Assembly (NCBI RefSeq): GCF_004101785.1
Contig: NZ_CP035130.1
Coordinates: 1,488,001 to 1,552,000, forward strand
DNA: 64,000 nt
Reading direction: 5' to 3'
DNA from: Gudongella oleilytica
Lineage (GTDB): Bacteria; Bacillota; Clostridia; Tissierellales; Tissierellaceae
Under the pieces are notes generated by a model that searched no databases, was not told the origin of the DNA, and saw only the letters and a program-made list of their open reading frames with translations. This document shows positions 1 to 64,000 of this stretch, one piece after another (the first letter of the stretch is position 1; every line of letters begins with the position of its first letter). The position numbers were made by a program, and so were the translations under genes.

Positions 1-205
1 AGGGTTCGCGGTACCACCTTAATTCCACAGCTAAAGCTGAGGCACTTATATGAAATAACGGTTCCCCGTGCAGACTTAGATTAATCAGTCTGCCAGCTCA
101 AAAGCGACCTTCATCATATTCCTACTGCGGCTCTTCCACCAGCAAGCCTGCTCTCTATTAGGGAATCTGATTACTCCTCTTTTTCAAAGCCATTGATATA
201 ATTGT
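1..205 (-). promoter_or_regulatory. T-box leader, probably valine-specific
   Basis: Reading the minus strand, the T-box sequence AAGGTGGTACCGCG lies at about 5-18, close to the left window edge. Upstream of it are Stem I features: an AGAGAG stretch and GGTGGAAG at about 130-155. The specifier loop reads GAAG-GTC-G. In the Cys T-box of this same window the layout is GAAG-TGC-A, so by alignment the specifier here is GTC (Val) at 106-108. The regulated gene, then probably valS, lies beyond position 1 and is not visible. The terminator part of the switch is also outside. The T-box class is secure; the amino acid is an inference. Confidence 0.85.
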
Positions 206-227
206 CCTAATTATAAAATACAGGAGA

Positions 228-773
228 CTATTTGTCAATCTCGCCTTTTTTATCATCCACAAGTCTTCTAAAAATCTTCATGTAATTAATGAAAGCCAGG
301 ATATTAAGAGCCAAGGTCAATGTAAGAAGTAATAAGGAAACATTAAAGGATACCTTGGTTATTATCGATAATATTGAAGCATATAATGAAAACGTTGCTA
401 CCTTTCCAAATTTATTGGAAGGGATCACAGATCCTTTATGCTTCAAGTATAAAAGTCCTCCTCCAAGGATCATCACAATTTCCTTTATGAGCATCGGTAT
501 CAGAACCCATACCGGAATCAATCCTACAGAGGTGAAAGTGAAAAGTACAGCAAAGCTCATCAGCTTGTCAGCAAAGGGATCCATCAATGCTCCGAGCTTA
601 CTCTCAAGATTATAACGTCGTGCAATGAACCCATCTGCAACATCCGATATCCCTGCTAGTATAAATACAAGTCCTGAAAATAGTATCCTATTCTCCGTTC
701 CAGAGTAAAATATGAGCAGGTATATCGGGATTAGCAGTATTCTAAATAAGGTGATCACATTAGGCAGTGTCAT
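228..773 (-). CDS. pgsA: CDP-diacylglycerol--glycerol-3-phosphate 3-phosphatidyltransferase
   Basis: Integral membrane enzyme that makes phosphatidylglycerol phosphate from CDP-diacylglycerol and glycerol 3-phosphate, the committed step to phosphatidylglycerol. The 181-residue length is normal. The CDP-alcohol phosphatidyltransferase signature D-G-x2-A-R-x8-G-x3-D-x3-D is complete at about residues 45-70 (DVADGFIARR, then GALMDPFADK). Several hydrophobic segments surround it. The ATG follows AAGGAG with good spacing. It sits between the sigma-54 regulator and the T-box leader and shows no link to either. Confidence 0.95.
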   Translation of the reverse strand: MTLPNVITLFRILLIPIYLLIFYSGTENRILFSGLVFILAGISDVADGFIARRYNLESKLGALMDPFADKLMSFAVLFTFTSVGLIPVWVLIPMLIKEIVMILGGGLLYLKHKGSVIPSNKFGKVATFSLYASILSIITKVSFNVSLLLLTLTLALNILAFINYMKIFRRLVDDKKGEIDK

Positions 774-849
774 ATTGGCTCCTTCTGGGATTGTTAATAA
801 TTTTACATAGTACGATATTATCCAATGATAAATATTTTGTCAAATAAAA

Positions 850-2790
850 TCACTTCTTTTTAAGATTTGCCTCCTCTATTGACTTGAGCTTCCGCCACAA
901 TGTCGTTACGCTGATCCCAAGTCTTTCTGCAGCAAGTGACCTGTTTCCTCCAGTTTCCTCCAATACTTTTAGAATTGTATCATTCTCTATCTGATGAAGC
1001 ACTCCCTTATCATTTGGCAAATTGCTTCCTTCAGGTTTCTCCGATCTTACTCTCCCAAACTCAAGCATCCCCTGGCTTGCCTCATCAGCAATGGAGGAGT
1101 CTATCATTTTTTTATCACCAGCCAATACAACGCATCTTTCAATAAAGTTCTCCAACTGTCTCACATTCCCAGGCCAATCGTAGACTATCAGCTTTGCCAA
1201 GGCTTCAACTGCAATACCTTCTACCCGCTGATTAAGATATCTGCTTTTCTCTCTGACGAAAAAGCTTGCAAGATCAGAGATGTCTTCCTTTCTTTCCTTC
1301 AATGGAGGTATCGACAATCTAAGGACACTTAGTCTGTAAAATAAGTCCTCTCTGAATCCCCCATCCTCGACGAGCTTAAATAAATCTCTGTTAGTTGCAG
1401 CAATTATCCTGACATCCACCGGGATGATCCTGTCATCTCCTATCCTGACGACTTCTTTTTCCTGGATCACTCTAAGAAATCTTGCCTGTAGGTTTGGTGA
1501 CATCTCACTTATCTCGTCAAGGAATATGGTTCCTCCATGGGCGAGCTCAAACAAGCCCGTTTTTCCGCCTTTTCTCGCACCTGTAAATGCTCCCTCAACA
1601 TAACCAAAAAGCTCACTTTCAAGAAGACTCTCAGGAAGAGCCGCACAATTTACTGCTACAAAGGGCTTATCGATCCTCAGACTTGCATTATGTATGCTTT
1701 GAGCAAATAATTCCTTACCGGTTCCTGTTTCTCCCTGTATAAGGACAGTGCTGTCAACCTTTGCATATAACCTGGCCTTCTCCTTAACATGAGCTATTGC
1801 ATCACTTTTACCAATTATATTCTGGAATTTTGTCTTTGCTACATGCCCCTTTGCATGAAGCTTGGCTCTTATCTGAGTCTCCATCTTCTGGATCTTTTCA
1901 ATTTCCTGGAAAGTTGCTACCACACCTACTATCTTATCATCTACTATAATTGGGACCCTGTTGGTCAATATGGAGATATCACCAATTTTTTGAATTTCTC
2001 CAAGCTCTGCTTCTCCAGTTCGCAATACTTCAAGCATCCTCGTGTTTTCCACTACTTCCTCGACATTCTTCGAAATCGCGTTCTCATATCTGATCCCTGT
2101 TATCTTCTGAACAACTGGATTAAATACAGTTATCATACCATCTTTGTCGATTCCTAATATACCATCATAGGCAAAGTCGATTATAGACTTCAGAATAGCT
2201 GCCTTCTCCTTTTCTATCTGTTGGACCTCCAGCAGCCTCTTTGCATGTCGTATGGTTTCTGCTATTGCTTCCTTGCCAGTCTCAATTAGAACGCCATTCA
2301 TACGGCGGCTATAAATAGCCTCCATTACTGTGTGACCTCCGATAAATACCCTTGAGCCGTTATGATACAGCTCAGTTATGGCTTTATCTATCTCCCTCAC
2401 AGATTTAATTGTTATGATATCAATTTTCGCTGAGAAGGTTTTCTCCAAAATCTCGCTGACTCTTATATATGCCTTGGATAGATCCTCAAAGCCTACAATG
2501 CCTATTCTGTTTGAATGTTGAACTGCCTTGCCTATGGACTCAATAACATCGTAGCTGCTAAAATCTATATTCACGACAGGAATATCGATGTTCTTTTTTA
2601 TGAGGTTGCCTGTACCGCCTCTGCTTATTATTACGCTGGCTCCACCTTCGACAGCCTTTCTTGCCTTGCCGAGTCCTTCACTGTAGGAGCCTTCAAAAAC
2701 CTCAATGTCTTCTCCAAGATCATCTATGACCTGTTGCGCATATTCCGTAAACTTCTCATCGGGTGAAATTATCACTATGCTGCCATTCAT
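850..2790 (-). CDS. Sigma-54-dependent regulator with PrpR-type sensor domain
   Basis: Enhancer-binding protein that activates RNA polymerase carrying sigma-54. Domains in order: PrpR_N-like sensor (about residues 1-185), PAS (about 200-300, [13 protein letters not shown]), AAA+ ATPase (about 325-560) with Walker A GETGTGKE, sigma-54 contact loop GAFTGA and Walker B TIFLDEIS, then a Fis-type helix-turn-helix at the C terminus ([14 protein letters not shown]). I choose the ATG at 2790, preceded by AAGGGG. A longer reading from 2829 has no ribosome site and begins at a TATAAT box (spacer 17 to a weak -35). A terminator separates it from the cupin gene, so it has its own transcript. Two sigma-54 promoters at 10801 and 15743 are the obvious targets. 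The effector is unknown; PrpR itself senses 2-methylcitrate. Confidence 0.93.
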
Positions 2791-2891
2791 ACTGCCATCA
2801 ACCCCTTGCTTTGTCTTGACTCTTACCATATATTATACTTCATTTCAGCAATGATTGACACCTGAATTTATCATGCTAATACAACAAAGAA

Positions 2892-2919
2892 AGCAGGCCT
2901 CCGTATTGGCAGACCTGCT
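2892..2919 (-). terminator. Intrinsic terminator after the cupin gene
   Basis: Arms AGCAGGCCT and AGACCTGCT form a 9-base stem with one mismatch. On the minus strand it is followed by a T-rich run (TTTCTTTGTTG). It ends the block B transcript before the regulator gene. Confidence 0.7.
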
Positions 2920-2946
2920 GTGGGGGATGAAAATGAAGCTTCGTCC

Positions 2947-3321
2947 TTAATCTTCTTTCTTAAGGTGTGCCTCCAGTGGAGGACCATAAGCCCAGACTAT
3001 TTTAAATTGTGTATCTCCAGTATTTATAATGGTATGGTCTACTCCCAATGGGGAGAAAATTGCAGTACCCGGATAAAGGTCGTACTCTTCATCACCAACG
3101 ATCAACTTACCTGTACCCTCGATTACAAACATCGCTTCCTCCGAGTCTGTATGTCTGTGTAATGGGATCCTGCTTCCCGGCTCAGTTACATTTGTTCCCA
3201 TTGATATTTTAGTAGCACCAACTGTATGCTCGCTTATCAATATCTTAGACACTCTTGGGTATGGCGTTTTAAGTTCTCCTGCTATATCAGCCTCTCTAAC
3301 TATAACCTTTGATTTATCCAT
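2947..3321 (-). CDS. Small cupin-domain protein
   Basis: Single-domain cupin of about 124 residues with the two conserved motifs: G-x5-H-x-H-x4-E (PGSRIPLHRHTDSEEAMFVIEG) and G-x5-P-x-G-x2-H (YPGTAIFSPLGVDHTIINTG). His and Glu metal ligands are present. Such proteins can be isomerases, decarboxylase helpers or sugar/organic-acid binding proteins, so no reaction is claimed. The ATG at 3321 has AAAGGAGA eight bases upstream; the frame is open six codons further. It is the last gene of block B, just after the MoaD-like gene. Confidence 0.85.
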   Translation of the reverse strand: MDKSKVIVREADIAGELKTPYPRVSKILISEHTVGATKISMGTNVTEPGSRIPLHRHTDSEEAMFVIEGTGKLIVGDEEYDLYPGTAIFSPLGVDHTIINTGDTQFKIVWAYGPPLEAHLKKED

Positions 3322-3355
3322 TTGCCTGTCTCCTTTCACGCTGTATGTTCTTTAT

Positions 3356-3583
3356 TCAACCACCTTCAAGGTGGGGGAATACTTCAATCACGGAGTATTC
3401 ATCGATGACAATATCTCGAGGTACTTTCCATCTTCCATCGGCAATCGCCATTCCAATCTCATCAGACCTAATGCCATGAATATCGAGGAACTCAGGCAGA
3501 GTATCTACTACACCCGGAGGAACTTCAAATTCATGACTTCCTGTCCTGTCAATAAATGATAGATGCATCCTTATCCTGACCAT
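3356..3583 (-). CDS. MoaD/ThiS-like small protein ending in Gly-Gly
   Basis: 75-residue beta-grasp type protein that ends exactly in the Gly-Gly tail (FPHLEGG, then stop) used by MoaD and ThiS as the sulfur carrier after adenylation. The gene starts 10 bases after the stop of the aldehyde oxidoreductase-like gene, so it is cotranscribed with it. Dedicated MoaD-like proteins next to AOR genes are common in anaerobes and probably supply the tungsten- or molybdenum-pterin cofactor. No E1-like (MoeB/ThiF) enzyme or MoaE is in the window, so the partner must be elsewhere. Confidence 0.8.
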   Translation of the reverse strand: MVRIRMHLSFIDRTGSHEFEVPPGVVDTLPEFLDIHGIRSDEIGMAIADGRWKVPRDIVIDEYSVIEVFPHLEGG

Positions 3584-3593
3584 TCCGTTGCAC

Positions 3594-5294
3594 CTATATC
3601 AATGCCTTTTTCATTTCTTCCTCAGAGAGGTCAAACACCGCATTTGTGGGACTTAGAGGTTCTTCATAAAGGTATTCCGGCAGCTTGTCGTATGCAGGAC
3701 TCAGGCCTGCATTTATATTGAAGTCCCTTTCAAGTTTTAGGGTGTTGACAGCAAGATTCCAAATTGTATCCTTATCATAACTGCTTCCGCATTTTGTATT
3801 TACTATCTCTGCTAATAACTGAGGTTCTGCGAACAATGGACCTCTTGCAAACATGCATAATCCTATGCAATCCAAAGTTCCAATCTGTATTTGAAGCTGT
3901 TTTGACAGTTCACCCTGCTTTTCTGTTCCAAGTGGGTCGACTGTACCTCTTGAACCGAAGCAGTTTCCTGCAGTGTGATCGCCGCCCATCGTAGACATTG
4001 AGTAAGTAACTCCATTCCCTTTAAGTGCTCTGGGATCGTACCCTGCAAAACCCTGGCCTTTCCCTGTTGGTATTCTATCACTTCCAAGCACTTCTCCGGT
4101 TATTTGAGCACCATTCCCCAGCATCCTTCCCATTGGGGTATCTCTCCAGATCTCCTTGATAAGTGCCATACAATCCGCTTCGCTTCCAAATCTCCCATAG
4201 CCCTGATCAAGAGCTACGCCTATGGCACATCCCGTCTCGATCGTGTCGAGTCCAAGATCGTTTATTTCATAATTTAATCTGGCTACAGCATCCAGGTTGT
4301 CCATGCCAAGATTTGAGCCCAATAATGCTATATTCTCATACTGCATGGTAGATACGATCTTCTTTCCATTTTCATCAGGAAAGACTGTGCTGCATCTTAT
4401 TGCACAGATATCCATACATGAGATTGCAAGCTTACCCTCCCCACCACGTGTTCTGATAAGCTCATTCATCTTTTCACCGCATAGATTCTCGACATGCTCG
4501 CTGGACCCATATCTGAAGCTGTTCGTCGGCAGAGCTCCCATCCCATTTACTGCCTTTACGATTCCTGTAGTACCATAATTATGGTAAACGTCCTTGGTTT
4601 TAGGGTCTCCTGCAAGCTTTTTATTGAAATCCCTGGCTATCTCGAGGAACCGCTCCTTATCCTTATATTGGATATGATCACATTCAGAGTCATCGACTAC
4701 TATCGCCTTAAGACCCTTGGATCCCATAACTGCTCCCAGACCTCCCCTTGCAGCAAACTTGAGCTCCCCATGAGGATCAGTGGATGCCACGCAGGCTCCT
4801 CTAAGACCTCGTTCCCCTGCAGGCCCTACACAAAGTATCCCTACTTTGCCTCCAAACTTCTTATAGAGTCTGGAAACTGTCTCATATGTCCCCTTGGATT
4901 TCAACTCGCTCCACTCCTCAAGTCTTGCTCCATCCTTATCTATTATAAGAACCCAGGTTCCTGAGGAGGCTTTGCCCTCGATTACGATTGCCTGGTACCC
5001 GCACTTCGATATTCTTGCTCCTGCGACCCCGCCACAATTAGCCTCTTTGATGCCCTTGGTAAGCGGGCTTTTAGCACCTACTGATATTCGGCTTGCACTT
5101 GAAGCTATGGTGCCTGACAAAACTCCGGTGGCAAATACCAGCTTATTCTTTTTACCCAACGGTTCACAGTTTGCCTGCACCTCATCGTGAACTATCTTTG
5201 ATGATAAGGCTCTTCCACCCAGAAAGTCGTATTTCTCTTCCTGATTGGAAACTGCCTCCATTGTTGTCATATTTACTCTTAAGATGTTTCCCAT
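3594..5294 (-). CDS. Aldehyde ferredoxin oxidoreductase family protein
   Basis: 566 residues, slightly shorter than classic AOR (about 600). The N-terminal AOR domain is clear (MGNILRVNMTT, FLGGRALSS, GAKSPLTKGIKEANCGG). The AOR domains bind a bis-pterin tungsten or molybdenum cofactor and one 4Fe-4S cluster. Cluster cysteines appear as SCMDICAIRC (C-x3-C-x3-C; classic AOR has C-x2-C-x3-C) and DCIGLC near residue 480. The family oxidises aldehydes to acids with ferredoxin, or runs in reverse; the substrate is not known here. ATG at 5294 after a G-rich site. It lies between TctA and the MoaD-like gene in block B. Confidence 0.9.
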   Translation of the reverse strand: MGNILRVNMTTMEAVSNQEEKYDFLGGRALSSKIVHDEVQANCEPLGKKNKLVFATGVLSGTIASSASRISVGAKSPLTKGIKEANCGGVAGARISKCGYQAIVIEGKASSGTWVLIIDKDGARLEEWSELKSKGTYETVSRLYKKFGGKVGILCVGPAGERGLRGACVASTDPHGELKFAARGGLGAVMGSKGLKAIVVDDSECDHIQYKDKERFLEIARDFNKKLAGDPKTKDVYHNYGTTGIVKAVNGMGALPTNSFRYGSSEHVENLCGEKMNELIRTRGGEGKLAISCMDICAIRCSTVFPDENGKKIVSTMQYENIALLGSNLGMDNLDAVARLNYEINDLGLDTIETGCAIGVALDQGYGRFGSEADCMALIKEIWRDTPMGRMLGNGAQITGEVLGSDRIPTGKGQGFAGYDPRALKGNGVTYSMSTMGGDHTAGNCFGSRGTVDPLGTEKQGELSKQLQIQIGTLDCIGLCMFARGPLFAEPQLLAEIVNTKCGSSYDKDTIWNLAVNTLKLERDFNINAGLSPAYDKLPEYLYEEPLSPTNAVFDLSEEEMKKALI

Positions 5295-5314
5295 AAATAT
5301 CCCCTCTCTGCTAT

Positions 5315-6790
5315 TTACTTTCCCTCAGGCTTCACTGCAGACTTCATTGTGAAGCTCTGAAGAATGAAGGAACCTATTATCAGTACAAGGATGATCAAAG
5401 CCAAAGGCCTTGTAACAAATGATGTCATCAACGGAACAAAACCCTTAGAGCTAATGAGAGCTTGTCTGAAGTTGGTTTCAATCATTGGACCAAGTATTAT
5501 ACCAAGAACGATCGGCGATACAGGATAATTGCTTCGTTCTAGGAGATATCCAACAAAACCGAAAAATACCATTATTATAACATCGTTCATATTATTGTTC
5601 AGTGCATAAGAGCCTATTATACAAAGCAGGGAAATAACAGGAACTATAGCCCATTTAGGAAATTTTAAGAGCTTCAGCATTAAATTTGAGCCAAATATCC
5701 CGATAAAGTAGGACATTACTGTTCCTATAGCCAGAAAAATAATAATATAGTAAAAATAGTGTTTGTTCGTCAGCATGAAGGTTGGTCCCGGAAGCAGGCC
5801 ATGCATATAGAAAGCTCCAATGATGACCGCAGTAACTGAATCTCCAGGTATACCCAAGGTAAGCATGGTTGTAAGCGCTCCACCTATAGCTGCATCGTTT
5901 GCTGTCTCGGGAGCAGCTATTCCTTCATATGCACCCTGACCAAAGGGTCTGCTGGGATTTTTGACTATGCTTTTGGTCGCCCCATACGCAACAAGCGATC
6001 CTATGTCTCCACCCGTTCCAGGCAAAAGACCAATTACCCAGCCTATAACAGCTGACCATGTCATAGTTGGTATCAGTGTCTTTATTATCTTAAACTTGGG
6101 GAATAGATCTCTTATGCTGTAGGTTTCGTCGATGTTTAGTGTCTTGGATTTCTTAAGCTGAACAAATACTTCCTTCATACCAAAAAGACCAATCATCGCA
6201 GCGATGTAATTGACTCCACCGCTAAGCAATCTCGTACCAAAGGTAAATCTCATAAGACCAGTTATAGGATCCATTCCTATCATTCCTACGAACACCCCAA
6301 GAAATGCTGCTACGAGGCCCTTTGTCATTCGCCCCTGACTAAGCACTGCCACAAGTGTTATCCCCCACATTGTTATGAGAAAGTACTCCTGAGGTCCAAA
6401 TTTAAGCGCTATCTCTCCTAACAGAGGTCCTACGAAGGTTAGGATTATGAGACCGAATATTCCTCCAACCAAGCTTACAAACAAAGAAATCCCCAGGGCA
6501 TTGTTGGCTTCTCCCCTTAGCTTGAGAGGATATCCGTCAAATACAGTGGATACTGCTGCCGCTGTCCCTGGAATGTTAAGAGCTATTGCCGATATTGAAC
6601 CTCCAATTACTCCTCCCGCGAAGGCTCCTATGATAAAAGCCAATGCGGGAATCATCTCCCATCCAAATGTCAAAGATACAACCAGAACGATCGTCATGGT
6701 AACAGTAAGGCCTGGCAAGGCTCCCATGATAAGACCAATTACTGCACCTACGAAAATATACAATATGTAGATCAATTCAAATTCAACCAC
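5315..6790 (-). CDS. tctA: Tripartite tricarboxylate transporter, large membrane subunit TctA
   Basis: 491-residue polytopic membrane protein of the TctA (DUF112) family, with roughly a dozen hydrophobic segments. Family motifs GALPGLTVTM near residue 25 and GLLPGTGGDIGSLVAYGATKS near 255 are intact, as is GIPGDSVTAV. With TctB and TctC it takes up a di- or tricarboxylate using the ion gradient. The GTG start lies 10 bases after GGGGGG. It is 19 bases downstream of tctB. Confidence 0.93.
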   Translation of the reverse strand: MVEFELIYILYIFVGAVIGLIMGALPGLTVTMTIVLVVSLTFGWEMIPALAFIIGAFAGGVIGGSISAIALNIPGTAAAVSTVFDGYPLKLRGEANNALGISLFVSLVGGIFGLIILTFVGPLLGEIALKFGPQEYFLITMWGITLVAVLSQGRMTKGLVAAFLGVFVGMIGMDPITGLMRFTFGTRLLSGGVNYIAAMIGLFGMKEVFVQLKKSKTLNIDETYSIRDLFPKFKIIKTLIPTMTWSAVIGWVIGLLPGTGGDIGSLVAYGATKSIVKNPSRPFGQGAYEGIAAPETANDAAIGGALTTMLTLGIPGDSVTAVIIGAFYMHGLLPGPTFMLTNKHYFYYIIIFLAIGTVMSYFIGIFGSNLMLKLLKFPKWAIVPVISLLCIIGSYALNNNMNDVIIMVFFGFVGYLLERSNYPVSPIVLGIILGPMIETNFRQALISSKGFVPLMTSFVTRPLALIILVLIIGSFILQSFTMKSAVKPEGK

Positions 6791-6808
6791 TATATGGAAC
6801 CCCCCTTT

Positions 6809-7294
6809 CTATGGCAGCATAACATTGAATACCTGATAAAATACGAAGTGCAATATCGGAACAGTAACAGCAGATACCGCGATAGCTCTGATCGCTCTTT
6901 TCCCAATATTAGCTTCCTCGTAATTCATCAAAATCATGATTATTGCCAAAAATATTATGGTACCGACAATAAATCCAAGGCTAGGTACAATAAATGCATA
7001 TATCAAAACACCAATTGCATAGACTGCTGCCATTAGCACGTCATGCCCAAGGTCATTTTTATCTTCTCCATCTTCTTTTTCTTTTGAAGAATTCCTAAAA
7101 TCACTTATTATAGTCAGGATAAGGAATATAAATAGAGCTACCCCTATAAGGAAAGGAAAAACAAGGGGAGATGTCGTTTCAAATAGCTTCATCCCGTCTT
7201 TATTCACCCAACTGCTTATGCTTGTCAGGACTATTGCTACTATGCCCCCAACTATTGCATAAATTACTAAATCTATAGGTTTGAATCTCTTCAC
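6809..7294 (-). CDS. tctB: Tripartite tricarboxylate transporter, small membrane subunit TctB
   Basis: About 161 residues with four hydrophobic segments and a charged central loop (RNSSKEKEDGEDKND), typical for TctB. I place the start at the GTG at 7294 because the GTG at 7306 overlaps the ribosome binding site GAGGGGG itself. It is separated from tctC by 150 bases that hold a stem-loop, and sits directly before tctA. Confidence 0.87.
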   Translation of the reverse strand: MKRFKPIDLVIYAIVGGIVAIVLTSISSWVNKDGMKLFETTSPLVFPFLIGVALFIFLILTIISDFRNSSKEKEDGEDKNDLGHDVLMAAVYAIGVLIYAFIVPSLGFIVGTIIFLAIIMILMNYEEANIGKRAIRAIAVSAVTVPILHFVFYQVFNVMLP

Positions 7295-7400
7295 TATGCT
7301 TCGCACCCCCTCAATATGTTATACATAGTTCTAAATGAAAATCGGCATGAAATCATATACTTGGTAACAGAAAGCTTGAGGCAGGTATTATGAATCAAGT

Positions 7401-7436
7401 TATGACAGCCCTTTGACTCCTCAAAAGGCTGTCATA
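7401..7436 (-). terminator. Stem-loop between tctC and tctB
   Basis: Perfect 10-base arms TATGACAGCC and GGCTGTCATA around a 16-base loop, starting 9 bases after the tctC stop codon. No strong T run follows on the minus strand. It may act as a weak terminator or as a 3' stabiliser that lets the binding protein be made in excess over the membrane subunits. Confidence 0.6.
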
Positions 7437-7444
7437 GATACAAG

Positions 7445-8539
7445 CTAATCTAGTCTTTCGATACCGAAATCCTCAGGTGAATTTGGGGCAGCTCCTGTGT
7501 CATACAGCAACCAGGCTGCTTTGGAGGTCCAATTTGTCAGGTATTCAATAGCTTCTTCACCGCTATAATCTATCCTTGTTAGGAATAGCTTGTCAGTGTA
7601 TTCAATCCATCTGGGATCAGCCATTGCCTCTTCCATTTTTGCTTGCAGGAAGTCTGTGATCTCCTTAGGTGTGCCCTTTGCTGCGAATAAACCAAAGTAT
7701 GGTCCATATGGTACGAATGGAGCCATTTCCGGATAAAGCTTGCCTATAGTTGGGATGTCATCAAGCCCTGGAATCGGGTCATTTGTAAAGGCTGCAAGTA
7801 TCTTGAGATTTCCGGCTTTATGCGCCTCAACCATGGATTGAACCATTTCTATCGTTGCATCAACCTGGCTTCCCATAACTGCAGTGATTGCTGGTCCTCC
7901 ACCAAGGAAAGGAACAAAAGTAAACTTAGCTCCCAGGTATTGTTCAAGAAGCAGACCGCTTATATGAGGAACAGTTCCTGGTCCAGCAGTACCAATAGTC
8001 AATTCTCCAGGGTTATCTATAGCATATTGGATCACTTCTTCAGCACTATTGAAGGGTGAATCCGGAGGCACTGCCATGACCGGAGTAGCTTCAGCAACAA
8101 GCTTTATTGGGATGAAGTCTCTAATTGGATTCATATCCATTGTACCCATCGTTTGCCATACTGACATGATCTCTGATCCGAAGAATAAAGTGTACCCGTC
8201 AGCCTTTGCATTAAGTACAAATGAAGCGGCAGTAGCACTAGCAGCACCTGGTGTATTGGTGATTGCAATACCTACTCCAACCTTTTCCTGCAATATTGGA
8301 ACAATTCCTCTTGCAATTACGTCAGTAGGTCCACCAGCCCCAAAACCAACAGTTGCATTGATTGGTCTCTCCGGATAATTTGCAACTGCAGGATCTACCG
8401 CTGGTTCTGCAGGCTCCGCAGGCTCCTCTGCGGGTGCTGGCTCTGGAGCTGGCGCTGGTTTCTGAGCACACCCTGCGAGTGCAACCGACAAGACCATTAG
8501 CATCGCAAGCATTAAGTACATCAGCCTAAACTTTTTCAT
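7445..8539 (-). CDS. tctC: TctC/Bug-family solute-binding lipoprotein
   Basis: 364-residue extracytoplasmic binding protein for the TctCBA carboxylate transporter. The signal peptide ends in a lipobox (VALAGC, Cys at residue 24), so it is a membrane-anchored lipoprotein. A Pro/Ala/Glu-rich linker follows, then the Bug-type two-lobed fold starting YPERPINATVGFGAGGPTD, a hallmark segment. ATG at 8539 with a clear ribosome binding site. Bug proteins bind many carboxylates, so the substrate cannot be named. A stem-loop directly after the stop may raise its expression. Confidence 0.93.
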   Translation of the reverse strand: MKKFRLMYLMLAMLMVLSVALAGCAQKPAPAPEPAPAEEPAEPAEPAVDPAVANYPERPINATVGFGAGGPTDVIARGIVPILQEKVGVGIAITNTPGAASATAASFVLNAKADGYTLFFGSEIMSVWQTMGTMDMNPIRDFIPIKLVAEATPVMAVPPDSPFNSAEEVIQYAIDNPGELTIGTAGPGTVPHISGLLLEQYLGAKFTFVPFLGGGPAITAVMGSQVDATIEMVQSMVEAHKAGNLKILAAFTNDPIPGLDDIPTIGKLYPEMAPFVPYGPYFGLFAAKGTPKEITDFLQAKMEEAMADPRWIEYTDKLFLTRIDYSGEEAIEYLTNWTSKAAWLLYDTGAAPNSPEDFGIERLD

Positions 8540-8641
8540 TCCTATACCTCCTAATTTGGATTTTTCTGCCTTCCTCTTTAAAACCCGACTTCCCTGATTT
8601 CATTCCCCCTTACTTTTTTTGTATATAAATGAAATATATAC

Positions 8642-9082
8642 CTAATCTCCTACTACGTCAGAAGTACCTGCCTTAGCACAGCTAAGACCACAATAGCCGG
8701 CTCCCATATCTATAGGCATAAGCTCTGGAGCAAACCCATTTTCATGCTCAAGGGCATTCATTATCATATTTCCGATCGGGCAGCTTAATGGCTGCATACC
8801 CTTGCTGTTAAAGCCTTCCCTGATACCCATTAGAGAACAGTTCTTGACCTTCGCCATAAAAACAAACTCATCCTCAGTGTACTCTATATCCTCAAAGAAT
8901 CCCTTCTCCTTCATCCACTGAATGAGAACTGTCTTATCATATGCTTTATCACCAAGTTCAGACATAATATATTCAACGCCGACTAAGGTCAAACGATATC
9001 TTGCTCCCTTGCCCCTCTCATCATAGAAGGCTTTTTGAACCTCGTAAAGAAGTTGATCCTTCAATTTCCCTATATCACTCAT
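8642..9082 (-). CDS. Small cysteine-containing protein of unknown function
   Basis: 146 residues, not confidently recognised. The N-terminal half is charged and helical. The C-terminal half has a set of conserved-looking residues, PLSCPIGNMIMNALEHENG, then PELMPID and GYCGLSCAKAG, with cysteines spaced like a metal- or thiol-dependent site. The layout loosely recalls the L-2-amino-thiazoline-4-carboxylic acid hydrolase family, but that is only a guess. It lies 24 bases after the nitroreductase and 103 bases before tctC in block B, so it probably takes part in the same pathway. Confidence 0.7.
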   Translation of the reverse strand: MSDIGKLKDQLLYEVQKAFYDERGKGARYRLTLVGVEYIMSELGDKAYDKTVLIQWMKEKGFFEDIEYTEDEFVFMAKVKNCSLMGIREGFNSKGMQPLSCPIGNMIMNALEHENGFAPELMPIDMGAGYCGLSCAKAGTSDVVGD

Positions 9083-9105
9083 TTTTCCGACCTCCTCTTC
9101 TATGA

Positions 9106-9765
9106 TTATTCCTCGTAATATGCCTCGCCGAATGTCTCCTTGAAAACGAGCTCATTCAAAGGAAGTCTCGGCCTTGGATTTTTCGTCTCTCCCGGGACGC
9201 CTACTGCAATGATAGCATATAGCTTGTAATCCTCGGGAACCTTGAAGTATTCCTTCATCTTCAACTCATCTCTAATATCTATGCAAGGAGCCACCAGCCA
9301 GCATGCTCCAAGCCCGAGGCTTGCAGCAGTCAAAAGAATATTCTCGATAGCTGCAGAGGTATCAAACGGAGCATCCCACACTTCCTTTTTCCCCAGGACA
9401 AGTATATCGATAGCTGCCTGATTTACAAAAGCTGAAACACTTCCAGAGGTCAGCTTTTTAAAGGCTGCTCTTTTCTTATCTTCATCCTCAAGAGTCTCAA
9501 ACCTGGTCTGCATATGCTTACTGAGGTACTCTCCGGTAAATCTTCTACCGCTGCCTCCCTTGCCGACAATTGAAAGAAAATCCTTGCTAGCTTGATCCTT
9601 GACTATTATAAATCTCCAGGGTTGAGCATTCTCGCCAGATGGAGCTTGTCTTGCACTTTCCATGATAAGTCTGATGTCTTCCTCAGAAACTTGCTCATTC
9701 GTGTATTTTCTTATACTTCGTCTATCTAATACGACTTGCCAAAATTCTTTGTTGATCTCTGCCAT
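9106..9765 (-). CDS. Nitroreductase-family FMN oxidoreductase
   Basis: 219-residue protein of the nitroreductase superfamily. The FMN-binding N terminus RRSIRKYTNEQV and APSGENAQPWRF (residues 14-55), the LLTAASLGLGACW helix and the C-terminal GVPGETKNPRPR are as in the family. Members reduce nitro groups, quinones, flavins or enoates with NAD(P)H. In this operon, between a creatininase-like hydrolase and transporter genes, a redox step on a ring or conjugated acid is plausible but not shown. Confidence 0.88.
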   Translation of the reverse strand: MAEINKEFWQVVLDRRSIRKYTNEQVSEEDIRLIMESARQAPSGENAQPWRFIIVKDQASKDFLSIVGKGGSGRRFTGEYLSKHMQTRFETLEDEDKKRAAFKKLTSGSVSAFVNQAAIDILVLGKKEVWDAPFDTSAAIENILLTAASLGLGACWLVAPCIDIRDELKMKEYFKVPEDYKLYAIIAVGVPGETKNPRPRLPLNELVFKETFGEAYYEE

Positions 9766-9796
9766 ATCATAACCTCCTTCTACTATGACCTATCTT

Positions 9797-10753
9797 CTAA
9801 ACTGGATGATGAATAGCGTAAATGCTTCTCCCGCCGTTCAAAGGTCCCTTTATGACTTCCTCAATCAGTTCACGTGGCTTTTCAGATGCTGTTTCTATCG
9901 GAGGAAGCTTTCCGACGGGATACTGTCTTCTTATCTCGTCGTGAAGAGCGACCATAAAGTCAAATAATACCTCCAGACCTTCTTCAGCCTTTTTGGCATC
10001 AGCTAAGGATGGCTTGCCAATGACGGCCTCTGGATATACCTTGACCTCAAGGCCTCCTGCACCTATTTGTGCATGTCCCGGGATAGGTGACTGATAAACG
10101 TCTCCACCCTTGTCGATCCACCCTTTTGGCCATTTGCTTACCGGATTGGAATCAACCATATCTGCCTTACTGTTCATCTCCGGAAAAAGAGCTAAGGAGT
10201 ATGACGCCTCAACCTCGTCTGCATGTGCAAATGGGGTTTCAAATGGACCTCCATGGGCTTTATCCTTTAGATAGTTTGGAATTACAGTCGGCCAGTTTAC
10301 AAACATAATAATAGCAGGCACTTGCCATATTTTTCCGAATTGATGTATTGCATTAGGAATTACATATTCCTGTCCATGTCCGTTCAGCAATATCATTTTT
10401 CTGAAGCCGGCATTCCAAAAGCCTGCAAAAATACATCTTAGGTAGTTTGTAAAGGTTTCTTCAGGGATCACAATAGTTCCAGGCATACCCATATGTGCCC
10501 ATGGATGGGATCCAAACCAAATCGGTTGGGAGACTGTGCATCCTGTTACTTTAGCGACAGTTTCAGCCATTCTTGTTACCAGAAAGGTATCCTCACCAAA
10601 GCACTGACCATCTCCGTGAGCTTCAGTACTGCCTATCGGGATGATTATAATATCGTTTTCCTTAAGTCTTTCTTTGACCTGTTTACCGGTCATGTTCTGG
10701 AAATAAACCTTATCGGCCTTGTCCATTGAACCTTTGGATATTTCATATTTCAC
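9797..10753 (-). CDS. Creatininase-family amidohydrolase
   Basis: About 318 residues. The creatininase family (PF02633) uses two metal ions to hydrolyse cyclic or linear amide bonds. Visible motifs are IPIGSTEAHGDG with the acidic residue in GEDTFLV, then LLNGHGQE near residue 125 and HADEVEAS near 185. GTG at 10753 lies eight bases after AAGGAGG; the earlier GTG at 10762 touches the ribosome site and is unlikely. First gene of block B, about 37 bases below a predicted sigma-54 transcription start. True creatinine activity is unlikely to be the role in this setting. Confidence 0.88.
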   Translation of the reverse strand: MKYEISKGSMDKADKVYFQNMTGKQVKERLKENDIIIIPIGSTEAHGDGQCFGEDTFLVTRMAETVAKVTGCTVSQPIWFGSHPWAHMGMPGTIVIPEETFTNYLRCIFAGFWNAGFRKMILLNGHGQEYVIPNAIHQFGKIWQVPAIIMFVNWPTVIPNYLKDKAHGGPFETPFAHADEVEASYSLALFPEMNSKADMVDSNPVSKWPKGWIDKGGDVYQSPIPGHAQIGAGGLEVKVYPEAVIGKPSLADAKKAEEGLEVLFDFMVALHDEIRRQYPVGKLPPIETASEKPRELIEEVIKGPLNGGRSIYAIHHPV

Positions 10754-10800
10754 AAAAGACACCTCCTTGAAGTATTTATCGATTTCTGTATTATAATATA

Positions 10801-10816
10801 TGCAAGTCTAATGCCA
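10801..10816 (-). promoter_or_regulatory. Sigma-54 (-24/-12) promoter of block B
   Basis: Minus strand reads TGGCATTAGACTTGCA. The GG at 10814-10815 and the GC at 10802-10803 have the required 10-base gap, and it matches TGGCAC-N5-TTGCW at all but one core base. A start near 10790 gives a leader of about 37 bases to the creatininase GTG. Confidence 0.85.
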
Positions 10817-10834
10817 ACTAAATGCATTTGAGTA

Positions 10835-10901
10835 AAACCCGGCGATTTTGAAATTTTCAGATTAGTTAAATATCTATCAGGCCTCTATCATCGTCGGGTT
10901 T
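10835..10901 (-). terminator. Inverted repeat with long loop after the Ldh2-type gene
   Basis: Arms AAACCCGGCGAT (10835-10846) and ATCGTCGGGTTT (10890-10901) match at 11 of 12 bases, with a 43-base loop. On the minus strand the distal arm is followed by TTTTACTC. It could end block A transcription or shape the DNA between the enhancer element and the block B promoter. The long loop makes terminator function uncertain. Confidence 0.4.
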
Positions 10902-10910
10902 CAATTTGAA

Positions 10911-10929
10911 ATGTTTATTGATTTAATGT
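10911..10929. promoter_or_regulatory. Putative activator site (UAS) of block B promoter
   Basis: The sequence ATGTTTATTGATTTAATGT recurs, with one base deleted, at 15799-15816 above the other sigma-54 promoter. Here it is centred about 130 bases upstream of the predicted start, a usual distance for enhancer-binding proteins. It is flanked by GTTTATT/AATAAAC arms (10913-10939 region). Binding by the PrpR-like regulator at 850-2790 is an inference. Confidence 0.6.
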
Positions 10930-10957
10930 GATAATAAACCGTTTTATTTTGAAATAA

Positions 10958-12004
10958 CTAAAGCCTCGCTGCATCATAATCCAGAGCAAGCTTGTTTAGC
11001 TCAGCTACTACCTCAATATCCACCGGTATCCCCTCAGCCAGTCTTTTTTCCATAAGATTTTGCTCTATCTCCCCTGCCATGAATATTTCATTATCTCCTT
11101 TGGGAGGAAGAGACTTTATCTTTGATATGGCATCATCCACTCTTTCCTTATACTCATCTATATCCATGAAAGCGCCAATATTTATCGCGATGAAAAGATG
11201 GCTTGTCTTGGATGGCCCACTCATATCTGTGATATTCTTGACCTCTCCAAGGGAAGAGGTACCTGTTAATGCTCCTGTCAGCAGATCTATTATCAAAGAG
11301 AGCCCCGATCCTTTTACTCCTCCTATTGGTACAAGACTGCCCAATAGTGCTTCTGATGGGTCAGATGTAGGATTGCCATCCTTGTCCAATCCCCAGTCAA
11401 GAGGCATCTCCTTATTTTGAAGTGCTGCCATTCTTATTTTGCCCCTGGCTACTGTAGACATTGACATATCCAGAACGATTGGCTTCCCTTTTTTAGCTGG
11501 GACTGCAACTGTAAGAGGATTGGTTCCCAATAACGGAGTCTTTGTACCAAAGGGTGCAATTGCTGGCGAAGCATTGGTCATTACAAGTCCGATCATATCA
11601 TCCTTAGATGCCAGCATTGAAAAATATGAGGCAACTCCAAAGTGATTGCTATTCTTAACTGCAACCAAGCCTATTCCATATATCCTCGCAATATCTATAG
11701 CTGCTTTCATGGCCTTATAGCCGGCCACCTGCCCCATGCCATTGTCGGCATCCAGTACTGAAACAGCTGCAGCCTTATTCTCAAGAAATCTCATCTCAGC
11801 ATTCTGATTCACCGCTGCGTTCTCTAGCCTTTTGACATAGGTAGGTAGTCTTACTATCCCATGAGATTTGATATTTCTAAGCTCAGCAAAAAGTAGAGTC
11901 TCACTTATTATCTCTGCTTCCTCCAGCTTCACACCCGCTTTTGTCAGTACTTCTATGCAAAAATCATTAAGTGTACTAAGATCATATAATATGGGTTGTT
12001 CCAT
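10958..12004 (-). CDS. Ldh2-type malate/L-lactate dehydrogenase family protein
   Basis: 348-residue NAD(P)-dependent oxidoreductase of the LDH2/MDHG family, unrelated in fold to classic lactate dehydrogenase. Members act on malate, lactate, sulfolactate, ureidoglycolate or imino acids. Typical segments are SHGIVRLPTYVKRL (residues about 55-68), NSNHFGVASYF, GTNPLTVAVP and GGVKGSGLSLIIDLL. ATG at 12004 is nine bases after AAAGGAG; the upstream TTG touches the ribosome site. Next to malic enzyme and fumarase, malate is the natural guess for its substrate or product. Confidence 0.9.
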   Translation of the reverse strand: MEQPILYDLSTLNDFCIEVLTKAGVKLEEAEIISETLLFAELRNIKSHGIVRLPTYVKRLENAAVNQNAEMRFLENKAAAVSVLDADNGMGQVAGYKAMKAAIDIARIYGIGLVAVKNSNHFGVASYFSMLASKDDMIGLVMTNASPAIAPFGTKTPLLGTNPLTVAVPAKKGKPIVLDMSMSTVARGKIRMAALQNKEMPLDWGLDKDGNPTSDPSEALLGSLVPIGGVKGSGLSLIIDLLTGALTGTSSLGEVKNITDMSGPSKTSHLFIAINIGAFMDIDEYKERVDDAISKIKSLPPKGDNEIFMAGEIEQNLMEKRLAEGIPVDIEVVAELNKLALDYDAARL

Positions 12005-12033
12005 ATCGGACAACTCCTTTCTAATTATTTGGA

Positions 12034-13209
12034 TTAGATCCTTGCTGCTCCGGTCTCTCTTGCAGCTTTGGCTACTGCCTCTGCGATTGCAGGTCTTACA
12101 CGCTTATCAAAGGGATTAGGGATTATATAATCTTCCTTTAGCTCATCATCCGCAATAAGCTCTGCCAGAGCGTTAGCTGCCGCTATCTTCATAGCCTCGT
12201 TGATCTCTTTTGCTCTAACGTCGAAAGTCCCTCTGAATACTCCCGGAAATGCTAGGACATTGTTTATCTGATTTGGATAATCAGATCGTCCAGTTCCAAC
12301 TACTCTCGCACCGGCTTTTTTCGCCAGATCAGGGTCTATCTCAGGAACCGGATTCGCCATCGCGAATATTATCGCATCCTTATTCATAGTCTTCACCATT
12401 TCTTCAGTAACAATATTAGCCTGAGATACCCCTATGAAAACATCGGCATCCTTCATTGCCTCAGCTAAACCGCCAGTCCTTAAATCCTTATTGGTAACTT
12501 CTGCCATTTCTTCCTTGGCCCAATTCATCCCGTCTTTTCTTCCCTTATAGATTATCCCCTTGCTGTCTACGAGGAGCATATCTTTTACGCCTATGTTAAG
12601 AATTATCTTGGCTATGGCGACTCCTGCTGCTCCAACTCCGTTTATTACTACTACAAGGTCCTCCATCTTCTTACCTGTTAATCTTAAGGCATTCTTAAGT
12701 CCGGCGAGAACTATAATAGCTGTACCATGCTGATCGTCGTGAAATATGGGTATATTCAGTTTTTCCTTCAGTTTATTTTCTATCTCAAAGCATCTTGGTG
12801 CAGAAATATCCTCGAGATTTATTCCTCCAAAGGCTGGCTCGATCATGCACACAAGGTTAACGATCTCGTCCGGATCCTTAGTATTCACACAAATTGGAAA
12901 GGCATCCACACCACCAAACTCCTTGAATAGAACAGCCTTGCCTTCCATGACTGGTAGAGCTGCGTAGGGACCTATATCGCCCAGTCCCAAAACTGCAGTT
13001 CCATCTGATACTACCGCTACCATGTTCCCTTTTGATGTATATTCGTATACGTCATCTATATTTTTATGTATCTCCTTGCATGGTTCAGCAACTCCTGGTG
13101 TATAGGCAAGACTTAGACTTGCTTTATCTGTAACCGGAACCTTGCTCTGTACGTTCAGCTTGCCTTTATTGTCCTTGTGTAGCTTCAATGCGTCGTCTCT
13201 TAGTGACAT
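12034..13209 (-). CDS. NAD-dependent malic enzyme
   Basis: About 391 residues, the short bacterial malic enzyme form without a phosphotransacetylase domain. It decarboxylates malate to pyruvate and CO2. Clear motifs: SLAYTPGVAEPCKEI, VSDGTAVLGLGDIGPYA, IPIFHDDQHGTAIIVLAGL and the Rossmann motif INGVGAAGVAIAKI. ATG at 13209 follows AGGATGG; the open frame runs 23 codons further into fumarase beta. Order fumA-fumB-malic enzyme gives fumarate to malate to pyruvate in one transcript. Confidence 0.94.
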   Translation of the reverse strand: MSLRDDALKLHKDNKGKLNVQSKVPVTDKASLSLAYTPGVAEPCKEIHKNIDDVYEYTSKGNMVAVVSDGTAVLGLGDIGPYAALPVMEGKAVLFKEFGGVDAFPICVNTKDPDEIVNLVCMIEPAFGGINLEDISAPRCFEIENKLKEKLNIPIFHDDQHGTAIIVLAGLKNALRLTGKKMEDLVVVINGVGAAGVAIAKIILNIGVKDMLLVDSKGIIYKGRKDGMNWAKEEMAEVTNKDLRTGGLAEAMKDADVFIGVSQANIVTEEMVKTMNKDAIIFAMANPVPEIDPDLAKKAGARVVGTGRSDYPNQINNVLAFPGVFRGTFDVRAKEINEAMKIAAANALAELIADDELKEDYIIPNPFDKRVRPAIAEAVAKAARETGAARI

Positions 13210-13222
13210 GATCAACACCATC

Positions 13223-13771
13223 CTATTTTTTATATAGTTCTTTTCCTGACTTATAAAGGTCATTTCCTTCACTGTCAATAATTACAGTTACAGGAAAATT
13301 CTCTACCCTAAGCTTATATATAGCTTCAGCACCCAGATCCGGAAAGGCTATTACCTCAGCCTCCTTAATTGCCTCGGCCAACAGCGCCCCTGCTCCTCCA
13401 ATGGCAGCAAAATAAACTCCATTATGCTTTATTATGGAGTCGACTACAGCTTTGCTTCTTAGTCCTTTACCGATCATACCTTTCAACCCTGCATCCATAA
13501 GCTGAGGAGTATATGCGTCCATCCTCCCGCTGGTGGTTGGCCCAGCTGATCCAATAGCTTGTCCAGGTTTAGCCGGACATGGTCCCACATAATAAATAGT
13601 CTGATCCTTTATATCCATTGGAAGCTCTTCACCTTTGTCGAGCATTTCTACCAGTCTTTTATGTGCTGCATCTCTTCCCGTATAGATGATCCCATTAAGT
13701 AAGACCCTGTCGCCAGCCCTCAAGGTTTTAGCCGTCTCGTCTGTCAATGGAGTATTTATAATTTTAGCCAT
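13223..13771 (-). CDS. Class I fumarate hydratase / tartrate dehydratase, beta subunit
   Basis: 182-residue beta subunit of the two-subunit, oxygen-sensitive iron-sulfur hydro-lyase. It provides the substrate-binding swivelling domain. The hallmark YYVGPCPAKPGQAIGSAGP and TTSGRMDAYTP stretches are present near residues 65-95. ATG at 13771 has GGAGG eight bases upstream. It directly follows the alpha subunit gene. Fumarate is favoured over tartrate because malic enzyme follows. Confidence 0.92.
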   Translation of the reverse strand: MAKIINTPLTDETAKTLRAGDRVLLNGIIYTGRDAAHKRLVEMLDKGEELPMDIKDQTIYYVGPCPAKPGQAIGSAGPTTSGRMDAYTPQLMDAGLKGMIGKGLRSKAVVDSIIKHNGVYFAAIGGAGALLAEAIKEAEVIAFPDLGAEAIYKLRVENFPVTVIIDSEGNDLYKSGKELYKK

Positions 13772-13789
13772 TTCTTTCACCTCCAACAA

Positions 13790-14635
13790 TTAAATAACAG
13801 CTTCCTTGTGTCTGGCAACATGACACTGGATATTTATAGCAACTGGCATGCTTGCAATATGAGCTGGGAAGGTTTCTATGTGGACTGCCAACGCCGTTGT
13901 TCTCCCTCCAAACCCCTGAGGTCCGATCCCCAAATCATTGATTTCCTCAAGCAGCTCCTCTTCAAGCTTTGCTACGATAGGATTTGAATGATGCTCACCA
14001 ACTTTTCTAAGCAAGGCTTCCTTTGCAATAAGGGTCGTCTTTTCTATAGTTCCGCCGATACCTATACCTACAATTATTGGAGGACAAGGATTTGAGCCAG
14101 CTTTATCTACTGTATCAAGTACGAATTTTTTAATACCCTGTATACCATCTGAAGGCTTGAGCATTGCCAATGCGCTCATGTTTTCGCTGCCTCCGCCCTT
14201 TGGTGCGAATATTATCTTTATATTTTCTCCGGGAACGATCTTTGTATGGATTATTGCAGGAGTGTTATCCTTTGTATTCTTTCTCTCAAAGAAGGGATCG
14301 TCAACAGCAGATTTTCTAAGATAACCCTTCTCATATCCTCTCCTTACTCCCTCATTAATAGCCTCATTAAGGGAGCCTCCTGCCAATCTTACATCCTGGC
14401 CAAGCTCCAAAAATACAACTGCCAGGCCTGTGTCCTGACATATTGGTACATGGTTGGTCCTTGCAATCTCCTGGTTTTTAAGGATATCCAGAAGTGTATC
14501 CCTTCCCAGAGGCGACTCCTCTTTCTCAAGAAAATCCTCAAGTGCCTTTTTGACATCAAGAGGAAGGTAGTAATTGGATTCAATTGATAATCTTTCTATT
14601 TCATCTGTTATTTTTTGAACGTCTATTTCCCTCAT
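13790..14635 (-). CDS. Class I fumarate hydratase / tartrate dehydratase, alpha subunit
   Basis: 281-residue alpha subunit carrying the catalytic 4Fe-4S cluster. Three cluster cysteines are visible in the family contexts ICQDTGLAVVF, GSNPCPPIIVGIGIGG and INIQCHVARH. KIIFAPKGGGSENMSAL is also conserved. ATG at 14635 follows AAGGAAGAG with five-base spacing; the codon before is a TTG in frame. The pair with the next gene makes a complete enzyme. Confidence 0.93.
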   Translation of the reverse strand: MREIDVQKITDEIERLSIESNYYLPLDVKKALEDFLEKEESPLGRDTLLDILKNQEIARTNHVPICQDTGLAVVFLELGQDVRLAGGSLNEAINEGVRRGYEKGYLRKSAVDDPFFERKNTKDNTPAIIHTKIVPGENIKIIFAPKGGGSENMSALAMLKPSDGIQGIKKFVLDTVDKAGSNPCPPIIVGIGIGGTIEKTTLIAKEALLRKVGEHHSNPIVAKLEEELLEEINDLGIGPQGFGGRTTALAVHIETFPAHIASMPVAINIQCHVARHKEAVI

Positions 14636-14658
14636 CAAATCTCTTCCTTTCGTATATA

Positions 14659-14699
14659 ATTATCTCCCCTGCAAGACCGGGTCAAGCAGGAGAGATAAT
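14659..14699 (-). terminator. Stem-loop between the TIM-barrel gene and fumarase alpha
   Basis: Arms ATTATCTCCCCTGC and GCAGGAGAGATAAT pair over 14 positions with one mismatch around a 13-base loop. No T run follows, so full termination is unlikely. It may set the ratio of the first gene to the fumarase genes or protect mRNA ends. Confidence 0.55.
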
Positions 14700-14713
14700 C
14701 GGTTGGGAATATG

Positions 14714-15625
14714 TTAGTCAGCTATTTGCGGCTCAGCCTCTCCAGCCTTCAATTGGATTGCTTCAGGGTAGTATCTGTTGACCATCTCAAGAACTATGTG
14801 GGCTTGTCTTGCCATATCGATTCCATTTGAAGCAGTTGTCAACTGGCCATGGCCCGATACACAGGAGTTACCTGTCTTAAGATAAACTGGTGCACAGCAT
14901 CTTACCATCTCTGGAGCTTCGTATACTCTTATGAATCCACCTGATCCAGGTGGGTTGTCAGTATGTAGATCCAATGGAACGTCTACTGTTTGTCTAAGAG
15001 CTGCCAGCATTGGAAGCGAAAGGTCTCTGACCGGGTTGATCGAATCTGCACCCAAGTCCTGAAGCAGCTTAAAGCTTGCTGGATTTCCTTGGCCATTGTG
15101 AGCTGAGTTCTTGAATTTCATTTCAGCTGGAAGTTCTCCCATCTTTCTAGCTTCATTAAGTACCCAAAGGAGTCCTTCGTCATATACTAATAATCCTCTA
15201 ATGCCTGCCTCAGCTATTCTCTTTGCATCCTCAATTGCTCTTGCTACTTGTTCTTGTCCTCTAAGTCTGTAAGCAATAACTCTCCCTTGCTCGCTAAGCC
15301 TTGTTGCGGATGTATCATAAGCAGCTCTAGGTCCAATGGACATGTTCAAGCCAGCACCGTGAGCTTTACATATTGCAGCATATTCTTTCAACTCAGAAAA
15401 TGTATGTCTGAATGCACCATATGTTTCATCAACTCTGTTGATTTGGATCCCTAATCTTTCAGCTTCTTCAATCAAGGATTTACAAGCTACTGATGTGTTG
15501 ATCGTTGGAACCTCAATTCCAAAATGTGCTCCACCTGGGAATCTTTTCTCAGATGTTGGAAGATCAAATGCATCTCCAGCAGGCAAACCAATTTTTACTA
15601 AAAATTCTCTGGTTTTTTCCATCAT
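14714..15625 (-). CDS. TIM-barrel-like protein of unknown function
   Basis: 303 residues, first gene of block A. I do not recognise the family with confidence. The pattern of alternating strands and helices (AAICKAHGAGLNMSIGPRA, AGIRGLLVYDEGLLW, DLGADSINPVRDLSLPML, VPLDLHTDNPPGSGG) suggests a beta/alpha barrel like U32 peptidase-type or aldolase-type proteins. Acidic and His residues in DLHTDNP and CVSGHGQ could bind metal. ATG at 15625 lies ten bases after GGAGG, and a consensus sigma-54 promoter is 118 bases upstream. It may carry out the first step on the imported substrate, but this is inference. Confidence 0.75.
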   Translation of the reverse strand: MMEKTREFLVKIGLPAGDAFDLPTSEKRFPGGAHFGIEVPTINTSVACKSLIEEAERLGIQINRVDETYGAFRHTFSELKEYAAICKAHGAGLNMSIGPRAAYDTSATRLSEQGRVIAYRLRGQEQVARAIEDAKRIAEAGIRGLLVYDEGLLWVLNEARKMGELPAEMKFKNSAHNGQGNPASFKLLQDLGADSINPVRDLSLPMLAALRQTVDVPLDLHTDNPPGSGGFIRVYEAPEMVRCCAPVYLKTGNSCVSGHGQLTTASNGIDMARQAHIVLEMVNRYYPEAIQLKAGEAEPQIAD

Positions 15626-15742
15626 TTCGCAACAACCTCCATAAATTTTTTTGAAATATTTGCTGAGTGTTCAGCTGGCCGCGACAACCAAATCATGCCT
15701 GACTCTTCAGATTTGGTTTATCATATTTTCACCATCATATAT

Positions 15743-15758
15743 AGCAAGTACCGTGCCA
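15743..15758 (-). promoter_or_regulatory. Sigma-54 (-24/-12) promoter of block A
   Basis: Minus strand reads TGGCACGGTACTTGCT, an exact match to the consensus TGGCACG-N4-TTGCW. The predicted start is near 15732, giving a leader of about 107 bases to the TIM-barrel gene. Confidence 0.92.
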
Positions 15759-15798
15759 ACATATTACATAAATATCGATTGACAATAATTATATGTCT

Positions 15799-15816
15799 AT
15801 GTTTATTGTTTAATGT
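15799..15816. promoter_or_regulatory. Putative activator site (UAS) of block A promoter
   Basis: ATGTTTATTGTTTAATGT matches the element at 10911-10929 apart from one missing base. It is centred about 75 bases upstream of the predicted start, about 54 bases closer than in block B, which is close to five helical turns. Role as the binding site of the PrpR-type regulator is inferred. Confidence 0.6.
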
Positions 15817-15902
15817 TGAAATTAGAGCTCATTTCGGATTGCAAAAAAATTGTTGCAGGTGTTGATGGATTTTATTCATTGGAAAATACATCCCAATTAA
15901 GT

Positions 15903-15947
15903 AAAAATCCGGCATTTTATGTTTTCATAATGAAATGCCGGATTTTT
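15903..15947 (-). terminator. Terminator of trpS
   Basis: Perfect 15-base arms AAAAATCCGGCATTT and AAATGCCGGATTTTT with a 15-base loop, 24 bases after the trpS stop. The A/T ends let it work in both directions. Confidence 0.9.
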
Positions 15948-15970
15948 CTATTTGAAACTATTTTTTTCAA

Positions 15971-16966
15971 TTATATGCGTGGGATAAACCCAATTTTTTT
16001 ATATACTTTCCTGAGAGTTTTGGCCGCAAAAGCTTCAGCCTTATCAGCTCCCTCTCTGTATATGCTTTCAAGAAATGCCTTATCCTGCCTGTACTCCTTA
16101 TATCTTTCCTGGATAGGAGACAGAGCCTGTATCACTACGTCCGCCAAGTCATCCTTAAATTCTCCATATCCCTTCCCATCATAGTTTGCTACGATACTAT
16201 CCACTGATTTATCAGATAGTACTGAGTAGATATTTAGAAGATTCTTCAAGCCTGGCTGTTGGTCGCTATAAGCAACTATCCCCAATGAATCAGTAACCGC
16301 TCTCCTTATCTTTCTCCTTATGGCATCCTTGTTATCAAGCATCAGTATAAATGCATTTTCATCCCTGTCGGACTTGCTCATTTTAGACTCAGGGTCCTGA
16401 AGGCTCATTATTCTGGCTCCAAATTCCTTTATAAGCGGCTCAGGCACAACGAAGGTATCGCTATATCTGCTGTTGAATCTCTCTGCAAGATCCCTTGCAA
16501 GCTCAAGATGTTGTTTTTGATCCTCTCCTACAGGAACGAAGTCACTTTGATAAAGGAGAATATCAGCAGCCATCAGCACTGGATAGGTAAATAAGCCAGC
16601 ATTTAGGTTTTCATCGGACTTCTTGGATTTCTCCTTGAACTGAGTCATCCTGTTAAGCTGTCCCATATAGGTTATGGTGTTCAATATCCAGCCAAGCTCT
16701 GCATGGGCAGGAACATGTGACTGGATAAAAAGAGTCGACTTTTGGGGATCAATACCTACAGCCAGGTATAGTGACAGAACATCAAGGGAATGTGATCTTA
16801 AATCCTTTGGGATCTGCGGAACAGTAACAGCATGAAGATCAACTATACAATAATAACACTCATACTCATCCTGAAGCTCGACGAAATTTTTCAAAGCCCC
16901 GATATAATTTCCTATGGTCAGTGATCCTGAGGGTTGAACTCCACTAAATACGATTTTTTTGTTCAT
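15971..16966 (-). CDS. trpS: Tryptophanyl-tRNA synthetase
   Basis: 331-residue class I aminoacyl-tRNA synthetase that charges tRNA-Trp. The HIGH-type motif is SGSLTIGNYIGAL near residue 15, and the KMSKS motif ESKMSKSDRDENAF is near 195. Length and motif order are normal for the bacterial enzyme. It is transcribed alone behind a Trp T-box leader and ended by the hairpin at 15903-15947. Confidence 0.98.
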   Translation of the reverse strand: MNKKIVFSGVQPSGSLTIGNYIGALKNFVELQDEYECYYCIVDLHAVTVPQIPKDLRSHSLDVLSLYLAVGIDPQKSTLFIQSHVPAHAELGWILNTITYMGQLNRMTQFKEKSKKSDENLNAGLFTYPVLMAADILLYQSDFVPVGEDQKQHLELARDLAERFNSRYSDTFVVPEPLIKEFGARIMSLQDPESKMSKSDRDENAFILMLDNKDAIRRKIRRAVTDSLGIVAYSDQQPGLKNLLNIYSVLSDKSVDSIVANYDGKGYGEFKDDLADVVIQALSPIQERYKEYRQDKAFLESIYREGADKAEAFAAKTLRKVYKKIGFIPRI

Positions 16967-16989
16967 TGATTCTCACTCCTTTTAAAATA

Positions 16990-17207
16990 TAAAACCCTTC
17001 GTCTTATTAAGTAAGAGACGAAGGGTAATCCGCGGTGCCACTCTTTTTGCATTTCTGCCGGCTTTTATCTCTTAAGGCGAGACCTTCCCTGTCCTATTTA
17101 TTCAGACAGCACTCCGGAGTCCATTCACAAAGGTCCTGCTGCCGTTTTCCACCAACCACGGCTCTCTTGTAGCTTTTCCTAAGATACTATTCTCCATCAC
17201 AGTATAA
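16990..17207 (-). promoter_or_regulatory. Tryptophan T-box leader of trpS
   Basis: On the minus strand: Stem I with AGAGAG and GGTTGGTGGAAA, specifier loop GTGAA-TGG-ACTC with the Trp codon at 17121-17123, T-box AGAGTGGCACCGCGG near 17030-17045, and a competing terminator with arms ACCCTTCGTCT/AGACGAAGGGT at 16994-17026 followed by TTTTATATTTT. Uncharged tRNA-Trp should stabilise the antiterminator and allow trpS transcription. Confidence 0.95.
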
Positions 17208-17214
17208 TAAGTTG

Positions 17215-17243
17215 ATTATAACCCTTTAACTGGCTGTTGTAAA
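17215..17243 (-). promoter_or_regulatory. Sigma-A promoter of the trpS leader
   Basis: TTTACA (17238-17243), 17-base spacer, TATAAT (17215-17220) on the minus strand. The predicted start is at about 17207, at the 5' edge of the T-box. Confidence 0.85.
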
Positions 17244-17266
17244 TAGGATTGACCAAAATGAGCCAT

Positions 17267-17500
17267 TCATTCCTCAATTAAAGGGGTTATTAATTCTCTG
17301 GCTCGTTCAAGCATTGATTTTTCAACCATAATGCTGCTACCATAAGGGGAAGAACCTGTAACTATTCTCATATAGCCCCCGGAGCCTTTGTTCTTAATTA
17401 TAAATGGAATTCCATTATCCTTCAGAATAGCTGTTACTATACCAAGCACAAATTCATTCTCAACCTCAGTCAAGGCTACTAATTCCAGCTTATCGTCCAT
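17267..17500 (-). CDS. DUF2007-type small protein
   Basis: 77-residue soluble protein with the pattern of the DUF2007 'putative signal transducing' family: a ferredoxin-like half with LVALTEVENEFVLGIVTAILKDNGIPFIIKN, then a segment ending in VEKSMLERARELI. Its molecular role is unknown. It follows the YdcF-like gene by about 60 bases and may be cotranscribed. Confidence 0.75.
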   Translation of the reverse strand: MDDKLELVALTEVENEFVLGIVTAILKDNGIPFIIKNKGSGGYMRIVTGSSPYGSSIMVEKSMLERARELITPLIEE

Positions 17501-17561
17501 TTCAAATCACTCCTTGATCAGTTACACTATCAATATATGTTTATTCTCTCTATCAAACCTC

Positions 17562-18143
17562 CTACCAATCAAACACCATTGACTTTCCCAGCGCAAAGTA
17601 TTCTCTTATCCAGGATGCTGCTTTTACACTTGAGGGCACCTCTGAAGGAAGTACATCTGCTGCGAAGCCAATCCTTTTGGCTAAAAGCTTTGATCTGTAA
17701 ATGTGATATTTGCTGCTTATTATCAGGAATGAAGACTCCTCTGAAGCTCCATTTTTTCTGGCTTTCTCAATGCTGAACTCCAAATTTTCCTTTGTATTGG
17801 TTGATTTATCCTCAATAATAATCCTCTCAGATAAGACACCTTTTTTCTCAAGATACCTTCTCATAGCCTCAGCCTCAGTTATTGATTCACCCTTCCCCTG
17901 CCCTCCGGACACGATCACCATTGTGTGAGGGTTAGCTCGAAGGTATTCAACCGCCTTATCCAATCTTAAAACAAGTGATGGTGAAGGCATGTCGCCGTAT
18001 AGCCTTGCTCCAAGAACGATCGCATAATCTGCATTATCAACCGGGGTATTTTCTATTTCACTTGATATCAAAATATGCATCGTCATAAAATAAATGAGTG
18101 CCAATATCAAAAATACACCGACTGATACCTTCAGCCTCTTCAT
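17562..18143 (-). CDS. YdcF/SanA-family (DUF218) membrane-anchored protein
   Basis: 193 residues with one N-terminal membrane segment (residues 7-25) and a DUF218 domain facing outward. Conserved parts are DYAIVLGARLYGDMPSPSLVLRLDKAVEYL, MVIVSGGQGKGESITEAEAM and IIIEDKSTNTKENLEFS. The family is linked to envelope biogenesis and cofactor binding, but no reaction is settled. The start codon overlaps the stop of the GGDEF/EAL gene by four bases, so the two are translated together. Confidence 0.88.
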   Translation of the reverse strand: MKRLKVSVGVFLILALIYFMTMHILISSEIENTPVDNADYAIVLGARLYGDMPSPSLVLRLDKAVEYLRANPHTMVIVSGGQGKGESITEAEAMRRYLEKKGVLSERIIIEDKSTNTKENLEFSIEKARKNGASEESSFLIISSKYHIYRSKLLAKRIGFAADVLPSEVPSSVKAASWIREYFALGKSMVFDW

Positions 18144-20623
18144 TGTTTAACTCCAGCTTTCAGTAAAGCATCCACTGAAGAAGCATCCAGAGGTTTACTG
18201 AAATAATAACCCTGTGCTAAGTCACAGCCTGAATCCTTCAGAAAAATAAGCTGCTTTTCTGTCTCGACTCCCTCAGCCACGACCTTAATACCCAGCCTGT
18301 GAGCCAGGTCAATAACTGTCTTGACGATAAAAGACTTGTTATCGTCCAAGTCTAAGGACCAGACAAACGACTTATCAAGCTTTATGATATCTATCGGAAG
18401 CATTTGTAGATACGTAAGAGAGGAATATCCCGTACCGAAATCATCAAGAGCTATATGGATGCCCATATCATGAAGAGTTTTCAGTGCCTTAATGCTTTCT
18501 TCCATATCACCTATAACTGCGGTTTCTGTGATCTCAAAGACCACTCCACTATAATCGTTCCACTCACTCAGGTGTCGATCTACCTTATTAGTCCATGAGC
18601 TTTTACCCAGAGTATTCGCAGATATATTAATCGATATCTTGATATCTCCAAATCCACCTGACCTCCACCCTGAGCTCTGTCTTAAGGTCGTTTCAAGCAC
18701 CCAGTCCTCAATTTTATCTATCAGTCCAGTCTCCTCCGCAAATGGGATGAAATCCATCGGATAGATCAGACCCTTTTGAGGATGAATCCACCTGATGAGC
18801 GCTTCAAATCCAACCAGGCTTCCATCTACCAAATTATACTGGGGTTGATATACCAAGTAAAATTCATCTCTTTCCAATGCCATTCTCAAATCACTTGTCA
18901 GTTGAATAAATGACCATGTCTTATCCTTCATATTGTCGTTATATATCAAATATCTGCTCTTTCCTCCAGTCTTGGCATATGACAAAGCAGTATCAGCATT
19001 TTGCATCAGAGTTTCGAGAGTATCTCCATGATCCGGGTAAACTGCAACCCCTATACTTGATGAAATCAAGAATTTATGATCGTTGTAGACCCAAGGCCTT
19101 CTAATAACGTCCATCAGTTCAGAAAGTCTCTCCCTTAGTTCTCCATCGTCGCTGAAGCTTCCCAATGTGAGAACAAATTCATCTCCTCCAGATCTGTAGA
19201 CTCTGTCTTCAGGCTTGGCAAATCTCAGTAATTCATCTGCAAATAAACTGATAAGCATATCCCCGGCATGATGCCCCATCGTATCGTTTACTAGTTTAAA
19301 ATCATCTATGTCAATGTAGATGGCGGCAAATTGCTTATTGCTATTGTTTTTTAAGGCATAGGACAGTTCTTCTCTGAATTTAGTCATATTGGGGAGATCT
19401 GTCAGTATATCTTTATATGCCAGTATCTCAAGCTTTTCCTCCATCGTTTTTCTCTCTGTGATATCAACACCTATAAAGACAAGGCTCTCTATATAGCCAT
19501 CCTTCCAAACATAGGTGTTGCTAAACAACATGGTTTTTTCTGAACCGTCCTTTGCTATCACCTTGAGCTCAGCATTCGCCAAAGGTTCACCATTCATAAG
19601 TCCTGGCAGCATATCAACCAATTCACTCTTTTGAACATCATCGCCAAGGAAGTCAAATGCATTTTCCCCAACGAGCTCCCCTTGAGTGTATCCGAATATG
19701 CTCTCCGAGTATTGATTAAACTTGGTAATAAGTCCGTTTTTATCACAAACAATTATAGAAATCGGAGCCTCCCTTGATATGCTTTCTACCAAGCCTTGTT
19801 CAAGCTTCAGATTTTCCTGAAGCTGAAGCTGCTGGGTGATATCCGTATGTGAGCCTGCAAAGCTTTCAGCTTTCCCATCCTCATTCCTTACAGCCTTACC
19901 TCTGCTCAGGATCCATCTGTAAGCACCATCCTTAGCCCGGACTCTGAATATATTCTCATATATCCCCTCGCCGTTTTCTATATAGCTGTCAATAACCTTA
20001 ACCCCGAAGACCAGATCCTCAGGATGGACAAAGGTCCTCCATTTTTCCATTGTATCAATATCTGCCTGTTCCGATTCAGTATATCCAAATTCAGGCTTTA
20101 TTAGGGTAGATGTTTTATATACACCAGTTATGAGATCCCAGGTCCAAATACCATCATTGGCTCCAGCAACAGAAAGATCATACTGCAGCTGACTGTCCTT
20201 TAAGGCTTTCTGATAATATTCAAGCTGTTCGATTCTTTCCCTAAGCTCCGTTTCCGCTTTGCTAAGCCGATCATGGGACTCATCCAGCTCAAGATATCCC
20301 TGATATATCCTGTCGGTTGCAGCCTTGAAAAGCTGGAGCCTATTTCTGATCATAAAATAAAATACAGACCCTGAAAGTAGGACATAAACCCACCCCTTAA
20401 TGGTCTGCATGCTTTGGTACGTCTGTGGATCGGCAATGAAAATGGAAAGCAATCTGTCTGAAAACAAAATCCAGGTAGCACCGATAATTATATATATTAG
20501 TATTACTCTGAGACTTTCACGCCAGGGTACTATACTATTCCTAAGCTCGTCAAAATGATGAGACAAGCTCCCGCCCTCATCAATTGTCTTATTTATTCTA
20601 TCCAAATGTTTCCTATAAGACAT
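18140..20623 (-). CDS. Membrane PAS-PAS-GGDEF-EAL cyclic-di-GMP protein
   Basis: 827 residues. Two membrane segments lie at about 36-58 and 72-92, followed by a coiled stretch, a PAS_3-type PAS (about 150-265), a second PAS (about 280-390), GGDEF (about 400-560) and EAL (about 575-815). The cyclase signature SGGDEF is intact. The phosphodiesterase has EALIRW, DDFGTGYSSL and EGVETEKQ, so both activities are possible. ATG at 20623 follows GGAGG. First gene of a small operon with the YdcF-like gene. Confidence 0.95.
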   Translation of the reverse strand: MSYRKHLDRINKTIDEGGSLSHHFDELRNSIVPWRESLRVILIYIIIGATWILFSDRLLSIFIADPQTYQSMQTIKGWVYVLLSGSVFYFMIRNRLQLFKAATDRIYQGYLELDESHDRLSKAETELRERIEQLEYYQKALKDSQLQYDLSVAGANDGIWTWDLITGVYKTSTLIKPEFGYTESEQADIDTMEKWRTFVHPEDLVFGVKVIDSYIENGEGIYENIFRVRAKDGAYRWILSRGKAVRNEDGKAESFAGSHTDITQQLQLQENLKLEQGLVESISREAPISIIVCDKNGLITKFNQYSESIFGYTQGELVGENAFDFLGDDVQKSELVDMLPGLMNGEPLANAELKVIAKDGSEKTMLFSNTYVWKDGYIESLVFIGVDITERKTMEEKLEILAYKDILTDLPNMTKFREELSYALKNNSNKQFAAIYIDIDDFKLVNDTMGHHAGDMLISLFADELLRFAKPEDRVYRSGGDEFVLTLGSFSDDGELRERLSELMDVIRRPWVYNDHKFLISSSIGVAVYPDHGDTLETLMQNADTALSYAKTGGKSRYLIYNDNMKDKTWSFIQLTSDLRMALERDEFYLVYQPQYNLVDGSLVGFEALIRWIHPQKGLIYPMDFIPFAEETGLIDKIEDWVLETTLRQSSGWRSGGFGDIKISINISANTLGKSSWTNKVDRHLSEWNDYSGVVFEITETAVIGDMEESIKALKTLHDMGIHIALDDFGTGYSSLTYLQMLPIDIIKLDKSFVWSLDLDDNKSFIVKTVIDLAHRLGIKVVAEGVETEKQLIFLKDSGCDLAQGYYFSKPLDASSVDALLKAGVKQ

Positions 20624-20682
20624 AGCTGCCTCCAGAATAATTCATCCTATTTGTAATGGTATACCCATTTGTTCCATCATTA

Positions 20683-21576
20683 TCACATTTTAGATGTCGA
20701 TAGAATTATCTCAATGAATTTTCTTGCTGCAGGCGAAGGCTCTACACTTCGCAGTCTGCACACACCGATGCTTCTTTCAGGAATATTTTCAATGAGCTCA
20801 AGTTGAAATAGCCCCTCAGACTTAAGAAACTCCTCCGAATACTCCCTGACCACACATGACACCCCCAACCCGATTCTGGCAAATTGCAGCAAGAGATCGT
20901 GGGATCCTAATTCTATTTCTGGATTAATGTCTACACCCTTTGATCTGAAAAAATCCTCGACGTATTGCCTTGATCTGGACGAGGAGTCAAGCATTATCAA
21001 TGGGAGTGATGAAACTTCTGAAAGACTTAACTTTCTTTCCTTAAGAGCTGAATATCTGTTCCCTGCTACAAATATGTCCTTTACCTTTTGTATCGGCTCG
21101 ATTTCCAATGAATTATCCTCCAGAGGAAGATTAATGACTGCAAGGTCTATATCGCCAGACTTTACCAGCTCACCAAGCTCAGATGTAGTCCTGTTTATTA
21201 TTTTCATTTTTATGGAAGGAAAGCTCTTATTGAAGCTCTCTAAATGCGGAAGCAGGAAGTATCTTGAAATTGTATCTCCAACCCCAAGCTTCAGATGCCC
21301 CTCCATAAGATTTTTGCTATCCTGTACTCTTTTTTCACCATTTATTATCAGGTTTATACCAGGGTTTACATGTTGAAACAGCAGCTTGCCCTCCTCAGTT
21401 AATACAACGCCCTTTCTTGTCCTTGTAAACAGTCGCACTCCAAGCTCAGATTCAAGAGCAGCTATAGACTGGCTAACAGCCGGCTGACTCATAAAAAGCG
21501 TATTTGCAGCCTTTGTAAAGCTTCCAAGCACTGCCACTTGATTGAATATTCTATATCCCTCAAGCTTTCCCAGCAT
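20683..21576 (-). CDS. LysR-family transcriptional regulator
   Basis: 297 residues with the LysR winged helix-turn-helix at residues 5-63 (FTKAANTLFMSQPAVSQSIAALE, then LGVRLFTR) and a periplasmic-binding-protein-like effector domain. It is divergent from the CofE-like gene, with 93 or 99 bases between the starts, and LysR proteins usually control the divergent neighbour. The effector is unknown. Confidence 0.93.
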   Translation of the reverse strand: MLGKLEGYRIFNQVAVLGSFTKAANTLFMSQPAVSQSIAALESELGVRLFTRTRKGVVLTEEGKLLFQHVNPGINLIINGEKRVQDSKNLMEGHLKLGVGDTISRYFLLPHLESFNKSFPSIKMKIINRTTSELGELVKSGDIDLAVINLPLEDNSLEIEPIQKVKDIFVAGNRYSALKERKLSLSEVSSLPLIMLDSSSRSRQYVEDFFRSKGVDINPEIELGSHDLLLQFARIGLGVSCVVREYSEEFLKSEGLFQLELIENIPERSIGVCRLRSVEPSPAARKFIEIILSTSKM

Positions 21577-21675
21577 ATAACCTCTCCTTATACCAACTAT
21601 ATTTAATATCTATTTTACTTATATAATAACATATTATATACTTTAATCAAAGGTTATTATAAAGGAGAGATGAAA

Positions 21676-22866
21676 GTGGAAAGAATCGTTGGCACTGTCT
21701 CAAGAGGTTTGAGAGCACCTATTATAAAAGAGGGAGACGATATTGCATCTATTGTAGTTGAAACAGTATTGCAGGCAGAGGCTCAAGGAGAGTTCAGGGT
21801 CCAGGACAGAGATATCGTCTGTGTAACAGAATCTGTAGTTGCAAGGGCTCAAGGAAATTATGCGACAACAGAGGATATTGCCAAGGATGTCAGATCAAAA
21901 TTTGGCGAAGAAACCTTCGGAGTGATTTTCCCCATCTTGAGCAGAAACAGATTCAGCATAATCCTTCGAGGCCTTGCTATGGGTGCCAGGAAAATAGTAC
22001 TTATGCTAAGTTATCCGTCAGACGAGGTAGGAAATCACTTAGTAGACATGGATGTACTTGACATCAAGGGCATTAATCCATGGACTGATGTCCTGACTGA
22101 AGAGAAGTTCAGAGGGTATTTCGGCTTTAACACACACCCTTTCACTGGTGTGGACTATATTGAATACTATAAGTCGATCATGAAGGAATGTGGTATTGAT
22201 TTCGAGATAATATTCTCAAACAACCCACTTACTATACTGGAATTTACAAAGAATGTCATTGCCTGCGATATCCATACCAGGGCCAGAACAAAATCACTAC
22301 TTAAGAAGTATGGGGGTCAAAAGATATTCGGTCTGGATGATATCCTGTCGGTTCCTATGAATGGAAGCGGTTTTAATCAGGAATACGGGTTGTTGGGCTC
22401 AAACAAGTCTTCTGAGGACAAGATAAAGCTGTTCCCCAGAAACAGTCAACCAATAGTTGAAAGAATTCAAAAGGAAATCCATGATAAAACAGGAAAGATC
22501 GTCGAAGTGATGGTTTATGGCGACGGTGCTTTCAAGGACCCGGTAGGAAAGATCTGGGAACTGGCAGATCCCGTTGTATCACCGGCATATACCAAGGGTC
22601 TTGAAGGTACACCATCAGAGATCAAGCTTAAATATCTCGCTGACAATCAATTCAACCATCTGAAGGGAGAGGAGCTCAAACGAGCTATCTCTGAATATAT
22701 CAGAAATAAAGATGAGTCTCTCGTCGGAAATATGGTATCTCAGGGGACCACACCCAGAAGGCTAACAGACCTAATAGGCTCACTTGCGGACCTTACATCC
22801 GGAAGCGGAGATAAGGGAACCCCTATCATATATATTCAGGGTTACTTTGACAGCTATATCAAATAA
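21676..22866 (+). CDS. Coenzyme F420-0:L-glutamate ligase-like protein (CofE domain)
   Basis: About 396 residues with a CofE-like region (ligase of L-glutamate to F420-0 in methanogens and actinobacteria). Recognisable pieces are DIVCVTESVVARAQGNY near residue 55 and VEVMVYGDGAFKDPVGKIWELADP near 280. No other F420 gene is in the window and Firmicutes of this kind are not known to make F420, so another acceptor is likely. GTG at 21676 lies eight bases after AAAGGAG; the ATG at 21670 is only three bases away from it. It faces a LysR regulator and ends at the IS-split terminator. Confidence 0.8.
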   Translation: MERIVGTVSRGLRAPIIKEGDDIASIVVETVLQAEAQGEFRVQDRDIVCVTESVVARAQGNYATTEDIAKDVRSKFGEETFGVIFPILSRNRFSIILRGLAMGARKIVLMLSYPSDEVGNHLVDMDVLDIKGINPWTDVLTEEKFRGYFGFNTHPFTGVDYIEYYKSIMKECGIDFEIIFSNNPLTILEFTKNVIACDIHTRARTKSLLKKYGGQKIFGLDDILSVPMNGSGFNQEYGLLGSNKSSEDKIKLFPRNSQPIVERIQKEIHDKTGKIVEVMVYGDGAFKDPVGKIWELADPVVSPAYTKGLEGTPSEIKLKYLADNQFNHLKGEELKRAISEYIRNKDESLVGNMVSQGTTPRRLTDLIGSLADLTSGSGDKGTPIIYIQGYFDSYIK

Positions 22867-22878
22867 AAAAATGGCGCT

Positions 22879-22886
22879 CCATGAAG
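22879..22886. repeat. Target site duplication, left copy
   Basis: CCATGAAG directly outside the left inverted repeat; the same eight bases lie at 23757-23764. Confidence 0.9.
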
Positions 22887-22935
22887 GAGGCCACTGAAAA
22901 ACCTACGATTTTTCGACAGTCTCACAATAATGCAA

Positions 22936-22984
22936 TAAAAAGATGCCCTAAGATCTGGAGTTTAAATCTTAGGACATCTTTTTG
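22936..22984. terminator. Hairpin near the left IS end
   Basis: Arms AAAAAGATGCCCTAAGAT and ATCTTAGGACATCTTTTT pair over 18 positions with one mismatch, then T-rich sequence. It behaves like an IS-borne terminator. Confidence 0.75.
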
Positions 22985-23022
22985 TTAAAATTAGGTATGC
23001 ACTTTTTCGTTTTATACTCTAT

Positions 23023-23595
23023 TTACATCGTAATTTTAGATGGAAATTTATTCTTCATATTTTCATCAATTTCATAGACTGATTTCCTAAGCTTTTTAGA
23101 TATATCCATCAGACTTTCTTTTGGGGATTTCTGATTATACACAGCTTTAGTGTGAGTCGCATCAACGATAATATTTTTGCCTTTAATGATGCCTTTATCT
23201 ATAGCAATTTCAACCGTTTTATTTACAAGCATATCTAAAAGATTCATATCTTTTAAACGTAGTTTTCGAAATTTAGTCAAAGAGCTGGATTCAATGACGT
23301 CATCTTCAGGTGCCATATTTAGAAAATATTTAAACGACATATTATACTTTGAACGCTCAACAACATCAGCGTCGGATAAGTCAAAAATTGATTTTAACAG
23401 TAAGTATTTAAACATTCTGATAAGATCAATTGCATTACGTCCATTATCAAGACAATATTTATCAATTAATTCGTTGTATATAAAGGAAAAGTCTATTAAA
23501 TCATTTATTTTTCTTAAAAGATTGTCTTTTAGAACAATCAAATCATAAATGCCGCTATATGGACTTAAAATCATAGTTTGCTGTTGCTGAATCAT
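23023..23595 (-). pseudogene. Truncated IS1182-type transposase
   Basis: About 190 residues of the N-terminal part of a DDE transposase: MIQQQQTMILSPYSGIYDL, the DUF772-type region GRNAIDLIRMFKYLLLKSIF and SSLTKFRKLRLKD, and the first catalytic Asp in IIVDATHTKA. The frame stops at SKITM shortly after, where a full protein would continue for more than 200 residues with the other catalytic acids. I start at the ATG at 23595; the frame is open 25 codons further upstream. Not functional as a transposase. Confidence 0.88.
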
Positions 23596-23687
23596 AGTAT
23601 AACCCACTTGATTTGATACCATAATTATATCACAAACGTGCTTGAAATACTTGTAAAATCGACACTTCAAGCCCTTCTACACAAAAG

Positions 23688-23721
23688 CAAGTCATAGGAA
23701 ATTTGTTTTTCCCATGACTTG
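23688..23721. repeat. Hairpin near the right IS end
   Basis: CAAGTCAT-x-GGAAA and TTTTCCCATGACTTG form a stem just inside the right end, upstream of the transposase start. Likely part of the IS that shields it from outside transcription. Confidence 0.65.
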
Positions 23722-23756
23722 TATTCTTTCATCTTATGAACTTTTTCAGTGGCCTC

Positions 23757-23764
23757 CCATGAAG
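23757..23764. repeat. Target site duplication, right copy
   Basis: CCATGAAG directly outside the right inverted repeat; matches 22879-22886. Confidence 0.9.
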
Positions 23765-23769
23765 AGCGC

Positions 23770-24195
23770 CTATTTTACTACCAGGACTGATCTGTTTGCA
23801 TAATTGAGCACCTTATTTGAGATGCTCCCCAGCAAGGATCTCGCTGAAATGCTCATCCCCCTGCGCCCCATAACGATAAGGTCTATATCAAGCTCCTCTG
23901 CAGTATCTATTACAACTTCAGCAATATCACCATTTCTTAATAGTGTATCAATTTCTCCAGCATAGCCTGCACATAGCTCAAGGGCATTGTTAAGTACTCT
24001 CTTTCCATTTTCGATATTCTTTTGACTGATATCAGTAGAATAATCCTGTTCAATAATATACGGGTTGTCTCTCTTACTATTGACTACTGTCAAAATAGTT
24101 ATGTGACTTTTCTTCAATGATCCTATCTCAACTGCTTTTTCTACTGCCTTCATCGAATTCTCCGAGCCGTCCACTGGTACAAGTATCCTATCCAT
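23770..24195 (-). CDS. Universal stress protein, UspA family
   Basis: 141-residue single-domain UspA. It starts MDRILVPVDGSENSMKAVE, and the nucleotide-binding pattern G-x2-G-x9-G-S is present as MGRRGMSISARSLLGSIS near residue 108. ATP-binding members form dimers; the physiological role here is unknown. It lies 61 bases after the GntR-RCK_C gene, and its downstream terminator has been split by the IS. Confidence 0.93.
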   Translation of the reverse strand: MDRILVPVDGSENSMKAVEKAVEIGSLKKSHITILTVVNSKRDNPYIIEQDYSTDISQKNIENGKRVLNNALELCAGYAGEIDTLLRNGDIAEVVIDTAEELDIDLIVMGRRGMSISARSLLGSISNKVLNYANRSVLVVK

Positions 24196-24256
24196 AATGC
24201 ACCCCCTGATTTTATCTCATTGCCTTCACAAATAGTTTACCCTTGTTAATCAATAA

Positions 24257-24880
24257 TCATTCCTCTTCAAGAAATATTTTAACTGCCTCGACAATCTCTT
24301 CTTCCCCAATGATTAAAAGAATATCCCCTTCTTCCATGGTGGCATAAGGACCAGGAGAAAGTATCGTCTCGTTGTTTCTCCTTATTCCGACGATTGTAGC
24401 TCCTGTATTTTGCCAGAAGTTGACCTCTCCGATAGATTTTCCTATCATCCTGCACTCCTTCGATATCTCGAGCTCAAATGGAGTCAGTGCTGTAGTATGA
24501 CTCAGGATACTGCTTCTCTCGATTATCCTGTCAATAGTCCCAAGGATCTCCTCCTCGAGCTTTTGTCGTTTCTCTATTTGCTCAGTCAGTTTAATTCTGT
24601 ATGAGGTAACACTTTCGATATTTTTGAATCTGTTGATATACTTGAAGGCCTTTTCTTTAGAAAGGACCGTAATACCACTTCCCTTGGAGGATTCAACGAC
24701 TCCAACATCCTCCAGTATCTTAACAGCACGTCTAATAGTTTCCGGCGATACATTGTATGTACCTGCAAGAGTAGATCTGCCATAAAGTTTTTCTCCCTCT
24801 TCGTAAGTCCCTTTATAGATCGCATTCGCAATGTCAAGGGCTATCTTTTCATACCTTGGACTGGAATAGTTTTCTTCCAT
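24257..24880 (-). CDS. GntR-type regulator with RCK_C/TrkA_C domain (BusR-like)
   Basis: 207 residues: a GntR winged helix (1-75, LYGRSTLAGTYNVSPETIRRAVKILEDVGVV), a helical linker (85-120), and a C-terminal RCK_C/TrkA_C domain (130-207, SKECRMIGKSIGEVNFWQNTGATIVGIRRN, then MEEGDILLIIGEEE). This is the architecture and size of BusR, a c-di-AMP-responsive repressor of betaine uptake in lactococci and streptococci. Here the gene follows korA by 14 bases, not betaine transport genes, so it may tie oxoacid oxidation to c-di-AMP or ion balance. Ligand binding is inferred from domain type only. Confidence 0.85.
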   Translation of the reverse strand: MEENYSSPRYEKIALDIANAIYKGTYEEGEKLYGRSTLAGTYNVSPETIRRAVKILEDVGVVESSKGSGITVLSKEKAFKYINRFKNIESVTSYRIKLTEQIEKRQKLEEEILGTIDRIIERSSILSHTTALTPFELEISKECRMIGKSIGEVNFWQNTGATIVGIRRNNETILSPGPYATMEEGDILLIIGEEEIVEAVKIFLEEE

Positions 24881-24894
24881 CTCTACACCTCGTT

Positions 24895-26574
24895 TTATAA
24901 TTTCTTAGCTTTCAGATTATAGTAGCTCTGAACGATCTCTTCGCCATTGATCGCTCTTCCGTCATATTTTCTTATGTTACCCGATATCCTCAGGTCTGTA
25001 TGCTCCTTAATAAGGCTTTCCAGCTGACCTGTGAAATTTTGCTCGACAGTAATTATGTTTCCTGCCTTCTTACCGAAGCTATTAAGCAGCTTTGTGGGGA
25101 ACGGCCATATATCTCCGTAAACCAATGCTCCTGCTTTCTCGCCTGACCGATTAAGTTCTTCAACTGCCTCCTTCAATGCACCCCAGGTTGCTCCAAATGC
25201 TACCATCAACTCCTCAGGGTGTTCAACTCCAAAGTAGCACGGTTCCTGAAGGTCTTCCTTAATGGACTCCAGCTTTCTCATTCGTTTCTTCATCATATTA
25301 ACTCTGGTTTCAACAGACTCATCTATGTTCCCGAATTCATTGTGTTCATGGCTGTCAACAAGGACCGTTTTATCACCACTTCTTCCTGGGATAAGCCTTG
25401 GTGATACACCTGAATCTGTGTACATATACCTCTTATACCTTCCTTCAGGAAGGTCGGCGGGATCTGTAATATGCCTTTCTATCGTCACTTTGTTAAAATC
25501 GAAGGGTTCAGTGGTTATCATATAGTCAGTCAGATATTCTTCGGTCATAAGCACGACCGGGATCTGGTATTTTTCTGCAATGTTAAATGCCCTTGCTGTC
25601 TGGTAGAACGCATCCTCAGGATTTCTGAGTGCTATGACCATCTTAGGGAATTCACCATGACCTGCATGTATTACGAATCTAAGGTCCCCTTGTTCTGTCC
25701 TTGTGGAAAGCCCGGTTGCAGGACCTGGCCTTTGGGCGTTTACTATGACCACCGGAGTCTCCAGAATACCTGCCAGACTCATGGCCTCGCACATTAAAGC
25801 AAAACCGCCTCCCGATGAACCTGTCATAGCTCTAACACCAGCATAGGCGGCTCCCAAAGCCATGTTGAGCGCTCCAACCTCATCCTCTATCTGATCCACG
25901 ACTATTCCCATCTCTGATGCCTTTGAAGATATGTAGCTCATGACGCTTGTGGATGGTGTCATTGGGTAACCGCAATAGAACTTAACGCCTGCAGCAATGG
26001 CACCAAGGGCCAGTGCCTGATTCCCGTTTATTATTATTCGCTCATCTTTTTTCCCTGGAAGCTTTTGTCTTTCATCAACCAGGGAATATCCCCACTTCAA
26101 GGCATTAAGATTGACCTCCAGTATCTTACCGCTGAAGTTTTCTTTTACAACTTGCTCTGCGATCCCGATATCCATACCAAATATCTTTACTATTGCCCCG
26201 AAGCCTACAGTTGGAAATGTCTTCTGGTTCCCGGAGTCTCTGGATGCCTTCGCAAGTGGAAGATGGCAAATGTCCATGTCTGGAAAAATCTCATCATCCG
26301 CTATGATTACACCGTTCTCCTTGAGTCTGTCTCCATGATAATCAATTGTTTCTTCAGTAAGTGCAAATATCATATCCAGCTTTGACGAGTAGGTGTAGAC
26401 GGGCTCGTCAGAAAACCTGACCTGCATAAAATTGTGGCCGCCCCTTACCATAGACATGTAATTCTTATATGTGAATACCTCGTAACCACTTCTTTTAATA
26501 GTTTTTTCAAGTAATAGAACGACCGTTTCGATTCCTTGCCCTGCCGCTCCACCAACCAAAATAGTATAGTCCAT
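24895..26574 (-). CDS. korA: 2-oxoacid:ferredoxin oxidoreductase, fused gamma-alpha subunit
   Basis: About 559 residues. Residues 1-175 are the gamma domain (MDYTILVGGAAGQGIET) and the rest is alpha (ALGAIAAGVKFYCGYPMTPSTS, IEDEVGALNMALGAAYAGVRAMTGSSGGGFALM). With KorB it oxidatively decarboxylates 2-oxoacids to acyl-CoA and passes electrons to ferredoxin. ATG at 26574 follows GGAGGG; an open frame seven codons longer overlaps korB. Substrate (2-oxoglutarate or a branched oxoacid) is not resolved. Confidence 0.93.
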   Translation of the reverse strand: MDYTILVGGAAGQGIETVVLLLEKTIKRSGYEVFTYKNYMSMVRGGHNFMQVRFSDEPVYTYSSKLDMIFALTEETIDYHGDRLKENGVIIADDEIFPDMDICHLPLAKASRDSGNQKTFPTVGFGAIVKIFGMDIGIAEQVVKENFSGKILEVNLNALKWGYSLVDERQKLPGKKDERIIINGNQALALGAIAAGVKFYCGYPMTPSTSVMSYISSKASEMGIVVDQIEDEVGALNMALGAAYAGVRAMTGSSGGGFALMCEAMSLAGILETPVVIVNAQRPGPATGLSTRTEQGDLRFVIHAGHGEFPKMVIALRNPEDAFYQTARAFNIAEKYQIPVVLMTEEYLTDYMITTEPFDFNKVTIERHITDPADLPEGRYKRYMYTDSGVSPRLIPGRSGDKTVLVDSHEHNEFGNIDESVETRVNMMKKRMRKLESIKEDLQEPCYFGVEHPEELMVAFGATWGALKEAVEELNRSGEKAGALVYGDIWPFPTKLLNSFGKKAGNIITVEQNFTGQLESLIKEHTDLRISGNIRKYDGRAINGEEIVQSYYNLKAKKL

Positions 26575-26587
26575 CTCTATCCCCCTC

Positions 26588-27436
26588 CTAAACAAAATCT
26601 GCCATCAGCTTTTCAGCATCAATAGGGTCGAGCCTGGAATCAACCAAAGCCGGTCCATTCTTAATAAAGGAGAATCTGTCCTCATAAGTCTCCCTTTCAA
26701 CTTTGTACAGTATACCTGTAGGAATCCTGTCTTCAAACTCCAAAGCCTTCTTAAATGCAGCCTCAAAGTCTGTGTAGTCATGGTCTTCTCCAAGCTTATA
26801 AACTCTGTCTTTATACCACTGGAATGTATTGACCTTGTTCCATACGACACATGGCTGGAAGATATCCAAATGTGCATATCCTCTATACTTAATGGCTTCC
26901 TTCATAAGACTTACCAACTGGGGAATATCACCGGAAAAACCCCTCGCTACAAAACCTGCTCCCATTGTAAGGGATAGAGCTAATGGCTTAACCGGCTCAA
27001 TCTTTACTCCCTCGAACTGTAATGTCGTTACCTGACCCATTGCTGTAGTGGGAGATCCTTGTCCTTTTGTAAGTCCGTAAATTTGATTGTCATGTACGAA
27101 GTGGGCAATATCTATATTCCTTCGAATAGTATGTATGAAATGATTGCCACCTTCACCATAGGTGTCACCATCGCCTGATTCGACAATAACTGTAAGATCC
27201 TTATTGGATAGCTTGGCACCTATCCCCGGTGGAAGCGCTCTGCCATGCAACCCATTGAATCCATTAGTGTCAATATAATGGGGCATTTTTGCAGCTTGTC
27301 CTATCCCTGTAAAGATAGCCACTCTCTGAGGAGGTATCTCAAGCTCCTCCAACGCCATTTTTAAAGCAGTTCGTATCATGTAATTACCACAGCCTGGACA
27401 CCAGGAGGGGTCATAAAGCTTATATTCACAGTTCAT
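26588..27436 (-). CDS. korB: 2-oxoacid:ferredoxin oxidoreductase, beta subunit
   Basis: 282-residue thiamin-diphosphate subunit. It has the cluster-binding start WCPGCGNYMIRTALK, the ThDP motif GDGDTYGEGGNHFIHTIRRN and FVHDNQIYGLTKGQGSPT. No extra 2x4Fe-4S ferredoxin domain or subunit is encoded next to it, which is usual for KorAB. First gene of the korB-korA-regulator-uspA operon. Confidence 0.94.
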   Translation of the reverse strand: MNCEYKLYDPSWCPGCGNYMIRTALKMALEELEIPPQRVAIFTGIGQAAKMPHYIDTNGFNGLHGRALPPGIGAKLSNKDLTVIVESGDGDTYGEGGNHFIHTIRRNIDIAHFVHDNQIYGLTKGQGSPTTAMGQVTTLQFEGVKIEPVKPLALSLTMGAGFVARGFSGDIPQLVSLMKEAIKYRGYAHLDIFQPCVVWNKVNTFQWYKDRVYKLGEDHDYTDFEAAFKKALEFEDRIPTGILYKVERETYEDRFSFIKNGPALVDSRLDPIDAEKLMADFV

Positions 27437-27622
27437 TGGGTATACCTCCTTTTTTGCTACTTAACAACATTATATAGCATAATTCATTTTTCATACAGTA
27501 TTAATTGAATTTTGTATTTTTTCAATACTTTTAGGAATTTGTATTGTAATGACTTGTTTTCAGCTATATGATTAAGATAGTTTTAGAAAAGGGAACTGAT
27601 TACGAATCATCAGGAGGAACGT

Positions 27623-28666
27623 ATGAATAAAAAATTAAGAGAATACGGAATCAATCTGGGTCATCTTCCAACCGGGAAGAATAATTTGATAACAGATGTG
27701 GCCGGAGTCAAGGTGGGTCATGTCACATTGGATTCAGGCAGTACCAAGACCGGAGTTACAGCCATAATACCCCATGAGGGAAATGTCTTCAGAGAAAAGC
27801 TTGTTGCAGCGAGCCATGTGATCAATGGCTTCGGAAAATCACAAGGCCTGGTTCAAATCGATGAGTTGGGTACAATAGAAACTCCAATAATACTTACCAA
27901 CACACTCAGTGTTGGAACAGCTCATAAAGCTGTAGTAGGCTATATGCTTGAAGAAAACAGTGATATTGGTGATACCACAGGAACGGTCAATCCAATAATT
28001 GGGGAATGCAACGATGGAGTTCTAAATGAGATAAGAACACCAGCGCTTACTGAGAGCCATGTTCTGGAGGCAATAAGCTCAGCAGATATCATCTTCCAAC
28101 AAGGAAATGTGGGTGCCGGAACCGGAATGGTCTGCTATGACCTTAAGGGTGGAATTGGTTCTTCTTCAAGAATTGTTCAGCTGGGAAATTCAGAGTACAC
28201 TGTTGGAATACTTGTGCTCTCAAACTTTGGCTCCATGGAGGACCTTATGATCAGAGGGAACCCAATCGGAGAGAAAATAAAAGAGGAGCTGTCTCAGAAA
28301 GGCTCCGGTAAGGATAAGGGCTCAATCATGGTTATCGTTGCTACTGACATCCCACTAAGCTCACTTCAGCTTAAAAGACTCCTGAAGAGAACTCAATCAG
28401 GAATTGCAAGAACAGGTGGGTATACTGGAAATGGGTCTGGGGAAGTAGCAATAGGATTCACCACAGCAAACAGAGTTATGCACTACGAGGAGAGAGCATT
28501 TATTGATCAAAAAGTTATCCACGAAGATCTCCTGGATATGGTATTTAAAGCTACTGTCGAAGCAACTGAAGAGGCAGTTCTAAACTCACTGATAAGTTCA
28601 AATACTACAGTGGGAAGAAATAATAAAAAGATACTCAGCCTTAAAGACTTCATAGAACTCCTATAA
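27623..28666 (+). CDS. P1/S58-family aminopeptidase (DmpA/BapA type)
   Basis: 347-residue self-cleaving N-terminal-nucleophile peptidase. Family motifs are NLITDVAGVKVGHVTL near residue 22, GLVQIDELGTIETPIILTNTLSVG near 75, GTVNPIIGECNDG near 125, GNVGAGTGMVCYDLKGG near 170 and GNGSGEVAIGFTTANR near 270, which holds the likely cleavage point and nucleophile serine. Members cleave N-terminal D-amino acids or beta-amino acid peptides. Transcribed alone after GGAGGAACGT-ATG, divergent from korB. Confidence 0.92.
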   Translation: MNKKLREYGINLGHLPTGKNNLITDVAGVKVGHVTLDSGSTKTGVTAIIPHEGNVFREKLVAASHVINGFGKSQGLVQIDELGTIETPIILTNTLSVGTAHKAVVGYMLEENSDIGDTTGTVNPIIGECNDGVLNEIRTPALTESHVLEAISSADIIFQQGNVGAGTGMVCYDLKGGIGSSSRIVQLGNSEYTVGILVLSNFGSMEDLMIRGNPIGEKIKEELSQKGSGKDKGSIMVIVATDIPLSSLQLKRLLKRTQSGIARTGGYTGNGSGEVAIGFTTANRVMHYEERAFIDQKVIHEDLLDMVFKATVEATEEAVLNSLISSNTTVGRNNKKILSLKDFIELL

Positions 28667-28674
28667 GATTTTGA

Positions 28675-28719
28675 CCATATAGTAAGGACCTCCGTGTGGA
28701 GGTCCTCCTTACTATATGG
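28675..28719. terminator. Convergent-gene hairpin, P1 peptidase / cysE
   Basis: CCATATAGTAAGGACCTCC pairs with GGAGG(TCC)TCCTTACTATATGG, a long stem with a small bulge and GTGT loop. It overlaps the last codons of cysE. T runs are poor on both sides, so it may block rather than strictly terminate. Confidence 0.65.
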
Positions 28720-29254
28720 CATAGACGTAATGCTTTTCCTTCTTGTCAACTATTCTGGCAGGTGAACCTACGGCAGTAGCACCAGCAGGAATGTCAGTCA
28801 AAACTACTGAATTTGCACCAATCCTGGCAGCTGAACCAATTGAGACCGGGCCTAGTATCTTGGCTCCTGATCCAATTTCAACACCATTTCCCACTGTAGG
28901 ATGTCTTTTGGTGCCACGGCTGCCTCCAACACCACCGAGAGTAACTCCATGGTATAGGGTAACGTCATCACCAACAATAGCAGTTTCTCCAATGACTACT
29001 CCCATTCCATGATCTATGAAAAGTCTTCTGCCAATCAAAGCACCAGGATGGATCTCAATACCTGTTATTCTTCTGGAATGCTGAGAAATAAATCCCGCTG
29101 CCAGATGGTGTCCATGACTGTAGAGATAGTGAGCGATCCTATGCCAGATAAGCGCTTTTATCCCTGGGTAAAGGAGAAACACCTGAACCAGGCTCCTGGC
29201 TGCTGGATCCTTCTTGAGAATATTTTTGCTGTCATCTATTAGTTGTTTGAGCAT
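28712..29254 (-). CDS. cysE: Serine O-acetyltransferase (CysE/EpsC type)
   Basis: 180 residues, the short Firmicute form. It acetylates L-serine with acetyl-CoA to give O-acetylserine for CysK. Left-handed beta-helix repeats carry the active-site motif [28 protein letters not shown] (residues about 88-115). ATG overlaps the cysK stop (TAATG), giving translational coupling. Controlled by the Cys T-box upstream of cysK. Confidence 0.95.
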
Positions 29255-30171
29255 TATTCAACCCCCTTAAACAAATCGGTGGACAGATATCTTTCACCTG
29301 TGTCAGGCAGTACTGTGAGAACTTTTTTATCCCTGCCAAGCTCTCTTGCCATCCTAATGGATGCAGCGAGGTTCGCCCCAGAGCTGATTCCTGACAATAT
29401 GCCTGCTTTCACTGCCAGGTATCTTGCCCACTGAAAGGCTTCCTCCTCGCTCATATCAATTATCCTGTCGACAAGCTCCAGGGACAAAATCTCAGGGATG
29501 AAATTAGCCCCTATCCCCTGTATCCCATGACCTGCTGGTGATCCTCCAGAAAGTAGAGGTGATTTTTCAGGTTGAACTGCTACAATAAGCAATTTAGGAT
29601 TTCTAAGCTTTAAAACTCTTGAAACTCCAGTGATAGTTCCTCCAGAACCCACACCTGCAACGAATGCATCCAAGCTCTCCCCGAAATCTTCCCATATTTC
29701 CTCAGCGGTTGTTTCCATGTGTGCAGCAACATTAGAGGGATTTGTAAACTGACTGGGCATGAAGTAGCCTTTTTCTGCAACCAGCTCCTTTGCCTTCTCA
29801 ACAGAACCATTCATCCCTTTTGATCCAGGTGTTAGTATCAGTTCAGCTCCATAGGCTTGTATTATTTGTCTTCTTTCCAGACTCATAGTTTCCGGCATAA
29901 CTATGATAACTTTATATCCTTTAGCGGCCCCTATCATCGCAAGAGAAATACCTGTATTGCCGCTGGTTGCTTCTATTATTGTATGCCCGGAAGAAAGCAA
30001 TCCTTTTTTTTCAGCATCCTCAAGCATGAATAGTGCAGCTCTGTCCTTTACACTTCCTCCGGGATTAAAGCTTTCAAGCTTGACGAATATTTCTGCAAGG
30101 TCCTTTTCTAAGTGGCCTAAATTGATAATTGGCGTCCTCCCAATCAGTGCTTCAATGTTCTTGTAGATCAT
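29254..30171 (-). CDS. cysK: Cysteine synthase A
   Basis: 305-residue PLP enzyme that makes cysteine from O-acetylserine and sulfide. The PLP lysine lies in [13 protein letters not shown] near residue 42, the substrate loop [10 protein letters not shown] near 70 and the PLP phosphate loop [10 protein letters not shown] near 175. cysK-cysE order behind a Cys T-box gives cysteine-starvation control over the whole pathway. Confidence 0.97.
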
Positions 30172-30198
30172 AAATTATCATCCTTTCTTTTTAAAACA

Positions 30199-30460
30199 AA
30201 AAACCCCTGCCTCGTATATATACATATACAGAGGCAAAGGCTATCTTCGCGGTCCCACTCTGTTTAGGATAAACATCCTATCTCCTTCAGGTACTTATAT
30301 ACCTTAGTTCTGTAACGGGAACTCCCGTATAGGTCTACTATCGATTTCAACCTAATGCTCACTGGTGCACTTCAGGCAATCATGCTTAGGTATCTCTCAC
30401 CATCGGTACCCTCTCTTTGAAGCCAATCTTACTCTACTCTACCAGTTCAATGCTTTTTTA
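30199..30460 (-). promoter_or_regulatory. Cysteine T-box leader of cysK-cysE
   Basis: Minus strand shows Stem I (AGAGAGGG, GATGGTGAGAG), specifier loop GAAG-TGC-ACC with the Cys codon at 30367-30369, T-box AGAGTGGGACCGCG near 30246-30262, and a terminator hairpin GCCTCTGTATAT/ATATACGAGGC at 30209-30235 followed by GGGGTTTTTTGTTTT. Low charging of tRNA-Cys should switch on cysK-cysE. Confidence 0.95.
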
Positions 30461-30476
30461 TTCAAAATATAATAGT

Positions 30477-30504
30477 ATTATAACAGCTTATACAATAAAA
30501 TCAA
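30477..30504 (-). promoter_or_regulatory. Promoter of the Cys T-box transcript
   Basis: TTGATT (30499-30504), 16-base spacer, TATAAT (30477-30482) on the minus strand, placed just upstream of Stem I. Confidence 0.7.
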
Positions 30505-30581
30505 TATCAATTTTCAAGTTTAATATAAAATCAGAAAATTACTATTGATTTTGCTCATGCTTTGATCCTTCCAAAACAAAA

Positions 30582-30612
30582 TCCCAGAAGACCGGGTGTA
30601 GGTCCTCTGGGA
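30582..30612 (-). terminator. Terminator of cstA
   Basis: Arms TCCCAGAAGACC and GGTCCTCTGGGA (12 positions, one mismatch), loop of 7, then ATTTTGTTTTGG on the minus strand. Confidence 0.88.
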
Positions 30613-30627
30613 AAATTTATAATTTAA

Positions 30628-32238
30628 CTATTTTTTAGTTTCTACTGCTTTGTTCCCAAACAGGATATTGTATCCCTCAATAGCAAGGATTATTGCTAGT
30701 ATGAACAAAGCAACCGGGAATATTACCAGAATGTAGTTCCCAGCAACGAAGTTGGTTCTGATTAAGAATACCAATGCTGTCAATGTTACAACTATCATGA
30801 AAATCATTGGTACAGTTATCATGTGGTAATTCTTGCCGGTCTTCTTGAGCCATACAGCGACTGCCAATAGTGACAATCCAGCGAGAAGTTGGTTAGCAGA
30901 TCCGAATATCGGCCAGATCCTTGCATAACCGCCTGATGCAAGGTACCCACCAATCAATACTGTGATACCCGTAGATACATACATGTTGGTCAATGGATTT
31001 TGTTTAGCAGCATCAGGTTTGTCGAAGAATTCCTGGAATATGAATCTTGCAAGTCTGGTTGCTGTATCCAGTGTGGTCAATGCAAATGCTGAAACTGCAA
31101 GTGCTACGAAAGACTTACCAATGCCAAATGGTATTCCAAACTTGGACATAAATGTTCCAACTCCGTTTGAGAATACATTAACTGGTCCGCCCTTAAGAAG
31201 CTCTGCCAATTCACCTTGAGTTACATAAGCTGCTGTTATTAAGGCAATTATTGCAAGTACACCTTCAATAAGCATAGCACCGTAACCAATAATCTTTGCA
31301 TCTTTTTCATTGTCAAGCTGCTTGGAGGTCGTACCTGATCCTACAAGTGAGTGGAATCCGGAAATAGCACCACAAGCAACAATGACAAACAGCATCGGGA
31401 ACATCCACTGGCCATTTACATTGAAAGCTGTAACAGGAGCAAGTTGAATCTCAGGTCTGAAAATTACTATACCGACAACAGCACCAGCAATCATCGCATA
31501 CAAAAGGAAAGAGTTCAAATAGTCTCTTGGTTGTAGCAAAATCCAAACAGGAACTGTAGATGCTATAAAAATGTAGACCATAAGAATAATAATCCATGTG
31601 TTAAGGCTTAGTGACAATGGGAACACATTCCCTACCCAAACCATTGTGAATAGTAAAACTACTCCTATAATTGTTCCTACAGTCAGGTTCATTCCTTTTC
31701 TGTATACTGCATATCCAAACACTACAGCAAGTGCAATAAACATTAATGATGTGGATGCAGCTGCAGGTACTGATACAAATGTACTGGCAACGATGTTTGT
31801 AAAAGCAGCAACTACCAACAAGAGAGTTAACCATGCAAACACAGAGAACAACTGCATCCCTCTATGTCCCATATTGGTATTAATAACTTCACCGATAGAC
31901 TTGCCTTTATGTCTTATAGATGCGAATAGTGATCCAAAGTCATGGACTCCACCGAAAAATATACTCCCGATAACGATCCACAAGAGAACAGGTACCCATC
32001 CAAAAATTGCTGCTTGGATTGGTCCGTTGATAGGTCCTGCTCCTGCGATAGATGCGAAGTGGTGTCCCAATAGTACTGCTGGTTTAGCTGGTACATAGTC
32101 AACACCGTCATTTATCTCATGAGCAGGGGTCTTTCTGCTTGGGTCAATGCCCCACTCCTTGGCGAGCCACGAACCGTATGTAGCATAAGCAGCAATAAAA
32201 ACTAAAATTCCAATAATGATTAACCAAAGTGCGTTCAT
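30628..32238 (-). CDS. cstA: Carbon starvation protein CstA family transporter
   Basis: 536-residue polytopic membrane protein, the shorter Firmicute form of CstA (E. coli CstA is about 700). Family motifs near the N terminus are GVDYVPAKPAVLLGHHFASIAGAGPINGP and FFGGVHDFGSL, and TLDTATRLARF is found near residue 400. CstA-type proteins carry pyruvate and/or peptides. It follows a 167-residue partner gene by 37 bases, so the two form an operon. Confidence 0.94.
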   Translation of the reverse strand: MNALWLIIIGILVFIAAYATYGSWLAKEWGIDPSRKTPAHEINDGVDYVPAKPAVLLGHHFASIAGAGPINGPIQAAIFGWVPVLLWIVIGSIFFGGVHDFGSLFASIRHKGKSIGEVINTNMGHRGMQLFSVFAWLTLLLVVAAFTNIVASTFVSVPAAASTSLMFIALAVVFGYAVYRKGMNLTVGTIIGVVLLFTMVWVGNVFPLSLSLNTWIIILMVYIFIASTVPVWILLQPRDYLNSFLLYAMIAGAVVGIVIFRPEIQLAPVTAFNVNGQWMFPMLFVIVACGAISGFHSLVGSGTTSKQLDNEKDAKIIGYGAMLIEGVLAIIALITAAYVTQGELAELLKGGPVNVFSNGVGTFMSKFGIPFGIGKSFVALAVSAFALTTLDTATRLARFIFQEFFDKPDAAKQNPLTNMYVSTGITVLIGGYLASGGYARIWPIFGSANQLLAGLSLLAVAVWLKKTGKNYHMITVPMIFMIVVTLTALVFLIRTNFVAGNYILVIFPVALFILAIILAIEGYNILFGNKAVETKK

Positions 32239-32275
32239 GAAATCCCCTCCCTATGATTTTGGAAATAGAAAGTCA

Positions 32276-32779
32276 CTATATTTTGAATAACTTTTCGACC
32301 TCCCTTCCCTTCTTATTTGATATAACAATTCCGTCCTTCAGGGATACTATCAGAATTCTGACGTCCACCCATCCCCTCAGACCGAATGAATATCCTTTAT
32401 GGTAATTGAACTTACGAACTGAATTTACTAAGTCAGAACCTAAATTGCTCAACGAGTTTTCAACAACCATTACACCAGTAACGATACTTGACATGTGCTC
32501 TGGATGTGGTTCAACAACCTCCTCAATTAAATTTACTATACAATCAGTAAAATCATTTATAGAATGTTCGTCCAATGAATCTAAATGCTTTAGTAAAATA
32601 TGTTCATGGCTTTCAAGTCCGTAGATTTTAGCCTTCTTTGAAAGCATATATCTTTCAGTTCTTATATAGTACCTGGCATAAAGGTTAAACATCTCATTCC
32701 CCAGTGGATAGTCTCTATAAAGGTCAAAACTGTTTCTTAGCTTGTTTTCAAGATTTTCCAAATAATTCTCGTAGTTCAT
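32276..32779 (-). CDS. Conserved hypothetical protein upstream of cstA
   Basis: About 167 residues, soluble, rich in charged and aromatic residues, with no recognised catalytic motif. The start I use is the ATG at 32779, preceded by GTGAGGACAGGC; the ATG at 32800 lacks a ribosome site. The C-terminal third (GYSFGLRGWVDVRILIVSLKDGIVISNKKGREVEKLF) looks like a small beta sheet. Cotranscription with cstA suggests a regulatory or accessory role in uptake. Confidence 0.7.
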   Translation of the reverse strand: MNYENYLENLENKLRNSFDLYRDYPLGNEMFNLYARYYIRTERYMLSKKAKIYGLESHEHILLKHLDSLDEHSINDFTDCIVNLIEEVVEPHPEHMSSIVTGVMVVENSLSNLGSDLVNSVRKFNYHKGYSFGLRGWVDVRILIVSLKDGIVISNKKGREVEKLFKI

Positions 32780-32839
32780 GCCTGTCCTCACTTTTTGCAT
32801 TGGTAAATGTCATGTATCATATTGATGTTTACAACTTTG

Positions 32840-32869
32840 TTGTACTACTACTAATTGTACTACTACTAA
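32840..32869. repeat. Tandem 15-base direct repeat upstream of the cstA operon
   Basis: Two abutting copies of TTGTACTACTACTAA (32840-32854 and 32855-32869), followed by a partial TTGTAGT, about 60-90 bases upstream of the 32779 start. A small inverted repeat ACAAC-TTT-GTTGT overlaps the left edge. Likely an operator array; the binding protein is unknown. Confidence 0.6.
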
Positions 32870-33048
32870 ATTGTAGTGTCAATGACTTGAGTTCAAAATA
32901 TCGGACAGGATGTTTGTAACGAAACCCTATGAATCAAGCCATTTGCTATATATTTTAAGTACAAATGTTAAATTTTTGACTTTCTTAATGCTCCCAGAAC
33001 ATTGCTGATTGCACATCTTAGAAAGTGAAATCAGTTTTATCAATACTC

Positions 33049-33846
33049 CTATACTACATAATTAAATAGTCTCAATACTTCGATATAATCCTTTGAATTG
33101 AAACAGATAGTGTGTTCATCTATTTTTTCTACTCCAGGATAGTGTGACTTGCCGTAGGCATCCTTATGGTTCTTGTATTTGATCGACACATTGAATTCCT
33201 CAGGTAATTGAAGTTTATACCTTGAAAGGTCTCCTGTAAGTGCCTCCTTGACTCCTTCTTTGATCAGGTCGACTGCAAGCTCCGGATGTATATTTATTGT
33301 CGAATTCCCTCTTCCTTCCTTTACAGCTACTGTCTTTATTCCTGGAACAACTGCTTCTGCTTCTTTGCAAAGTCCTTTATCACCTGACAAAAATACAACC
33401 GGAACATTGTGATAGGCTGCTATGTAAGAATGAATGAGAAACTCACTTGCAACTCTCCCATTTATAATGATTTTATCCAACATTGTGTTCATTGTATGGG
33501 ACAGTGGGTTTGTGTCAGTTCCTGCCGCTGAATGGTAACCTATGTAAATCAAGGCTGAGAAAGTTGAGTCCAGCTCCTGCACCATTGAATAAAGGCCTCC
33601 AGCCCAGCTTCTAACCAATTTAGTGTTTAGCGGGAGAACAGAATGGTCAATATTCCTACCGCTGTCATGAGCGTCCTTGATGATTATCTCTTCGGCACCA
33701 GCCTCATTGGCTCCGACACAAGCTGCCTCTACCTCCCTTGTCATCTGTTTTGCGTAGACCTGATAAGAGCTTTTGTCCTTCTCTGTCTCATCCCAGGTAG
33801 TACACCCTGTTACACCTTCAATATCTGCACTGATGAATACCTTCAC
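33049..33846 (-). CDS. dppA: M55-family D-aminopeptidase, DppA type
   Basis: 265 residues. Zinc-dependent peptidase that removes D-Ala from small D-peptides. It starts KVFISADIEGVTGCTTWDE with the conserved Asp and Glu ligands; IIKDAHDSGRNI near residue 58 and YIGYHSAAGTDTNPLSHTM near 105 carry further His ligands. The GTG at 33846 lies seven bases after GGGAGTG; the frame is open 14 codons further. It is separate from and divergent to rpsD. Confidence 0.93.
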   Translation of the reverse strand: MKVFISADIEGVTGCTTWDETEKDKSSYQVYAKQMTREVEAACVGANEAGAEEIIIKDAHDSGRNIDHSVLPLNTKLVRSWAGGLYSMVQELDSTFSALIYIGYHSAAGTDTNPLSHTMNTMLDKIIINGRVASEFLIHSYIAAYHNVPVVFLSGDKGLCKEAEAVVPGIKTVAVKEGRGNSTINIHPELAVDLIKEGVKEALTGDLSRYKLQLPEEFNVSIKYKNHKDAYGKSHYPGVEKIDEHTICFNSKDYIEVLRLFNYVV

Positions 33847-33954
33847 ACGTATCACTCCCAAATATTTTATAATTGTCCTTAAATACAATATACCATATTA
33901 AACTCATTTATGACATTTCACTTGAACATTCTACCTAATTGATAGCGTTTATCA

Positions 33955-33983
33955 TTTACATGGGATCTATTATATGATATAAT
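33955..33983 (+). promoter_or_regulatory. Promoter of rpsD
   Basis: TTTACA (33955-33960), 17-base spacer, TATAAT (33978-33983). The start near 33991 leaves a leader of about 44 bases before the ATG. Confidence 0.88.
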
Positions 33984-34034
33984 CACTGTGGCTCTAAAAT
34001 TATCGCGGCAAATATTTTATGGAGTTGATAATTA

Positions 34035-34625
34035 ATGGCTAAAATGATGGGTCCAAGATTTAAACTGAGCAGGAGACTTGGTCTGAATGTGGTTGGACAT
34101 CCCAAGGCTATGGACAGGGCAAGGAAGGGAACTTCCCGAGCTGACAAAAAGTTGTCTGAATACGGCCAACAACTGTTGGAAAAGCAGAGGCTGAGGGCAT
34201 ATTACGGAGTGATGGAAAAGCAATTTGCGAAATATGTTGAAAATGCAAAAAAGAGCAAGGATCAGACCGGGCCTGCTCTTATCAGGATTCTTGAATCAAG
34301 GCTTGATAACCTTGTTTACAGGGTCGGCTTCGCATCATCGATCAGACAGGCAAGACAGATGGTCGTTCATGGACATGTTCTTGTTAACGGAAAAAAGATA
34401 GATATACCCTCTTATTTGTGTACCCCTGGTGATACTTTGGAATTAAGGGAAAAGTCAAAATCCGTGGAGCTTTTCAAGGAAAATTTTGAAAATGCATTTC
34501 TCAGCTCCCTTCCTTATATCATCAAGAACCAGGACAGGATGTCTGGAACTTTTCTAAGATTTCCTGAAAGGGAAGAGGTGCCGATTGAAATACAGGACCA
34601 ATTGATAGTTGAATATTACTCTTGA
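34035..34625 (+). CDS. rpsD: 30S ribosomal protein S4
   Basis: 196 residues, normal length. Primary 16S rRNA-binding protein with an S4 RNA-binding domain near residues 88-150 ([35 protein letters not shown]). The N terminus has no zinc-binding cysteines, so it is the zinc-free form. The gene stands alone with its own promoter, as is usual in Bacillus and many Firmicutes, where S4 represses its own mRNA. Confidence 0.98.
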
Positions 34626-34657
34626 TCAAAATGGGAGCTTCCGCTCCCATTTTGATC
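34624..34657 (+). terminator. Terminator of rpsD
   Basis: Perfect 15-base arms GATCAAAATGGGAGC and GCTCCCATTTTGATC with a TTCC loop. It starts within the TGA stop codon of rpsD. Confidence 0.88.
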
Positions 34658-34714
34658 AGAATGAAGACAAAGCTCAGCAATCAATAAAGATTGTTGAGCT
34701 TTGTCTTCATTCTG
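34657..34714. repeat. Long second hairpin behind rpsD
   Basis: 26-base arms (34657-34682 and 34689-34714) match with one mismatch around loop AATAAA; the arms begin CAGAATGAAGACAAAGCTCA. It abuts the rpsD terminator and lies before the end of the convergent NuoG-like gene. There is no T run on the plus side. It is a strong RNA structure in either transcript. Confidence 0.75.
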
Positions 34715-34740
34715 AGAGGCAGGTTTCCCTGCCTCCGATC

Positions 34741-37700
34741 TTATATTTCTTCCAATACCTTAGCAAACTCTTTCTCCACAAAGTCTGTTGAAATCCTTTT
34801 ATCAAACAGCTTCCCTTCTGAGATTGCTGCAAGTCTGGCTTTCCCATCCGGGAAGTTGAAGCCCCTGGTGTAAAGGATCTCAGTTCCTCCTATAGGCCAG
34901 TAAGTCGATCCATCTAACTTGAACAAATCCTTGTATTCAGGCACGGCCTTGGATACTTCCTCTGTAAGCTCCTCGACCTTTTTGTACTTATTGACTCTGC
35001 CGAGGATATACATCATCTCGTTTATCACCTGCCAGTTTGCGTAGCCGGTAAGCGGCGGGATTGCCGTGTTTGTCCACTGGATCCTTCTCTCACTGTTTGT
35101 GTAGGTCCCTTTTGATTCGGCATAGCTTACTGCAGGTATTACAACATCGGCCTTCTCTCCAGATGGGGTGAGATAAAGATCCTGTACTCCAAAGAACTCA
35201 AGCCCATCTAAATATTCAACAGGAATATCCTCGCCAAAGGACATCAATCCTTTTATCTTCCTTGCCCTGATACCCTCTACTACATCTTTCCAAGGCTTAT
35301 CTACTCCCAAATCCGCTAAGCCTTGGCTGTTATTCTTTGGCTTAAGCTGGATGATACCTCTTCTTGGCTTGCCAATCTGGCCTGAAATAACAGCAATATT
35401 TGCAAGCATTTTTGCAGCTTCAGCAGTAAGGTAGTTCTGATCAAATATTATGACGGGCTTCTTGGCCTCAAGATATAGCTCTGCAATATCAATTGCCTCA
35501 GGCTTAGGCTGTAATCCTTCAAGTGATGCCTTCAGCTCTTCAAAGCCTTCTGCATTCTTGGGCTCAAAGCCTTTGTCAATGATCACCTTCAGTATGCCCC
35601 TTAGGCAGGTAAGGTCATTATCCGGACAATCCACAGCGCTTGACCATTCATTTATCTGGTCATAGCTGTTATTTATTACTACCATCCTTGCTCCTCTGTC
35701 AACTGCATGCTTGACCTTAAGAGCAGCAATGGTATGGTCCTTCATCATATCAGCTCCCATAACGAGAATGAAGTCTGACTGCTTGATCTCTTCAAAGGTA
35801 TTTGACGATGCATCATAGCCAAGTACGTCCTTTATCCCGCCATAGGTTCTGTTGAAGCAAGTGATGTTTTCAGTTCCCAAAAATTCTGAAGCAAATTTCT
35901 TGGCAATGAATATCTCCTCATTGGTAAGCTTGTCGGATATTGCAACTGCAACCGATTCAGGACCATACTGGAGTTTGAGAGACTGAAGCTTCTTGGCAGC
36001 AAGTCTCATTCCCTGATCCCAGGTACCTTCTACGAGCTCGTCGCCCATCCTGACCAAAGGCTTGGAAAGTCTCGTCTTCTGCTTGCCTTGATTATATCCA
36101 AATCTTCCCTTGACGCACAGCAGGCCTTCATCTACCTTGCTTTCTTTATCTGGAACTGCTCTATAAAGCATTTCTCCACTTGTCTCTATGTCGATATTAC
36201 AGCCAACTGAACAGAAGGAGCATATCGTCTTAGTCTTCTCAGTTTCAACAGGCACCGATTTATCTATCTGCAGTCTCTCCTGAATTGCACCTACAGGGCA
36301 AACACTGACGCACTGTCCACAGGATATGCAGGATGTATCTGCCAGTCTCAGGTCTAAGGCCGGCTTTACAATGGTATCGAAGCCTCTGTCAACCAACCCG
36401 AGGGCCCCATTATCCATCACCTGGTCACATACCCTCACGCAAAGTCCGCAAAGAATACATTTGTCTGTATTTCTAACTATGAATGGGTGATCATCGTCCT
36501 GCTCCCTGTAATGTACCTCTCCTTCAAATCTTTCGGGCTGCACACCATAATCATTTGCATAGTTGTACAGCTTGCACTCAAAGAAGTCTCCACAACCGCA
36601 CTCCAGACACCTCATGGCATCCTTCACAGCCTGCTCTGGAGTAAAGCCAAGATTCACCTCATTAAAGTTGTTCTTTCTCTCTTCTGCTGACAGATGAGGC
36701 ATCGAAGATCTGTATTCTTTTGATCTATCTTTGTAATGCTCGCTTGTGAGATGTGTCCTCTCTACGACATAAGGTCTTCTGTATGGAATAACATGACCCT
36801 CAAGGTAAGAGTTAATTACCCCTACAGCCCGCTTAGCATCGCCTATCGCCTTAATGGCTATATTGGCTCCCTCATTGATCACATCGCCGCCGGCGAATAT
36901 CCCCTCAACATTTGTTTGATAGCTGTTCTCATCTACCGCAATGGTTCCTCTTTTTGTTTTCTCAAGGATCTCAAAGCCATCCAGAACTGATTCCTGTCCA
37001 ATCGCTCCAATGACAAGGTCTATGTCCAGGTACTCAAAGGATCCTTCAATTGGGATTGGCTTTCTTCTGCCGGATGCATCCTCCTCACCCAGCTCCATCT
37101 TCTGGAGCTTGATCCTTGCAGCTTTACCGTTTTCTTCAATTATTTCCAAAGGAGAGACGAGGAACTTGAAGATAACGCCCTCCTCTTTGGCCTCTTTTAT
37201 CTCAATAAGCTCAGCGGGCATTTCCTCCTCAGTTCTTCTGTAAAGTACATATACCTCCTTTGCTCCAAGCCTTACTGCAGTTCTGCATGCATCCATAGCT
37301 GTATTTCCGCCGCCTACTACAGCGACTCTTTCACCAATCATCATATTTTCATTGATCGTTGCTTTTCTTAGGAAGTCGATACCGCCGATAACTCCAGAAA
37401 GATCCTCGCCCTTTACTCTCAGGCTGGTGCTCTTCCAAGCCCCTATGGATATATAGCATGCATCAAAGTTGTTTCTTATGTAGGAAAGATCCAGTTGCTC
37501 ACCAACTTTGACATTATTGACGAATCTAACATTCATTTTCCTTATTATGTCTATCTCCTGATCGATAACGTGCCCAGGAAGCCTGTATTCAGGAATTCCA
37601 TATCTGAGCATCCCGCCCATTTCAGGCATCTGTTCATAAATTGTAACCTCATGTCCTGCAACTCTAAGGAAGTAGGCCGCTGAAAGTCCTCCTGGACCAC

Positions 37701-38301
37701 CGCCTATTATAGCTACCTTCTTTCCTGTCGGTTCGCCAAGCTCCGGCATAAAAACGTCGTCACTTGCGAGATCTATATCAGCAAGGAAGGATTTAAGATA
37801 TGCAATCGATATCGGTTCTTCCACAAGCTGTCTTCTGCAGGCAGTCTCGCATGGATGTGGGCACACCCTTCCTATACAAGCAGGAAGTGGCAGCTGCTCC
37901 TTTATGAGCTTTAAGCCTTCTCTGTATTCCATGTTTGCAGCAAGCCCTACATATCCCTGACAGTCTGTATATCCCGGACATGCAAGAACACATGGCGGTC
38001 TGCAGTCTCCTACGTGATCTGACAAAAGCAGCTCCAGCGCTGTTTTCCTTGAGCTCTTAACTCTGTCTGTGTTTGTATTTATTATCATCCCATCGGATGC
38101 AACAGTTGCACAGGACCTCAACAGCTTAGGAATACCCTCAACCTCTACGACGCACAGTCCGCAGGAACCGTATATCTCTACCCTTTCATCAAAGCACATG
38201 GTAGGGATTTCTATTTTGTTTGCTCTGGCAATGTCAAGAATCGTCTGACCTGCATTACCCTTAACTTCTTTTCCATTGATATTCAAATTTATAACAGACA
38301 T
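34741..38301 (-). CDS. NuoG-like / GltD-like fusion subunit of a flavin/Fe-S complex
   Basis: 1186 residues. Order: 2Fe-2S ferredoxin domain (1-80, CFDERVEIYGSCGLC), GltD-type part with Fe-S cysteines DCRPPCVLACPGYTDC near 95 and FAD/NAD sites IIGGGPGGLSAAYF near 200 and VVGGGNTAMDACR near 330, two 4Fe-4S motifs near 615 and 655 (CILCGLCVRVC, CISCGQCVSVC), then a NuoG/Fdh-type domain (CSFCSVGC near 695 to the end). The Cys or Sec of formate dehydrogenases is missing at the expected place (NITCFNRTYGG), so the last domain is probably structural as in NuoG. The GltD part suggests NADP(H) use, as in NfnB and Sporomusa-type transhydrogenase. ATG at 38301 after GGTGG. Confidence 0.88.
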   Translation of the reverse strand: MSVINLNINGKEVKGNAGQTILDIARANKIEIPTMCFDERVEIYGSCGLCVVEVEGIPKLLRSCATVASDGMIINTNTDRVKSSRKTALELLLSDHVGDCRPPCVLACPGYTDCQGYVGLAANMEYREGLKLIKEQLPLPACIGRVCPHPCETACRRQLVEEPISIAYLKSFLADIDLASDDVFMPELGEPTGKKVAIIGGGPGGLSAAYFLRVAGHEVTIYEQMPEMGGMLRYGIPEYRLPGHVIDQEIDIIRKMNVRFVNNVKVGEQLDLSYIRNNFDACYISIGAWKSTSLRVKGEDLSGVIGGIDFLRKATINENMMIGERVAVVGGGNTAMDACRTAVRLGAKEVYVLYRRTEEEMPAELIEIKEAKEEGVIFKFLVSPLEIIEENGKAARIKLQKMELGEEDASGRRKPIPIEGSFEYLDIDLVIGAIGQESVLDGFEILEKTKRGTIAVDENSYQTNVEGIFAGGDVINEGANIAIKAIGDAKRAVGVINSYLEGHVIPYRRPYVVERTHLTSEHYKDRSKEYRSSMPHLSAEERKNNFNEVNLGFTPEQAVKDAMRCLECGCGDFFECKLYNYANDYGVQPERFEGEVHYREQDDDHPFIVRNTDKCILCGLCVRVCDQVMDNGALGLVDRGFDTIVKPALDLRLADTSCISCGQCVSVCPVGAIQERLQIDKSVPVETEKTKTICSFCSVGCNIDIETSGEMLYRAVPDKESKVDEGLLCVKGRFGYNQGKQKTRLSKPLVRMGDELVEGTWDQGMRLAAKKLQSLKLQYGPESVAVAISDKLTNEEIFIAKKFASEFLGTENITCFNRTYGGIKDVLGYDASSNTFEEIKQSDFILVMGADMMKDHTIAALKVKHAVDRGARMVVINNSYDQINEWSSAVDCPDNDLTCLRGILKVIIDKGFEPKNAEGFEELKASLEGLQPKPEAIDIAELYLEAKKPVIIFDQNYLTAEAAKMLANIAVISGQIGKPRRGIIQLKPKNNSQGLADLGVDKPWKDVVEGIRARKIKGLMSFGEDIPVEYLDGLEFFGVQDLYLTPSGEKADVVIPAVSYAESKGTYTNSERRIQWTNTAIPPLTGYANWQVINEMMYILGRVNKYKKVEELTEEVSKAVPEYKDLFKLDGSTYWPIGGTEILYTRGFNFPDGKARLAAISEGKLFDKRISTDFVEKEFAKVLEEI

Positions 38302-38317
38302 ATTCACCCCCACCTTT

Positions 38318-40063
38318 CTATCTTATTTCTATAGCATCAAATTTACAAACCTCATAGCATTTACCGCACTTGATACATATGTCCTGATCTATCTTGTGGA
38401 TCAGTTTGGGCTCACCAGTTATGGCTCCAACCGGGCAGCTTCTCTTACACATTCCACAGCCTATACAGTTGTCAAGAATGTCATATCTGATGAGCGCCTT
38501 ACAGGATTTTGATGGACATTTCTTGTCATGTATATGAGCTTCATACTCATCCCTGAAATATCTGATCGTACTCAGGACAGGATTTGGAGCCGTCTGCCCA
38601 AGGCCACACAGTGAACCGTCCTTGACCTCGACTGCCAGGCTCTCCAGCAGCTCAATATCGCCAGGTCTTCCTTTCCCGTCAACTATTCTTTCAAGTATCT
38701 CAAGCATCCTCTTGGTTCCAAGTCTGCAGTGTATGCACTTGCCGCAGGATTCCTTACGTGTAAAGTCCAGGAAGAATCTTGCCATTGAAACCATACAGGT
38801 TGAATCATCCATTACTACCATTCCGCCAGAGCCCATTATTGCCCCGACCTTTCCAAGTGATTCATAATCTACGGTAGTATCCTCAAGATGTGCAGGAATA
38901 CATCCACCCGAAGGTCCCCCCATCTGAACCGCTTTAAACTTCTTGTCGTTTAGTATACCGCCTCCAATACCGTATATGATTTCCTTGATTGGCATTCCCA
39001 TTGGAACCTCCACAAGGCCACCTTTCTTTATCTTTCCGGTAAGAGCAAAAACCTTGGTTCCCTTTGACCTTTCAGTACCATAAGCTGCAAAGGCTGCTCC
39101 GCCTTTCCTGATTATCCATGGAACGTTGGCAAATGTCTCGACGTTATTAATGTTTGTAGGTTGCCCCCAATAGCCTTTTTGTGCCGGGAACGGAGGCTTA
39201 AGTCTTGGCATTCCTCTCTCGCCCTCAAGTGATGCTATCAAGGCAGTCTCCTCACCGCATACGAATGCTCCCGCACCAGCTTTTATTCTGATATCAAAAT
39301 TAAAATTAGAACCAAAAATCTTTTTACCAAGATAGCCTGCTTCTCTGGCCTGTCTTATGGCAATTTCCAACCTCTTGATTGCAAGGGGATACTCTGCTCT
39401 TACATAGATAACGCCTTCCTCTGCACCTATTGCATAAGCACCTATAGCCATACCCTCCAAAAGTCTGTGTGGATCCCCTTCAAGTATGGACCTGTCCATA
39501 AATGCGCCTGGATCTCCCTCATCCGCATTACAGACCATAAACTTTGGCGTTGATTTTTCCCTATAAGCTGCATTCCATTTGAACCAGGTCGGGAATCCCG
39601 CACCACCTCTTCCACGGAGGCCTGATTCTTTCATTTCTTCAATCACTTGCTCCTGAGTCATTTCAGTAAGACACTTCTTAAGGGCTTCGTATCCCCCTCT
39701 TTCTATGTACTCTTCCAGTCTTTCCGGATTTATTATCCCGCAATTTTCTATTGCAATTCTTACTTGTTTTCCAAGTGCTTCCTCGTCGACAGCAGATATC
39801 TTGTGTGAACCTTCCTCTTCCTTTGCCAAAGCCTTATGAACAAGACCAAGGACATCATCACCTGATACCTTCACGTATCTTTCTAAATTATTATTCTCAT
39901 CATAAATGTCCACTATTGGCTCGAGGTGGCACATCCCAACGCAGCCAGTAATCTCAAGATCGATATCGAGCCTGTTGTTTTTGACCTCACCATTCAGGAC
40001 ATCGTATACTTTTCTGGCTCCAGCTGCTATCCCGCAGCTGCCAAGACCGACGACAACCTTCAT
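38318..40063 (-). CDS. NuoF-like FMN/NADH subunit with extra ferredoxin domains
   Basis: 581 residues. Thioredoxin-like 2Fe-2S domain (1-90), then NuoF core with FMN/NADH site GRGGAGFPTWFKW near residue 150 and GDPGAFMDRSILEGDPHR, 4Fe-4S site SCGKCIHCRLGTKRM near 440, and two C-terminal 4Fe-4S motifs (CIGCGMCKRSCP, CIKCGKCYEVC). This is the HydB/HymB layout of soluble bifurcating hydrogenases and formate dehydrogenases. It reduces or oxidises NAD(H). Middle gene of a three-gene operon; no hydrogenase gene is attached. Confidence 0.93.
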   Translation of the reverse strand: MKVVVGLGSCGIAAGARKVYDVLNGEVKNNRLDIDLEITGCVGMCHLEPIVDIYDENNNLERYVKVSGDDVLGLVHKALAKEEEGSHKISAVDEEALGKQVRIAIENCGIINPERLEEYIERGGYEALKKCLTEMTQEQVIEEMKESGLRGRGGAGFPTWFKWNAAYREKSTPKFMVCNADEGDPGAFMDRSILEGDPHRLLEGMAIGAYAIGAEEGVIYVRAEYPLAIKRLEIAIRQAREAGYLGKKIFGSNFNFDIRIKAGAGAFVCGEETALIASLEGERGMPRLKPPFPAQKGYWGQPTNINNVETFANVPWIIRKGGAAFAAYGTERSKGTKVFALTGKIKKGGLVEVPMGMPIKEIIYGIGGGILNDKKFKAVQMGGPSGGCIPAHLEDTTVDYESLGKVGAIMGSGGMVVMDDSTCMVSMARFFLDFTRKESCGKCIHCRLGTKRMLEILERIVDGKGRPGDIELLESLAVEVKDGSLCGLGQTAPNPVLSTIRYFRDEYEAHIHDKKCPSKSCKALIRYDILDNCIGCGMCKRSCPVGAITGEPKLIHKIDQDICIKCGKCYEVCKFDAIEIR

Positions 40064-40597
40064 TTAATTCCCCTCCCTTTGAGCCAAGGTAGCTTTTCTC
40101 AGGCTCCTAAGAATATCCTTTGTCTTCTGAGGAGTCAAGCTTCCATATGTTTCTCCGTTTATCATCATTACAGGAGAAAGACTGCAGCAGCCAAGACAGG
40201 CTACATTATTAAGTGTAAAAACATTATCATCTGTAGTTTCGCCGTTCTTGATCCCAAGTTCTTCATTAATAGCTTCCTCTATGTTGTCTGCACCGTTTAC
40301 ATGACAGGCCGTACCTTTACAAAGCATTATCAGGTTCTCTCCAACAGGATTCAGCCTGAACTGGGTGTAAAAGGTAGCTACCCCATAGACTTGAGAGCTG
40401 TATATACCAGTCTCTCCAGATATGTACTCCAGCACTGACATTGGGAGGTAACCATAGGTTTCCTGTGCATATTGAAGAATAGTTATAAGACTTCCCTTTA
40501 CCTCTTTGTACTTGGCTATGACTGAATCCATTTTTGAAAGGTCAACGGCCTCATCCAGGAAGTGTGATTTTAGTTCCTTTGCTCCACAGCAGCCCAC
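40064..40597 (-). CDS. NuoE-like 2Fe-2S subunit
   Basis: 177 residues, thioredoxin-fold 2Fe-2S protein like NuoE/HymA. Cluster cysteines lie in LCKGTACHVNGA near residue 95 and LGCCSLSPVMMING near 135. The GTG start follows GGAG with eight-base spacing. The stop is directly before the ATG of the NuoF-like gene. It supplies the electron relay from FMN to partner proteins. Confidence 0.93.
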   Translation of the reverse strand: MGCCGAKELKSHFLDEAVDLSKMDSVIAKYKEVKGSLITILQYAQETYGYLPMSVLEYISGETGIYSSQVYGVATFYTQFRLNPVGENLIMLCKGTACHVNGADNIEEAINEELGIKNGETTDDNVFTLNNVACLGCCSLSPVMMINGETYGSLTPQKTKDILRSLRKATLAQREGN

Positions 40598-40638
40598 AAT
40601 ATCAACTCCTTTGCTCTTAGATATAGTTCAACAAGTCC

Positions 40639-40667
40639 ATTATATAATAAAGAATCTGAATTAACAA
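40639..40667 (-). promoter_or_regulatory. Promoter of the NuoEFG-like operon
   Basis: TTGTTA (40662-40667), 17-base spacer, TATAAT (40639-40644) on the minus strand. Confidence 0.75.
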
Positions 40668-40800
40668 TCTAAAGAGTCGTTATATAGAAAACATTCAATT
40701 TCCATTAATATACATTTGACCCATTCCTTAAATTGAGCCAATCCCAAGTTGCTTCGTAAGAAATCGAATGTTCATTTTGCAGTACTTATAATAAAAAAAT

Positions 40801-40821
40801 TCATCCGGCCTTGCCGGATGA
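40801..40821 (-). terminator. Terminator after pmbA
   Basis: Arms TCATCCGGC and GCCGGATGA, three-base loop, followed by TTTTTTTATT on the minus strand. It ends the nine-gene operon that starts near 49960. Confidence 0.93.
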
Positions 40822-40824
40822 TAA

Positions 40825-42174
40825 TCATATGCCTGATATGGAGATTCTCTCAACCAACACACTTGGCGATCCAAAATGTCCATTACCAGGAAGTGTAAAC
40901 TTAAGGTCAGAGCCTATTTCTTCAACGTGTAACAGTAGGTCATAAAAATTCCCGGATATCGTTATTCCATTAACAGGGTCCTCTTTTTTTCCCTTCTTTA
41001 TTAAATAACCTTGGGCTTGTACAGAAAAATCTCCTGAGACTGTATCAAGGCCAGAGTGAATACCTGCAACCTTAGTTATCAGGATACCTCCGTCAGCTCT
41101 CTCCAGCAATTCTTCCAGTTCATGCTCGCCAGGTTCCATGTAGAAATTTGTCGGGCTTACACCAATTGCCGTCTTATATGATGTTCTGAATCCATTCCCT
41201 GTTGATTCAGTCATATCCTTTTCAGCTGTTCGAATATTGTGTAGATATGTCCTTAAAACTCCACTCTCCACAATCAGTTTCCTGGATGTGGGTATTCCCT
41301 CATCATCAAAGCTGGAGCCAGAAAAGCCATCCTTATGAAAAGGATCGTCAATCAGCGTCACTCCCGACGAGGCTATTTCCATTCCCAGCTTCCCCTTTAA
41401 GCCGGACAATCCCTTCTGGACATTATCTGCTGAAAATATAGGAGAAAAGGCTTCAAGCAGCTCAGCAAAAACATTATACCTTATGACTGCAGGGTACATA
41501 CCGCTTGCAACAGGAGATGCTCCCAGCATTGAAAGTGATTCCTCTGCCGCTTCCTCGGACATTTTATCGATATCCATTTCCAAAGGGTTTCTGAAAAGTC
41601 TGTAGCTGGATCCAGTCTTTGTATCAGTGCCATTCCTTGAAACTACTGATACATATGCGAAGCCTCCTTCATCAGAATGTTCCAGATCAAGTCCCTTGCT
41701 ATTCCTTACTATTCTCCTGGACTTAAATTCCTGGTACATGCATTCCTGGACTGATTGTATCCTACTGTCCCGTGAAAGTGTCTTCTCTTCAAGCTGAAGC
41801 ATTGCTTTTATCTTATCCTCTGTTGTAATCGAGTTAAGCTTATTCTTCGGCTCAGGCATTGCATCATAGCTTTCCCCTGCTTCAGGGAGTGTAAGCCTTG
41901 TGTCAGTCTCTACTGACTCAGCACTGGAGAGAGCTCCTTCTATAAGTATATCAACTGACTTATCGTCGATGGCCTCTGTATAGGAGTAACCCGGCGAGCC
42001 TTTGAGTATCCCTCTAAGAGAAACCCCTGAAGTATTTGAGAAGCTGAATTTATCCAGTTCCCCCTTAAATACCCCTATCTTCAGGTTTTCGCTCTCTACC
42101 CTGAAAATCTCAGCTTCTTCAAAGATAACCCTGGATTTCTGAAATATTTTTCTGGTAAAGGTATTAAACTCCAC
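40825..42174 (-). CDS. pmbA: TldD/PmbA-family protein, PmbA (TldE)-type subunit
   Basis: 449 residues. Partner of TldD in a heterodimeric zinc protease that trims unfolded or RiPP precursor peptides in other bacteria. No HExxxH motif is seen, as expected for the non-catalytic subunit. GTG start overlaps the last base of the tldD stop, so the two are coupled. The sequence DTVSGDFSVQAQGYLIKKGK near residue 370 is the family C-terminal signature. Confidence 0.92.
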   Translation of the reverse strand: MEFNTFTRKIFQKSRVIFEEAEIFRVESENLKIGVFKGELDKFSFSNTSGVSLRGILKGSPGYSYTEAIDDKSVDILIEGALSSAESVETDTRLTLPEAGESYDAMPEPKNKLNSITTEDKIKAMLQLEEKTLSRDSRIQSVQECMYQEFKSRRIVRNSKGLDLEHSDEGGFAYVSVVSRNGTDTKTGSSYRLFRNPLEMDIDKMSEEAAEESLSMLGASPVASGMYPAVIRYNVFAELLEAFSPIFSADNVQKGLSGLKGKLGMEIASSGVTLIDDPFHKDGFSGSSFDDEGIPTSRKLIVESGVLRTYLHNIRTAEKDMTESTGNGFRTSYKTAIGVSPTNFYMEPGEHELEELLERADGGILITKVAGIHSGLDTVSGDFSVQAQGYLIKKGKKEDPVNGITISGNFYDLLLHVEEIGSDLKFTLPGNGHFGSPSVLVERISISGI

Positions 42175-43562
42175 TATTTATCACCATTCCTTCCACCAAC
42201 AGTCAAGCTGCTTACTCTTATCATAGGCTGCCCTACATTTGCCGGAATTGAACCACTTTCAGCACCGCACATCCCCTGTCCCAATGCCAGGTTGTTTCCC
42301 ACTGCATCAATAAGCTCAAGTACCTTGACACCGTTGCCGACAATAGTTGCACCTCTTAACGGCCTTGTGAGTCTACCATTTTTTATGAGGTAACCCTCCA
42401 TTACAGCGAAATTGAAGTCACCTGTAGCCGGGTCCACACTTCCGCCTCCAAGGCTTTTAGCATACAAACCATATTCTGTGGTTGAGATAATATCCATGGG
42501 ATCCATATCTCCATTTGCAATAAAGGTATTATTCATCCTTGAGGTCGGAGAGAATCTATATGACTGTCTTCTTGCAGAACCAGTAGATTCCATACCCATA
42601 CGCTTGCCATTCAGCTTGTCTACCAGGTAGGATTTAAGAACCCCATTCTCGATAAGGATATTTCTCCTGGTAGGTGTTCCTTCATCATCGATTCCTGTAG
42701 TGCCCCAGCCGTTTGCTAATGTTCCATCATCTATAGCAGTTACCAATGGTGAAGCCACCATTTCGCCCAGCTTACCACCAAAAGCGGATACTCCCTTTGA
42801 TACAAATGAAGCCTCTAGAGCATGTCCGCATGCTTCGTGAAACAGGACCCCTCCAAATCCGTTGTCTATGACTACCGGCATTATTCCACTGGGAGAATAT
42901 TCTCCATGTATCATTTCTACAGCAATCCTTGAGGCTTCTTCAGCTATTTTTTCAACCGGATTGATGGAATAGAACTCGAAGCCCATCGATGCCCCTGGTG
43001 CATTATAGCCCTGCTGCATTTCCCCGTTCAGAGAAGCAACAGATGAAACTGCAAAACGGGTCCTTATTCTTTTATCAATGATCCACAACCCTTCAGAATT
43101 GGCAATTAAAATGTCCTGCTCTTCCTCCATGTAGCTTGAGGTTACCTGAGTTATCAGGTTACTATAACCCTTAGCAGAAGAATATGCCCTTTTCAGCAAT
43201 TCAAGCTTCTCTGCTCTTGGAGTGCTGAAAAGCAGTTTATCAACCATGTTATAAATGGGAGCATCTTTCTTGTTGAATGCTAACTCTTTGGGCGAACCTT
43301 CTTTTATTGACTGCGCTGCCTCTGAAGCGAGCCTGACCATGTTATCCTCCGATGTGTCATTGGTATAAGCATATATGCTTTTAAGACCATTTATTATTCT
43401 GATGCCGGCACCATAGTCTCTACCGGATAAACTATCCTCAACAAGCCCTCCTACAGTCTTGATATTCCCAATAAGCTTATCCTCGGCAAAAATTTCAACA
43501 AATTCAGCACCCTTCATCATAGCAGCATTTATTGTATTGCTGACCACTCTTTCACTTAGCAT
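42174..43562 (-). CDS. tldD: TldD-family zinc metalloprotease
   Basis: 462 residues. The zinc motif HEACGH (HExxxH) is at about residue 240 within FGGVLFHEACGHALEASF, and the C-terminal GSVDPATGDFNFAVMEGYLIKNG is characteristic. With PmbA it forms the active protease. Start overlaps the CYTH gene end by about 11 bases. No RiPP precursor gene was noticed nearby, so the substrate is unknown. Confidence 0.94.
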   Translation of the reverse strand: MLSERVVSNTINAAMMKGAEFVEIFAEDKLIGNIKTVGGLVEDSLSGRDYGAGIRIINGLKSIYAYTNDTSEDNMVRLASEAAQSIKEGSPKELAFNKKDAPIYNMVDKLLFSTPRAEKLELLKRAYSSAKGYSNLITQVTSSYMEEEQDILIANSEGLWIIDKRIRTRFAVSSVASLNGEMQQGYNAPGASMGFEFYSINPVEKIAEEASRIAVEMIHGEYSPSGIMPVVIDNGFGGVLFHEACGHALEASFVSKGVSAFGGKLGEMVASPLVTAIDDGTLANGWGTTGIDDEGTPTRRNILIENGVLKSYLVDKLNGKRMGMESTGSARRQSYRFSPTSRMNNTFIANGDMDPMDIISTTEYGLYAKSLGGGSVDPATGDFNFAVMEGYLIKNGRLTRPLRGATIVGNGVKVLELIDAVGNNLALGQGMCGAESGSIPANVGQPMIRVSSLTVGGRNGDK

Positions 43563-44109
43563 CTGTATCCTCCCTTAACTTCCTCTGCAGTTCCACTATT
43601 GACAATCTGGAGACACTCTCTGGCTTTATTTGAAGAACTCCCAGGATCTCTGCAAGTTTTTCCTCGTTGTTGACTTCTATTTCCATGTAAGGATTTGGGT
43701 AAGTTTCCTTATCCCAGACATCTAAGTCAAGCCTTGCCCCGTAAAACAGATAAGATGTTCTGTCCTTAAAGCCAACAGTCACTTTATCAAATCCGAGCTC
43801 TCTTAAGATACTAAGCATGGTATTACTGTCGTCTATAGTCACATTAAGCTCCACATTTTCCCTCAAAACTTCATTACGAAGATTTTTTTTAAGAGTAAGC
43901 TCTGAAAACTCGTTTCCTGAAATAAGGTCTTCGGTATGTCTTATTCTTAAGTATGCATCAAGAAAAGACTTGATCGGCCTTGATTCAGAGTCTATAAGGA
44001 TATTAGTCTGTTTCTCTTTTGATATAAGCTTTCCACCCAAAGCAATTATTTTTTTCTCCATTTCTTCAGGCTCGATGCCCAGAATCTTTACTTCCAGCTC
44101 TCTGATCAT
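43552..44109 (-). CDS. CYTH-domain protein (class IV adenylate cyclase / ThTPase-like)
   Basis: 185 residues forming the CYTH triphosphate tunnel fold. The ExExK signature is ELEVKI at the N terminus, with later acidic and basic strands (AYLRIRHTE, LTLKKNL, LDLDVWDKET, YMEIEVNNEE). Members act on triphosphate-containing substrates such as ATP, thiamin triphosphate or tripolyphosphate. The exact reaction cannot be read. Its ends overlap NagB and TldD genes by 4 and 11 bases. Confidence 0.88.
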   Translation of the reverse strand: MIRELEVKILGIEPEEMEKKIIALGGKLISKEKQTNILIDSESRPIKSFLDAYLRIRHTEDLISGNEFSELTLKKNLRNEVLRENVELNVTIDDSNTMLSILRELGFDKVTVGFKDRTSYLFYGARLDLDVWDKETYPNPYMEIEVNNEEKLAEILGVLQIKPESVSRLSIVELQRKLREDTDAK

Positions 44110-44864
44110 ACAATAGCACCAGCCATTATTCTTCTATCTACAAGTGAGAAAGCTTCCTGGTCACATATCAATGTCACATCAGGGTGTAATAGCAGGAGAG
44201 AAGCAGGCAGCCAGGTGGTCACTTTACCTGAATTCAGTACTTGGCCTATAGCTTCAGCTTTTCCCTCTCCACTTGCCAGGAGTAATATTCTCCTGGCTTT
44301 CATAATACTCCCTATTCCCATGGATATTGCTTCTGTTGGAACGTTCTCCTTCGATTCGAAAAACCTGGAATTGTCTTCAATGGTCTTTTTACTTAGCTTT
44401 ACAAGATCTGTTCCAAGATTCAGTTCCTCTGCAGGTTCGTTAAAGGCAACGTGACCATTTGAACCTATTCCAAGTATCTGAAGATCGATCCCTCCGGCAT
44501 TTTCTATCATTCGGTCGTAAAGTCTGCCATATGTCCTGGGATCATTAGTCATACCATCAGGAACATGAGTATTATCTTTGTTGATATTGATATGATCGAA
44601 CAAATTGTAATTCATAAAATAATTGTAGCTGTCATGGTTAGATGCTCTTAATCCAATGTATTCATCCAAATTGAAGGTAGTGACCCCGGAAAAATCGAGG
44701 CTATGCTCTAAATATCTTTTTATTAATTCCCTGTAGGTCCCGACAGGGGTTGATCCAGTGGCAAGACCTAATACAGCATTACCATTGGAAGAAACCAGTT
44801 CCTCGATTATATCTGCTGCTTTTCTGCTCAATTCATTATAGCTGTTAGCCAAAATTATTTTCAT
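44106..44864 (-). CDS. nagB: Glucosamine-6-phosphate deaminase
   Basis: 252 residues. Converts glucosamine 6-phosphate to fructose 6-phosphate and ammonia. Motifs: VLGLATGSTPVGTYREL near residue 33, TFNLDEYIGL near 64 and ILGIGSNGHVAFNEPA near 128. The C-terminal allosteric residues of E. coli NagB cannot be judged. It overlaps the phosphoesterase gene by 20 bases. No nagA or transport gene is adjacent, which is unusual for a catabolic nagB. Confidence 0.95.
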   Translation of the reverse strand: MKIILANSYNELSRKAADIIEELVSSNGNAVLGLATGSTPVGTYRELIKRYLEHSLDFSGVTTFNLDEYIGLRASNHDSYNYFMNYNLFDHININKDNTHVPDGMTNDPRTYGRLYDRMIENAGGIDLQILGIGSNGHVAFNEPAEELNLGTDLVKLSKKTIEDNSRFFESKENVPTEAISMGIGSIMKARRILLLASGEGKAEAIGQVLNSGKVTTWLPASLLLLHPDVTLICDQEAFSLVDRRIMAGAIV

Positions 44865-45555
44865 CTCCTACCTCCATAATCGGTTTAAGTTTAAATTCTA
44901 AATAATCACTGGATACAAGGTGCAGCGTCAATCCTTCAAGGTCTCCTTCTACAGAATACTTGTGCCCTTCTGCATGAAGATGTCCGTAAATACATACATT
45001 AACATTATATTTCCTCATGATGTCAACAAATTCATTTGGTCTTAGCTTATTGTCAAAGGGAGGATAATGGAGCATCACTATCCTGGTGGTGCAAGATTTG
45101 TCTATAGCCAAAATCGAAGTCTCCAACCTTGCCAGCTCCCTCTTGTAAATTTTCTCATCACCTTCATCAAATCCTTCCGAATCTCTGGACATCCAACCTC
45201 GGGTTCCCGCAATACCTACGTTATAATAATTTTCAGCAGTATTTCTCATAAATCGAATGGATTTTAACGAAAGACCATCAAGCTTTGACATGCTCTCCCA
45301 CCAATAGTCGTGATTACCCTTGATAATGAGTTTTTTTCCTGGTAGCGAGTCTATTAGTCTCAAATCAGGAACAGCATCCTCAAGTCTAAGTCCCCACGAA
45401 ACATCCCCTGGTATAAGAACGAGATCTTCATCTCCGACTTGCTCTTTCCAGTTCTCGACTATTTTTTTTTCATGGCCTATCCACCTGTCACCAAAGATAT
45501 CCATGGGCTTTTGTCCGGAATGATCCAGGTGGAGATCTCCAATAGCAAATATCAT
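44845..45555 (-). CDS. Metallophosphoesterase of the calcineurin-like family
   Basis: 236 residues. Dinuclear metal site motifs are all present: GDLHLDH at the N terminus, PGDVSW near residue 50, IKGNHDYWW near 78, MLHYPPFD near 165 and YGHLH near 197. Many Firmicutes have this single-domain protein, of unknown substrate. It begins 15 bases after the SbcC-like gene. Confidence 0.9.
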   Translation of the reverse strand: MIFAIGDLHLDHSGQKPMDIFGDRWIGHEKKIVENWKEQVGDEDLVLIPGDVSWGLRLEDAVPDLRLIDSLPGKKLIIKGNHDYWWESMSKLDGLSLKSIRFMRNTAENYYNVGIAGTRGWMSRDSEGFDEGDEKIYKRELARLETSILAIDKSCTTRIVMLHYPPFDNKLRPNEFVDIMRKYNVNVCIYGHLHAEGHKYSVEGDLEGLTLHLVSSDYLEFKLKPIMEVGDENNFG

Positions 45556-45570
45556 ATCAGCACCTCAGTG

Positions 45571-47934
45571 TTAATTAAGTTCAATTAGATTATAACTTTT
45601 ACCAAGCTTATCGAGCAAATACATTTCTCTTTCATGGCTGGTAAAGAGCAGTATCTGTCTTTCTCTTGCTTCCTCAATAATCAAAGATAATGAAGCCTCA
45701 AGCCTTTTTGAATCGTATTGTTGAAAGCATTCATCAAAAAATAAAGGGGTATTCCTTGGGACTAAGCTCTTTAGCATCCCAATCCTTAAAGCAAGATATA
45801 GTTGATCAGCAGTCCCTCCACTTAGATCGTCAAGGTTGAGAAGCTTGCCTGTTGAATCATCCATAACCCTTGCACTAAGCATTTTATCAATTTTTGCAGT
45901 ATTGTAGGTCCCTGCAGTCAGTATTCTAATAGCTTCACTTACCTCTTTGTTTAGGACTGGAGCAAAATCTCTATGCATTTCGGCAGATATGCTCTTTATT
46001 TTCGAGGTTGCAAGATCAATGGCTTTTTTCTCTATTTCAAGTTCGGAGAGCTTTTGCATGCAAAGATCTCTTTCCTCCTCCATCTCAATTTTATCCCCCA
46101 GGCTCTCCTCATACGCGATTATCCTTCCATCCAACTCCTTAATGGCCATCCGCAGATTTTTAAGCTCCTCATCAAGTTCAGACAACTCCTTCAGAACACC
46201 CTCCTCGTCAAAGTCCAAGGGAAGCTTTTCATTGTCCAGACTTGTTGCTTCTTCACTTTCTTTTGGAAGCAAGGCGATTTCTCCCTCAAGTCCCTTAAGC
46301 TGTATCTGTTTGTTGGAAATTTCTGCCTTCAATTTGCTGTGCAATGCCTTGTTTCTTAAACCAGTCTTAAACTCAAGTGTATCAGAAACCCTGTTATCCC
46401 GTAATATCCCTGCAAGTTGTTTCTCCAGCATCGACAGTTCTGTAAGCTCCTGTTTCCGTCTTTCTTCGATTGCCAGCATAGATTCCTCAAGCTCCATCCT
46501 TCTTAGTCTGTTTAACTCTAAAGATGAAATTTCGAGCTTTGCACTTTCGAATTCTTGCCAGAAATCCTTTAATGTGCTCTTGCCGTTCTCAGAAACGATT
46601 GCTTCAAGATCAACAATATATTGCAGTTTCTCCCTCAGTTCAGCAATAGACTTTGCTGATTTTTTCGTTGAAAAATAAAGGAGCAGGCCAACTATGAGGA
46701 ACAGTTGGATGAAGAGTAGCAAAGAAAAATTCCTTGTCTGAAGCAGCACTCCACTTCCAATGATGTAAATACACGCTGCTACTGTCAAAAATATTGAAGT
46801 GTTTCGTTTTTTTACCTCAATACTTTTTACTTCATACTCAACTGCTTCCCTCGTGGCATAACCGGCAGATGATTCAAGACGTTCAGCTTTGTGCCCATCC
46901 TCGATGATCTGCTTCAGCTCTTCTGTTCTTTCTTTGTTATCAGACAACCTTAATAATTGATCCTGTAAATTACCCCATTGTTCATCAAACCCGGATATCC
47001 TGTCCTTGGATAATCTGATGTCAGATTCGAGGCGATAGCATTCCTCAAGATCGTCCTCAACAAGAACACTATAGGACTCTATATCCAAGCATTTGAGCTC
47101 AAGTTCCTTTATATCCCTGACGATTGAATCAATTTTAGCCCTCTTATCCCTTCTCCTTATAGCATTGATCTGATCTGCCAGTGATATCAGGTAATTATAT
47201 CTATCTACCTTATGATCCAGCATTGTTGAAAGCTCCTGTCTCTGGATGGAGGCTGAATCATAGCGGTTCTTGATCTCATTGAGCTCGTTAAGCCGTTCTT
47301 CAATATCAGCCAGTCTTCTGGAAAGCTGACCGAACCAGGTCCTTGAGGTTCTATTGGTTCCAATATCAGCTGATTTCCTATCCAGAAGCTTTAAGGCTTT
47401 CTCCACCGAGATTGAATCATGTCCTGTTGCGGCTGCGTTGATCATTTTTTCCCTTATTTCCTCTGAGAGCCTTGAATCTGTATCAATTGCCCTTTGTCCA
47501 ACATAAATCGTATTGTAAAATATGCTGCTGCTGACTCCGATAAATTGATAGCCCGGCTGTGCTATTCTTCCAGACGGTCCCAGCCTCATTTGCGAGGTAA
47601 CATCCTCGCCAGTAGCTTCATCGATTATCCGCGTCATTTCTCTGCCCTTTACAAAACTACGATCGATTATGTATCCAACCCCATCCTTGATCAGAGTCAA
47701 TCTGCCGCCATAGGCTTCTCCGACCCACGGAGTGTATTTTGAATGCTCCGGATTATATATGGCAGACTTGACTCCCGGTTTCAGGAACCCGTAAAGCATA
47801 CCTCCAATGAAGCTATGGATGGTGGTCTTACCGCTTTCATTGAGACCATAAATGACGTTTAAACCTTCCTCAAGGCTAATCCTTTTATCCCTAAGCTTCC
47901 CAAAGGCTCTAATGTCAATCTCTCTTATCAGCAT
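45571..47934 (-). CDS. SbcC/YhaN-like DNA repair ATPase
   Basis: 787 residues. N-terminal ABC half with Walker A YGLNESGKTTIHSF near residue 30, long coiled-coil arms (about 190-640) interrupted by a hydrophobic hairpin (SIFLTVAACIYIIGSGVLL, LLLFIQLFLIVGLLLYF) near 375-420, and C-terminal half with signature LSGGTADQLYLALR and Walker B PLFFDE. The two central membrane-like segments are typical of YhaN rather than SbcC. ATG at 47934 follows AAGGAGG and overlaps the SbcD-like gene by 20 bases. Partner of that nuclease. Confidence 0.92.
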   Translation of the reverse strand: MLIREIDIRAFGKLRDKRISLEEGLNVIYGLNESGKTTIHSFIGGMLYGFLKPGVKSAIYNPEHSKYTPWVGEAYGGRLTLIKDGVGYIIDRSFVKGREMTRIIDEATGEDVTSQMRLGPSGRIAQPGYQFIGVSSSIFYNTIYVGQRAIDTDSRLSEEIREKMINAAATGHDSISVEKALKLLDRKSADIGTNRTSRTWFGQLSRRLADIEERLNELNEIKNRYDSASIQRQELSTMLDHKVDRYNYLISLADQINAIRRRDKRAKIDSIVRDIKELELKCLDIESYSVLVEDDLEECYRLESDIRLSKDRISGFDEQWGNLQDQLLRLSDNKERTEELKQIIEDGHKAERLESSAGYATREAVEYEVKSIEVKKRNTSIFLTVAACIYIIGSGVLLQTRNFSLLLFIQLFLIVGLLLYFSTKKSAKSIAELREKLQYIVDLEAIVSENGKSTLKDFWQEFESAKLEISSLELNRLRRMELEESMLAIEERRKQELTELSMLEKQLAGILRDNRVSDTLEFKTGLRNKALHSKLKAEISNKQIQLKGLEGEIALLPKESEEATSLDNEKLPLDFDEEGVLKELSELDEELKNLRMAIKELDGRIIAYEESLGDKIEMEEERDLCMQKLSELEIEKKAIDLATSKIKSISAEMHRDFAPVLNKEVSEAIRILTAGTYNTAKIDKMLSARVMDDSTGKLLNLDDLSGGTADQLYLALRIGMLKSLVPRNTPLFFDECFQQYDSKRLEASLSLIIEEARERQILLFTSHEREMYLLDKLGKSYNLIELN

Positions 47935-49012
47935 CAGAAGATCCTCCTTCCAAAAGAGCCTCAAGTCCCAAGTAAAGAGCTCTTCTTCCTACATCAGTTG
48001 CAATATCCTCTTCAGTGAATGATTTTATGAATGAACCTATTATATTCCCTTCATTCATTTCCAGAAGTTCATCCAAATTTATATCAGGACTCGATTTATC
48101 CTGGATCTCTATATGGTAGCAATCCTTTTCAAGCTGATCATATAATGCCTCAACATTAAAATGCCTGGGTGAATGCCCAGATAACAGGATTCGATGAAAA
48201 TCGTCTTTCCCTGCCCCAGTCACAATGTCTTTTGCAGTCCCATAAATATCACTATGGGTCATATCACCACTTAATTGGATATGGTGCAGATGAAATTCCC
48301 TTGTGCTAAATGGTGTAAAATTAAAGCTATTGGTTTCTCCGATTTCCCCAAGAATAAACCCTCTTCTCCCTGGCTCACCAAAGTCCAGACCCTCAAGCGA
48401 GCCGCAGTAGGCAATATTATGGGCTATAAACATTGGCTTATGTATGTGTCCAAGTGCAATATAGTCCATTTTCAAGGACTCCAGATTTTTCTTCTCAAGT
48501 ACCATATACTTACTTGTACTCATAACATCGCCATGCAGCATGAGAATATTATGGCAGCCATCGACCACCCTTATACCACTGATGAAATCAGACGTATCCA
48601 TAGATTTGATCCAGCTTACGCCGTGCACCGCAACGCCTATATCATCCAATCTTTTTGTTTCAACTTCCTTTCCCTTGAATACTGTGACATTATCGCTGAA
48701 GCTCCACCTGGATAGTATTGAATCTGAGGATAACATATCGTGGTTCCCTGCAATAATGAAAAACCTAACACCTTCAGCGGAACTAAGAATATTTGAAAGC
48801 CTTGCAATATCTCTCTGTGTAAAATTGTCTTCCTCAAGCAAATCACCTGAAATAAGGAATAAATCTATGTTTTCTTCAACAGCATATGAAACAAGCCTCT
48901 GGAATGAGCTCCACAGCTCTTCTCTTCTCTTCCTGCCTTTTTCTGGTCCGAAGGAGGTATTTGTGAATCTCAGTCCAAGATGTATATCGCCAGTATGGAT
49001 AAATCTAATCAT
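47915..49012 (-). CDS. SbcD/YhaO-like DNA exonuclease
   Basis: 365 residues of the Mre11/SbcD phosphoesterase fold. Metal motifs: HTGDIHLG at the start, ISGDLLEE near residue 55, IIAGNHDML near 88, MLHGDVM near 160 and ALGHIHKP near 188. ATG at 49012 follows GGGGGATCAA. The following gene encodes the ATPase, so the pair probably processes DNA ends like SbcCD. Confidence 0.92.
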   Translation of the reverse strand: MIRFIHTGDIHLGLRFTNTSFGPEKGRKRREELWSSFQRLVSYAVEENIDLFLISGDLLEEDNFTQRDIARLSNILSSAEGVRFFIIAGNHDMLSSDSILSRWSFSDNVTVFKGKEVETKRLDDIGVAVHGVSWIKSMDTSDFISGIRVVDGCHNILMLHGDVMSTSKYMVLEKKNLESLKMDYIALGHIHKPMFIAHNIAYCGSLEGLDFGEPGRRGFILGEIGETNSFNFTPFSTREFHLHHIQLSGDMTHSDIYGTAKDIVTGAGKDDFHRILLSGHSPRHFNVEALYDQLEKDCYHIEIQDKSSPDINLDELLEMNEGNIIGSFIKSFTEEDIATDVGRRALYLGLEALLEGGSSDADKRD

Positions 49013-49026
49013 TTGATCCCCCGCCT

Positions 49027-49959
49027 TCATATATTTCTAAAGGTTCTGACCTCCAGTTTATTCATAAGCCCCTTAATATCGGACATGTCGACCTCTCCAG
49101 ATCTTATGAAGCAATGTATAAGACTTGCTGCTGAACCAAGTCTGAAAATCGTCTCCTCATCATAGCCTCTTATCATTCCCAATGCCACTCCCGCGAGCAA
49201 ATAACCATAATTAGTATTACAGTGTTCCCTTCCGATTGAAGGAATATCTACCCTGTAGCCCTTTTCATCAGAAAGCACCAGGGCTCCCTTCTCTCTTAGA
49301 TCCACGAAAACATACTCAATGTCCTTATCCAGCAAATATCTGCAAGCCTTAATTATCTCAGAGTCATACTCAAGCTTAAGGTGAGTTATGTTCTCAAGAC
49401 TAGCCAGATCAAGTGCCATGAGGTAGGGAGAACCCTTCACTGCCTGAGCAGCATCTCTTCCCTTTAACGCTGCTAAGGATCTTCTTCCAAACTGTCTGGA
49501 CATTATGAGCATTTCCTCCAACATACCATCAGGAAGATTATTTGGAACAGTACCTGTGATACACGTAATTTCACAGGTATTAAGATTTTCTTTAAAATGC
49601 CTCAGATAGACAGCTGCCTCGTCCTTTGACAGTCTTGGTCTGATCTCAGAAATCAAAGTCTGCCCATCGCTATAGTGTATAAATAACTGTTCACCTGTAG
49701 ATTCCCTGATCTCAACAAAATCATGCTCGATTCCTGATCCATCAAGAAAATCTCTGACAACCTTTCCGGTATATCCTCCGGAGATTCCGCAAACCAATGC
49801 ATCCTCATTCATTATTCTCAGCATCAGTGCAAGCTCGATACCTTCACCTCCAGGAAATATATCTATTCTTTCAGGAGTTAAAGCTCCTGGATGGTCCTTC
49901 CTAAATGGAACTTTGATTCTTTTCCTTAAAACAGGATTTAAATCTACAGATAATATCAC
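49027..49959 (-). CDS. PfkB-fold sugar kinase-like protein lacking the catalytic motif
   Basis: 310 residues resembling 1-phosphofructokinase/tagatose-6-phosphate kinase. The N terminus MILSVDLNPVLRKRI fits the family and marks GTG 49959 as the start, eight bases after GGGAGG. The usual GGKG is GGEG (residue 38). The usual catalytic G-A-G-D followed by a helix with xAG is replaced by HCNTNYGYLLAGVALG near residue 252, so the base Asp is gone. It may be a pseudokinase with a binding role. First gene of the operon with the SbcD/SbcC-like pair. Confidence 0.8.
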   Translation of the reverse strand: MILSVDLNPVLRKRIKVPFRKDHPGALTPERIDIFPGGEGIELALMLRIMNEDALVCGISGGYTGKVVRDFLDGSGIEHDFVEIRESTGEQLFIHYSDGQTLISEIRPRLSKDEAAVYLRHFKENLNTCEITCITGTVPNNLPDGMLEEMLIMSRQFGRRSLAALKGRDAAQAVKGSPYLMALDLASLENITHLKLEYDSEIIKACRYLLDKDIEYVFVDLREKGALVLSDEKGYRVDIPSIGREHCNTNYGYLLAGVALGMIRGYDEETIFRLGSAASLIHCFIRSGEVDMSDIKGLMNKLEVRTFRNI

Positions 49960-49981
49960 AGTATACACCTCCCATTAGAAT

Positions 49982-50011
49982 ATTATACCCTTCACACAGG
50001 TGAAATGGCAA
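49982..50011 (-). promoter_or_regulatory. Promoter of the PfkB-like operon
   Basis: TTGCCA (50006-50011), 18-base spacer, TATAAT (49982-49987) on the minus strand. Its -35 box lies inside the palindrome at 50001-50028. Confidence 0.75.
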
Positions 50012-50028
50012 TTGGCATTGCCATTTCA
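50001..50028. promoter_or_regulatory. Palindrome between two divergent promoters (operator candidate)
   Basis: Arms TGAAATGGCAA and TTGCCATTTCA are perfect 11-base inverted repeats around TTGGCA. The left arm covers the -35 box of the minus promoter and the right arm ends four bases before the -35 box of the plus promoter. A dimeric regulator bound here could control both operons at once; none is encoded next to it. Confidence 0.65.
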
Positions 50029-50031
50029 GCA

Positions 50032-50060
50032 TTGAAAACAACTCTTTATAATTATATAAT
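50032..50060 (+). promoter_or_regulatory. Promoter of the ACT/1574-residue protein operon
   Basis: TTGAAA (50032-50037), 17-base spacer, TATAAT (50055-50060). The start near 50067 gives a leader of about 20 bases to the ACT gene ATG. Confidence 0.85.
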
Positions 50061-50087
50061 GAAGATGACTTACGAGGAGGGATCTGT

Positions 50088-50357
50088 ATGTATGAGGAGT
50101 ATGGCCTTTCAGGCCAATTATCTGCATTTGTACTTAAGTATGCCGATCAAAAGGGTATAATAAGCAAGGTGAGTTACATTCTGGCTTCTCACGATGTAAA
50201 TATTGCCAATATGAGAGTAGAAAGAACCGGCGATACAGCAGTCATGATATGTGAGGTGGATGGATTTTTAAGTGATGAAACATTGGCAGAAATAACCGGA
50301 CTCGACGAGATTAAATGGTATTGGAGCTATAAGCCTGATAAAAATTTTGAAAAATAG
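50088..50357 (+). CDS. Stand-alone ACT-domain protein
   Basis: 89 residues, essentially one ACT domain (QLSAFVLKYADQKGIISKVSYILASHDVNIANMRVERTGDTAVMICEVDG region, residues 10-60). ACT domains bind amino acids and control enzymes, for example in serine metabolism; the nearest look is the domain of L-serine dehydratase or SerA. ATG follows GAGGAGGG. It leads a plus-strand operon and lies 24 bases before the giant multidomain gene, so it may act as its amino-acid sensor. Confidence 0.88.
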   Translation: MYEEYGLSGQLSAFVLKYADQKGIISKVSYILASHDVNIANMRVERTGDTAVMICEVDGFLSDETLAEITGLDEIKWYWSYKPDKNFEK

Positions 50358-50381
50358 ATTCCAGACCTTGGGAGGCATTCT

Positions 50382-53300
50382 ATGAATATTAGAGAGAAGC
50401 TTGATGAATTCATAAACGGTATAGAGGCATTTGATTCTTTTAAAAGTTCTGATATTGGCTTAGACCAGACAGTGATAGAATATATTGGAGTCATTAAGGG
50501 TTTCCTGGATGGTTACAAGGTTATGGGAACTGATGAGTGGATCAGAACTTTATTTGACTATGCGGTTTCAAAATCATACCCCCATAAGAGAACCTCTCGA
50601 ATAGAACCGGAGCATATAGAACTCTACGAAGCTGTCCTGACAGGGTTGAGGGAGCTTAATGGTTCCTCGCATTTTGACTACACAATAACAGATGGTTCTC
50701 ATGAGTTCTATACTTTTAAGTCAGAATATGAAAGCCGCTTTATATTTGAGATGATGCAGCTTGATATGGCAGCCACAGGCCATAACACCATTGAGCATGT
50801 ACTAGGTGTTAAGGATGTGGCTATGCATGTTGCTCTCCAACTAAAAAGCCTTGGTCTCCCAATAGACCTGGGTGTGGTATTGGGTTCCAGTCTTGGCCAT
50901 GACATAGGGAAATATGGAGTTACCCAGCGTGAACAGCCAAGAGTACCTTATCTGCACTACTTCTATACAGAACAATGGTTCAAAGAACTTGGACTTGACA
51001 GGATAGGTCATATCGCCACAAATCATTCCACCTGGGATCTCGAGCTTGAGACTCTACCATTGGAGTCACTGGTTCTTATATACGCAGACTTTAGAGTAAA
51101 AAACAGATCCGTGGATGGGAGACTTGAGATGTATACCTACACCCTTGAGGAATCCTTCCAGGTCATACTCGACAAGCTTGATAATGTTGATGAAGCAAAG
51201 GAGAAAAGGTACAGGAGAGTATATAACAAGCTGAAGGACTTCGAGGAATATATCATCGAGCTTGGTGTGGACACAACTTTAAATGGCGGCATCAACCCCC
51301 GTGGCCAAGTGTATTGGAGCTTACTAAAGGGTGAGGATATAGTTCGCTCAGTCAAATATAAAGCCATAGAAAACAACGTATACCTCATGGCTAACCTTGT
51401 AAACCAGGACAGATTCCTGGAAATTCTGGAGGAGGCAAGAAGTCAAGCTAATTGGCGAAGACTAAGGCTTTATATTGAGATCCTCAAGGAATATTCCACT
51501 TATCTGACACAAAAACAAAAGATACTGGTGCTTCATTTCCTCAGTGACCTGATGCTCCATAAAGAGGAAGATGTCCGTAAGGAGGCCTCGGAGTTAATAG
51601 GTAGGATCCTGTCAAATTATGACGAGGAATACAGAAAAGAGCTGCCTGATTCAGTGGTTATGAATCGTCCGGATGAGACCAGCGAGATGCTTCTTGAAAA
51701 ACTGCTGACTGACCTTCTGTATCCCAGCTATAAGCTTGCCGATTCTCAAAATGAGTGGCTGTATAACCTAAAGCTCATAGTAAAATCTATTTTCGAGTTC
51801 TGTCACAGGGATAAATATCCCATATATTTCGATAAGCTGAATTCATTTTATCAGGAATGTGACAGTCTGACCCCAATTGCACAGTTTTATCTTGTACAAA
51901 CAATAAATTATCTTCCGCTAAGCAGCTTGGATGATGACAGAAGATCTCAACTATACAGGTATATCCTTAAAAAAATATCCTCTCCAAACACAAATATCCG
52001 ACTAAGTGCTTTGGACAGAACCTCTGAAATTATTACAAATTTTGCTGATGAGAAGCTTTTTATCCCTATAAGGAACTATCTGTCTAAAATGATGGAAAAA
52101 TCAAATATCCCTGCAGAGAATTATCTAAGATACATCCTGGCCATGAAGCTTAAGATGGACGATGGCGCGATTGCTGTATTTAGAGCAAACTACTATTCGG
52201 ATCAAGCAAATGTATCTGAATTGTTTCTGGAAAATCTAAAGACAGCAACTGGATGGACCAATAAAAAAATAAATATCGATATCCTTTATGACCAGGTAAG
52301 AAAAAATCCCCAGACGACAGGCATTCATACAGCCATACACTTATGCAATCTGTTAAAGGTGAGTGCTGTTGAAAGGGTCAGAAACTACAGTGGTTATACA
52401 TTGCTTAATATAATACCACTTCTATCGCTTGAGCAGAGGAACGACGTTGCCATTGAGTTATTGAGAGCTCTCGAAATGGACAGCTATCAGTTCACTAAGT
52501 TCATACCTGAGTACCTGGGACACTTGTTCCTGTTTCTTCCTCCGAAGGAGCTTGATGAGATCGTTGATGACCTCGAGGATAAAATCAGGGTTTCAAGACC
52601 CCAGACTGTCATTCTGTTATTAAATACTATTGGCACGGCAATAATTAATTACCCTATCTACAAGGATCTGTTCCCCGAGGATTTCAGCAGAAACATAACA
52701 AGACTTTACAGATTGCTTGGCCTTCTTCTCGTTCCAATATCATCCTATAAGGTAGAAATAAAAACAGAGGCCTTAAGGGTAATTTCATCGACAGTCTTTA
52801 ACTCAGACAGACTATCGCTTGAAGATAAATTTGTGGTCTTCAGAAGAGTAGGTAAAAAGCTGTTGACTCTAATCGAGGATGCACGGGAGAATGCATTTGT
52901 ATTTTACAATAATGCCGCATCCCTGAACCACATATACAGATTTATTTCTGAGTATGAGTTTGAAATAGGTGATATGGACATTGAATCTGAGGAGGATGTC
53001 GTATTCTTCCCTGGATCCTTTGATCCATTCAGCCTGAGTCACAGGGAAATTGCCAAGGAGATCCGTAATCAAGGCTTCGAGGTTTACCTTGCAGTTGATG
53101 AGTTTTCATGGTCCAAGAGAACAGAGGCCCATCAATTCAGGAGAAATATAATCAATATGAGTATTGCCAAGGAGGACGGAATTTATCTTTTCCCAAGAGA
53201 AATACCTGTAAATATCGGAAATGACCAAGACATGAAAAAACTGAAATCTATCTTTGGCAAGAGAGAGGTCTACCTTGCCGTTGGCTCTGATGTCCTGGTG

Positions 53301-55106
53301 AATGCTTCTGCATATAGAGGAGAAAGAGAAATTCTGAAATTTTCTCATGTAATATTCGACAGAAAAACAGATCAGAATCACATAAATGAGTCTGAAAGAC
53401 TTGAATCAGCGATTTCAAGAATAAAGGGCAACGTAGTAAAGCTTACTCTGCCTACCCAATATGAAGACATCAGTTCTACAAAAATCCGGGAAAATATAGA
53501 CAAGAATAGAGATATTTCAAAGCTCATCGATCCGATGGCAGCTGATTATATCTACAATTTTGGTTTGTATCTTCGAGAACCCCTATACAAGACACTCCTG
53601 GAAACGAAGACCGTAGATATCGACGTTCATAGAAACCTAAGCAGTGAACTGCTCGATTACCTTACAGGGCATTTTGGAGATAAGCTTGACATTGAAGGTC
53701 TTATTGGTATAAGGGAAAAACTAAGCTACAGGATAATACTTTTGATGGACACCGAGACTAATTCACCGCTTGGTTTTTCAGCCTTCTATTGGGTCCGCCA
53801 TAGTATGCTCTTTGATGAATTCAAGGATCAGGAAACCACAGAGTTCATAAGAAATAATGCAAAGGGACGAACAGCTTTTATTTCCTGTATGTTTGCCAAG
53901 GATGATGACGACAATCTAATGGACATGATCCTGAACGAGACTTTGTCAATCGCATTAAACAGAGATTATAACTATGCTTTATACAGCAATACCATGGTCA
54001 AGGGTGAAAATAAAAAAGCTGAGGAATTCCTAAGCCTCCAGGGATTTGTTAAAACCCCCTATACCCACAGGGGATCTCCAATCCTTATGGTGGACATGAA
54101 CAATCCAGTCAGCTTGAACCTTGATCTTGAGAACACTCTAAAGGCTCCTTATGACGAGGATCCCAGAGTTCAGAGAGTCATATACGAATCCAGGAAGAAG
54201 TTGAAGAAAGTTCTGGCAGATCTTTATCCTGGAGAGCTGTTGATTTCATTTAACAGGGATATGGTCTACTCAAAGCTAATACAAAAAATCTGCGACGAAA
54301 ATGAGGTGCCAGTACTTGATTCAGGTAAAAGACAGCTTGGAGGTAAAATGTGCGTACCCTTTGGAATCATACTGAATAACTCCATTATTCCCAATACAGT
54401 AACGAAGACCCTTCATACTGAAAGGATCTTTGAACCTGACATTCAAAGCTTTACAGTTGGTCACTTCCCCAATTACCTGACATTGGAGGAACAATGTAAA
54501 ACCATTAAATCCTTCAACAAACCTGTGATCCTTCTGGATGACCTGCTCCACAAGGGCTACAGAATAAAGATAGTCGAGCCGTTGTTGAGAAATGAGGAAA
54601 TTGAGATATCTAAGCTTCTTGTAGGCATATTGTCCGGCAAGGGTAAAGAAATAGCTGAAATCAGAAACCTGAATATCGATTCTGCATACTTCGTTCCTAA
54701 TCTCAAGCTCTGGTTCAATGAAAGCGGTCAGTACCCATTTCTTGGAGGCGATATGGTCAGAAGCGATTACCTTGAGAATAATCTGATACCAAGCATAAAC
54801 TTCATCCTCCCATATGTCTCACCAAGATTCATTAAGGTAAAAAGCCAGGACAGTATCTACAGAATGTCAGAGGTTTCTCTGAGGAATACCATGGATATTT
54901 TCAAGGCGATAGAAAAACTGTATCAGGAGATCAATGAAAAGAACTTGACTATCGCCTCGCTGGGTGAGGTCATCCATATACCAAGGTATCCTGATCTTGA
55001 GAGGAGTATAGGCGAGAAACGCCATATGAAGCCCTCTGCATCTATCAAGATGGATCTTGACTATCTGAAAAGACTCGAGCACACCCTTAGAGGACATGTG
55101 AGGTGA
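50382..55106 (+). CDS. 1574-residue multidomain protein: HD, repeats, NadD-like, GNAT-like, PRTase-like
   Basis: Not a named family to me. HD phosphohydrolase-like region (about 125-250) has IEH near 136, GHDIGK near 171, NHSTWDLE and IYADFR. About 300-860 is all-helical, HEAT-like. At about 875-1060 is a nucleotidyltransferase fold: FPGSFDPFSLSH in place of the NadD-type GxFDPxHxGH (first His of HxGH is Ser) and an intact ISSTKIREN near 1029. About 1070-1215 looks like a GNAT acyltransferase. About 1240-1480 resembles a phosphoribosyltransferase with VILLDDLLHKGYR near 1380 where the PRPP loop would be, without its usual Thr residues. The gene overlaps the next by four bases. A nucleotide or cofactor repair/synthesis role is a guess. 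Confidence 0.85.
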   Translation: MNIREKLDEFINGIEAFDSFKSSDIGLDQTVIEYIGVIKGFLDGYKVMGTDEWIRTLFDYAVSKSYPHKRTSRIEPEHIELYEAVLTGLRELNGSSHFDYTITDGSHEFYTFKSEYESRFIFEMMQLDMAATGHNTIEHVLGVKDVAMHVALQLKSLGLPIDLGVVLGSSLGHDIGKYGVTQREQPRVPYLHYFYTEQWFKELGLDRIGHIATNHSTWDLELETLPLESLVLIYADFRVKNRSVDGRLEMYTYTLEESFQVILDKLDNVDEAKEKRYRRVYNKLKDFEEYIIELGVDTTLNGGINPRGQVYWSLLKGEDIVRSVKYKAIENNVYLMANLVNQDRFLEILEEARSQANWRRLRLYIEILKEYSTYLTQKQKILVLHFLSDLMLHKEEDVRKEASELIGRILSNYDEEYRKELPDSVVMNRPDETSEMLLEKLLTDLLYPSYKLADSQNEWLYNLKLIVKSIFEFCHRDKYPIYFDKLNSFYQECDSLTPIAQFYLVQTINYLPLSSLDDDRRSQLYRYILKKISSPNTNIRLSALDRTSEIITNFADEKLFIPIRNYLSKMMEKSNIPAENYLRYILAMKLKMDDGAIAVFRANYYSDQANVSELFLENLKTATGWTNKKINIDILYDQVRKNPQTTGIHTAIHLCNLLKVSAVERVRNYSGYTLLNIIPLLSLEQRNDVAIELLRALEMDSYQFTKFIPEYLGHLFLFLPPKELDEIVDDLEDKIRVSRPQTVILLLNTIGTAIINYPIYKDLFPEDFSRNITRLYRLLGLLLVPISSYKVEIKTEALRVISSTVFNSDRLSLEDKFVVFRRVGKKLLTLIEDARENAFVFYNNAASLNHIYRFISEYEFEIGDMDIESEEDVVFFPGSFDPFSLSHREIAKEIRNQGFEVYLAVDEFSWSKRTEAHQFRRNIINMSIAKEDGIYLFPREIPVNIGNDQDMKKLKSIFGKREVYLAVGSDVLVNASAYRGEREILKFSHVIFDRKTDQNHINESERLESAISRIKGNVVKLTLPTQYEDISSTKIRENIDKNRDISKLIDPMAADYIYNFGLYLREPLYKTLLETKTVDIDVHRNLSSELLDYLTGHFGDKLDIEGLIGIREKLSYRIILLMDTETNSPLGFSAFYWVRHSMLFDEFKDQETTEFIRNNAKGRTAFISCMFAKDDDDNLMDMILNETLSIALNRDYNYALYSNTMVKGENKKAEEFLSLQGFVKTPYTHRGSPILMVDMNNPVSLNLDLENTLKAPYDEDPRVQRVIYESRKKLKKVLADLYPGELLISFNRDMVYSKLIQKICDENEVPVLDSGKRQLGGKMCVPFGIILNNSIIPNTVTKTLHTERIFEPDIQSFTVGHFPNYLTLEEQCKTIKSFNKPVILLDDLLHKGYRIKIVEPLLRNEEIEISKLLVGILSGKGKEIAEIRNLNIDSAYFVPNLKLWFNESGQYPFLGGDMVRSDYLENNLIPSINFILPYVSPRFIKVKSQDSIYRMSEVSLRNTMDIFKAIEKLYQEINEKNLTIASLGEVIHIPRYPDLERSIGEKRHMKPSASIKMDLDYLKRLEHTLRGHVR

Positions 55107-56347
55107 TTGAATTGCATTACTATAAAACTGGAGATAGTTTCTTGTTTTCAAGGCAGTTGTTTGACGATCTTGAAGATTCTGATGAAGGCGCTGTAAAAAA
55201 CCATGAGAGAACCATATACTACCTGGGGAGAAGTGATCCACTTCTCTCTCGAAGGGGCTTTAAAGCGATGTCTGCTTGCCAGCTGGAAAACAAGGCTGAA
55301 GGTTTGGAGCTTCTGGAAAATAAAGAAGAGAGTATGGATTTGCCTGATTGGATCAAAAATAGGATATTTGCAGGCGACGTAAAAGTAGTCAACAAAAATT
55401 ATCCCAACTGGAAAGATGAGCTTGATCCTCTCCCGGAAAAATGGAAGATCAACATAGCTGCATTGGGAGATGTTGGAAGCACTCTCGCTATTGGTCTGCG
55501 ACTTCTTGGTAAAAACATCTCTGACATAGGGTTATATGACAGGAGTCCTGAGAAGCAAAAAAGATGGGAATATGAGCTTAACCAAATAAGAAGACCTTTT
55601 GATGAAGGCAGTTTACCGAAAGTGGCAAGTGCCTCCGAAGAAGATTTATTTAACTGTGATATGTTAGTTTTTTGTGCATCAAAGGGTATTCCTCCAGTTG
55701 GATCCAATGTATCTGATGTAAGAATGGCTCAATTTGAAGGAAACAGGGAGATTATCCATAAATATGCTAAGATGGCAAGAAATATAGGTTTTAAGGGCTA
55801 CTTTGCAGTAGTTAGCGATCCTGTCGATCCCTTGTGTAAAGCAGTATTTATTGACAGCAACAGTGATGACAATGGAGAGATGGATTTTAATGGAATAGCT
55901 TCGAATAAGATAATCGGTTTCGGATTGGGTGTAATGGATGCAAGGGCTGCTTTTTACGCTGAAAGAGACGTTTCTCTTGGTCAATACCTTAGGGAAGGTC
56001 AGGTTTTCGGGCCTCACGGCAACGGCCTTATCGTTGCTGACAGTATGATCGATTATAATAATGAAAAGTCGATATACCTGACAGAAAAAACAGTAAAAGC
56101 AAATCTCGAAATAAGAGCACTTGGGTATAAGCCTTATGTTGCACCGAGTCTTTCTTCAGGGAGCCTATCCATAATAGCGGCGATTCAGGGCGAATATTTT
56201 TATGGCTCTTCACTAATGGGGCACGTCTATATGGGCTCAAAGATTAGAATAACAGACTCCGGGCTCGAGGTGCCCCAATATAGTCTTCATCCTTTATTGA
56301 AGGAAAGGCTTAAGGAAACCTACAATGGATTAAGGAGCATTATATGA
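55103..56347 (+). CDS. Lactate/malate dehydrogenase-fold protein with N-terminal extension
   Basis: 414 residues. Residues 1-110 are an extension with no recognised motif (ALGRSDPLLSRRGFKAM-like, with WIKNRIFAGDVKVVNKNYPNW). From 112 the LDH/MDH fold follows: NAD motif AALGDVGSTLAIGL near 120, acidic YDRSP, catalytic-type Asp/Arg VMDARAAF near 280 and His in FGPHGNG near 301 (LDH has GEHG). DPVDPLCK replaces the usual NPVD. Substrate unknown. GTG start overlaps the preceding stop (GTGA), and its own stop overlaps the next gene, showing tight coupling. Confidence 0.82.
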   Translation: MIELHYYKTGDSFLFSRQLFDDLEDSDEGAVKNHERTIYYLGRSDPLLSRRGFKAMSACQLENKAEGLELLENKEESMDLPDWIKNRIFAGDVKVVNKNYPNWKDELDPLPEKWKINIAALGDVGSTLAIGLRLLGKNISDIGLYDRSPEKQKRWEYELNQIRRPFDEGSLPKVASASEEDLFNCDMLVFCASKGIPPVGSNVSDVRMAQFEGNREIIHKYAKMARNIGFKGYFAVVSDPVDPLCKAVFIDSNSDDNGEMDFNGIASNKIIGFGLGVMDARAAFYAERDVSLGQYLREGQVFGPHGNGLIVADSMIDYNNEKSIYLTEKTVKANLEIRALGYKPYVAPSLSSGSLSIIAAIQGEYFYGSSLMGHVYMGSKIRITDSGLEVPQYSLHPLLKERLKETYNGLRSII

Positions 56348-57384
56348 GACAATTAACTGTAGTAATACCCTCTGAGCCTGGACGATTGCTAAAAAAAATG
56401 ATAAAGAGGGCTGTAGGGGATAACTCCCACAGAATAATAAGGAGCGCCATGGAGCTTCCTGACATGACTGAAAACGATATCCTGTTTGCTGTTGAGCTAA
56501 ATCCAATTGGAGTAAACACTGAAATGAATCATATCCTGGAAAAGCTCTGGGAAAGAGGCAAATCCTCGCTATCAGGCTCCAGAGGTGGACTTCTTGTACA
56601 CAGCAGCTATAACTCCTTTACCAAAACAGCGTCACAGGACATAATATATCTTGCAAACCAGCTTGGTTGCTTATTTCCTGGAAGACCGGCGATTGAAGCC
56701 AATGAAAATCTGGATAATTTCCAGCCAATGGAAAAAATCTACAGAATGCCTCTTGAGGAAATTTGCCTGTTAAAATGCGAGGAGCTTGGAAGAAGACTCA
56801 TATCAACACAGGAGTACTTCAGAAATAAAAGCATAGCTGTACTTCACTCGTCCAATAAGGGTACCTCTAATACTCTCCAGCTATGGGACCTTGTAAGGAA
56901 AAATCTAAGTGGGATTGATATTACTGAGGTATATCTTGGAAATGGAAATATAACTGACTGCAGAGGCTGCAGTTACAAAACTTGCAAATACTTTGGCAGA
57001 CAATCAAAGTGCTTTTATGGAGGGATCGTTGTTGAGGAGGTGTATCCTGCGATAAGCAACTCTTCGACTCTGATAATGCTTTGCCCCAACTACAACGATA
57101 TGCTCACTGCCAATATAGTAGCCACAATAAACAGATTAACAGCACTTTTCCGCAAAACTAAATTCTATGATAAAAAGCTCTTCTCTGTTATCGTTTCCGG
57201 ATATTCCGGAGGAGACGCACTGGCAAAGCAGCTTATAAGCAGCTTGAATATGAATAAGACCTTTGAGCTCCCACCTGCATTCTCCTTGCAGGCAACGGCA
57301 AATGACCCCGGCTCCATCCTTAGAATAGAGGACATCGAGGACAAAGCAAGAGAATTTGCAAAACATATTATGAAAAACATATAG
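56344..57384 (+). CDS. Flavodoxin-fold, cysteine-rich oxidoreductase-like protein
   Basis: 346 residues. Residues 1-160 are of unknown type. The second half resembles NADPH-dependent FMN reductases and iron-sulfur flavoproteins: the phosphate-loop-like SSNKGTSNTLQLW near 175, a cysteine cluster CRGCSYKTCKYFGRQSKC (C-x2-C-x4-C-x8-C, residues about 205-222) and LIMLCPNYNDMLTANIVATINR near 240. Probably binds FMN and perhaps an Fe-S cluster. The start overlaps the dehydrogenase-like gene stop by four bases. Last gene of the operon before a strong terminator. Confidence 0.82.
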   Translation: MRQLTVVIPSEPGRLLKKMIKRAVGDNSHRIIRSAMELPDMTENDILFAVELNPIGVNTEMNHILEKLWERGKSSLSGSRGGLLVHSSYNSFTKTASQDIIYLANQLGCLFPGRPAIEANENLDNFQPMEKIYRMPLEEICLLKCEELGRRLISTQEYFRNKSIAVLHSSNKGTSNTLQLWDLVRKNLSGIDITEVYLGNGNITDCRGCSYKTCKYFGRQSKCFYGGIVVEEVYPAISNSSTLIMLCPNYNDMLTANIVATINRLTALFRKTKFYDKKLFSVIVSGYSGGDALAKQLISSLNMNKTFELPPAFSLQATANDPGSILRIEDIEDKAREFAKHIMKNI

Positions 57385-57414
57385 AAGACCGCCGGTTTGA
57401 TATCCGGCGGTCTT
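57385..57414. terminator. Bidirectional terminator
   Basis: Perfect 11-base arms AAGACCGCCGG and CCGGCGGTCTT, loop of 8, T-rich after the plus side. It separates the plus-strand operon from arsC. Confidence 0.93.
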
Positions 57415-57416
57415 AT

Positions 57417-57836
57417 TTATAGCTGAAGCTCAATTTCCCCTTCACTTATTCTCCTGGATAGATCGACCATATTTTTCTCAATAATATCTATCACCCTGTG
57501 GAACTCCTCATCTGGTTTTCCTGATGGGTCGTCAAGTCCCCAATCCTCCTCATATTGGCTCGGAAGAAATGGACATATCACGTTGCAGCCCATTTTTATG
57601 ACAATATCTATCTCTGGCAGCTCATCAAGAAGCTTTGAATGCTGAGTCTCTTCCATGTCTATTGAAAATCTGTCCTTCATGATCCTTACTGCATCCTGAT
57701 TTATTTGGGGTTTTGTCTCAGTTCCAGCTGAGTAGCTGTCGAATACCTCGGAAGCAAGATGCTTTCCCAAAGCCTCGGCCATCTGGCTTCTGCAGGAATT
57801 ATGAACACATATGAATGCAACTCTCGGTTTTCTCAA
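57417..57836 (-). CDS. arsC: Arsenate reductase, thioredoxin-coupled type
   Basis: 139 residues of the low-molecular-weight phosphatase fold. P-loop CVHNSCR at residues 10-16, and two more redox cysteines in KMGCNVICPFLP near 82-89, with WGLDDPSGK following. It reduces arsenate to arsenite for export by Acr3. TTG start eight bases after GGAGG, three bases beyond the acr3 stop. Confidence 0.95.
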   Translation of the reverse strand: MRKPRVAFICVHNSCRSQMAEALGKHLASEVFDSYSAGTETKPQINQDAVRIMKDRFSIDMEETQHSKLLDELPEIDIVIKMGCNVICPFLPSQYEEDWGLDDPSGKPDEEFHRVIDIIEKNMVDLSRRISEGEIELQL

Positions 57837-57839
57837 AAT

Positions 57840-58910
57840 TTACACCTCCTTAAGTCTACTTGAGCCATTATCGAACCAATGCCTTGTGTTATTAGCAATC
57901 TTGACCAAGATCAGCATTACAGGTACTTCAACTAATACACCGACGACTGTTGCTACCGCTGCGCCTGATGTCAAACCGAATACAGATATTGCAACAGCAA
58001 CCGCAAGCTCAAAGAAATTAGACGCTCCGATCATTCCTGCAGGAGCAGCAACATCATGAGGCAGTTTCCATGCTTTCGACCAAAAATATGCAATGAAGAA
58101 TATCAAAAATGTCTGTATTATCAGAGGAACTGCTATCAACAGAATGTTTATTGGGTTGTCGATAATAATTTGCCCCTGAAACGAAAAAATAATTATAAGC
58201 GTCAGTAAAAGCCCGATTATTGTGACATTGCTGAACTTTGGTATATATACTTTTTCAAAATACTCAAGTCCCTTATTCTTTGTTATAACATTTCTTGATA
58301 TCACACCTGCTGCCAAAGGAATCACAACAAATAGTACTACTGAAAGGAAAAGAGTATTCCATGGCACTAAAATGTCACTTACTCCCAACAGCAGGGCAAC
58401 TATAGGTACAAAAGCCACAAGTATTATCAGGTCATTAGTGGCAACCTGCACTAAGGTATATGCGGGATTTCCTTTTGTAAGGTGGCTCCAGACGAATACC
58501 ATCGCGGTGCATGGTGCCGCTCCAAGCAAAACTGCTCCAGCCAGGTACTGCTTGGCTGTATCACTATCTATCATACCTCTATAAAATATATTAAAAAATA
58601 CATATGCTATAGCAAACATTGTAAAAGGTTTGATCAGCCAGTTTGTTACCCATGTAACTATTAAGCCCTTAGGATTTTCCCCCACCTTTTTGACGCTCTT
58701 AAAATCTACCTTTAGCATCATAGGGTAGATCATAAGCCAAATCAGGATCGCAACCGGCACTGACACCTTATAGTACTCAAAATTACTTAGGAACTTAGGT
58801 ATTTGTGGCAAATATACGCCTATAGCTACACCTACTATCATACATAGAGCGACCCAGATCGAAAGGTATTTCTCGAAAAAACTTATTCCATGCAACTTAT
58901 TACTTTTCAT
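57840..58910 (-). CDS. acr3: Arsenite efflux transporter Acr3
   Basis: 356 residues, ten predicted membrane segments. Bile-acid/arsenite symporter family with the functional cysteine in LLGAAPCTAMVFVWSHL near residue 130 and the GMIGASNFFELAVAVAIS segment near 300. The ATG at 58910 follows GGAGGAG and overlaps the arsR end by 11 bases; the frame is open 15 codons further. Removes As(III) made by ArsC. Confidence 0.96.
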   Translation of the reverse strand: MKSNKLHGISFFEKYLSIWVALCMIVGVAIGVYLPQIPKFLSNFEYYKVSVPVAILIWLMIYPMMLKVDFKSVKKVGENPKGLIVTWVTNWLIKPFTMFAIAYVFFNIFYRGMIDSDTAKQYLAGAVLLGAAPCTAMVFVWSHLTKGNPAYTLVQVATNDLIILVAFVPIVALLLGVSDILVPWNTLFLSVVLFVVIPLAAGVISRNVITKNKGLEYFEKVYIPKFSNVTIIGLLLTLIIIFSFQGQIIIDNPINILLIAVPLIIQTFLIFFIAYFWSKAWKLPHDVAAPAGMIGASNFFELAVAVAISVFGLTSGAAVATVVGVLVEVPVMLILVKIANNTRHWFDNGSSRLKEV

Positions 58911-59322
58911 TTTTGGACTCCTCCAGAAATATTTGCCTCTCAAGCTCCCCTTCAAGGAAAACCTGCACCCTGTCTTTGTCGCTGGTTATATCCTGACAGC
59001 TTAGAGGACTGTCGATGTATATTTTACATTTTCTAAGTTCTCTAACATAAGCGCTCCTATTGAAAACCTGCTCTCTAAGGTATTTGAGTAAGTCAGTGCT
59101 ATTCTTCTTGAACTCATCACTTAGTCTATAGTGGATCCACTGACCATCCTTATAGGATGAAATTATGCCTGATGATTTTAGCTTACCCAGATGTCTTGAC
59201 ACATTGGATTGATTCAAATCGAGGAGGACCTCAATTTCACATACGCAGAGCTCATAATCCGTCAACAGATTCAATATCCGAAGCCTGTTTTCATCCCCTA
59301 TGGCTTTAAAAAGCTCTTCCAT
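58900..59322 (-). CDS. arsR: ArsR-family arsenite-responsive repressor
   Basis: 140 residues. Winged helix with the As(III)-binding pattern ELCVCEIE near residue 28-35 and recognition helix QSNVSRHLGKLKSSG. The C-terminal tail is longer than the usual 110-120 residues and has two further cysteines. It leads arsR-acr3-arsC and should repress its own promoter until As(III) binds. Confidence 0.94.
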   Translation of the reverse strand: MEELFKAIGDENRLRILNLLTDYELCVCEIEVLLDLNQSNVSRHLGKLKSSGIISSYKDGQWIHYRLSDEFKKNSTDLLKYLREQVFNRSAYVRELRKCKIYIDSPLSCQDITSDKDRVQVFLEGELERQIFLEESKNEK

Positions 59323-59335
59323 CTTTTCACCTCGT

Positions 59336-59391
59336 TATATGATTATATTCGATTATACTCATATACTATCATCCCTTAAATTTAAAGTCAA
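59336..59391 (-). promoter_or_regulatory. ars promoter with overlapping operator
   Basis: TTGACT (59386-59391), 17-base spacer, TAGTAT (59363-59368). Inverted repeat TATATGA/TCATATA (59336-59365) overlaps the start region, a usual position for ArsR binding. Confidence 0.7.
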
Positions 59392-59394
59392 ATA

Positions 59395-59421
59395 AAAATC
59401 CGCCTGGAAGCGGCGGATTTT
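59395..59421 (-). terminator. Terminator of the MATE gene
   Basis: Perfect 10-base arms AAAATCCGCC and GGCGGATTTT, 7-base loop, then TTATTTG on the minus strand. Confidence 0.9.
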
Positions 59422-60787
59422 ATCTTATAGAAATGTATTTCCATTTATTTGTCCTGAATCTAAGTGAGATAAAAACCCATCGAACAAATTGGTCTATCAG
59501 TACTGAAAGCCATGCCCCAAGGAGTCCATATCCAAGAACTACTACGAATAACCACGCCAGTGCTATTCTTACACCTATTATGCCTGCAAATGTCGCTACC
59601 AGAGTCCATATAGTATCCCCAGCTCCCCTTAAACCGCCAGCTACAATAAGTTGAGATCCCTGAAACGGCATGATAAAGGCCATCAGCTTAAGAACACGTG
59701 TTGCCTCAGCAATAACCTCCGGGCTGTCTGTATACAGCATAGCCACATATGGTCCAAGGAAGAAGAATAAGAGTCCCATTAAAGCCGATATTATAGATCC
59801 TATGCCTCTGCTTTCCTTAATATATCTCTCCGCAAGGTCAGGATCCTGAGCCCCAAGGCTTCTTCCGGTCAATGTCGAAGCTGCAGTTCCAAAGGCCTGA
59901 CCTGGTGTAAAGGATAGATTCATTATATTTATACAAATCTGATGGGTCGCATATGCAATCGTACCAAGTGTGGCAACCATTCTTGTAAAAATAAGTATTC
60001 CCGCTCTGAAAGCGATCTGCTCCAATGATGCTGGCACTCCAATCTTCACCAGGTTGTATATTACGTCGTTGTCAATTTTAAATCTATGCCTTAGATTAAG
60101 TTTTATGTGACCTTTACTTTTGATTAGGTACCTTACCAATAGTATACTTGCAATGAATTGTGAAACTGCAGTTGATATCCCTGCTCCTGTTACTCCCAGC
60201 GCTGGGAAACCCAGCAAACCAAAGATCAAAACTGCGTTACCGAATACATTTAATAGATTTACCTTAATATTTATATTCATTGGGGTCCTGGTATCCCCAG
60301 CACCTCTTAGTGCAGCAAATAAAGAGAAATTGAAGCCCTGAAATATAAATCCTAGAGTAACCACCCTGAAATAACCCATCCCTATTGATATAGTGTCGCT
60401 TTCAGCACCCAGAACCTCCATTACCCATAAGCTTTTCACCAGTCCAAGATACAAAATAGGCAGAACGAGAAAAATTTGAGTCATGATAATTATGTGTTTC
60501 ACCACGGACTCTATCTTGTCTGTCTTTCCAGAACCTATGTACCTCGCTACCATTGCGGTTGCCCCGACATTAAGTGCTTGTACCAGTGAAAGGCCAACAA
60601 ATATCAACTGGTTGGTTATGCCTACTGCAGCTATTGATGCAGTAGTTATCTCGGTAGATCCAGATCTACCAAGCATCATCATATCGACCATTCCAAATAG
60701 GGTACCAAGCAAAAGCTCTATAAAAACGGGGTTTGCTATCCTGGTTATGTCACCTCGGATTTTTTTCTTGTCAAATGCAGATTCCAT
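59420..60787 (-). CDS. MATE-family efflux transporter
   Basis: 455 residues, twelve membrane segments in two six-helix halves. Family stretches include IANPVFIELLLGTLFGMVDMMMLGRSG at the start, AARLGAGDTRTPM-like LFAALRGAGDTRTPMNI near 170 and GGLRGAGDTIWTL near 390. Exports drugs or organic cations with Na+ or H+. ATG at 60787 after GAGGGTG; the frame is open 15 codons further. Confidence 0.93.
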   Translation of the reverse strand: MESAFDKKKIRGDITRIANPVFIELLLGTLFGMVDMMMLGRSGSTEITTASIAAVGITNQLIFVGLSLVQALNVGATAMVARYIGSGKTDKIESVVKHIIIMTQIFLVLPILYLGLVKSLWVMEVLGAESDTISIGMGYFRVVTLGFIFQGFNFSLFAALRGAGDTRTPMNINIKVNLLNVFGNAVLIFGLLGFPALGVTGAGISTAVSQFIASILLVRYLIKSKGHIKLNLRHRFKIDNDVIYNLVKIGVPASLEQIAFRAGILIFTRMVATLGTIAYATHQICINIMNLSFTPGQAFGTAASTLTGRSLGAQDPDLAERYIKESRGIGSIISALMGLLFFFLGPYVAMLYTDSPEVIAEATRVLKLMAFIMPFQGSQLIVAGGLRGAGDTIWTLVATFAGIIGVRIALAWLFVVVLGYGLLGAWLSVLIDQFVRWVFISLRFRTNKWKYISIR

Positions 60788-60870
60788 ACTATCACCCTCA
60801 TATATATTTAGACACTCTAAAGAGTATAGCACTATGCTGATCCCATTTCAAGCAACTCATTCAGCATGAC

Positions 60871-60900
60871 AAAGCACTCCGAATTCATTTGGAGTGCTTT
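60871..60900 (-). terminator. Terminator of the phosphoglucomutase gene
   Basis: Arms AAAGCACTCC and GGAGTGCTTT, 10-base loop, 28 bases after the stop codon. T run is short. Confidence 0.75.
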
Positions 60901-60927
60901 ACATGTAACTATTATTATAAACTAACT

Positions 60928-62616
60928 CTACTCTACTGACTCCATCCTATGCCTCACTACTTTTTCTATGAGTTCCACTTTATCCTTTGCGTCTTTTTCT
61001 GACTTACCCTTCGAGTAAATGTAAAGCTTTATCTTAGGCTCCGTTCCTGAAGGCCTTATTGCATACCATGATCCGTCATCCATATAGTATTTCAGAACAT
61101 TTGAGCGTCCTGCATCCGTCTCGTCACTCAAATAGTCCACTGTCTTTTGGAGCATCATTTCGCCGATAGATTCAACAGGCATATGACGGATGTCATCCAT
61201 CATTCTCTTGATCCTCTGCTGTCCTTCAACTCCCTCCAAAACTATAGAAATCTGTTTCTCGCTGTAATAGCCAAACTCTTCATATATTTTCTCCAGAACA
61301 TTTAAAAGGCTCAGTCCCTGCTTCTTATAAAATCCTGCCATTTCAGCGATCATCATGGATGAAACCACTGCATCCTTATCTCTTACTAAATCCTGATAGA
61401 CGTACCCTATGCTTTCCTCATATCCGAATATGAAGCTGAATGCCTCTGTTATATCCCACTCGTTTGCCATTGCGCAGATATGTTTGAATCCGGTAAGAGT
61501 TTCAAATGTTGTTACGCCAAATTTCTTAGCTATTGCCTTGCCCAAATCTCCTGTTACGATACTCTTAACGATTGCCGGATTTTCGGGAAGTGTTCCTTTT
61601 TCAAACCTCTGTGACAAAATATAATAAATAAGCAATGCACCTGTTTGATTTCCATTCAGATAGGTGTAATCACCATTATCATTCAGAACTCCTATCGCAA
61701 CTCTGTCACAATCAGGATCTGTAGCAAGCAATACGTCTGCCTTGACCTTCAGTCCAAGATTTCTCGCATATTTAAATGCTTTAGTATCCTCAGGGTTCGG
61801 ATAGCCCACTGTTGCAAAGGTCCAATCAGGATTTTCCTGCTCGGGTACAACAGTAATGTCTGTAAATCCCCTATCCTTCAGAACTCTTCTTACCGGAATA
61901 TTGCCTGTGCCGTTCAACGGAGTAAAGACTATCTTGACAGACTTATCAATATCATCATTTATCGCCATATTAAGGAGCTTGTCGTTGTATTCATCATCGA
62001 TGGCACCGCCAATTATTTCAATCAATCCCTTCGACTTTGCTTCATCAAGTTCCATTACTTTTATATCTCTAAAATGCTCAATACTGTCTATCTCATTAAG
62101 TATCTCATCTGCTATGTCATCGAGGATTTGGCTGCCTTCCTCCCAATAAACCTTATACCCGTTGTACTCCTTAGGATTATGGCTCGCCGTTACGACGATT
62201 CCGGAAATAGTCCCAAGTCTTCTAACTGTATACGACAGCATGGGGGTTGGTCGAATATCATCAAATAAATATACCTTTATTCCATTACCAGCAAGAACTC
62301 TTGCAGCAATTTCAGCAAACTTATCGGAGTATTGCCTGACATCATAAGCTATGGCAACTCCTTTCTTCATAGCTTTTTCGCCATGATTGATTATTGTTTG
62401 TGCAAGACCTTGGGTAGCAAGACTTACAGTATAGTTATTCATCCTGTTGGTGCCTGCTCCAATCTTTCCTCTCAAGCCTGCAGTACCGAACTCCAAATCC
62501 TGATAAAATCTATCCTCAATCTCGTTCTCATCTGTTATGGCTCTAAGCTCAGCCTTGGTTGCTTCGTCAAAATAAGGATCATCCAGCCATGACTGATACC
62601 TTTCTCTATATTCCAT
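60928..62616 (-). CDS. pgcA: Phosphoglucomutase (alpha-D-phosphohexomutase family)
   Basis: 562 residues. Interconverts glucose 1- and 6-phosphate, feeding UDP-glucose synthesis. The phosphoserine loop is VTASHNPKEYNGYKVY near residue 145, the Mg loop ATDPDCDRVA near 305, the sugar loop GYEESIGYV near 400 and the phosphate loop RPSGTEPKIKLY near 530. Start ATG at 62616 follows GGAGGGG. It matches the B. subtilis PgcA type in length. Confidence 0.94.
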   Translation of the reverse strand: MEYRERYQSWLDDPYFDEATKAELRAITDENEIEDRFYQDLEFGTAGLRGKIGAGTNRMNNYTVSLATQGLAQTIINHGEKAMKKGVAIAYDVRQYSDKFAEIAARVLAGNGIKVYLFDDIRPTPMLSYTVRRLGTISGIVVTASHNPKEYNGYKVYWEEGSQILDDIADEILNEIDSIEHFRDIKVMELDEAKSKGLIEIIGGAIDDEYNDKLLNMAINDDIDKSVKIVFTPLNGTGNIPVRRVLKDRGFTDITVVPEQENPDWTFATVGYPNPEDTKAFKYARNLGLKVKADVLLATDPDCDRVAIGVLNDNGDYTYLNGNQTGALLIYYILSQRFEKGTLPENPAIVKSIVTGDLGKAIAKKFGVTTFETLTGFKHICAMANEWDITEAFSFIFGYEESIGYVYQDLVRDKDAVVSSMMIAEMAGFYKKQGLSLLNVLEKIYEEFGYYSEKQISIVLEGVEGQQRIKRMMDDIRHMPVESIGEMMLQKTVDYLSDETDAGRSNVLKYYMDDGSWYAIRPSGTEPKIKLYIYSKGKSEKDAKDKVELIEKVVRHRMESVE

Positions 62617-62687
62617 AGTCACCCCTCCATAGGTAATGTACTTGTCACCCTTAAAAATTTATACCCATTAAAGCCGTGCAATCCCAG

Positions 62688-63191
62688 TTAATCCAAATGC
62701 TTCTTCCAAAGCTCATTATATCTCATTGCATTGCTTTTTATGGCTTCAGCCTCTTCTTCAGTTACCTGTCTGACTATTTTACCTGGTATCCCTATCACCA
62801 TTGAATTATCAGGTATTACTTTCCCTTCAGTTACAACAGTTCCAGCGCCTATTATACAATTGTCCCCAATTACAGCCCTGTTAAGGATTGTGGATCCCAT
62901 CCCTATCAAGGTGTTGCTTCCTATCGTGCATCCATGTATTATCGCATTATGACCTATTACAGTGTAATCGCCGATCCTTGTAGGTATGTGAGTCTCAGTA
63001 TGGACTGTGGCATTGTCCTGTATATTTGAGTACTTCCCTATCTTTATATCCTCGATATCTCCTCTCAATACAGCTCCGTACCAGATACTGGAACCTTCAC
63101 CAATTTCGACATCTCCAATAACGTCTGCTGTTTCTGCAACGAAGGCCTCAGAATGAATATTTGGTTTTACATCCTTTAAATTCTTGATCAT
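62688..63191 (-). CDS. Gamma carbonic anhydrase-family protein
   Basis: 167 residues of left-handed beta-helix (hexapeptide) repeats: VIGDVEIGEGSSIWYGAVLRGDI, NATVHTETHIPTRIGDYTVIGHNAIIHG. The metal-binding His residues are visible (HTETH, GHNAIIHG). YrdA/PaaY-like. Carbonic anhydrase activity is often weak or unproved in this group. Single gene between pgcA and the cyclotransferase-like gene. Confidence 0.9.
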   Translation of the reverse strand: MIKNLKDVKPNIHSEAFVAETADVIGDVEIGEGSSIWYGAVLRGDIEDIKIGKYSNIQDNATVHTETHIPTRIGDYTVIGHNAIIHGCTIGSNTLIGMGSTILNRAVIGDNCIIGAGTVVTEGKVIPDNSMVIGIPGKIVRQVTEEEAEAIKSNAMRYNELWKKHLD

Positions 63192-63265
63192 ATCGTCTCT
63201 CCCAATATATATTATTTTATCCTACTCATAGAATTACCCCCAGTGAATACACCAGGGGATAAATA

Positions 63266-63673
63266 TTATTCGAATCGTCTGGCTCTTTCAAGCCTTTTCA
63301 TGTCGATTTCCCAGTCCTTATAACCTTCAATGAGGATCTTGTAATAGCTTTCAGGGGGAGCCTGCTCTTTCTTGTCTACCATGGAGTATACAAAAGCCTC
63401 GTATAGGTTCCCTTCTTCATCTTCCAGTTCAACCATCATTCGTTCATAAAGATCAGGATGACCCTCAAGTGCATCAAGCTTTTCAAGGTCCTGTTTGGAG
63501 ATGAGGTACAGACCCCCAATTACATCCTCTCCCTTAAATGGTACAATATCTGCCAACTCGTTGAAGGTCAGTTTATGGTCTTTTAGTCTTACCTTCTTCA
63601 GAGGCACAGCGTGCGGACACCTTCCAGCCATGTATTTCTTGCTTAGGTTACTGGCATAAGCGAAATAAAGCAT
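63266..63673 (-). CDS. Gamma-glutamylcyclotransferase-like protein
   Basis: 135 residues of the GGCT fold. The substrate loop is YFAYASNLSKKYMAGRCP at the N terminus (YGSN-type), followed by GGLYLISKQDLEKLDALEGHPDLYERM, which carries the usual catalytic Glu. Members release 5-oxoproline from gamma-glutamyl amines or peptides. The substrate is unknown. ATG after GGAGG. Confidence 0.9.
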   Translation of the reverse strand: MLYFAYASNLSKKYMAGRCPHAVPLKKVRLKDHKLTFNELADIVPFKGEDVIGGLYLISKQDLEKLDALEGHPDLYERMMVELEDEEGNLYEAFVYSMVDKKEQAPPESYYKILIEGYKDWEIDMKRLERARRFE

Positions 63674-63753
63674 AACAACACCTCCTCGTTTCCTATTTAT
63701 CTTATTACCCTAAGGTGTTTTGTTCTACTCGCATTTACATTAAATTTTCTCTG

Positions 63754-63978
63754 TTAGTCCAATTCTAAGCTGTTGATGATCTCCTTCAGCAACCTCATCT
63801 CCTCCTTACTCAAAGTAATGCCTTTGCCCATTTTTTGATGGTCCGGATCCCATTCTCTGATATCGTATTTTGCGGGATATTCATTCCAGGATACTTTATT
63901 AAGCTCCTTCTTCCAGCCCTTCGATGACTCGCTTAGAACACCCAGTTTTTCAGTTATCTCAAACTTGATTTCTGCCAT
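63754..63978 (-). CDS. YdbC/PC4-like single-stranded DNA-binding protein
   Basis: 74 residues matching the Firmicute YdbC group, a bacterial relative of the p15/PC4 coactivator that binds single-stranded DNA as a dimer. Basic and aromatic residues in KGWKKELNKVSWNEYPAKYDIREWDPDHQKMGKGITLSKEE fit the DNA-binding sheet. ATG follows AAGGAGG. Role in the cell is not established. Confidence 0.9.
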   Translation of the reverse strand: MAEIKFEITEKLGVLSESSKGWKKELNKVSWNEYPAKYDIREWDPDHQKMGKGITLSKEEMRLLKEIINSLELD

Positions 63979-64000
63979 ATTTTCCTCCTTGCTAACAGTC

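Follow-up and report, generated by a model that had tools for sequence, protein, structure and literature searches.

The proteins of the locus described here have described counterparts, each of which matches only part of what is found. The closest are the nicotinate-mononucleotide adenylyltransferase NadD (TIGR00482) and its fusion with an HD domain (PRK07152), the L-lactate/malate dehydrogenases (PF00056), the iron-sulfur flavoproteins (ISF) and FMN reductases (PF03358), and iron-sulfur L-serine dehydratase (SdaAB/SdaAA). The compact cysteine motif of ISF is C-x2-C-x2-C-x4-7-C, the acetyl-CoA pyrophosphate loop of GNAT enzymes reads Q/RxxGxG/A, and proteins or RNA are common ligands of HEAT/ARM coils. 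In NadD, TYT is the nicotinate-recognition motif, and a Trp has a stacking role. Lactate dehydrogenase (LDH) has a catalytic Asp-His pair and a substrate Arg.

The window, a stretch of 64,000 nucleotides from Gudongella oleilytica, contains an ACT gene followed by genes for a giant multidomain protein, an LDH-fold protein (LDHL) and a flavoprotein (FMNR; Table 1). The first-pass annotation described a coupled four-gene operon of no recognised function. Genes, coordinates and coupling stand: 24 bases (50358-50381) separate the ACT gene from the giant, and 4-base overlaps join the giant to LDHL (55103-55106) and LDHL to FMNR (56344-56347). The conserved unit, however, consists of three genes, giant, LDHL and FMNR, and not of four. 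None of the four proteins scores above the cut-off of an NCBIfam model, and searches of the open literature gave no description of the giant-LDHL-FMNR set, in agreement with that annotation. A promoter-like box ends 27 bases upstream of the ACT start, and a terminator-like hairpin directly abuts the FMNR stop codon. Both calls are consensus matches only, of a kind that numbered 24 against 18.7 (s.d. 4.2) in shuffles for promoters and 11 against 6.0 (s.d. 2.4) for terminators. No riboswitch or T-box was found at the operon in the window, which has three T-boxes elsewhere, nor before the operon in six relatives, where just two tRNAs were found.

Table 1. Features of the operon and of the encoded proteins (positions in the window)
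Feature	Position	Strand	Details
Promoter-like TTGAAA-17-TATAAT	50032..50060	+	Consensus scan, 11/12
ACT gene	50088..50357	+	89 aa; ORF
Giant multidomain protein, core gene 1	50382..55106	+	1574 aa; ORF
HD hydrolase domain, residues 136-236	50787..51089	+	Pfam HD E 0.0029, below cut-off
ARM/HEAT superhelix, residues about 318-861	51333..52964	+	AlphaFold mean pLDDT 88.7
NadD-like adenylyltransferase domain, residues 871-1064	52992..53573	+	VIA-align Z 17.3
GNAT-fold domain, residues 1076-1239	53607..54098	+	VIA-align Z 13.2, rmsd 2.5, 131 aligned
PRTase-like region (tentative), residues about 1320-1440, motif-set limits	54339..54701	+	Foldseek UPRT E 5e-4
LDH-fold protein LDHL, core gene 2	55103..56347	+	414 aa, GTG start; ORF
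Flavoprotein FMNR, core gene 3	56344..57384	+	346 aa; ORF
Cysteine motif C-x2-C-x4-C-x8-C (C206, C209, C214, C223)	56959..57012	+	Candidate Fe-S site
Terminator-like hairpin	57385..57414	.	11-pair stem, scored on - strand

In a sample of 291 genomes of the class, the giant occurs in 25, LDHL in 24 and FMNR in 23 (E <1e-30, <1e-70 and <1e-20, respectively). All three occur together in 23, and at these thresholds no genome has LDHL or FMNR without the giant. The two giant-bearing genomes without the full trio are 82 and 84% complete. Among 60 relatives, own genome included, 39 have a giant match (E <1e-100). The trio stands in the same order in 21 of 21 wider loci, which is more than chance. A scan of named genomes gave at least 519 hits; among the loci of the best 80, which were kept, the trio is complete in 65. 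Both gaps are shorter than 200 bases in 59 of these 65, and LDHL and FMNR overlap by 4 bases in 38; such gaps and overlaps are approximate, since ORF starts in the relatives were set mechanically at the first possible start codon (start codons were inspected for pyrE in locus L151 and for the giant in locus L037).

Trio carriers belong to many families within and beyond the window's order, and all three genes are present in Acetoanaerobium noterae and Clostridium carboxidivorans as well as in records titled Atribacteria (e.g., L096 and L108). The possibility, raised in the first-pass annotation, that the genes never co-occur elsewhere is thus contradicted for the trio by the 23 class genomes and the Atribacteria-titled records. 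In three loci (L077, L115 and L118) LDHL is present and FMNR was not found despite room for it; together with the lone giants described below, these loci indicate that the trio is not absolute at every locus.

Some other associations were rejected. LDHL has no match in phage records, which speaks against a phage origin. A link to sporulation is contradicted by SpoIVA, absent from all four giant-bearing genomes of the window's genus and present in several giant-less genomes. The apparent fusion of the giant to a further domain in two genomes (G331 and G274) is an artefact of stop-to-stop frame length.

The giant was modelled with AlphaFold as two halves. The domains that had been proposed for the operon (HD, NadD-like, GNAT-like, LDH fold, and a flavin protein with conserved cysteines) were upheld, the PRTase-like one weakly. 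NadD folds rank first for the NadD-like domain in VIA-align (rmsd 2.8 over 186 aligned residues of M. tuberculosis NadD), and CTP_transf_like matches residues 875-1038 (Pfam, E 3.4e-9). D881, H887, S1031, S1032 and R1036 are present in 59 of 59 giants, and T1033 in 42; both the fold and the D/H and SSTxIR residues of NadD are found. The HD part carries the H...HD...H...D metal pattern of HD hydrolases (PF01966), with H173, D174, H215 and D236 in 59 of 59 giants and H139 in 58, the remaining one having a gap. Pfam HD is detected in 5 of 19 giants at E up to 0.01; neither a fold match nor a PDB relative was obtained for this part, and comparison with the HD portion of the NadD fusion encoded in this genome gave no significant relationship. 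For the superhelix, VIA-align rows span residues 324-865 (Z up to 14.7, rmsd 17.6, 435 residues), a generic repeat match.

It is the AlphaFold model that supports the GNAT and PRTase-like folds. The GNAT fold itself is recovered by VIA-align, and no GxG or glycine loop for acetyl-CoA is seen among residues 1160-1190, those tabulated for conservation; the domain may be inert. For the PRTase-like part, Foldseek alignment with UPRT gave a target TM of 0.44 and an rmsd of 8.2, and the PRPP loop is altered to DDLLHKGYR as against DDxxxTGxT, with K and R where T-G-x-T is usual. PF00156 has no match in the window giant and matches one of 19 giants (E 7e-4), a PDB profile search was not significant, and a relationship to PyrE was rejected after hhalign against one PyrE proved not significant. 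This part of the giant is, therefore, assigned to the PRTases only tentatively; families that VIA-align does not list are not treated as excluded.

Both redox proteins match their families above the Pfam cut-offs. LDHL matches Ldh_1_N (E 2.3e-6, 28.2 vs 27 bits), which hits 19 of 19 LDHL sequences with an E limit of 0.01. It also matches lactate dehydrogenases in the PDB (E 3.2e-7), while its scores with the NCBIfam LDH models all stay under the cut-offs. R207, D239, M278, R281 and H305 are present in 70 of 70 sequences. By an assignment partly made by eye, His305, Arg281 and Arg207 of LDHL stand at the kept LDH positions, while Met and Asp stand in place of the catalytic Asp and Asn, Met278 being at the Asp of the catalytic Asp-His pair. 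FMNR matches FMN_red (E 9e-15, 55 vs 24 bits), which is found in 19 of 19 FMNR sequences with the same E limit, and each of its four motif cysteines is present in 70 of 70 sequences; a PDB profile search gave no match.

The recurrence in anaerobes of a giant with two redox proteins points to a shared, still undescribed chemistry. The three genes are well supported as a unit: they occur together, are still coupled at most loci, and retain residues of catalytic type. For its chemistry we tentatively infer, with a probability of about 0.4, a system in which a nucleotide- or dinucleotide-type metabolite is made and turned over, coupled to 2-hydroxyacid/flavin redox. The HEAT/ARM coil of the giant would hold a small nucleotide pathway together. 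The PRTase-like and NadD-like parts would build and adenylylate a ribonucleotide with a base that is not nicotinate, and the HD part would hydrolyse a phosphate or pyrophosphate bond in that metabolite. LDHL (NAD-linked, with the arginine pair and histidine at LDH-like places) and FMNR (with FMN and a probable Fe-S cluster) would supply a redox step, acting on the organic-acid part of the metabolite or using the metabolite as cofactor. The set may, as proposed in the first-pass annotation, be a dinucleotide synthesis, repair or salvage system.

An alternative that we consider unlikely, although it survives best, is that the folds of the giant bind ATP, NAD(H) and PRPP without forming a product and switch LDHL and FMNR, as a redox or energy gauge for amino-acid fermentation. 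The GNAT part without a CoA loop, the altered PRPP loop, the large coil and the two altered catalytic positions of LDHL would all fit such a sensor or scaffold, but a mere binder would hardly need what is fixed in the giants, namely the metal residues of the HD part and the H, D and SSxxxR residues of the NadD-like part. Slightly less likely still is a far-reaching form of our preferred reading, a new cofactor-type pathway in which the giant makes, adenylylates and hydrolyses an NAD-like dinucleotide with a non-nicotinamide base, LDHL and FMNR use it in amino-acid fermentation, and a kinase-giant pair serves as a second entry.

The ACT gene is what remains of the beta subunit (SdaAB) of an L-serine dehydratase that has been lost, and corresponds to the C-terminal domain of that subunit. 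Its product matches Pfam ACT (E 3.5e-8) and aligns with positions 143-207 of the 208 of TIGR00719 (sda_beta; E 9.9e-9); the catalytic domain expected ahead of ACT is absent, the protein being ACT only. Whole SdaAB is encoded at the corresponding place in relatives, including one of the window's genus (G003); serine dehydratase has stayed at the ACT site in G003 and in the majority of family genomes that carry the giant. Of 16 such family genomes, 12 have sdaAA next to the giant, and sdaAA has no match in the window's own genome (G000). A stand-alone ACT gene occurs only in three genomes of the genus (G000, G001 and G002), and the amino-acid control earlier read from it is at best a local add-on. 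In this genus the neighbouring serine dehydratase was lost and the ACT domain alone kept, perhaps as an amino-acid sensor.

Removal of giants at least 80% identical left 83 of 116 loci for a survey of neighbours, in families chosen after looking. LDHL and/or FMNR is missing from 12 of the 83, of which 7 have no more than 1,754 bases of sequence past the giant. Amino-acid-metabolism genes are neighbours at 27 of the 83 loci, 18 of them serine dehydratase loci, and SdaAA lies immediately upstream in 16. In L037 the serine dehydratase stop overlaps the giant start. Other neighbours are glutamate dehydrogenase, GltS-like or glutamate-synthase-like proteins, and amine oxidase. The serine dehydratase, glutamate dehydrogenase and glutamate-synthase-like neighbours suggest use in amino-acid/2-oxoacid metabolism; it should be noted that the hosts probably have many such genes anyway, and many trio carriers are amino-acid fermenters.

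These neighbours, the directly upstream serine dehydratase above all, would also suit a branch of amino-acid fermentation. There LDHL, with R207, R281 and H305 fixed, would act as a 2-hydroxyacid dehydrogenase on a keto acid that stems from an amino acid such as serine or glutamate; FMNR would be its partner in electron transfer, and the giant would serve to activate or assemble the system. We regard this as rather improbable: Met throughout takes the place of the Asp that pairs with the catalytic His, and the glycine-reductase-type PF07355, found in 52 of 60 relatives whether or not they have the giant, does not track it. A link to the Stickland reductases was rejected on the same count.

Still more improbable is an extra branch of NAD metabolism, with the giant producing or repairing NAD(P) or a true nicotinate nucleotide, e.g., when NADH is damaged, and LDHL and FMNR serving as the reductases. 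NadD models are the best curated matches of its NadD-like domain (TIGR00482, E 8e-14), NadD folds rank first and LDHL has an LDH-type NAD-binding domain, but the window giant scores 52.1 bits against a cut-off of 112.45, and all giants tested fall below it. A separate NadD over the cut-off is present in 60 of 60 genomes, which makes a housekeeping NadD function unlikely. By comparison of pocket residues with the genome's own NadD, in sequence and by eye, TYT was not seen in the giant, whose consensus has NIxN there; the first His of HxGH is Ser/Thr; and an aromatic residue, Y978, present in 59 of 59 giants, lies near the position of the stacking Trp. NIxN and Y978 argue for a base other than nicotinate.

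In a second form, a lone giant stands beside a kinase of the APH family, a small-molecule kinase family. Three kinase orthologues, 41-47% identical, adjoin lone giants, and all 5 kinase-bearing class genomes have a giant (naive P 3e-6, which, like the other co-occurrence P values, ignores shared ancestry); the samples for kinase, giant, LDHL and FMNR are taken as the same 291 genomes because they agree in size and genome labels. Some genomes have a second giant that is paired with this kinase rather than with LDHL and FMNR. One locus (L151) has a pyrimidine operon of the order carB-pyrK-pyrD-kinase-pyrE, in which kinase and pyrE, with the likely ATG, do not overlap and are 14 bases apart; this link to pyr genes is a single case. 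A system that modifies macromolecules, in which a protein or RNA bound by the HEAT/ARM coil is adenylylated or trimmed by the giant, is very improbable. The coil would suit it, but the partners are small-molecule redox folds and, in the second form, a small-molecule kinase with one occurrence in a pyrimidine operon.

The set is inherited together and keeps its nucleotide-handling and redox residues intact; in the window none of its members reaches an NCBIfam cut-off, and searches of the open literature gave no paper on it. In our opinion it is well placed to be a metabolic step that is still missing, testable in culturable carriers such as A. noterae and C. carboxidivorans. Compared with the known systems, FMNR resembles the ISF and FMN reductases in its FMN_red domain with an inserted cysteine cluster, and differs in having, in place of the compact motif, other cysteine spacing in all sequences and a further N-terminal part of 160 residues without significant Pfam match. 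LDHL shares the NAD-binding domain and the Arg and His positions of the L-lactate/malate dehydrogenases, but has a 110-residue N-terminal extension, SDPVD for SNPVD, and Met for the catalytic Asp. Many relatives have an intact sdaAB-sdaAA pair ahead of the giant, whereas the SdaAB-derived ACT gene of Gudongella has lost the catalytic domain and the genome has lost SdaAA. Finally, the giant is like NadD in fold, D/H core and SSTxIR-like motif, and like the NadD-HD fusion, represented in this genome by a 389-residue protein, in joining NadD and HD folds in one chain; it departs from NadD in score, in pocket motifs and in coexisting with a separate NadD, and from the fusion in carrying HD at the opposite end, about 635 residues off, together with two extra folds.

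The conserved unit consists of three genes, which encode a giant multidomain protein (1574 residues), an LDH-fold protein (LDHL, 414 residues) and a cysteine-rich flavoprotein (FMNR, 346 residues). The first-pass annotation had proposed a four-gene coupled operon without recognised function. Its four ORFs, 24-base gap and two 4-base overlaps were all found as described, and giant, LDHL and FMNR are indeed conserved together, but the ACT gene lies outside the conserved set. Co-occurrence beyond the window genome was checked in 291 genomes of the class: giant is present in 25 (18 of 181 genera), LDHL (E < 1e-70, weaker matches being ordinary LDHs or fragments) in 24, FMNR in 23 and the complete trio in 23, while no genome holds LDHL or FMNR without the giant. 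The exceptions are G232, a genome 84% complete with a giant fragment only, and G294, 82% complete and without FMNR. The naive probability of this co-occurrence is ~1e-32, a figure that still includes shared ancestry. Of 60 relatives, counting the own genome, 39 have giant homologues (E < 1e-100); LDHL at E <= 1e-30 occurs in 8 of 398 genomes sampled across the phylum, 2 of them in the window's family.

The order giant-LDHL-FMNR holds in all 21 wider loci read, and the trees of the three proteins agree in their pairwise distances, with correlations of 0.68-0.80 (69 loci). A scan of named genomes gave at least 519 encoding stretches, of which the best 80 were retained; carriers among these best 80 are Tissierella, Soehngenia, Caloramator, Alkaliphilus, Sedimentibacter, Clostridium species and records titled Atribacteria. 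The trio is complete in 65 of the 80, and in 59 of those each of the two gaps is shorter than 200 bases. Among the remaining 15, the sequence stops at most 1,863 bases past the giant in ten, three loci (L077, L115, L118) have LDHL with FMNR not found, and L107 and its repeat L113 have a lone giant. That the three proteins form one functional unit is well supported and, in our own judgement, nearly certain.

Giant and LDHL are split in loci L073 and L075 by a four-gene insert, three genes of which are co-directional with the operon; it comprises a three-gene glutamate-synthase-like set (an amidotransferase-like gene, judged by eye, an FMN part and a GXGXG-like part) and an ammonium-transporter-like gene. 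It should be added that NZ_CP154629.1 of Acetoanaerobium noterae (L031, 2.63 Mb), which carries the operon, is filed as a plasmid yet chromosome-sized. The title of JAJGRE010000003.1 (L084), 'Calditrichales bacterium MX18-03', looks wrong: the record has the length (567364) of contig G210:C9, which is placed in the window's class.

The ACT gene is a retained piece of the gene for the L-serine dehydratase subunit SdaAB. In relatives a 290-aa SdaAA gene stands between the giant and the ACT-bearing gene, which is there a full 222-aa SdaAB; for the window protein the match to the SdaAB model is confined to the end of the model, and the DQKGxIS...NIAxM core is still present. Gene positions place sdaAA next to the giant in 12 of the family's 16 giant-bearing genomes (G003, G004, G011, G012, G013, G015, G018, G019, G021, G024, G025, G026); G000 (own genome), G001, G002 and G007 make up the remaining four, the contig of G007 beginning within the giant. 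Within the genus, G003 keeps sdaAB-sdaAA, and an 89- or 95-aa ACT gene occupies that place in G000, G001 and G002; sdaAA has no match in G000 and a match elsewhere in the genome in G001 and G002. Because pN/pS among these three is 0.33-0.62 (dS nearly saturated), the reading frame has been kept. We infer that the protein has perhaps been re-used as a sensor. Several relatives have, ahead of sdaAB, a 214-aa gene judged by eye to be undecaprenyl diphosphate synthase-like; in 17 of 83 loci it lies close to the giant. Directly 3' of the operon are arsenate-reductase-like, arsenite-transporter-like and ArsR-like genes (by eye).

Amino-acid-type neighbours accompany 27 of 83 dereplicated loci: SdaAA in 18 (immediately upstream in 16), amine oxidase in five, GDH in three and GltS-like in two; L154 contributes one more GDH, farther downstream. 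A second form pairs a lone giant with an APH-family kinase, adjoining in all three loci with enough flanking sequence (L107, L144, L146; 41-47% mutual kinase identity). Three genomes with a lone giant also hold a trio (L106, from the assembly of L113; G210; G253). The kinase occurs in 5 of 291 class genomes, all five giant-bearing (naive P 3e-6, small sample). In L151 it sits between pyrD and pyrE, in the run carB-pyrK-pyrD-kinase-pyrE, with 14 bases between its end and the likely pyrE ATG; a 4-base overlap arises only with an upstream GTG start. An NADP-type GDH follows the kinase in L153 at a distance of 18 bases, and around the L152 kinase neither theme, pyr-type or GDH-type, was seen. The neighbourhood theme is nucleotide chemistry together with amino-acid/2-oxoacid metabolism, the families having been picked after looking.

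Coordinates of features (bare numbers, window; L and G prefixes, other loci and genomes)
Feature	Location	Strand
T-box leader 1	30227-30459	-
T-box leader 2	1-196	-
T-box leader 3	17011-17209	-
Arsenic-type genes	57417-59322	-
APH-type kinase sub-family	L107:8860-9819	
APH-type kinase sub-family	L144:12905-13843	
APH-type kinase sub-family	L146:5017-5946	
APH-type kinase sub-family	L151:8347-9276	
APH-type kinase sub-family	L152:8435-9376	
APH-type kinase sub-family	L153:8095-9132	
Four-gene insert	L073:7918-13236	
Four-gene insert	L075:14882-20085	
Undecaprenyl diphosphate synthase-like gene	L037:13181-13825	
Own NadD (L139)	G000:C1:1402756-1403316	

The giant was modelled with AlphaFold in two parts (residues 1-865, mean pLDDT 88.7; residues 860-1574, mean pLDDT 86.0). 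Its helical N-terminal part, which holds the HD motifs, gave no fold match in structure comparison. The rest comprises an ARM/HEAT superhelix (residues ~318-861), folds of the NadD type (Z 17.3, rmsd 2.8 over 186 aligned residues) and the GNAT type (Z 13.2, rmsd 2.5 over 131), a region that matches PRTases (UPRT by Foldseek, E 5e-4, rmsd 8.2) and, at the C-terminus, a helical tail. Across 59 giants the HD metal residues are invariant, as are D881, H887, S1031, S1032 and R1036 of the NadD-like domain, where Ser/Thr replaces the first His; the PRPP loop is DDLLHKGYR, its second D being N in 7 sequences, and the conservation pattern of the GNAT part reveals no acetyl-CoA loop. Since a true NadD above cut-off exists in 60/60 relatives, the NadD-like domain probably serves another task. 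The own genome's NadD is an HD fusion of 389 aa.

PDB lactate dehydrogenases match LDHL at profile positions 113-253 (E 3.2e-7). Arg207, Arg281 and His305, invariant in 70/70 sequences, occupy the places of LDH substrate/catalytic residues; the equally invariant Met278 and Asp239 (70/70) stand where LDH has Asp and Asn. FMNR has an SxxxxSNT-type FMN loop (S170 68/70, S175 70/70, N176 69/70, T177 64/70) and four cysteines in 70/70 sequences, and is probably a flavin/Fe-S protein with a putative cluster. For the window proteins, Pfam backs ACT, CTP_transf_like, Ldh_1_N and FMN_red domains, and HD weakly.

Our best reading, a tentative one with a probability of about 0.4, is that the trio couples the synthesis and turnover of a nucleotide-type metabolite to redox. 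Its rivals are a sensor or scaffold, a branch of NAD metabolism, a part in amino-acid fermentation, and a macromolecule-modifying system. As the first-pass annotation had supposed, no known system is recognised, 0/4 window proteins reaching any NCBIfam model cut-off. We rate the giant-LDHL-FMNR set as categorically new, since it is covered by none of the described systems, NCBIfam models or open-library papers that we found; the individual folds are already known.
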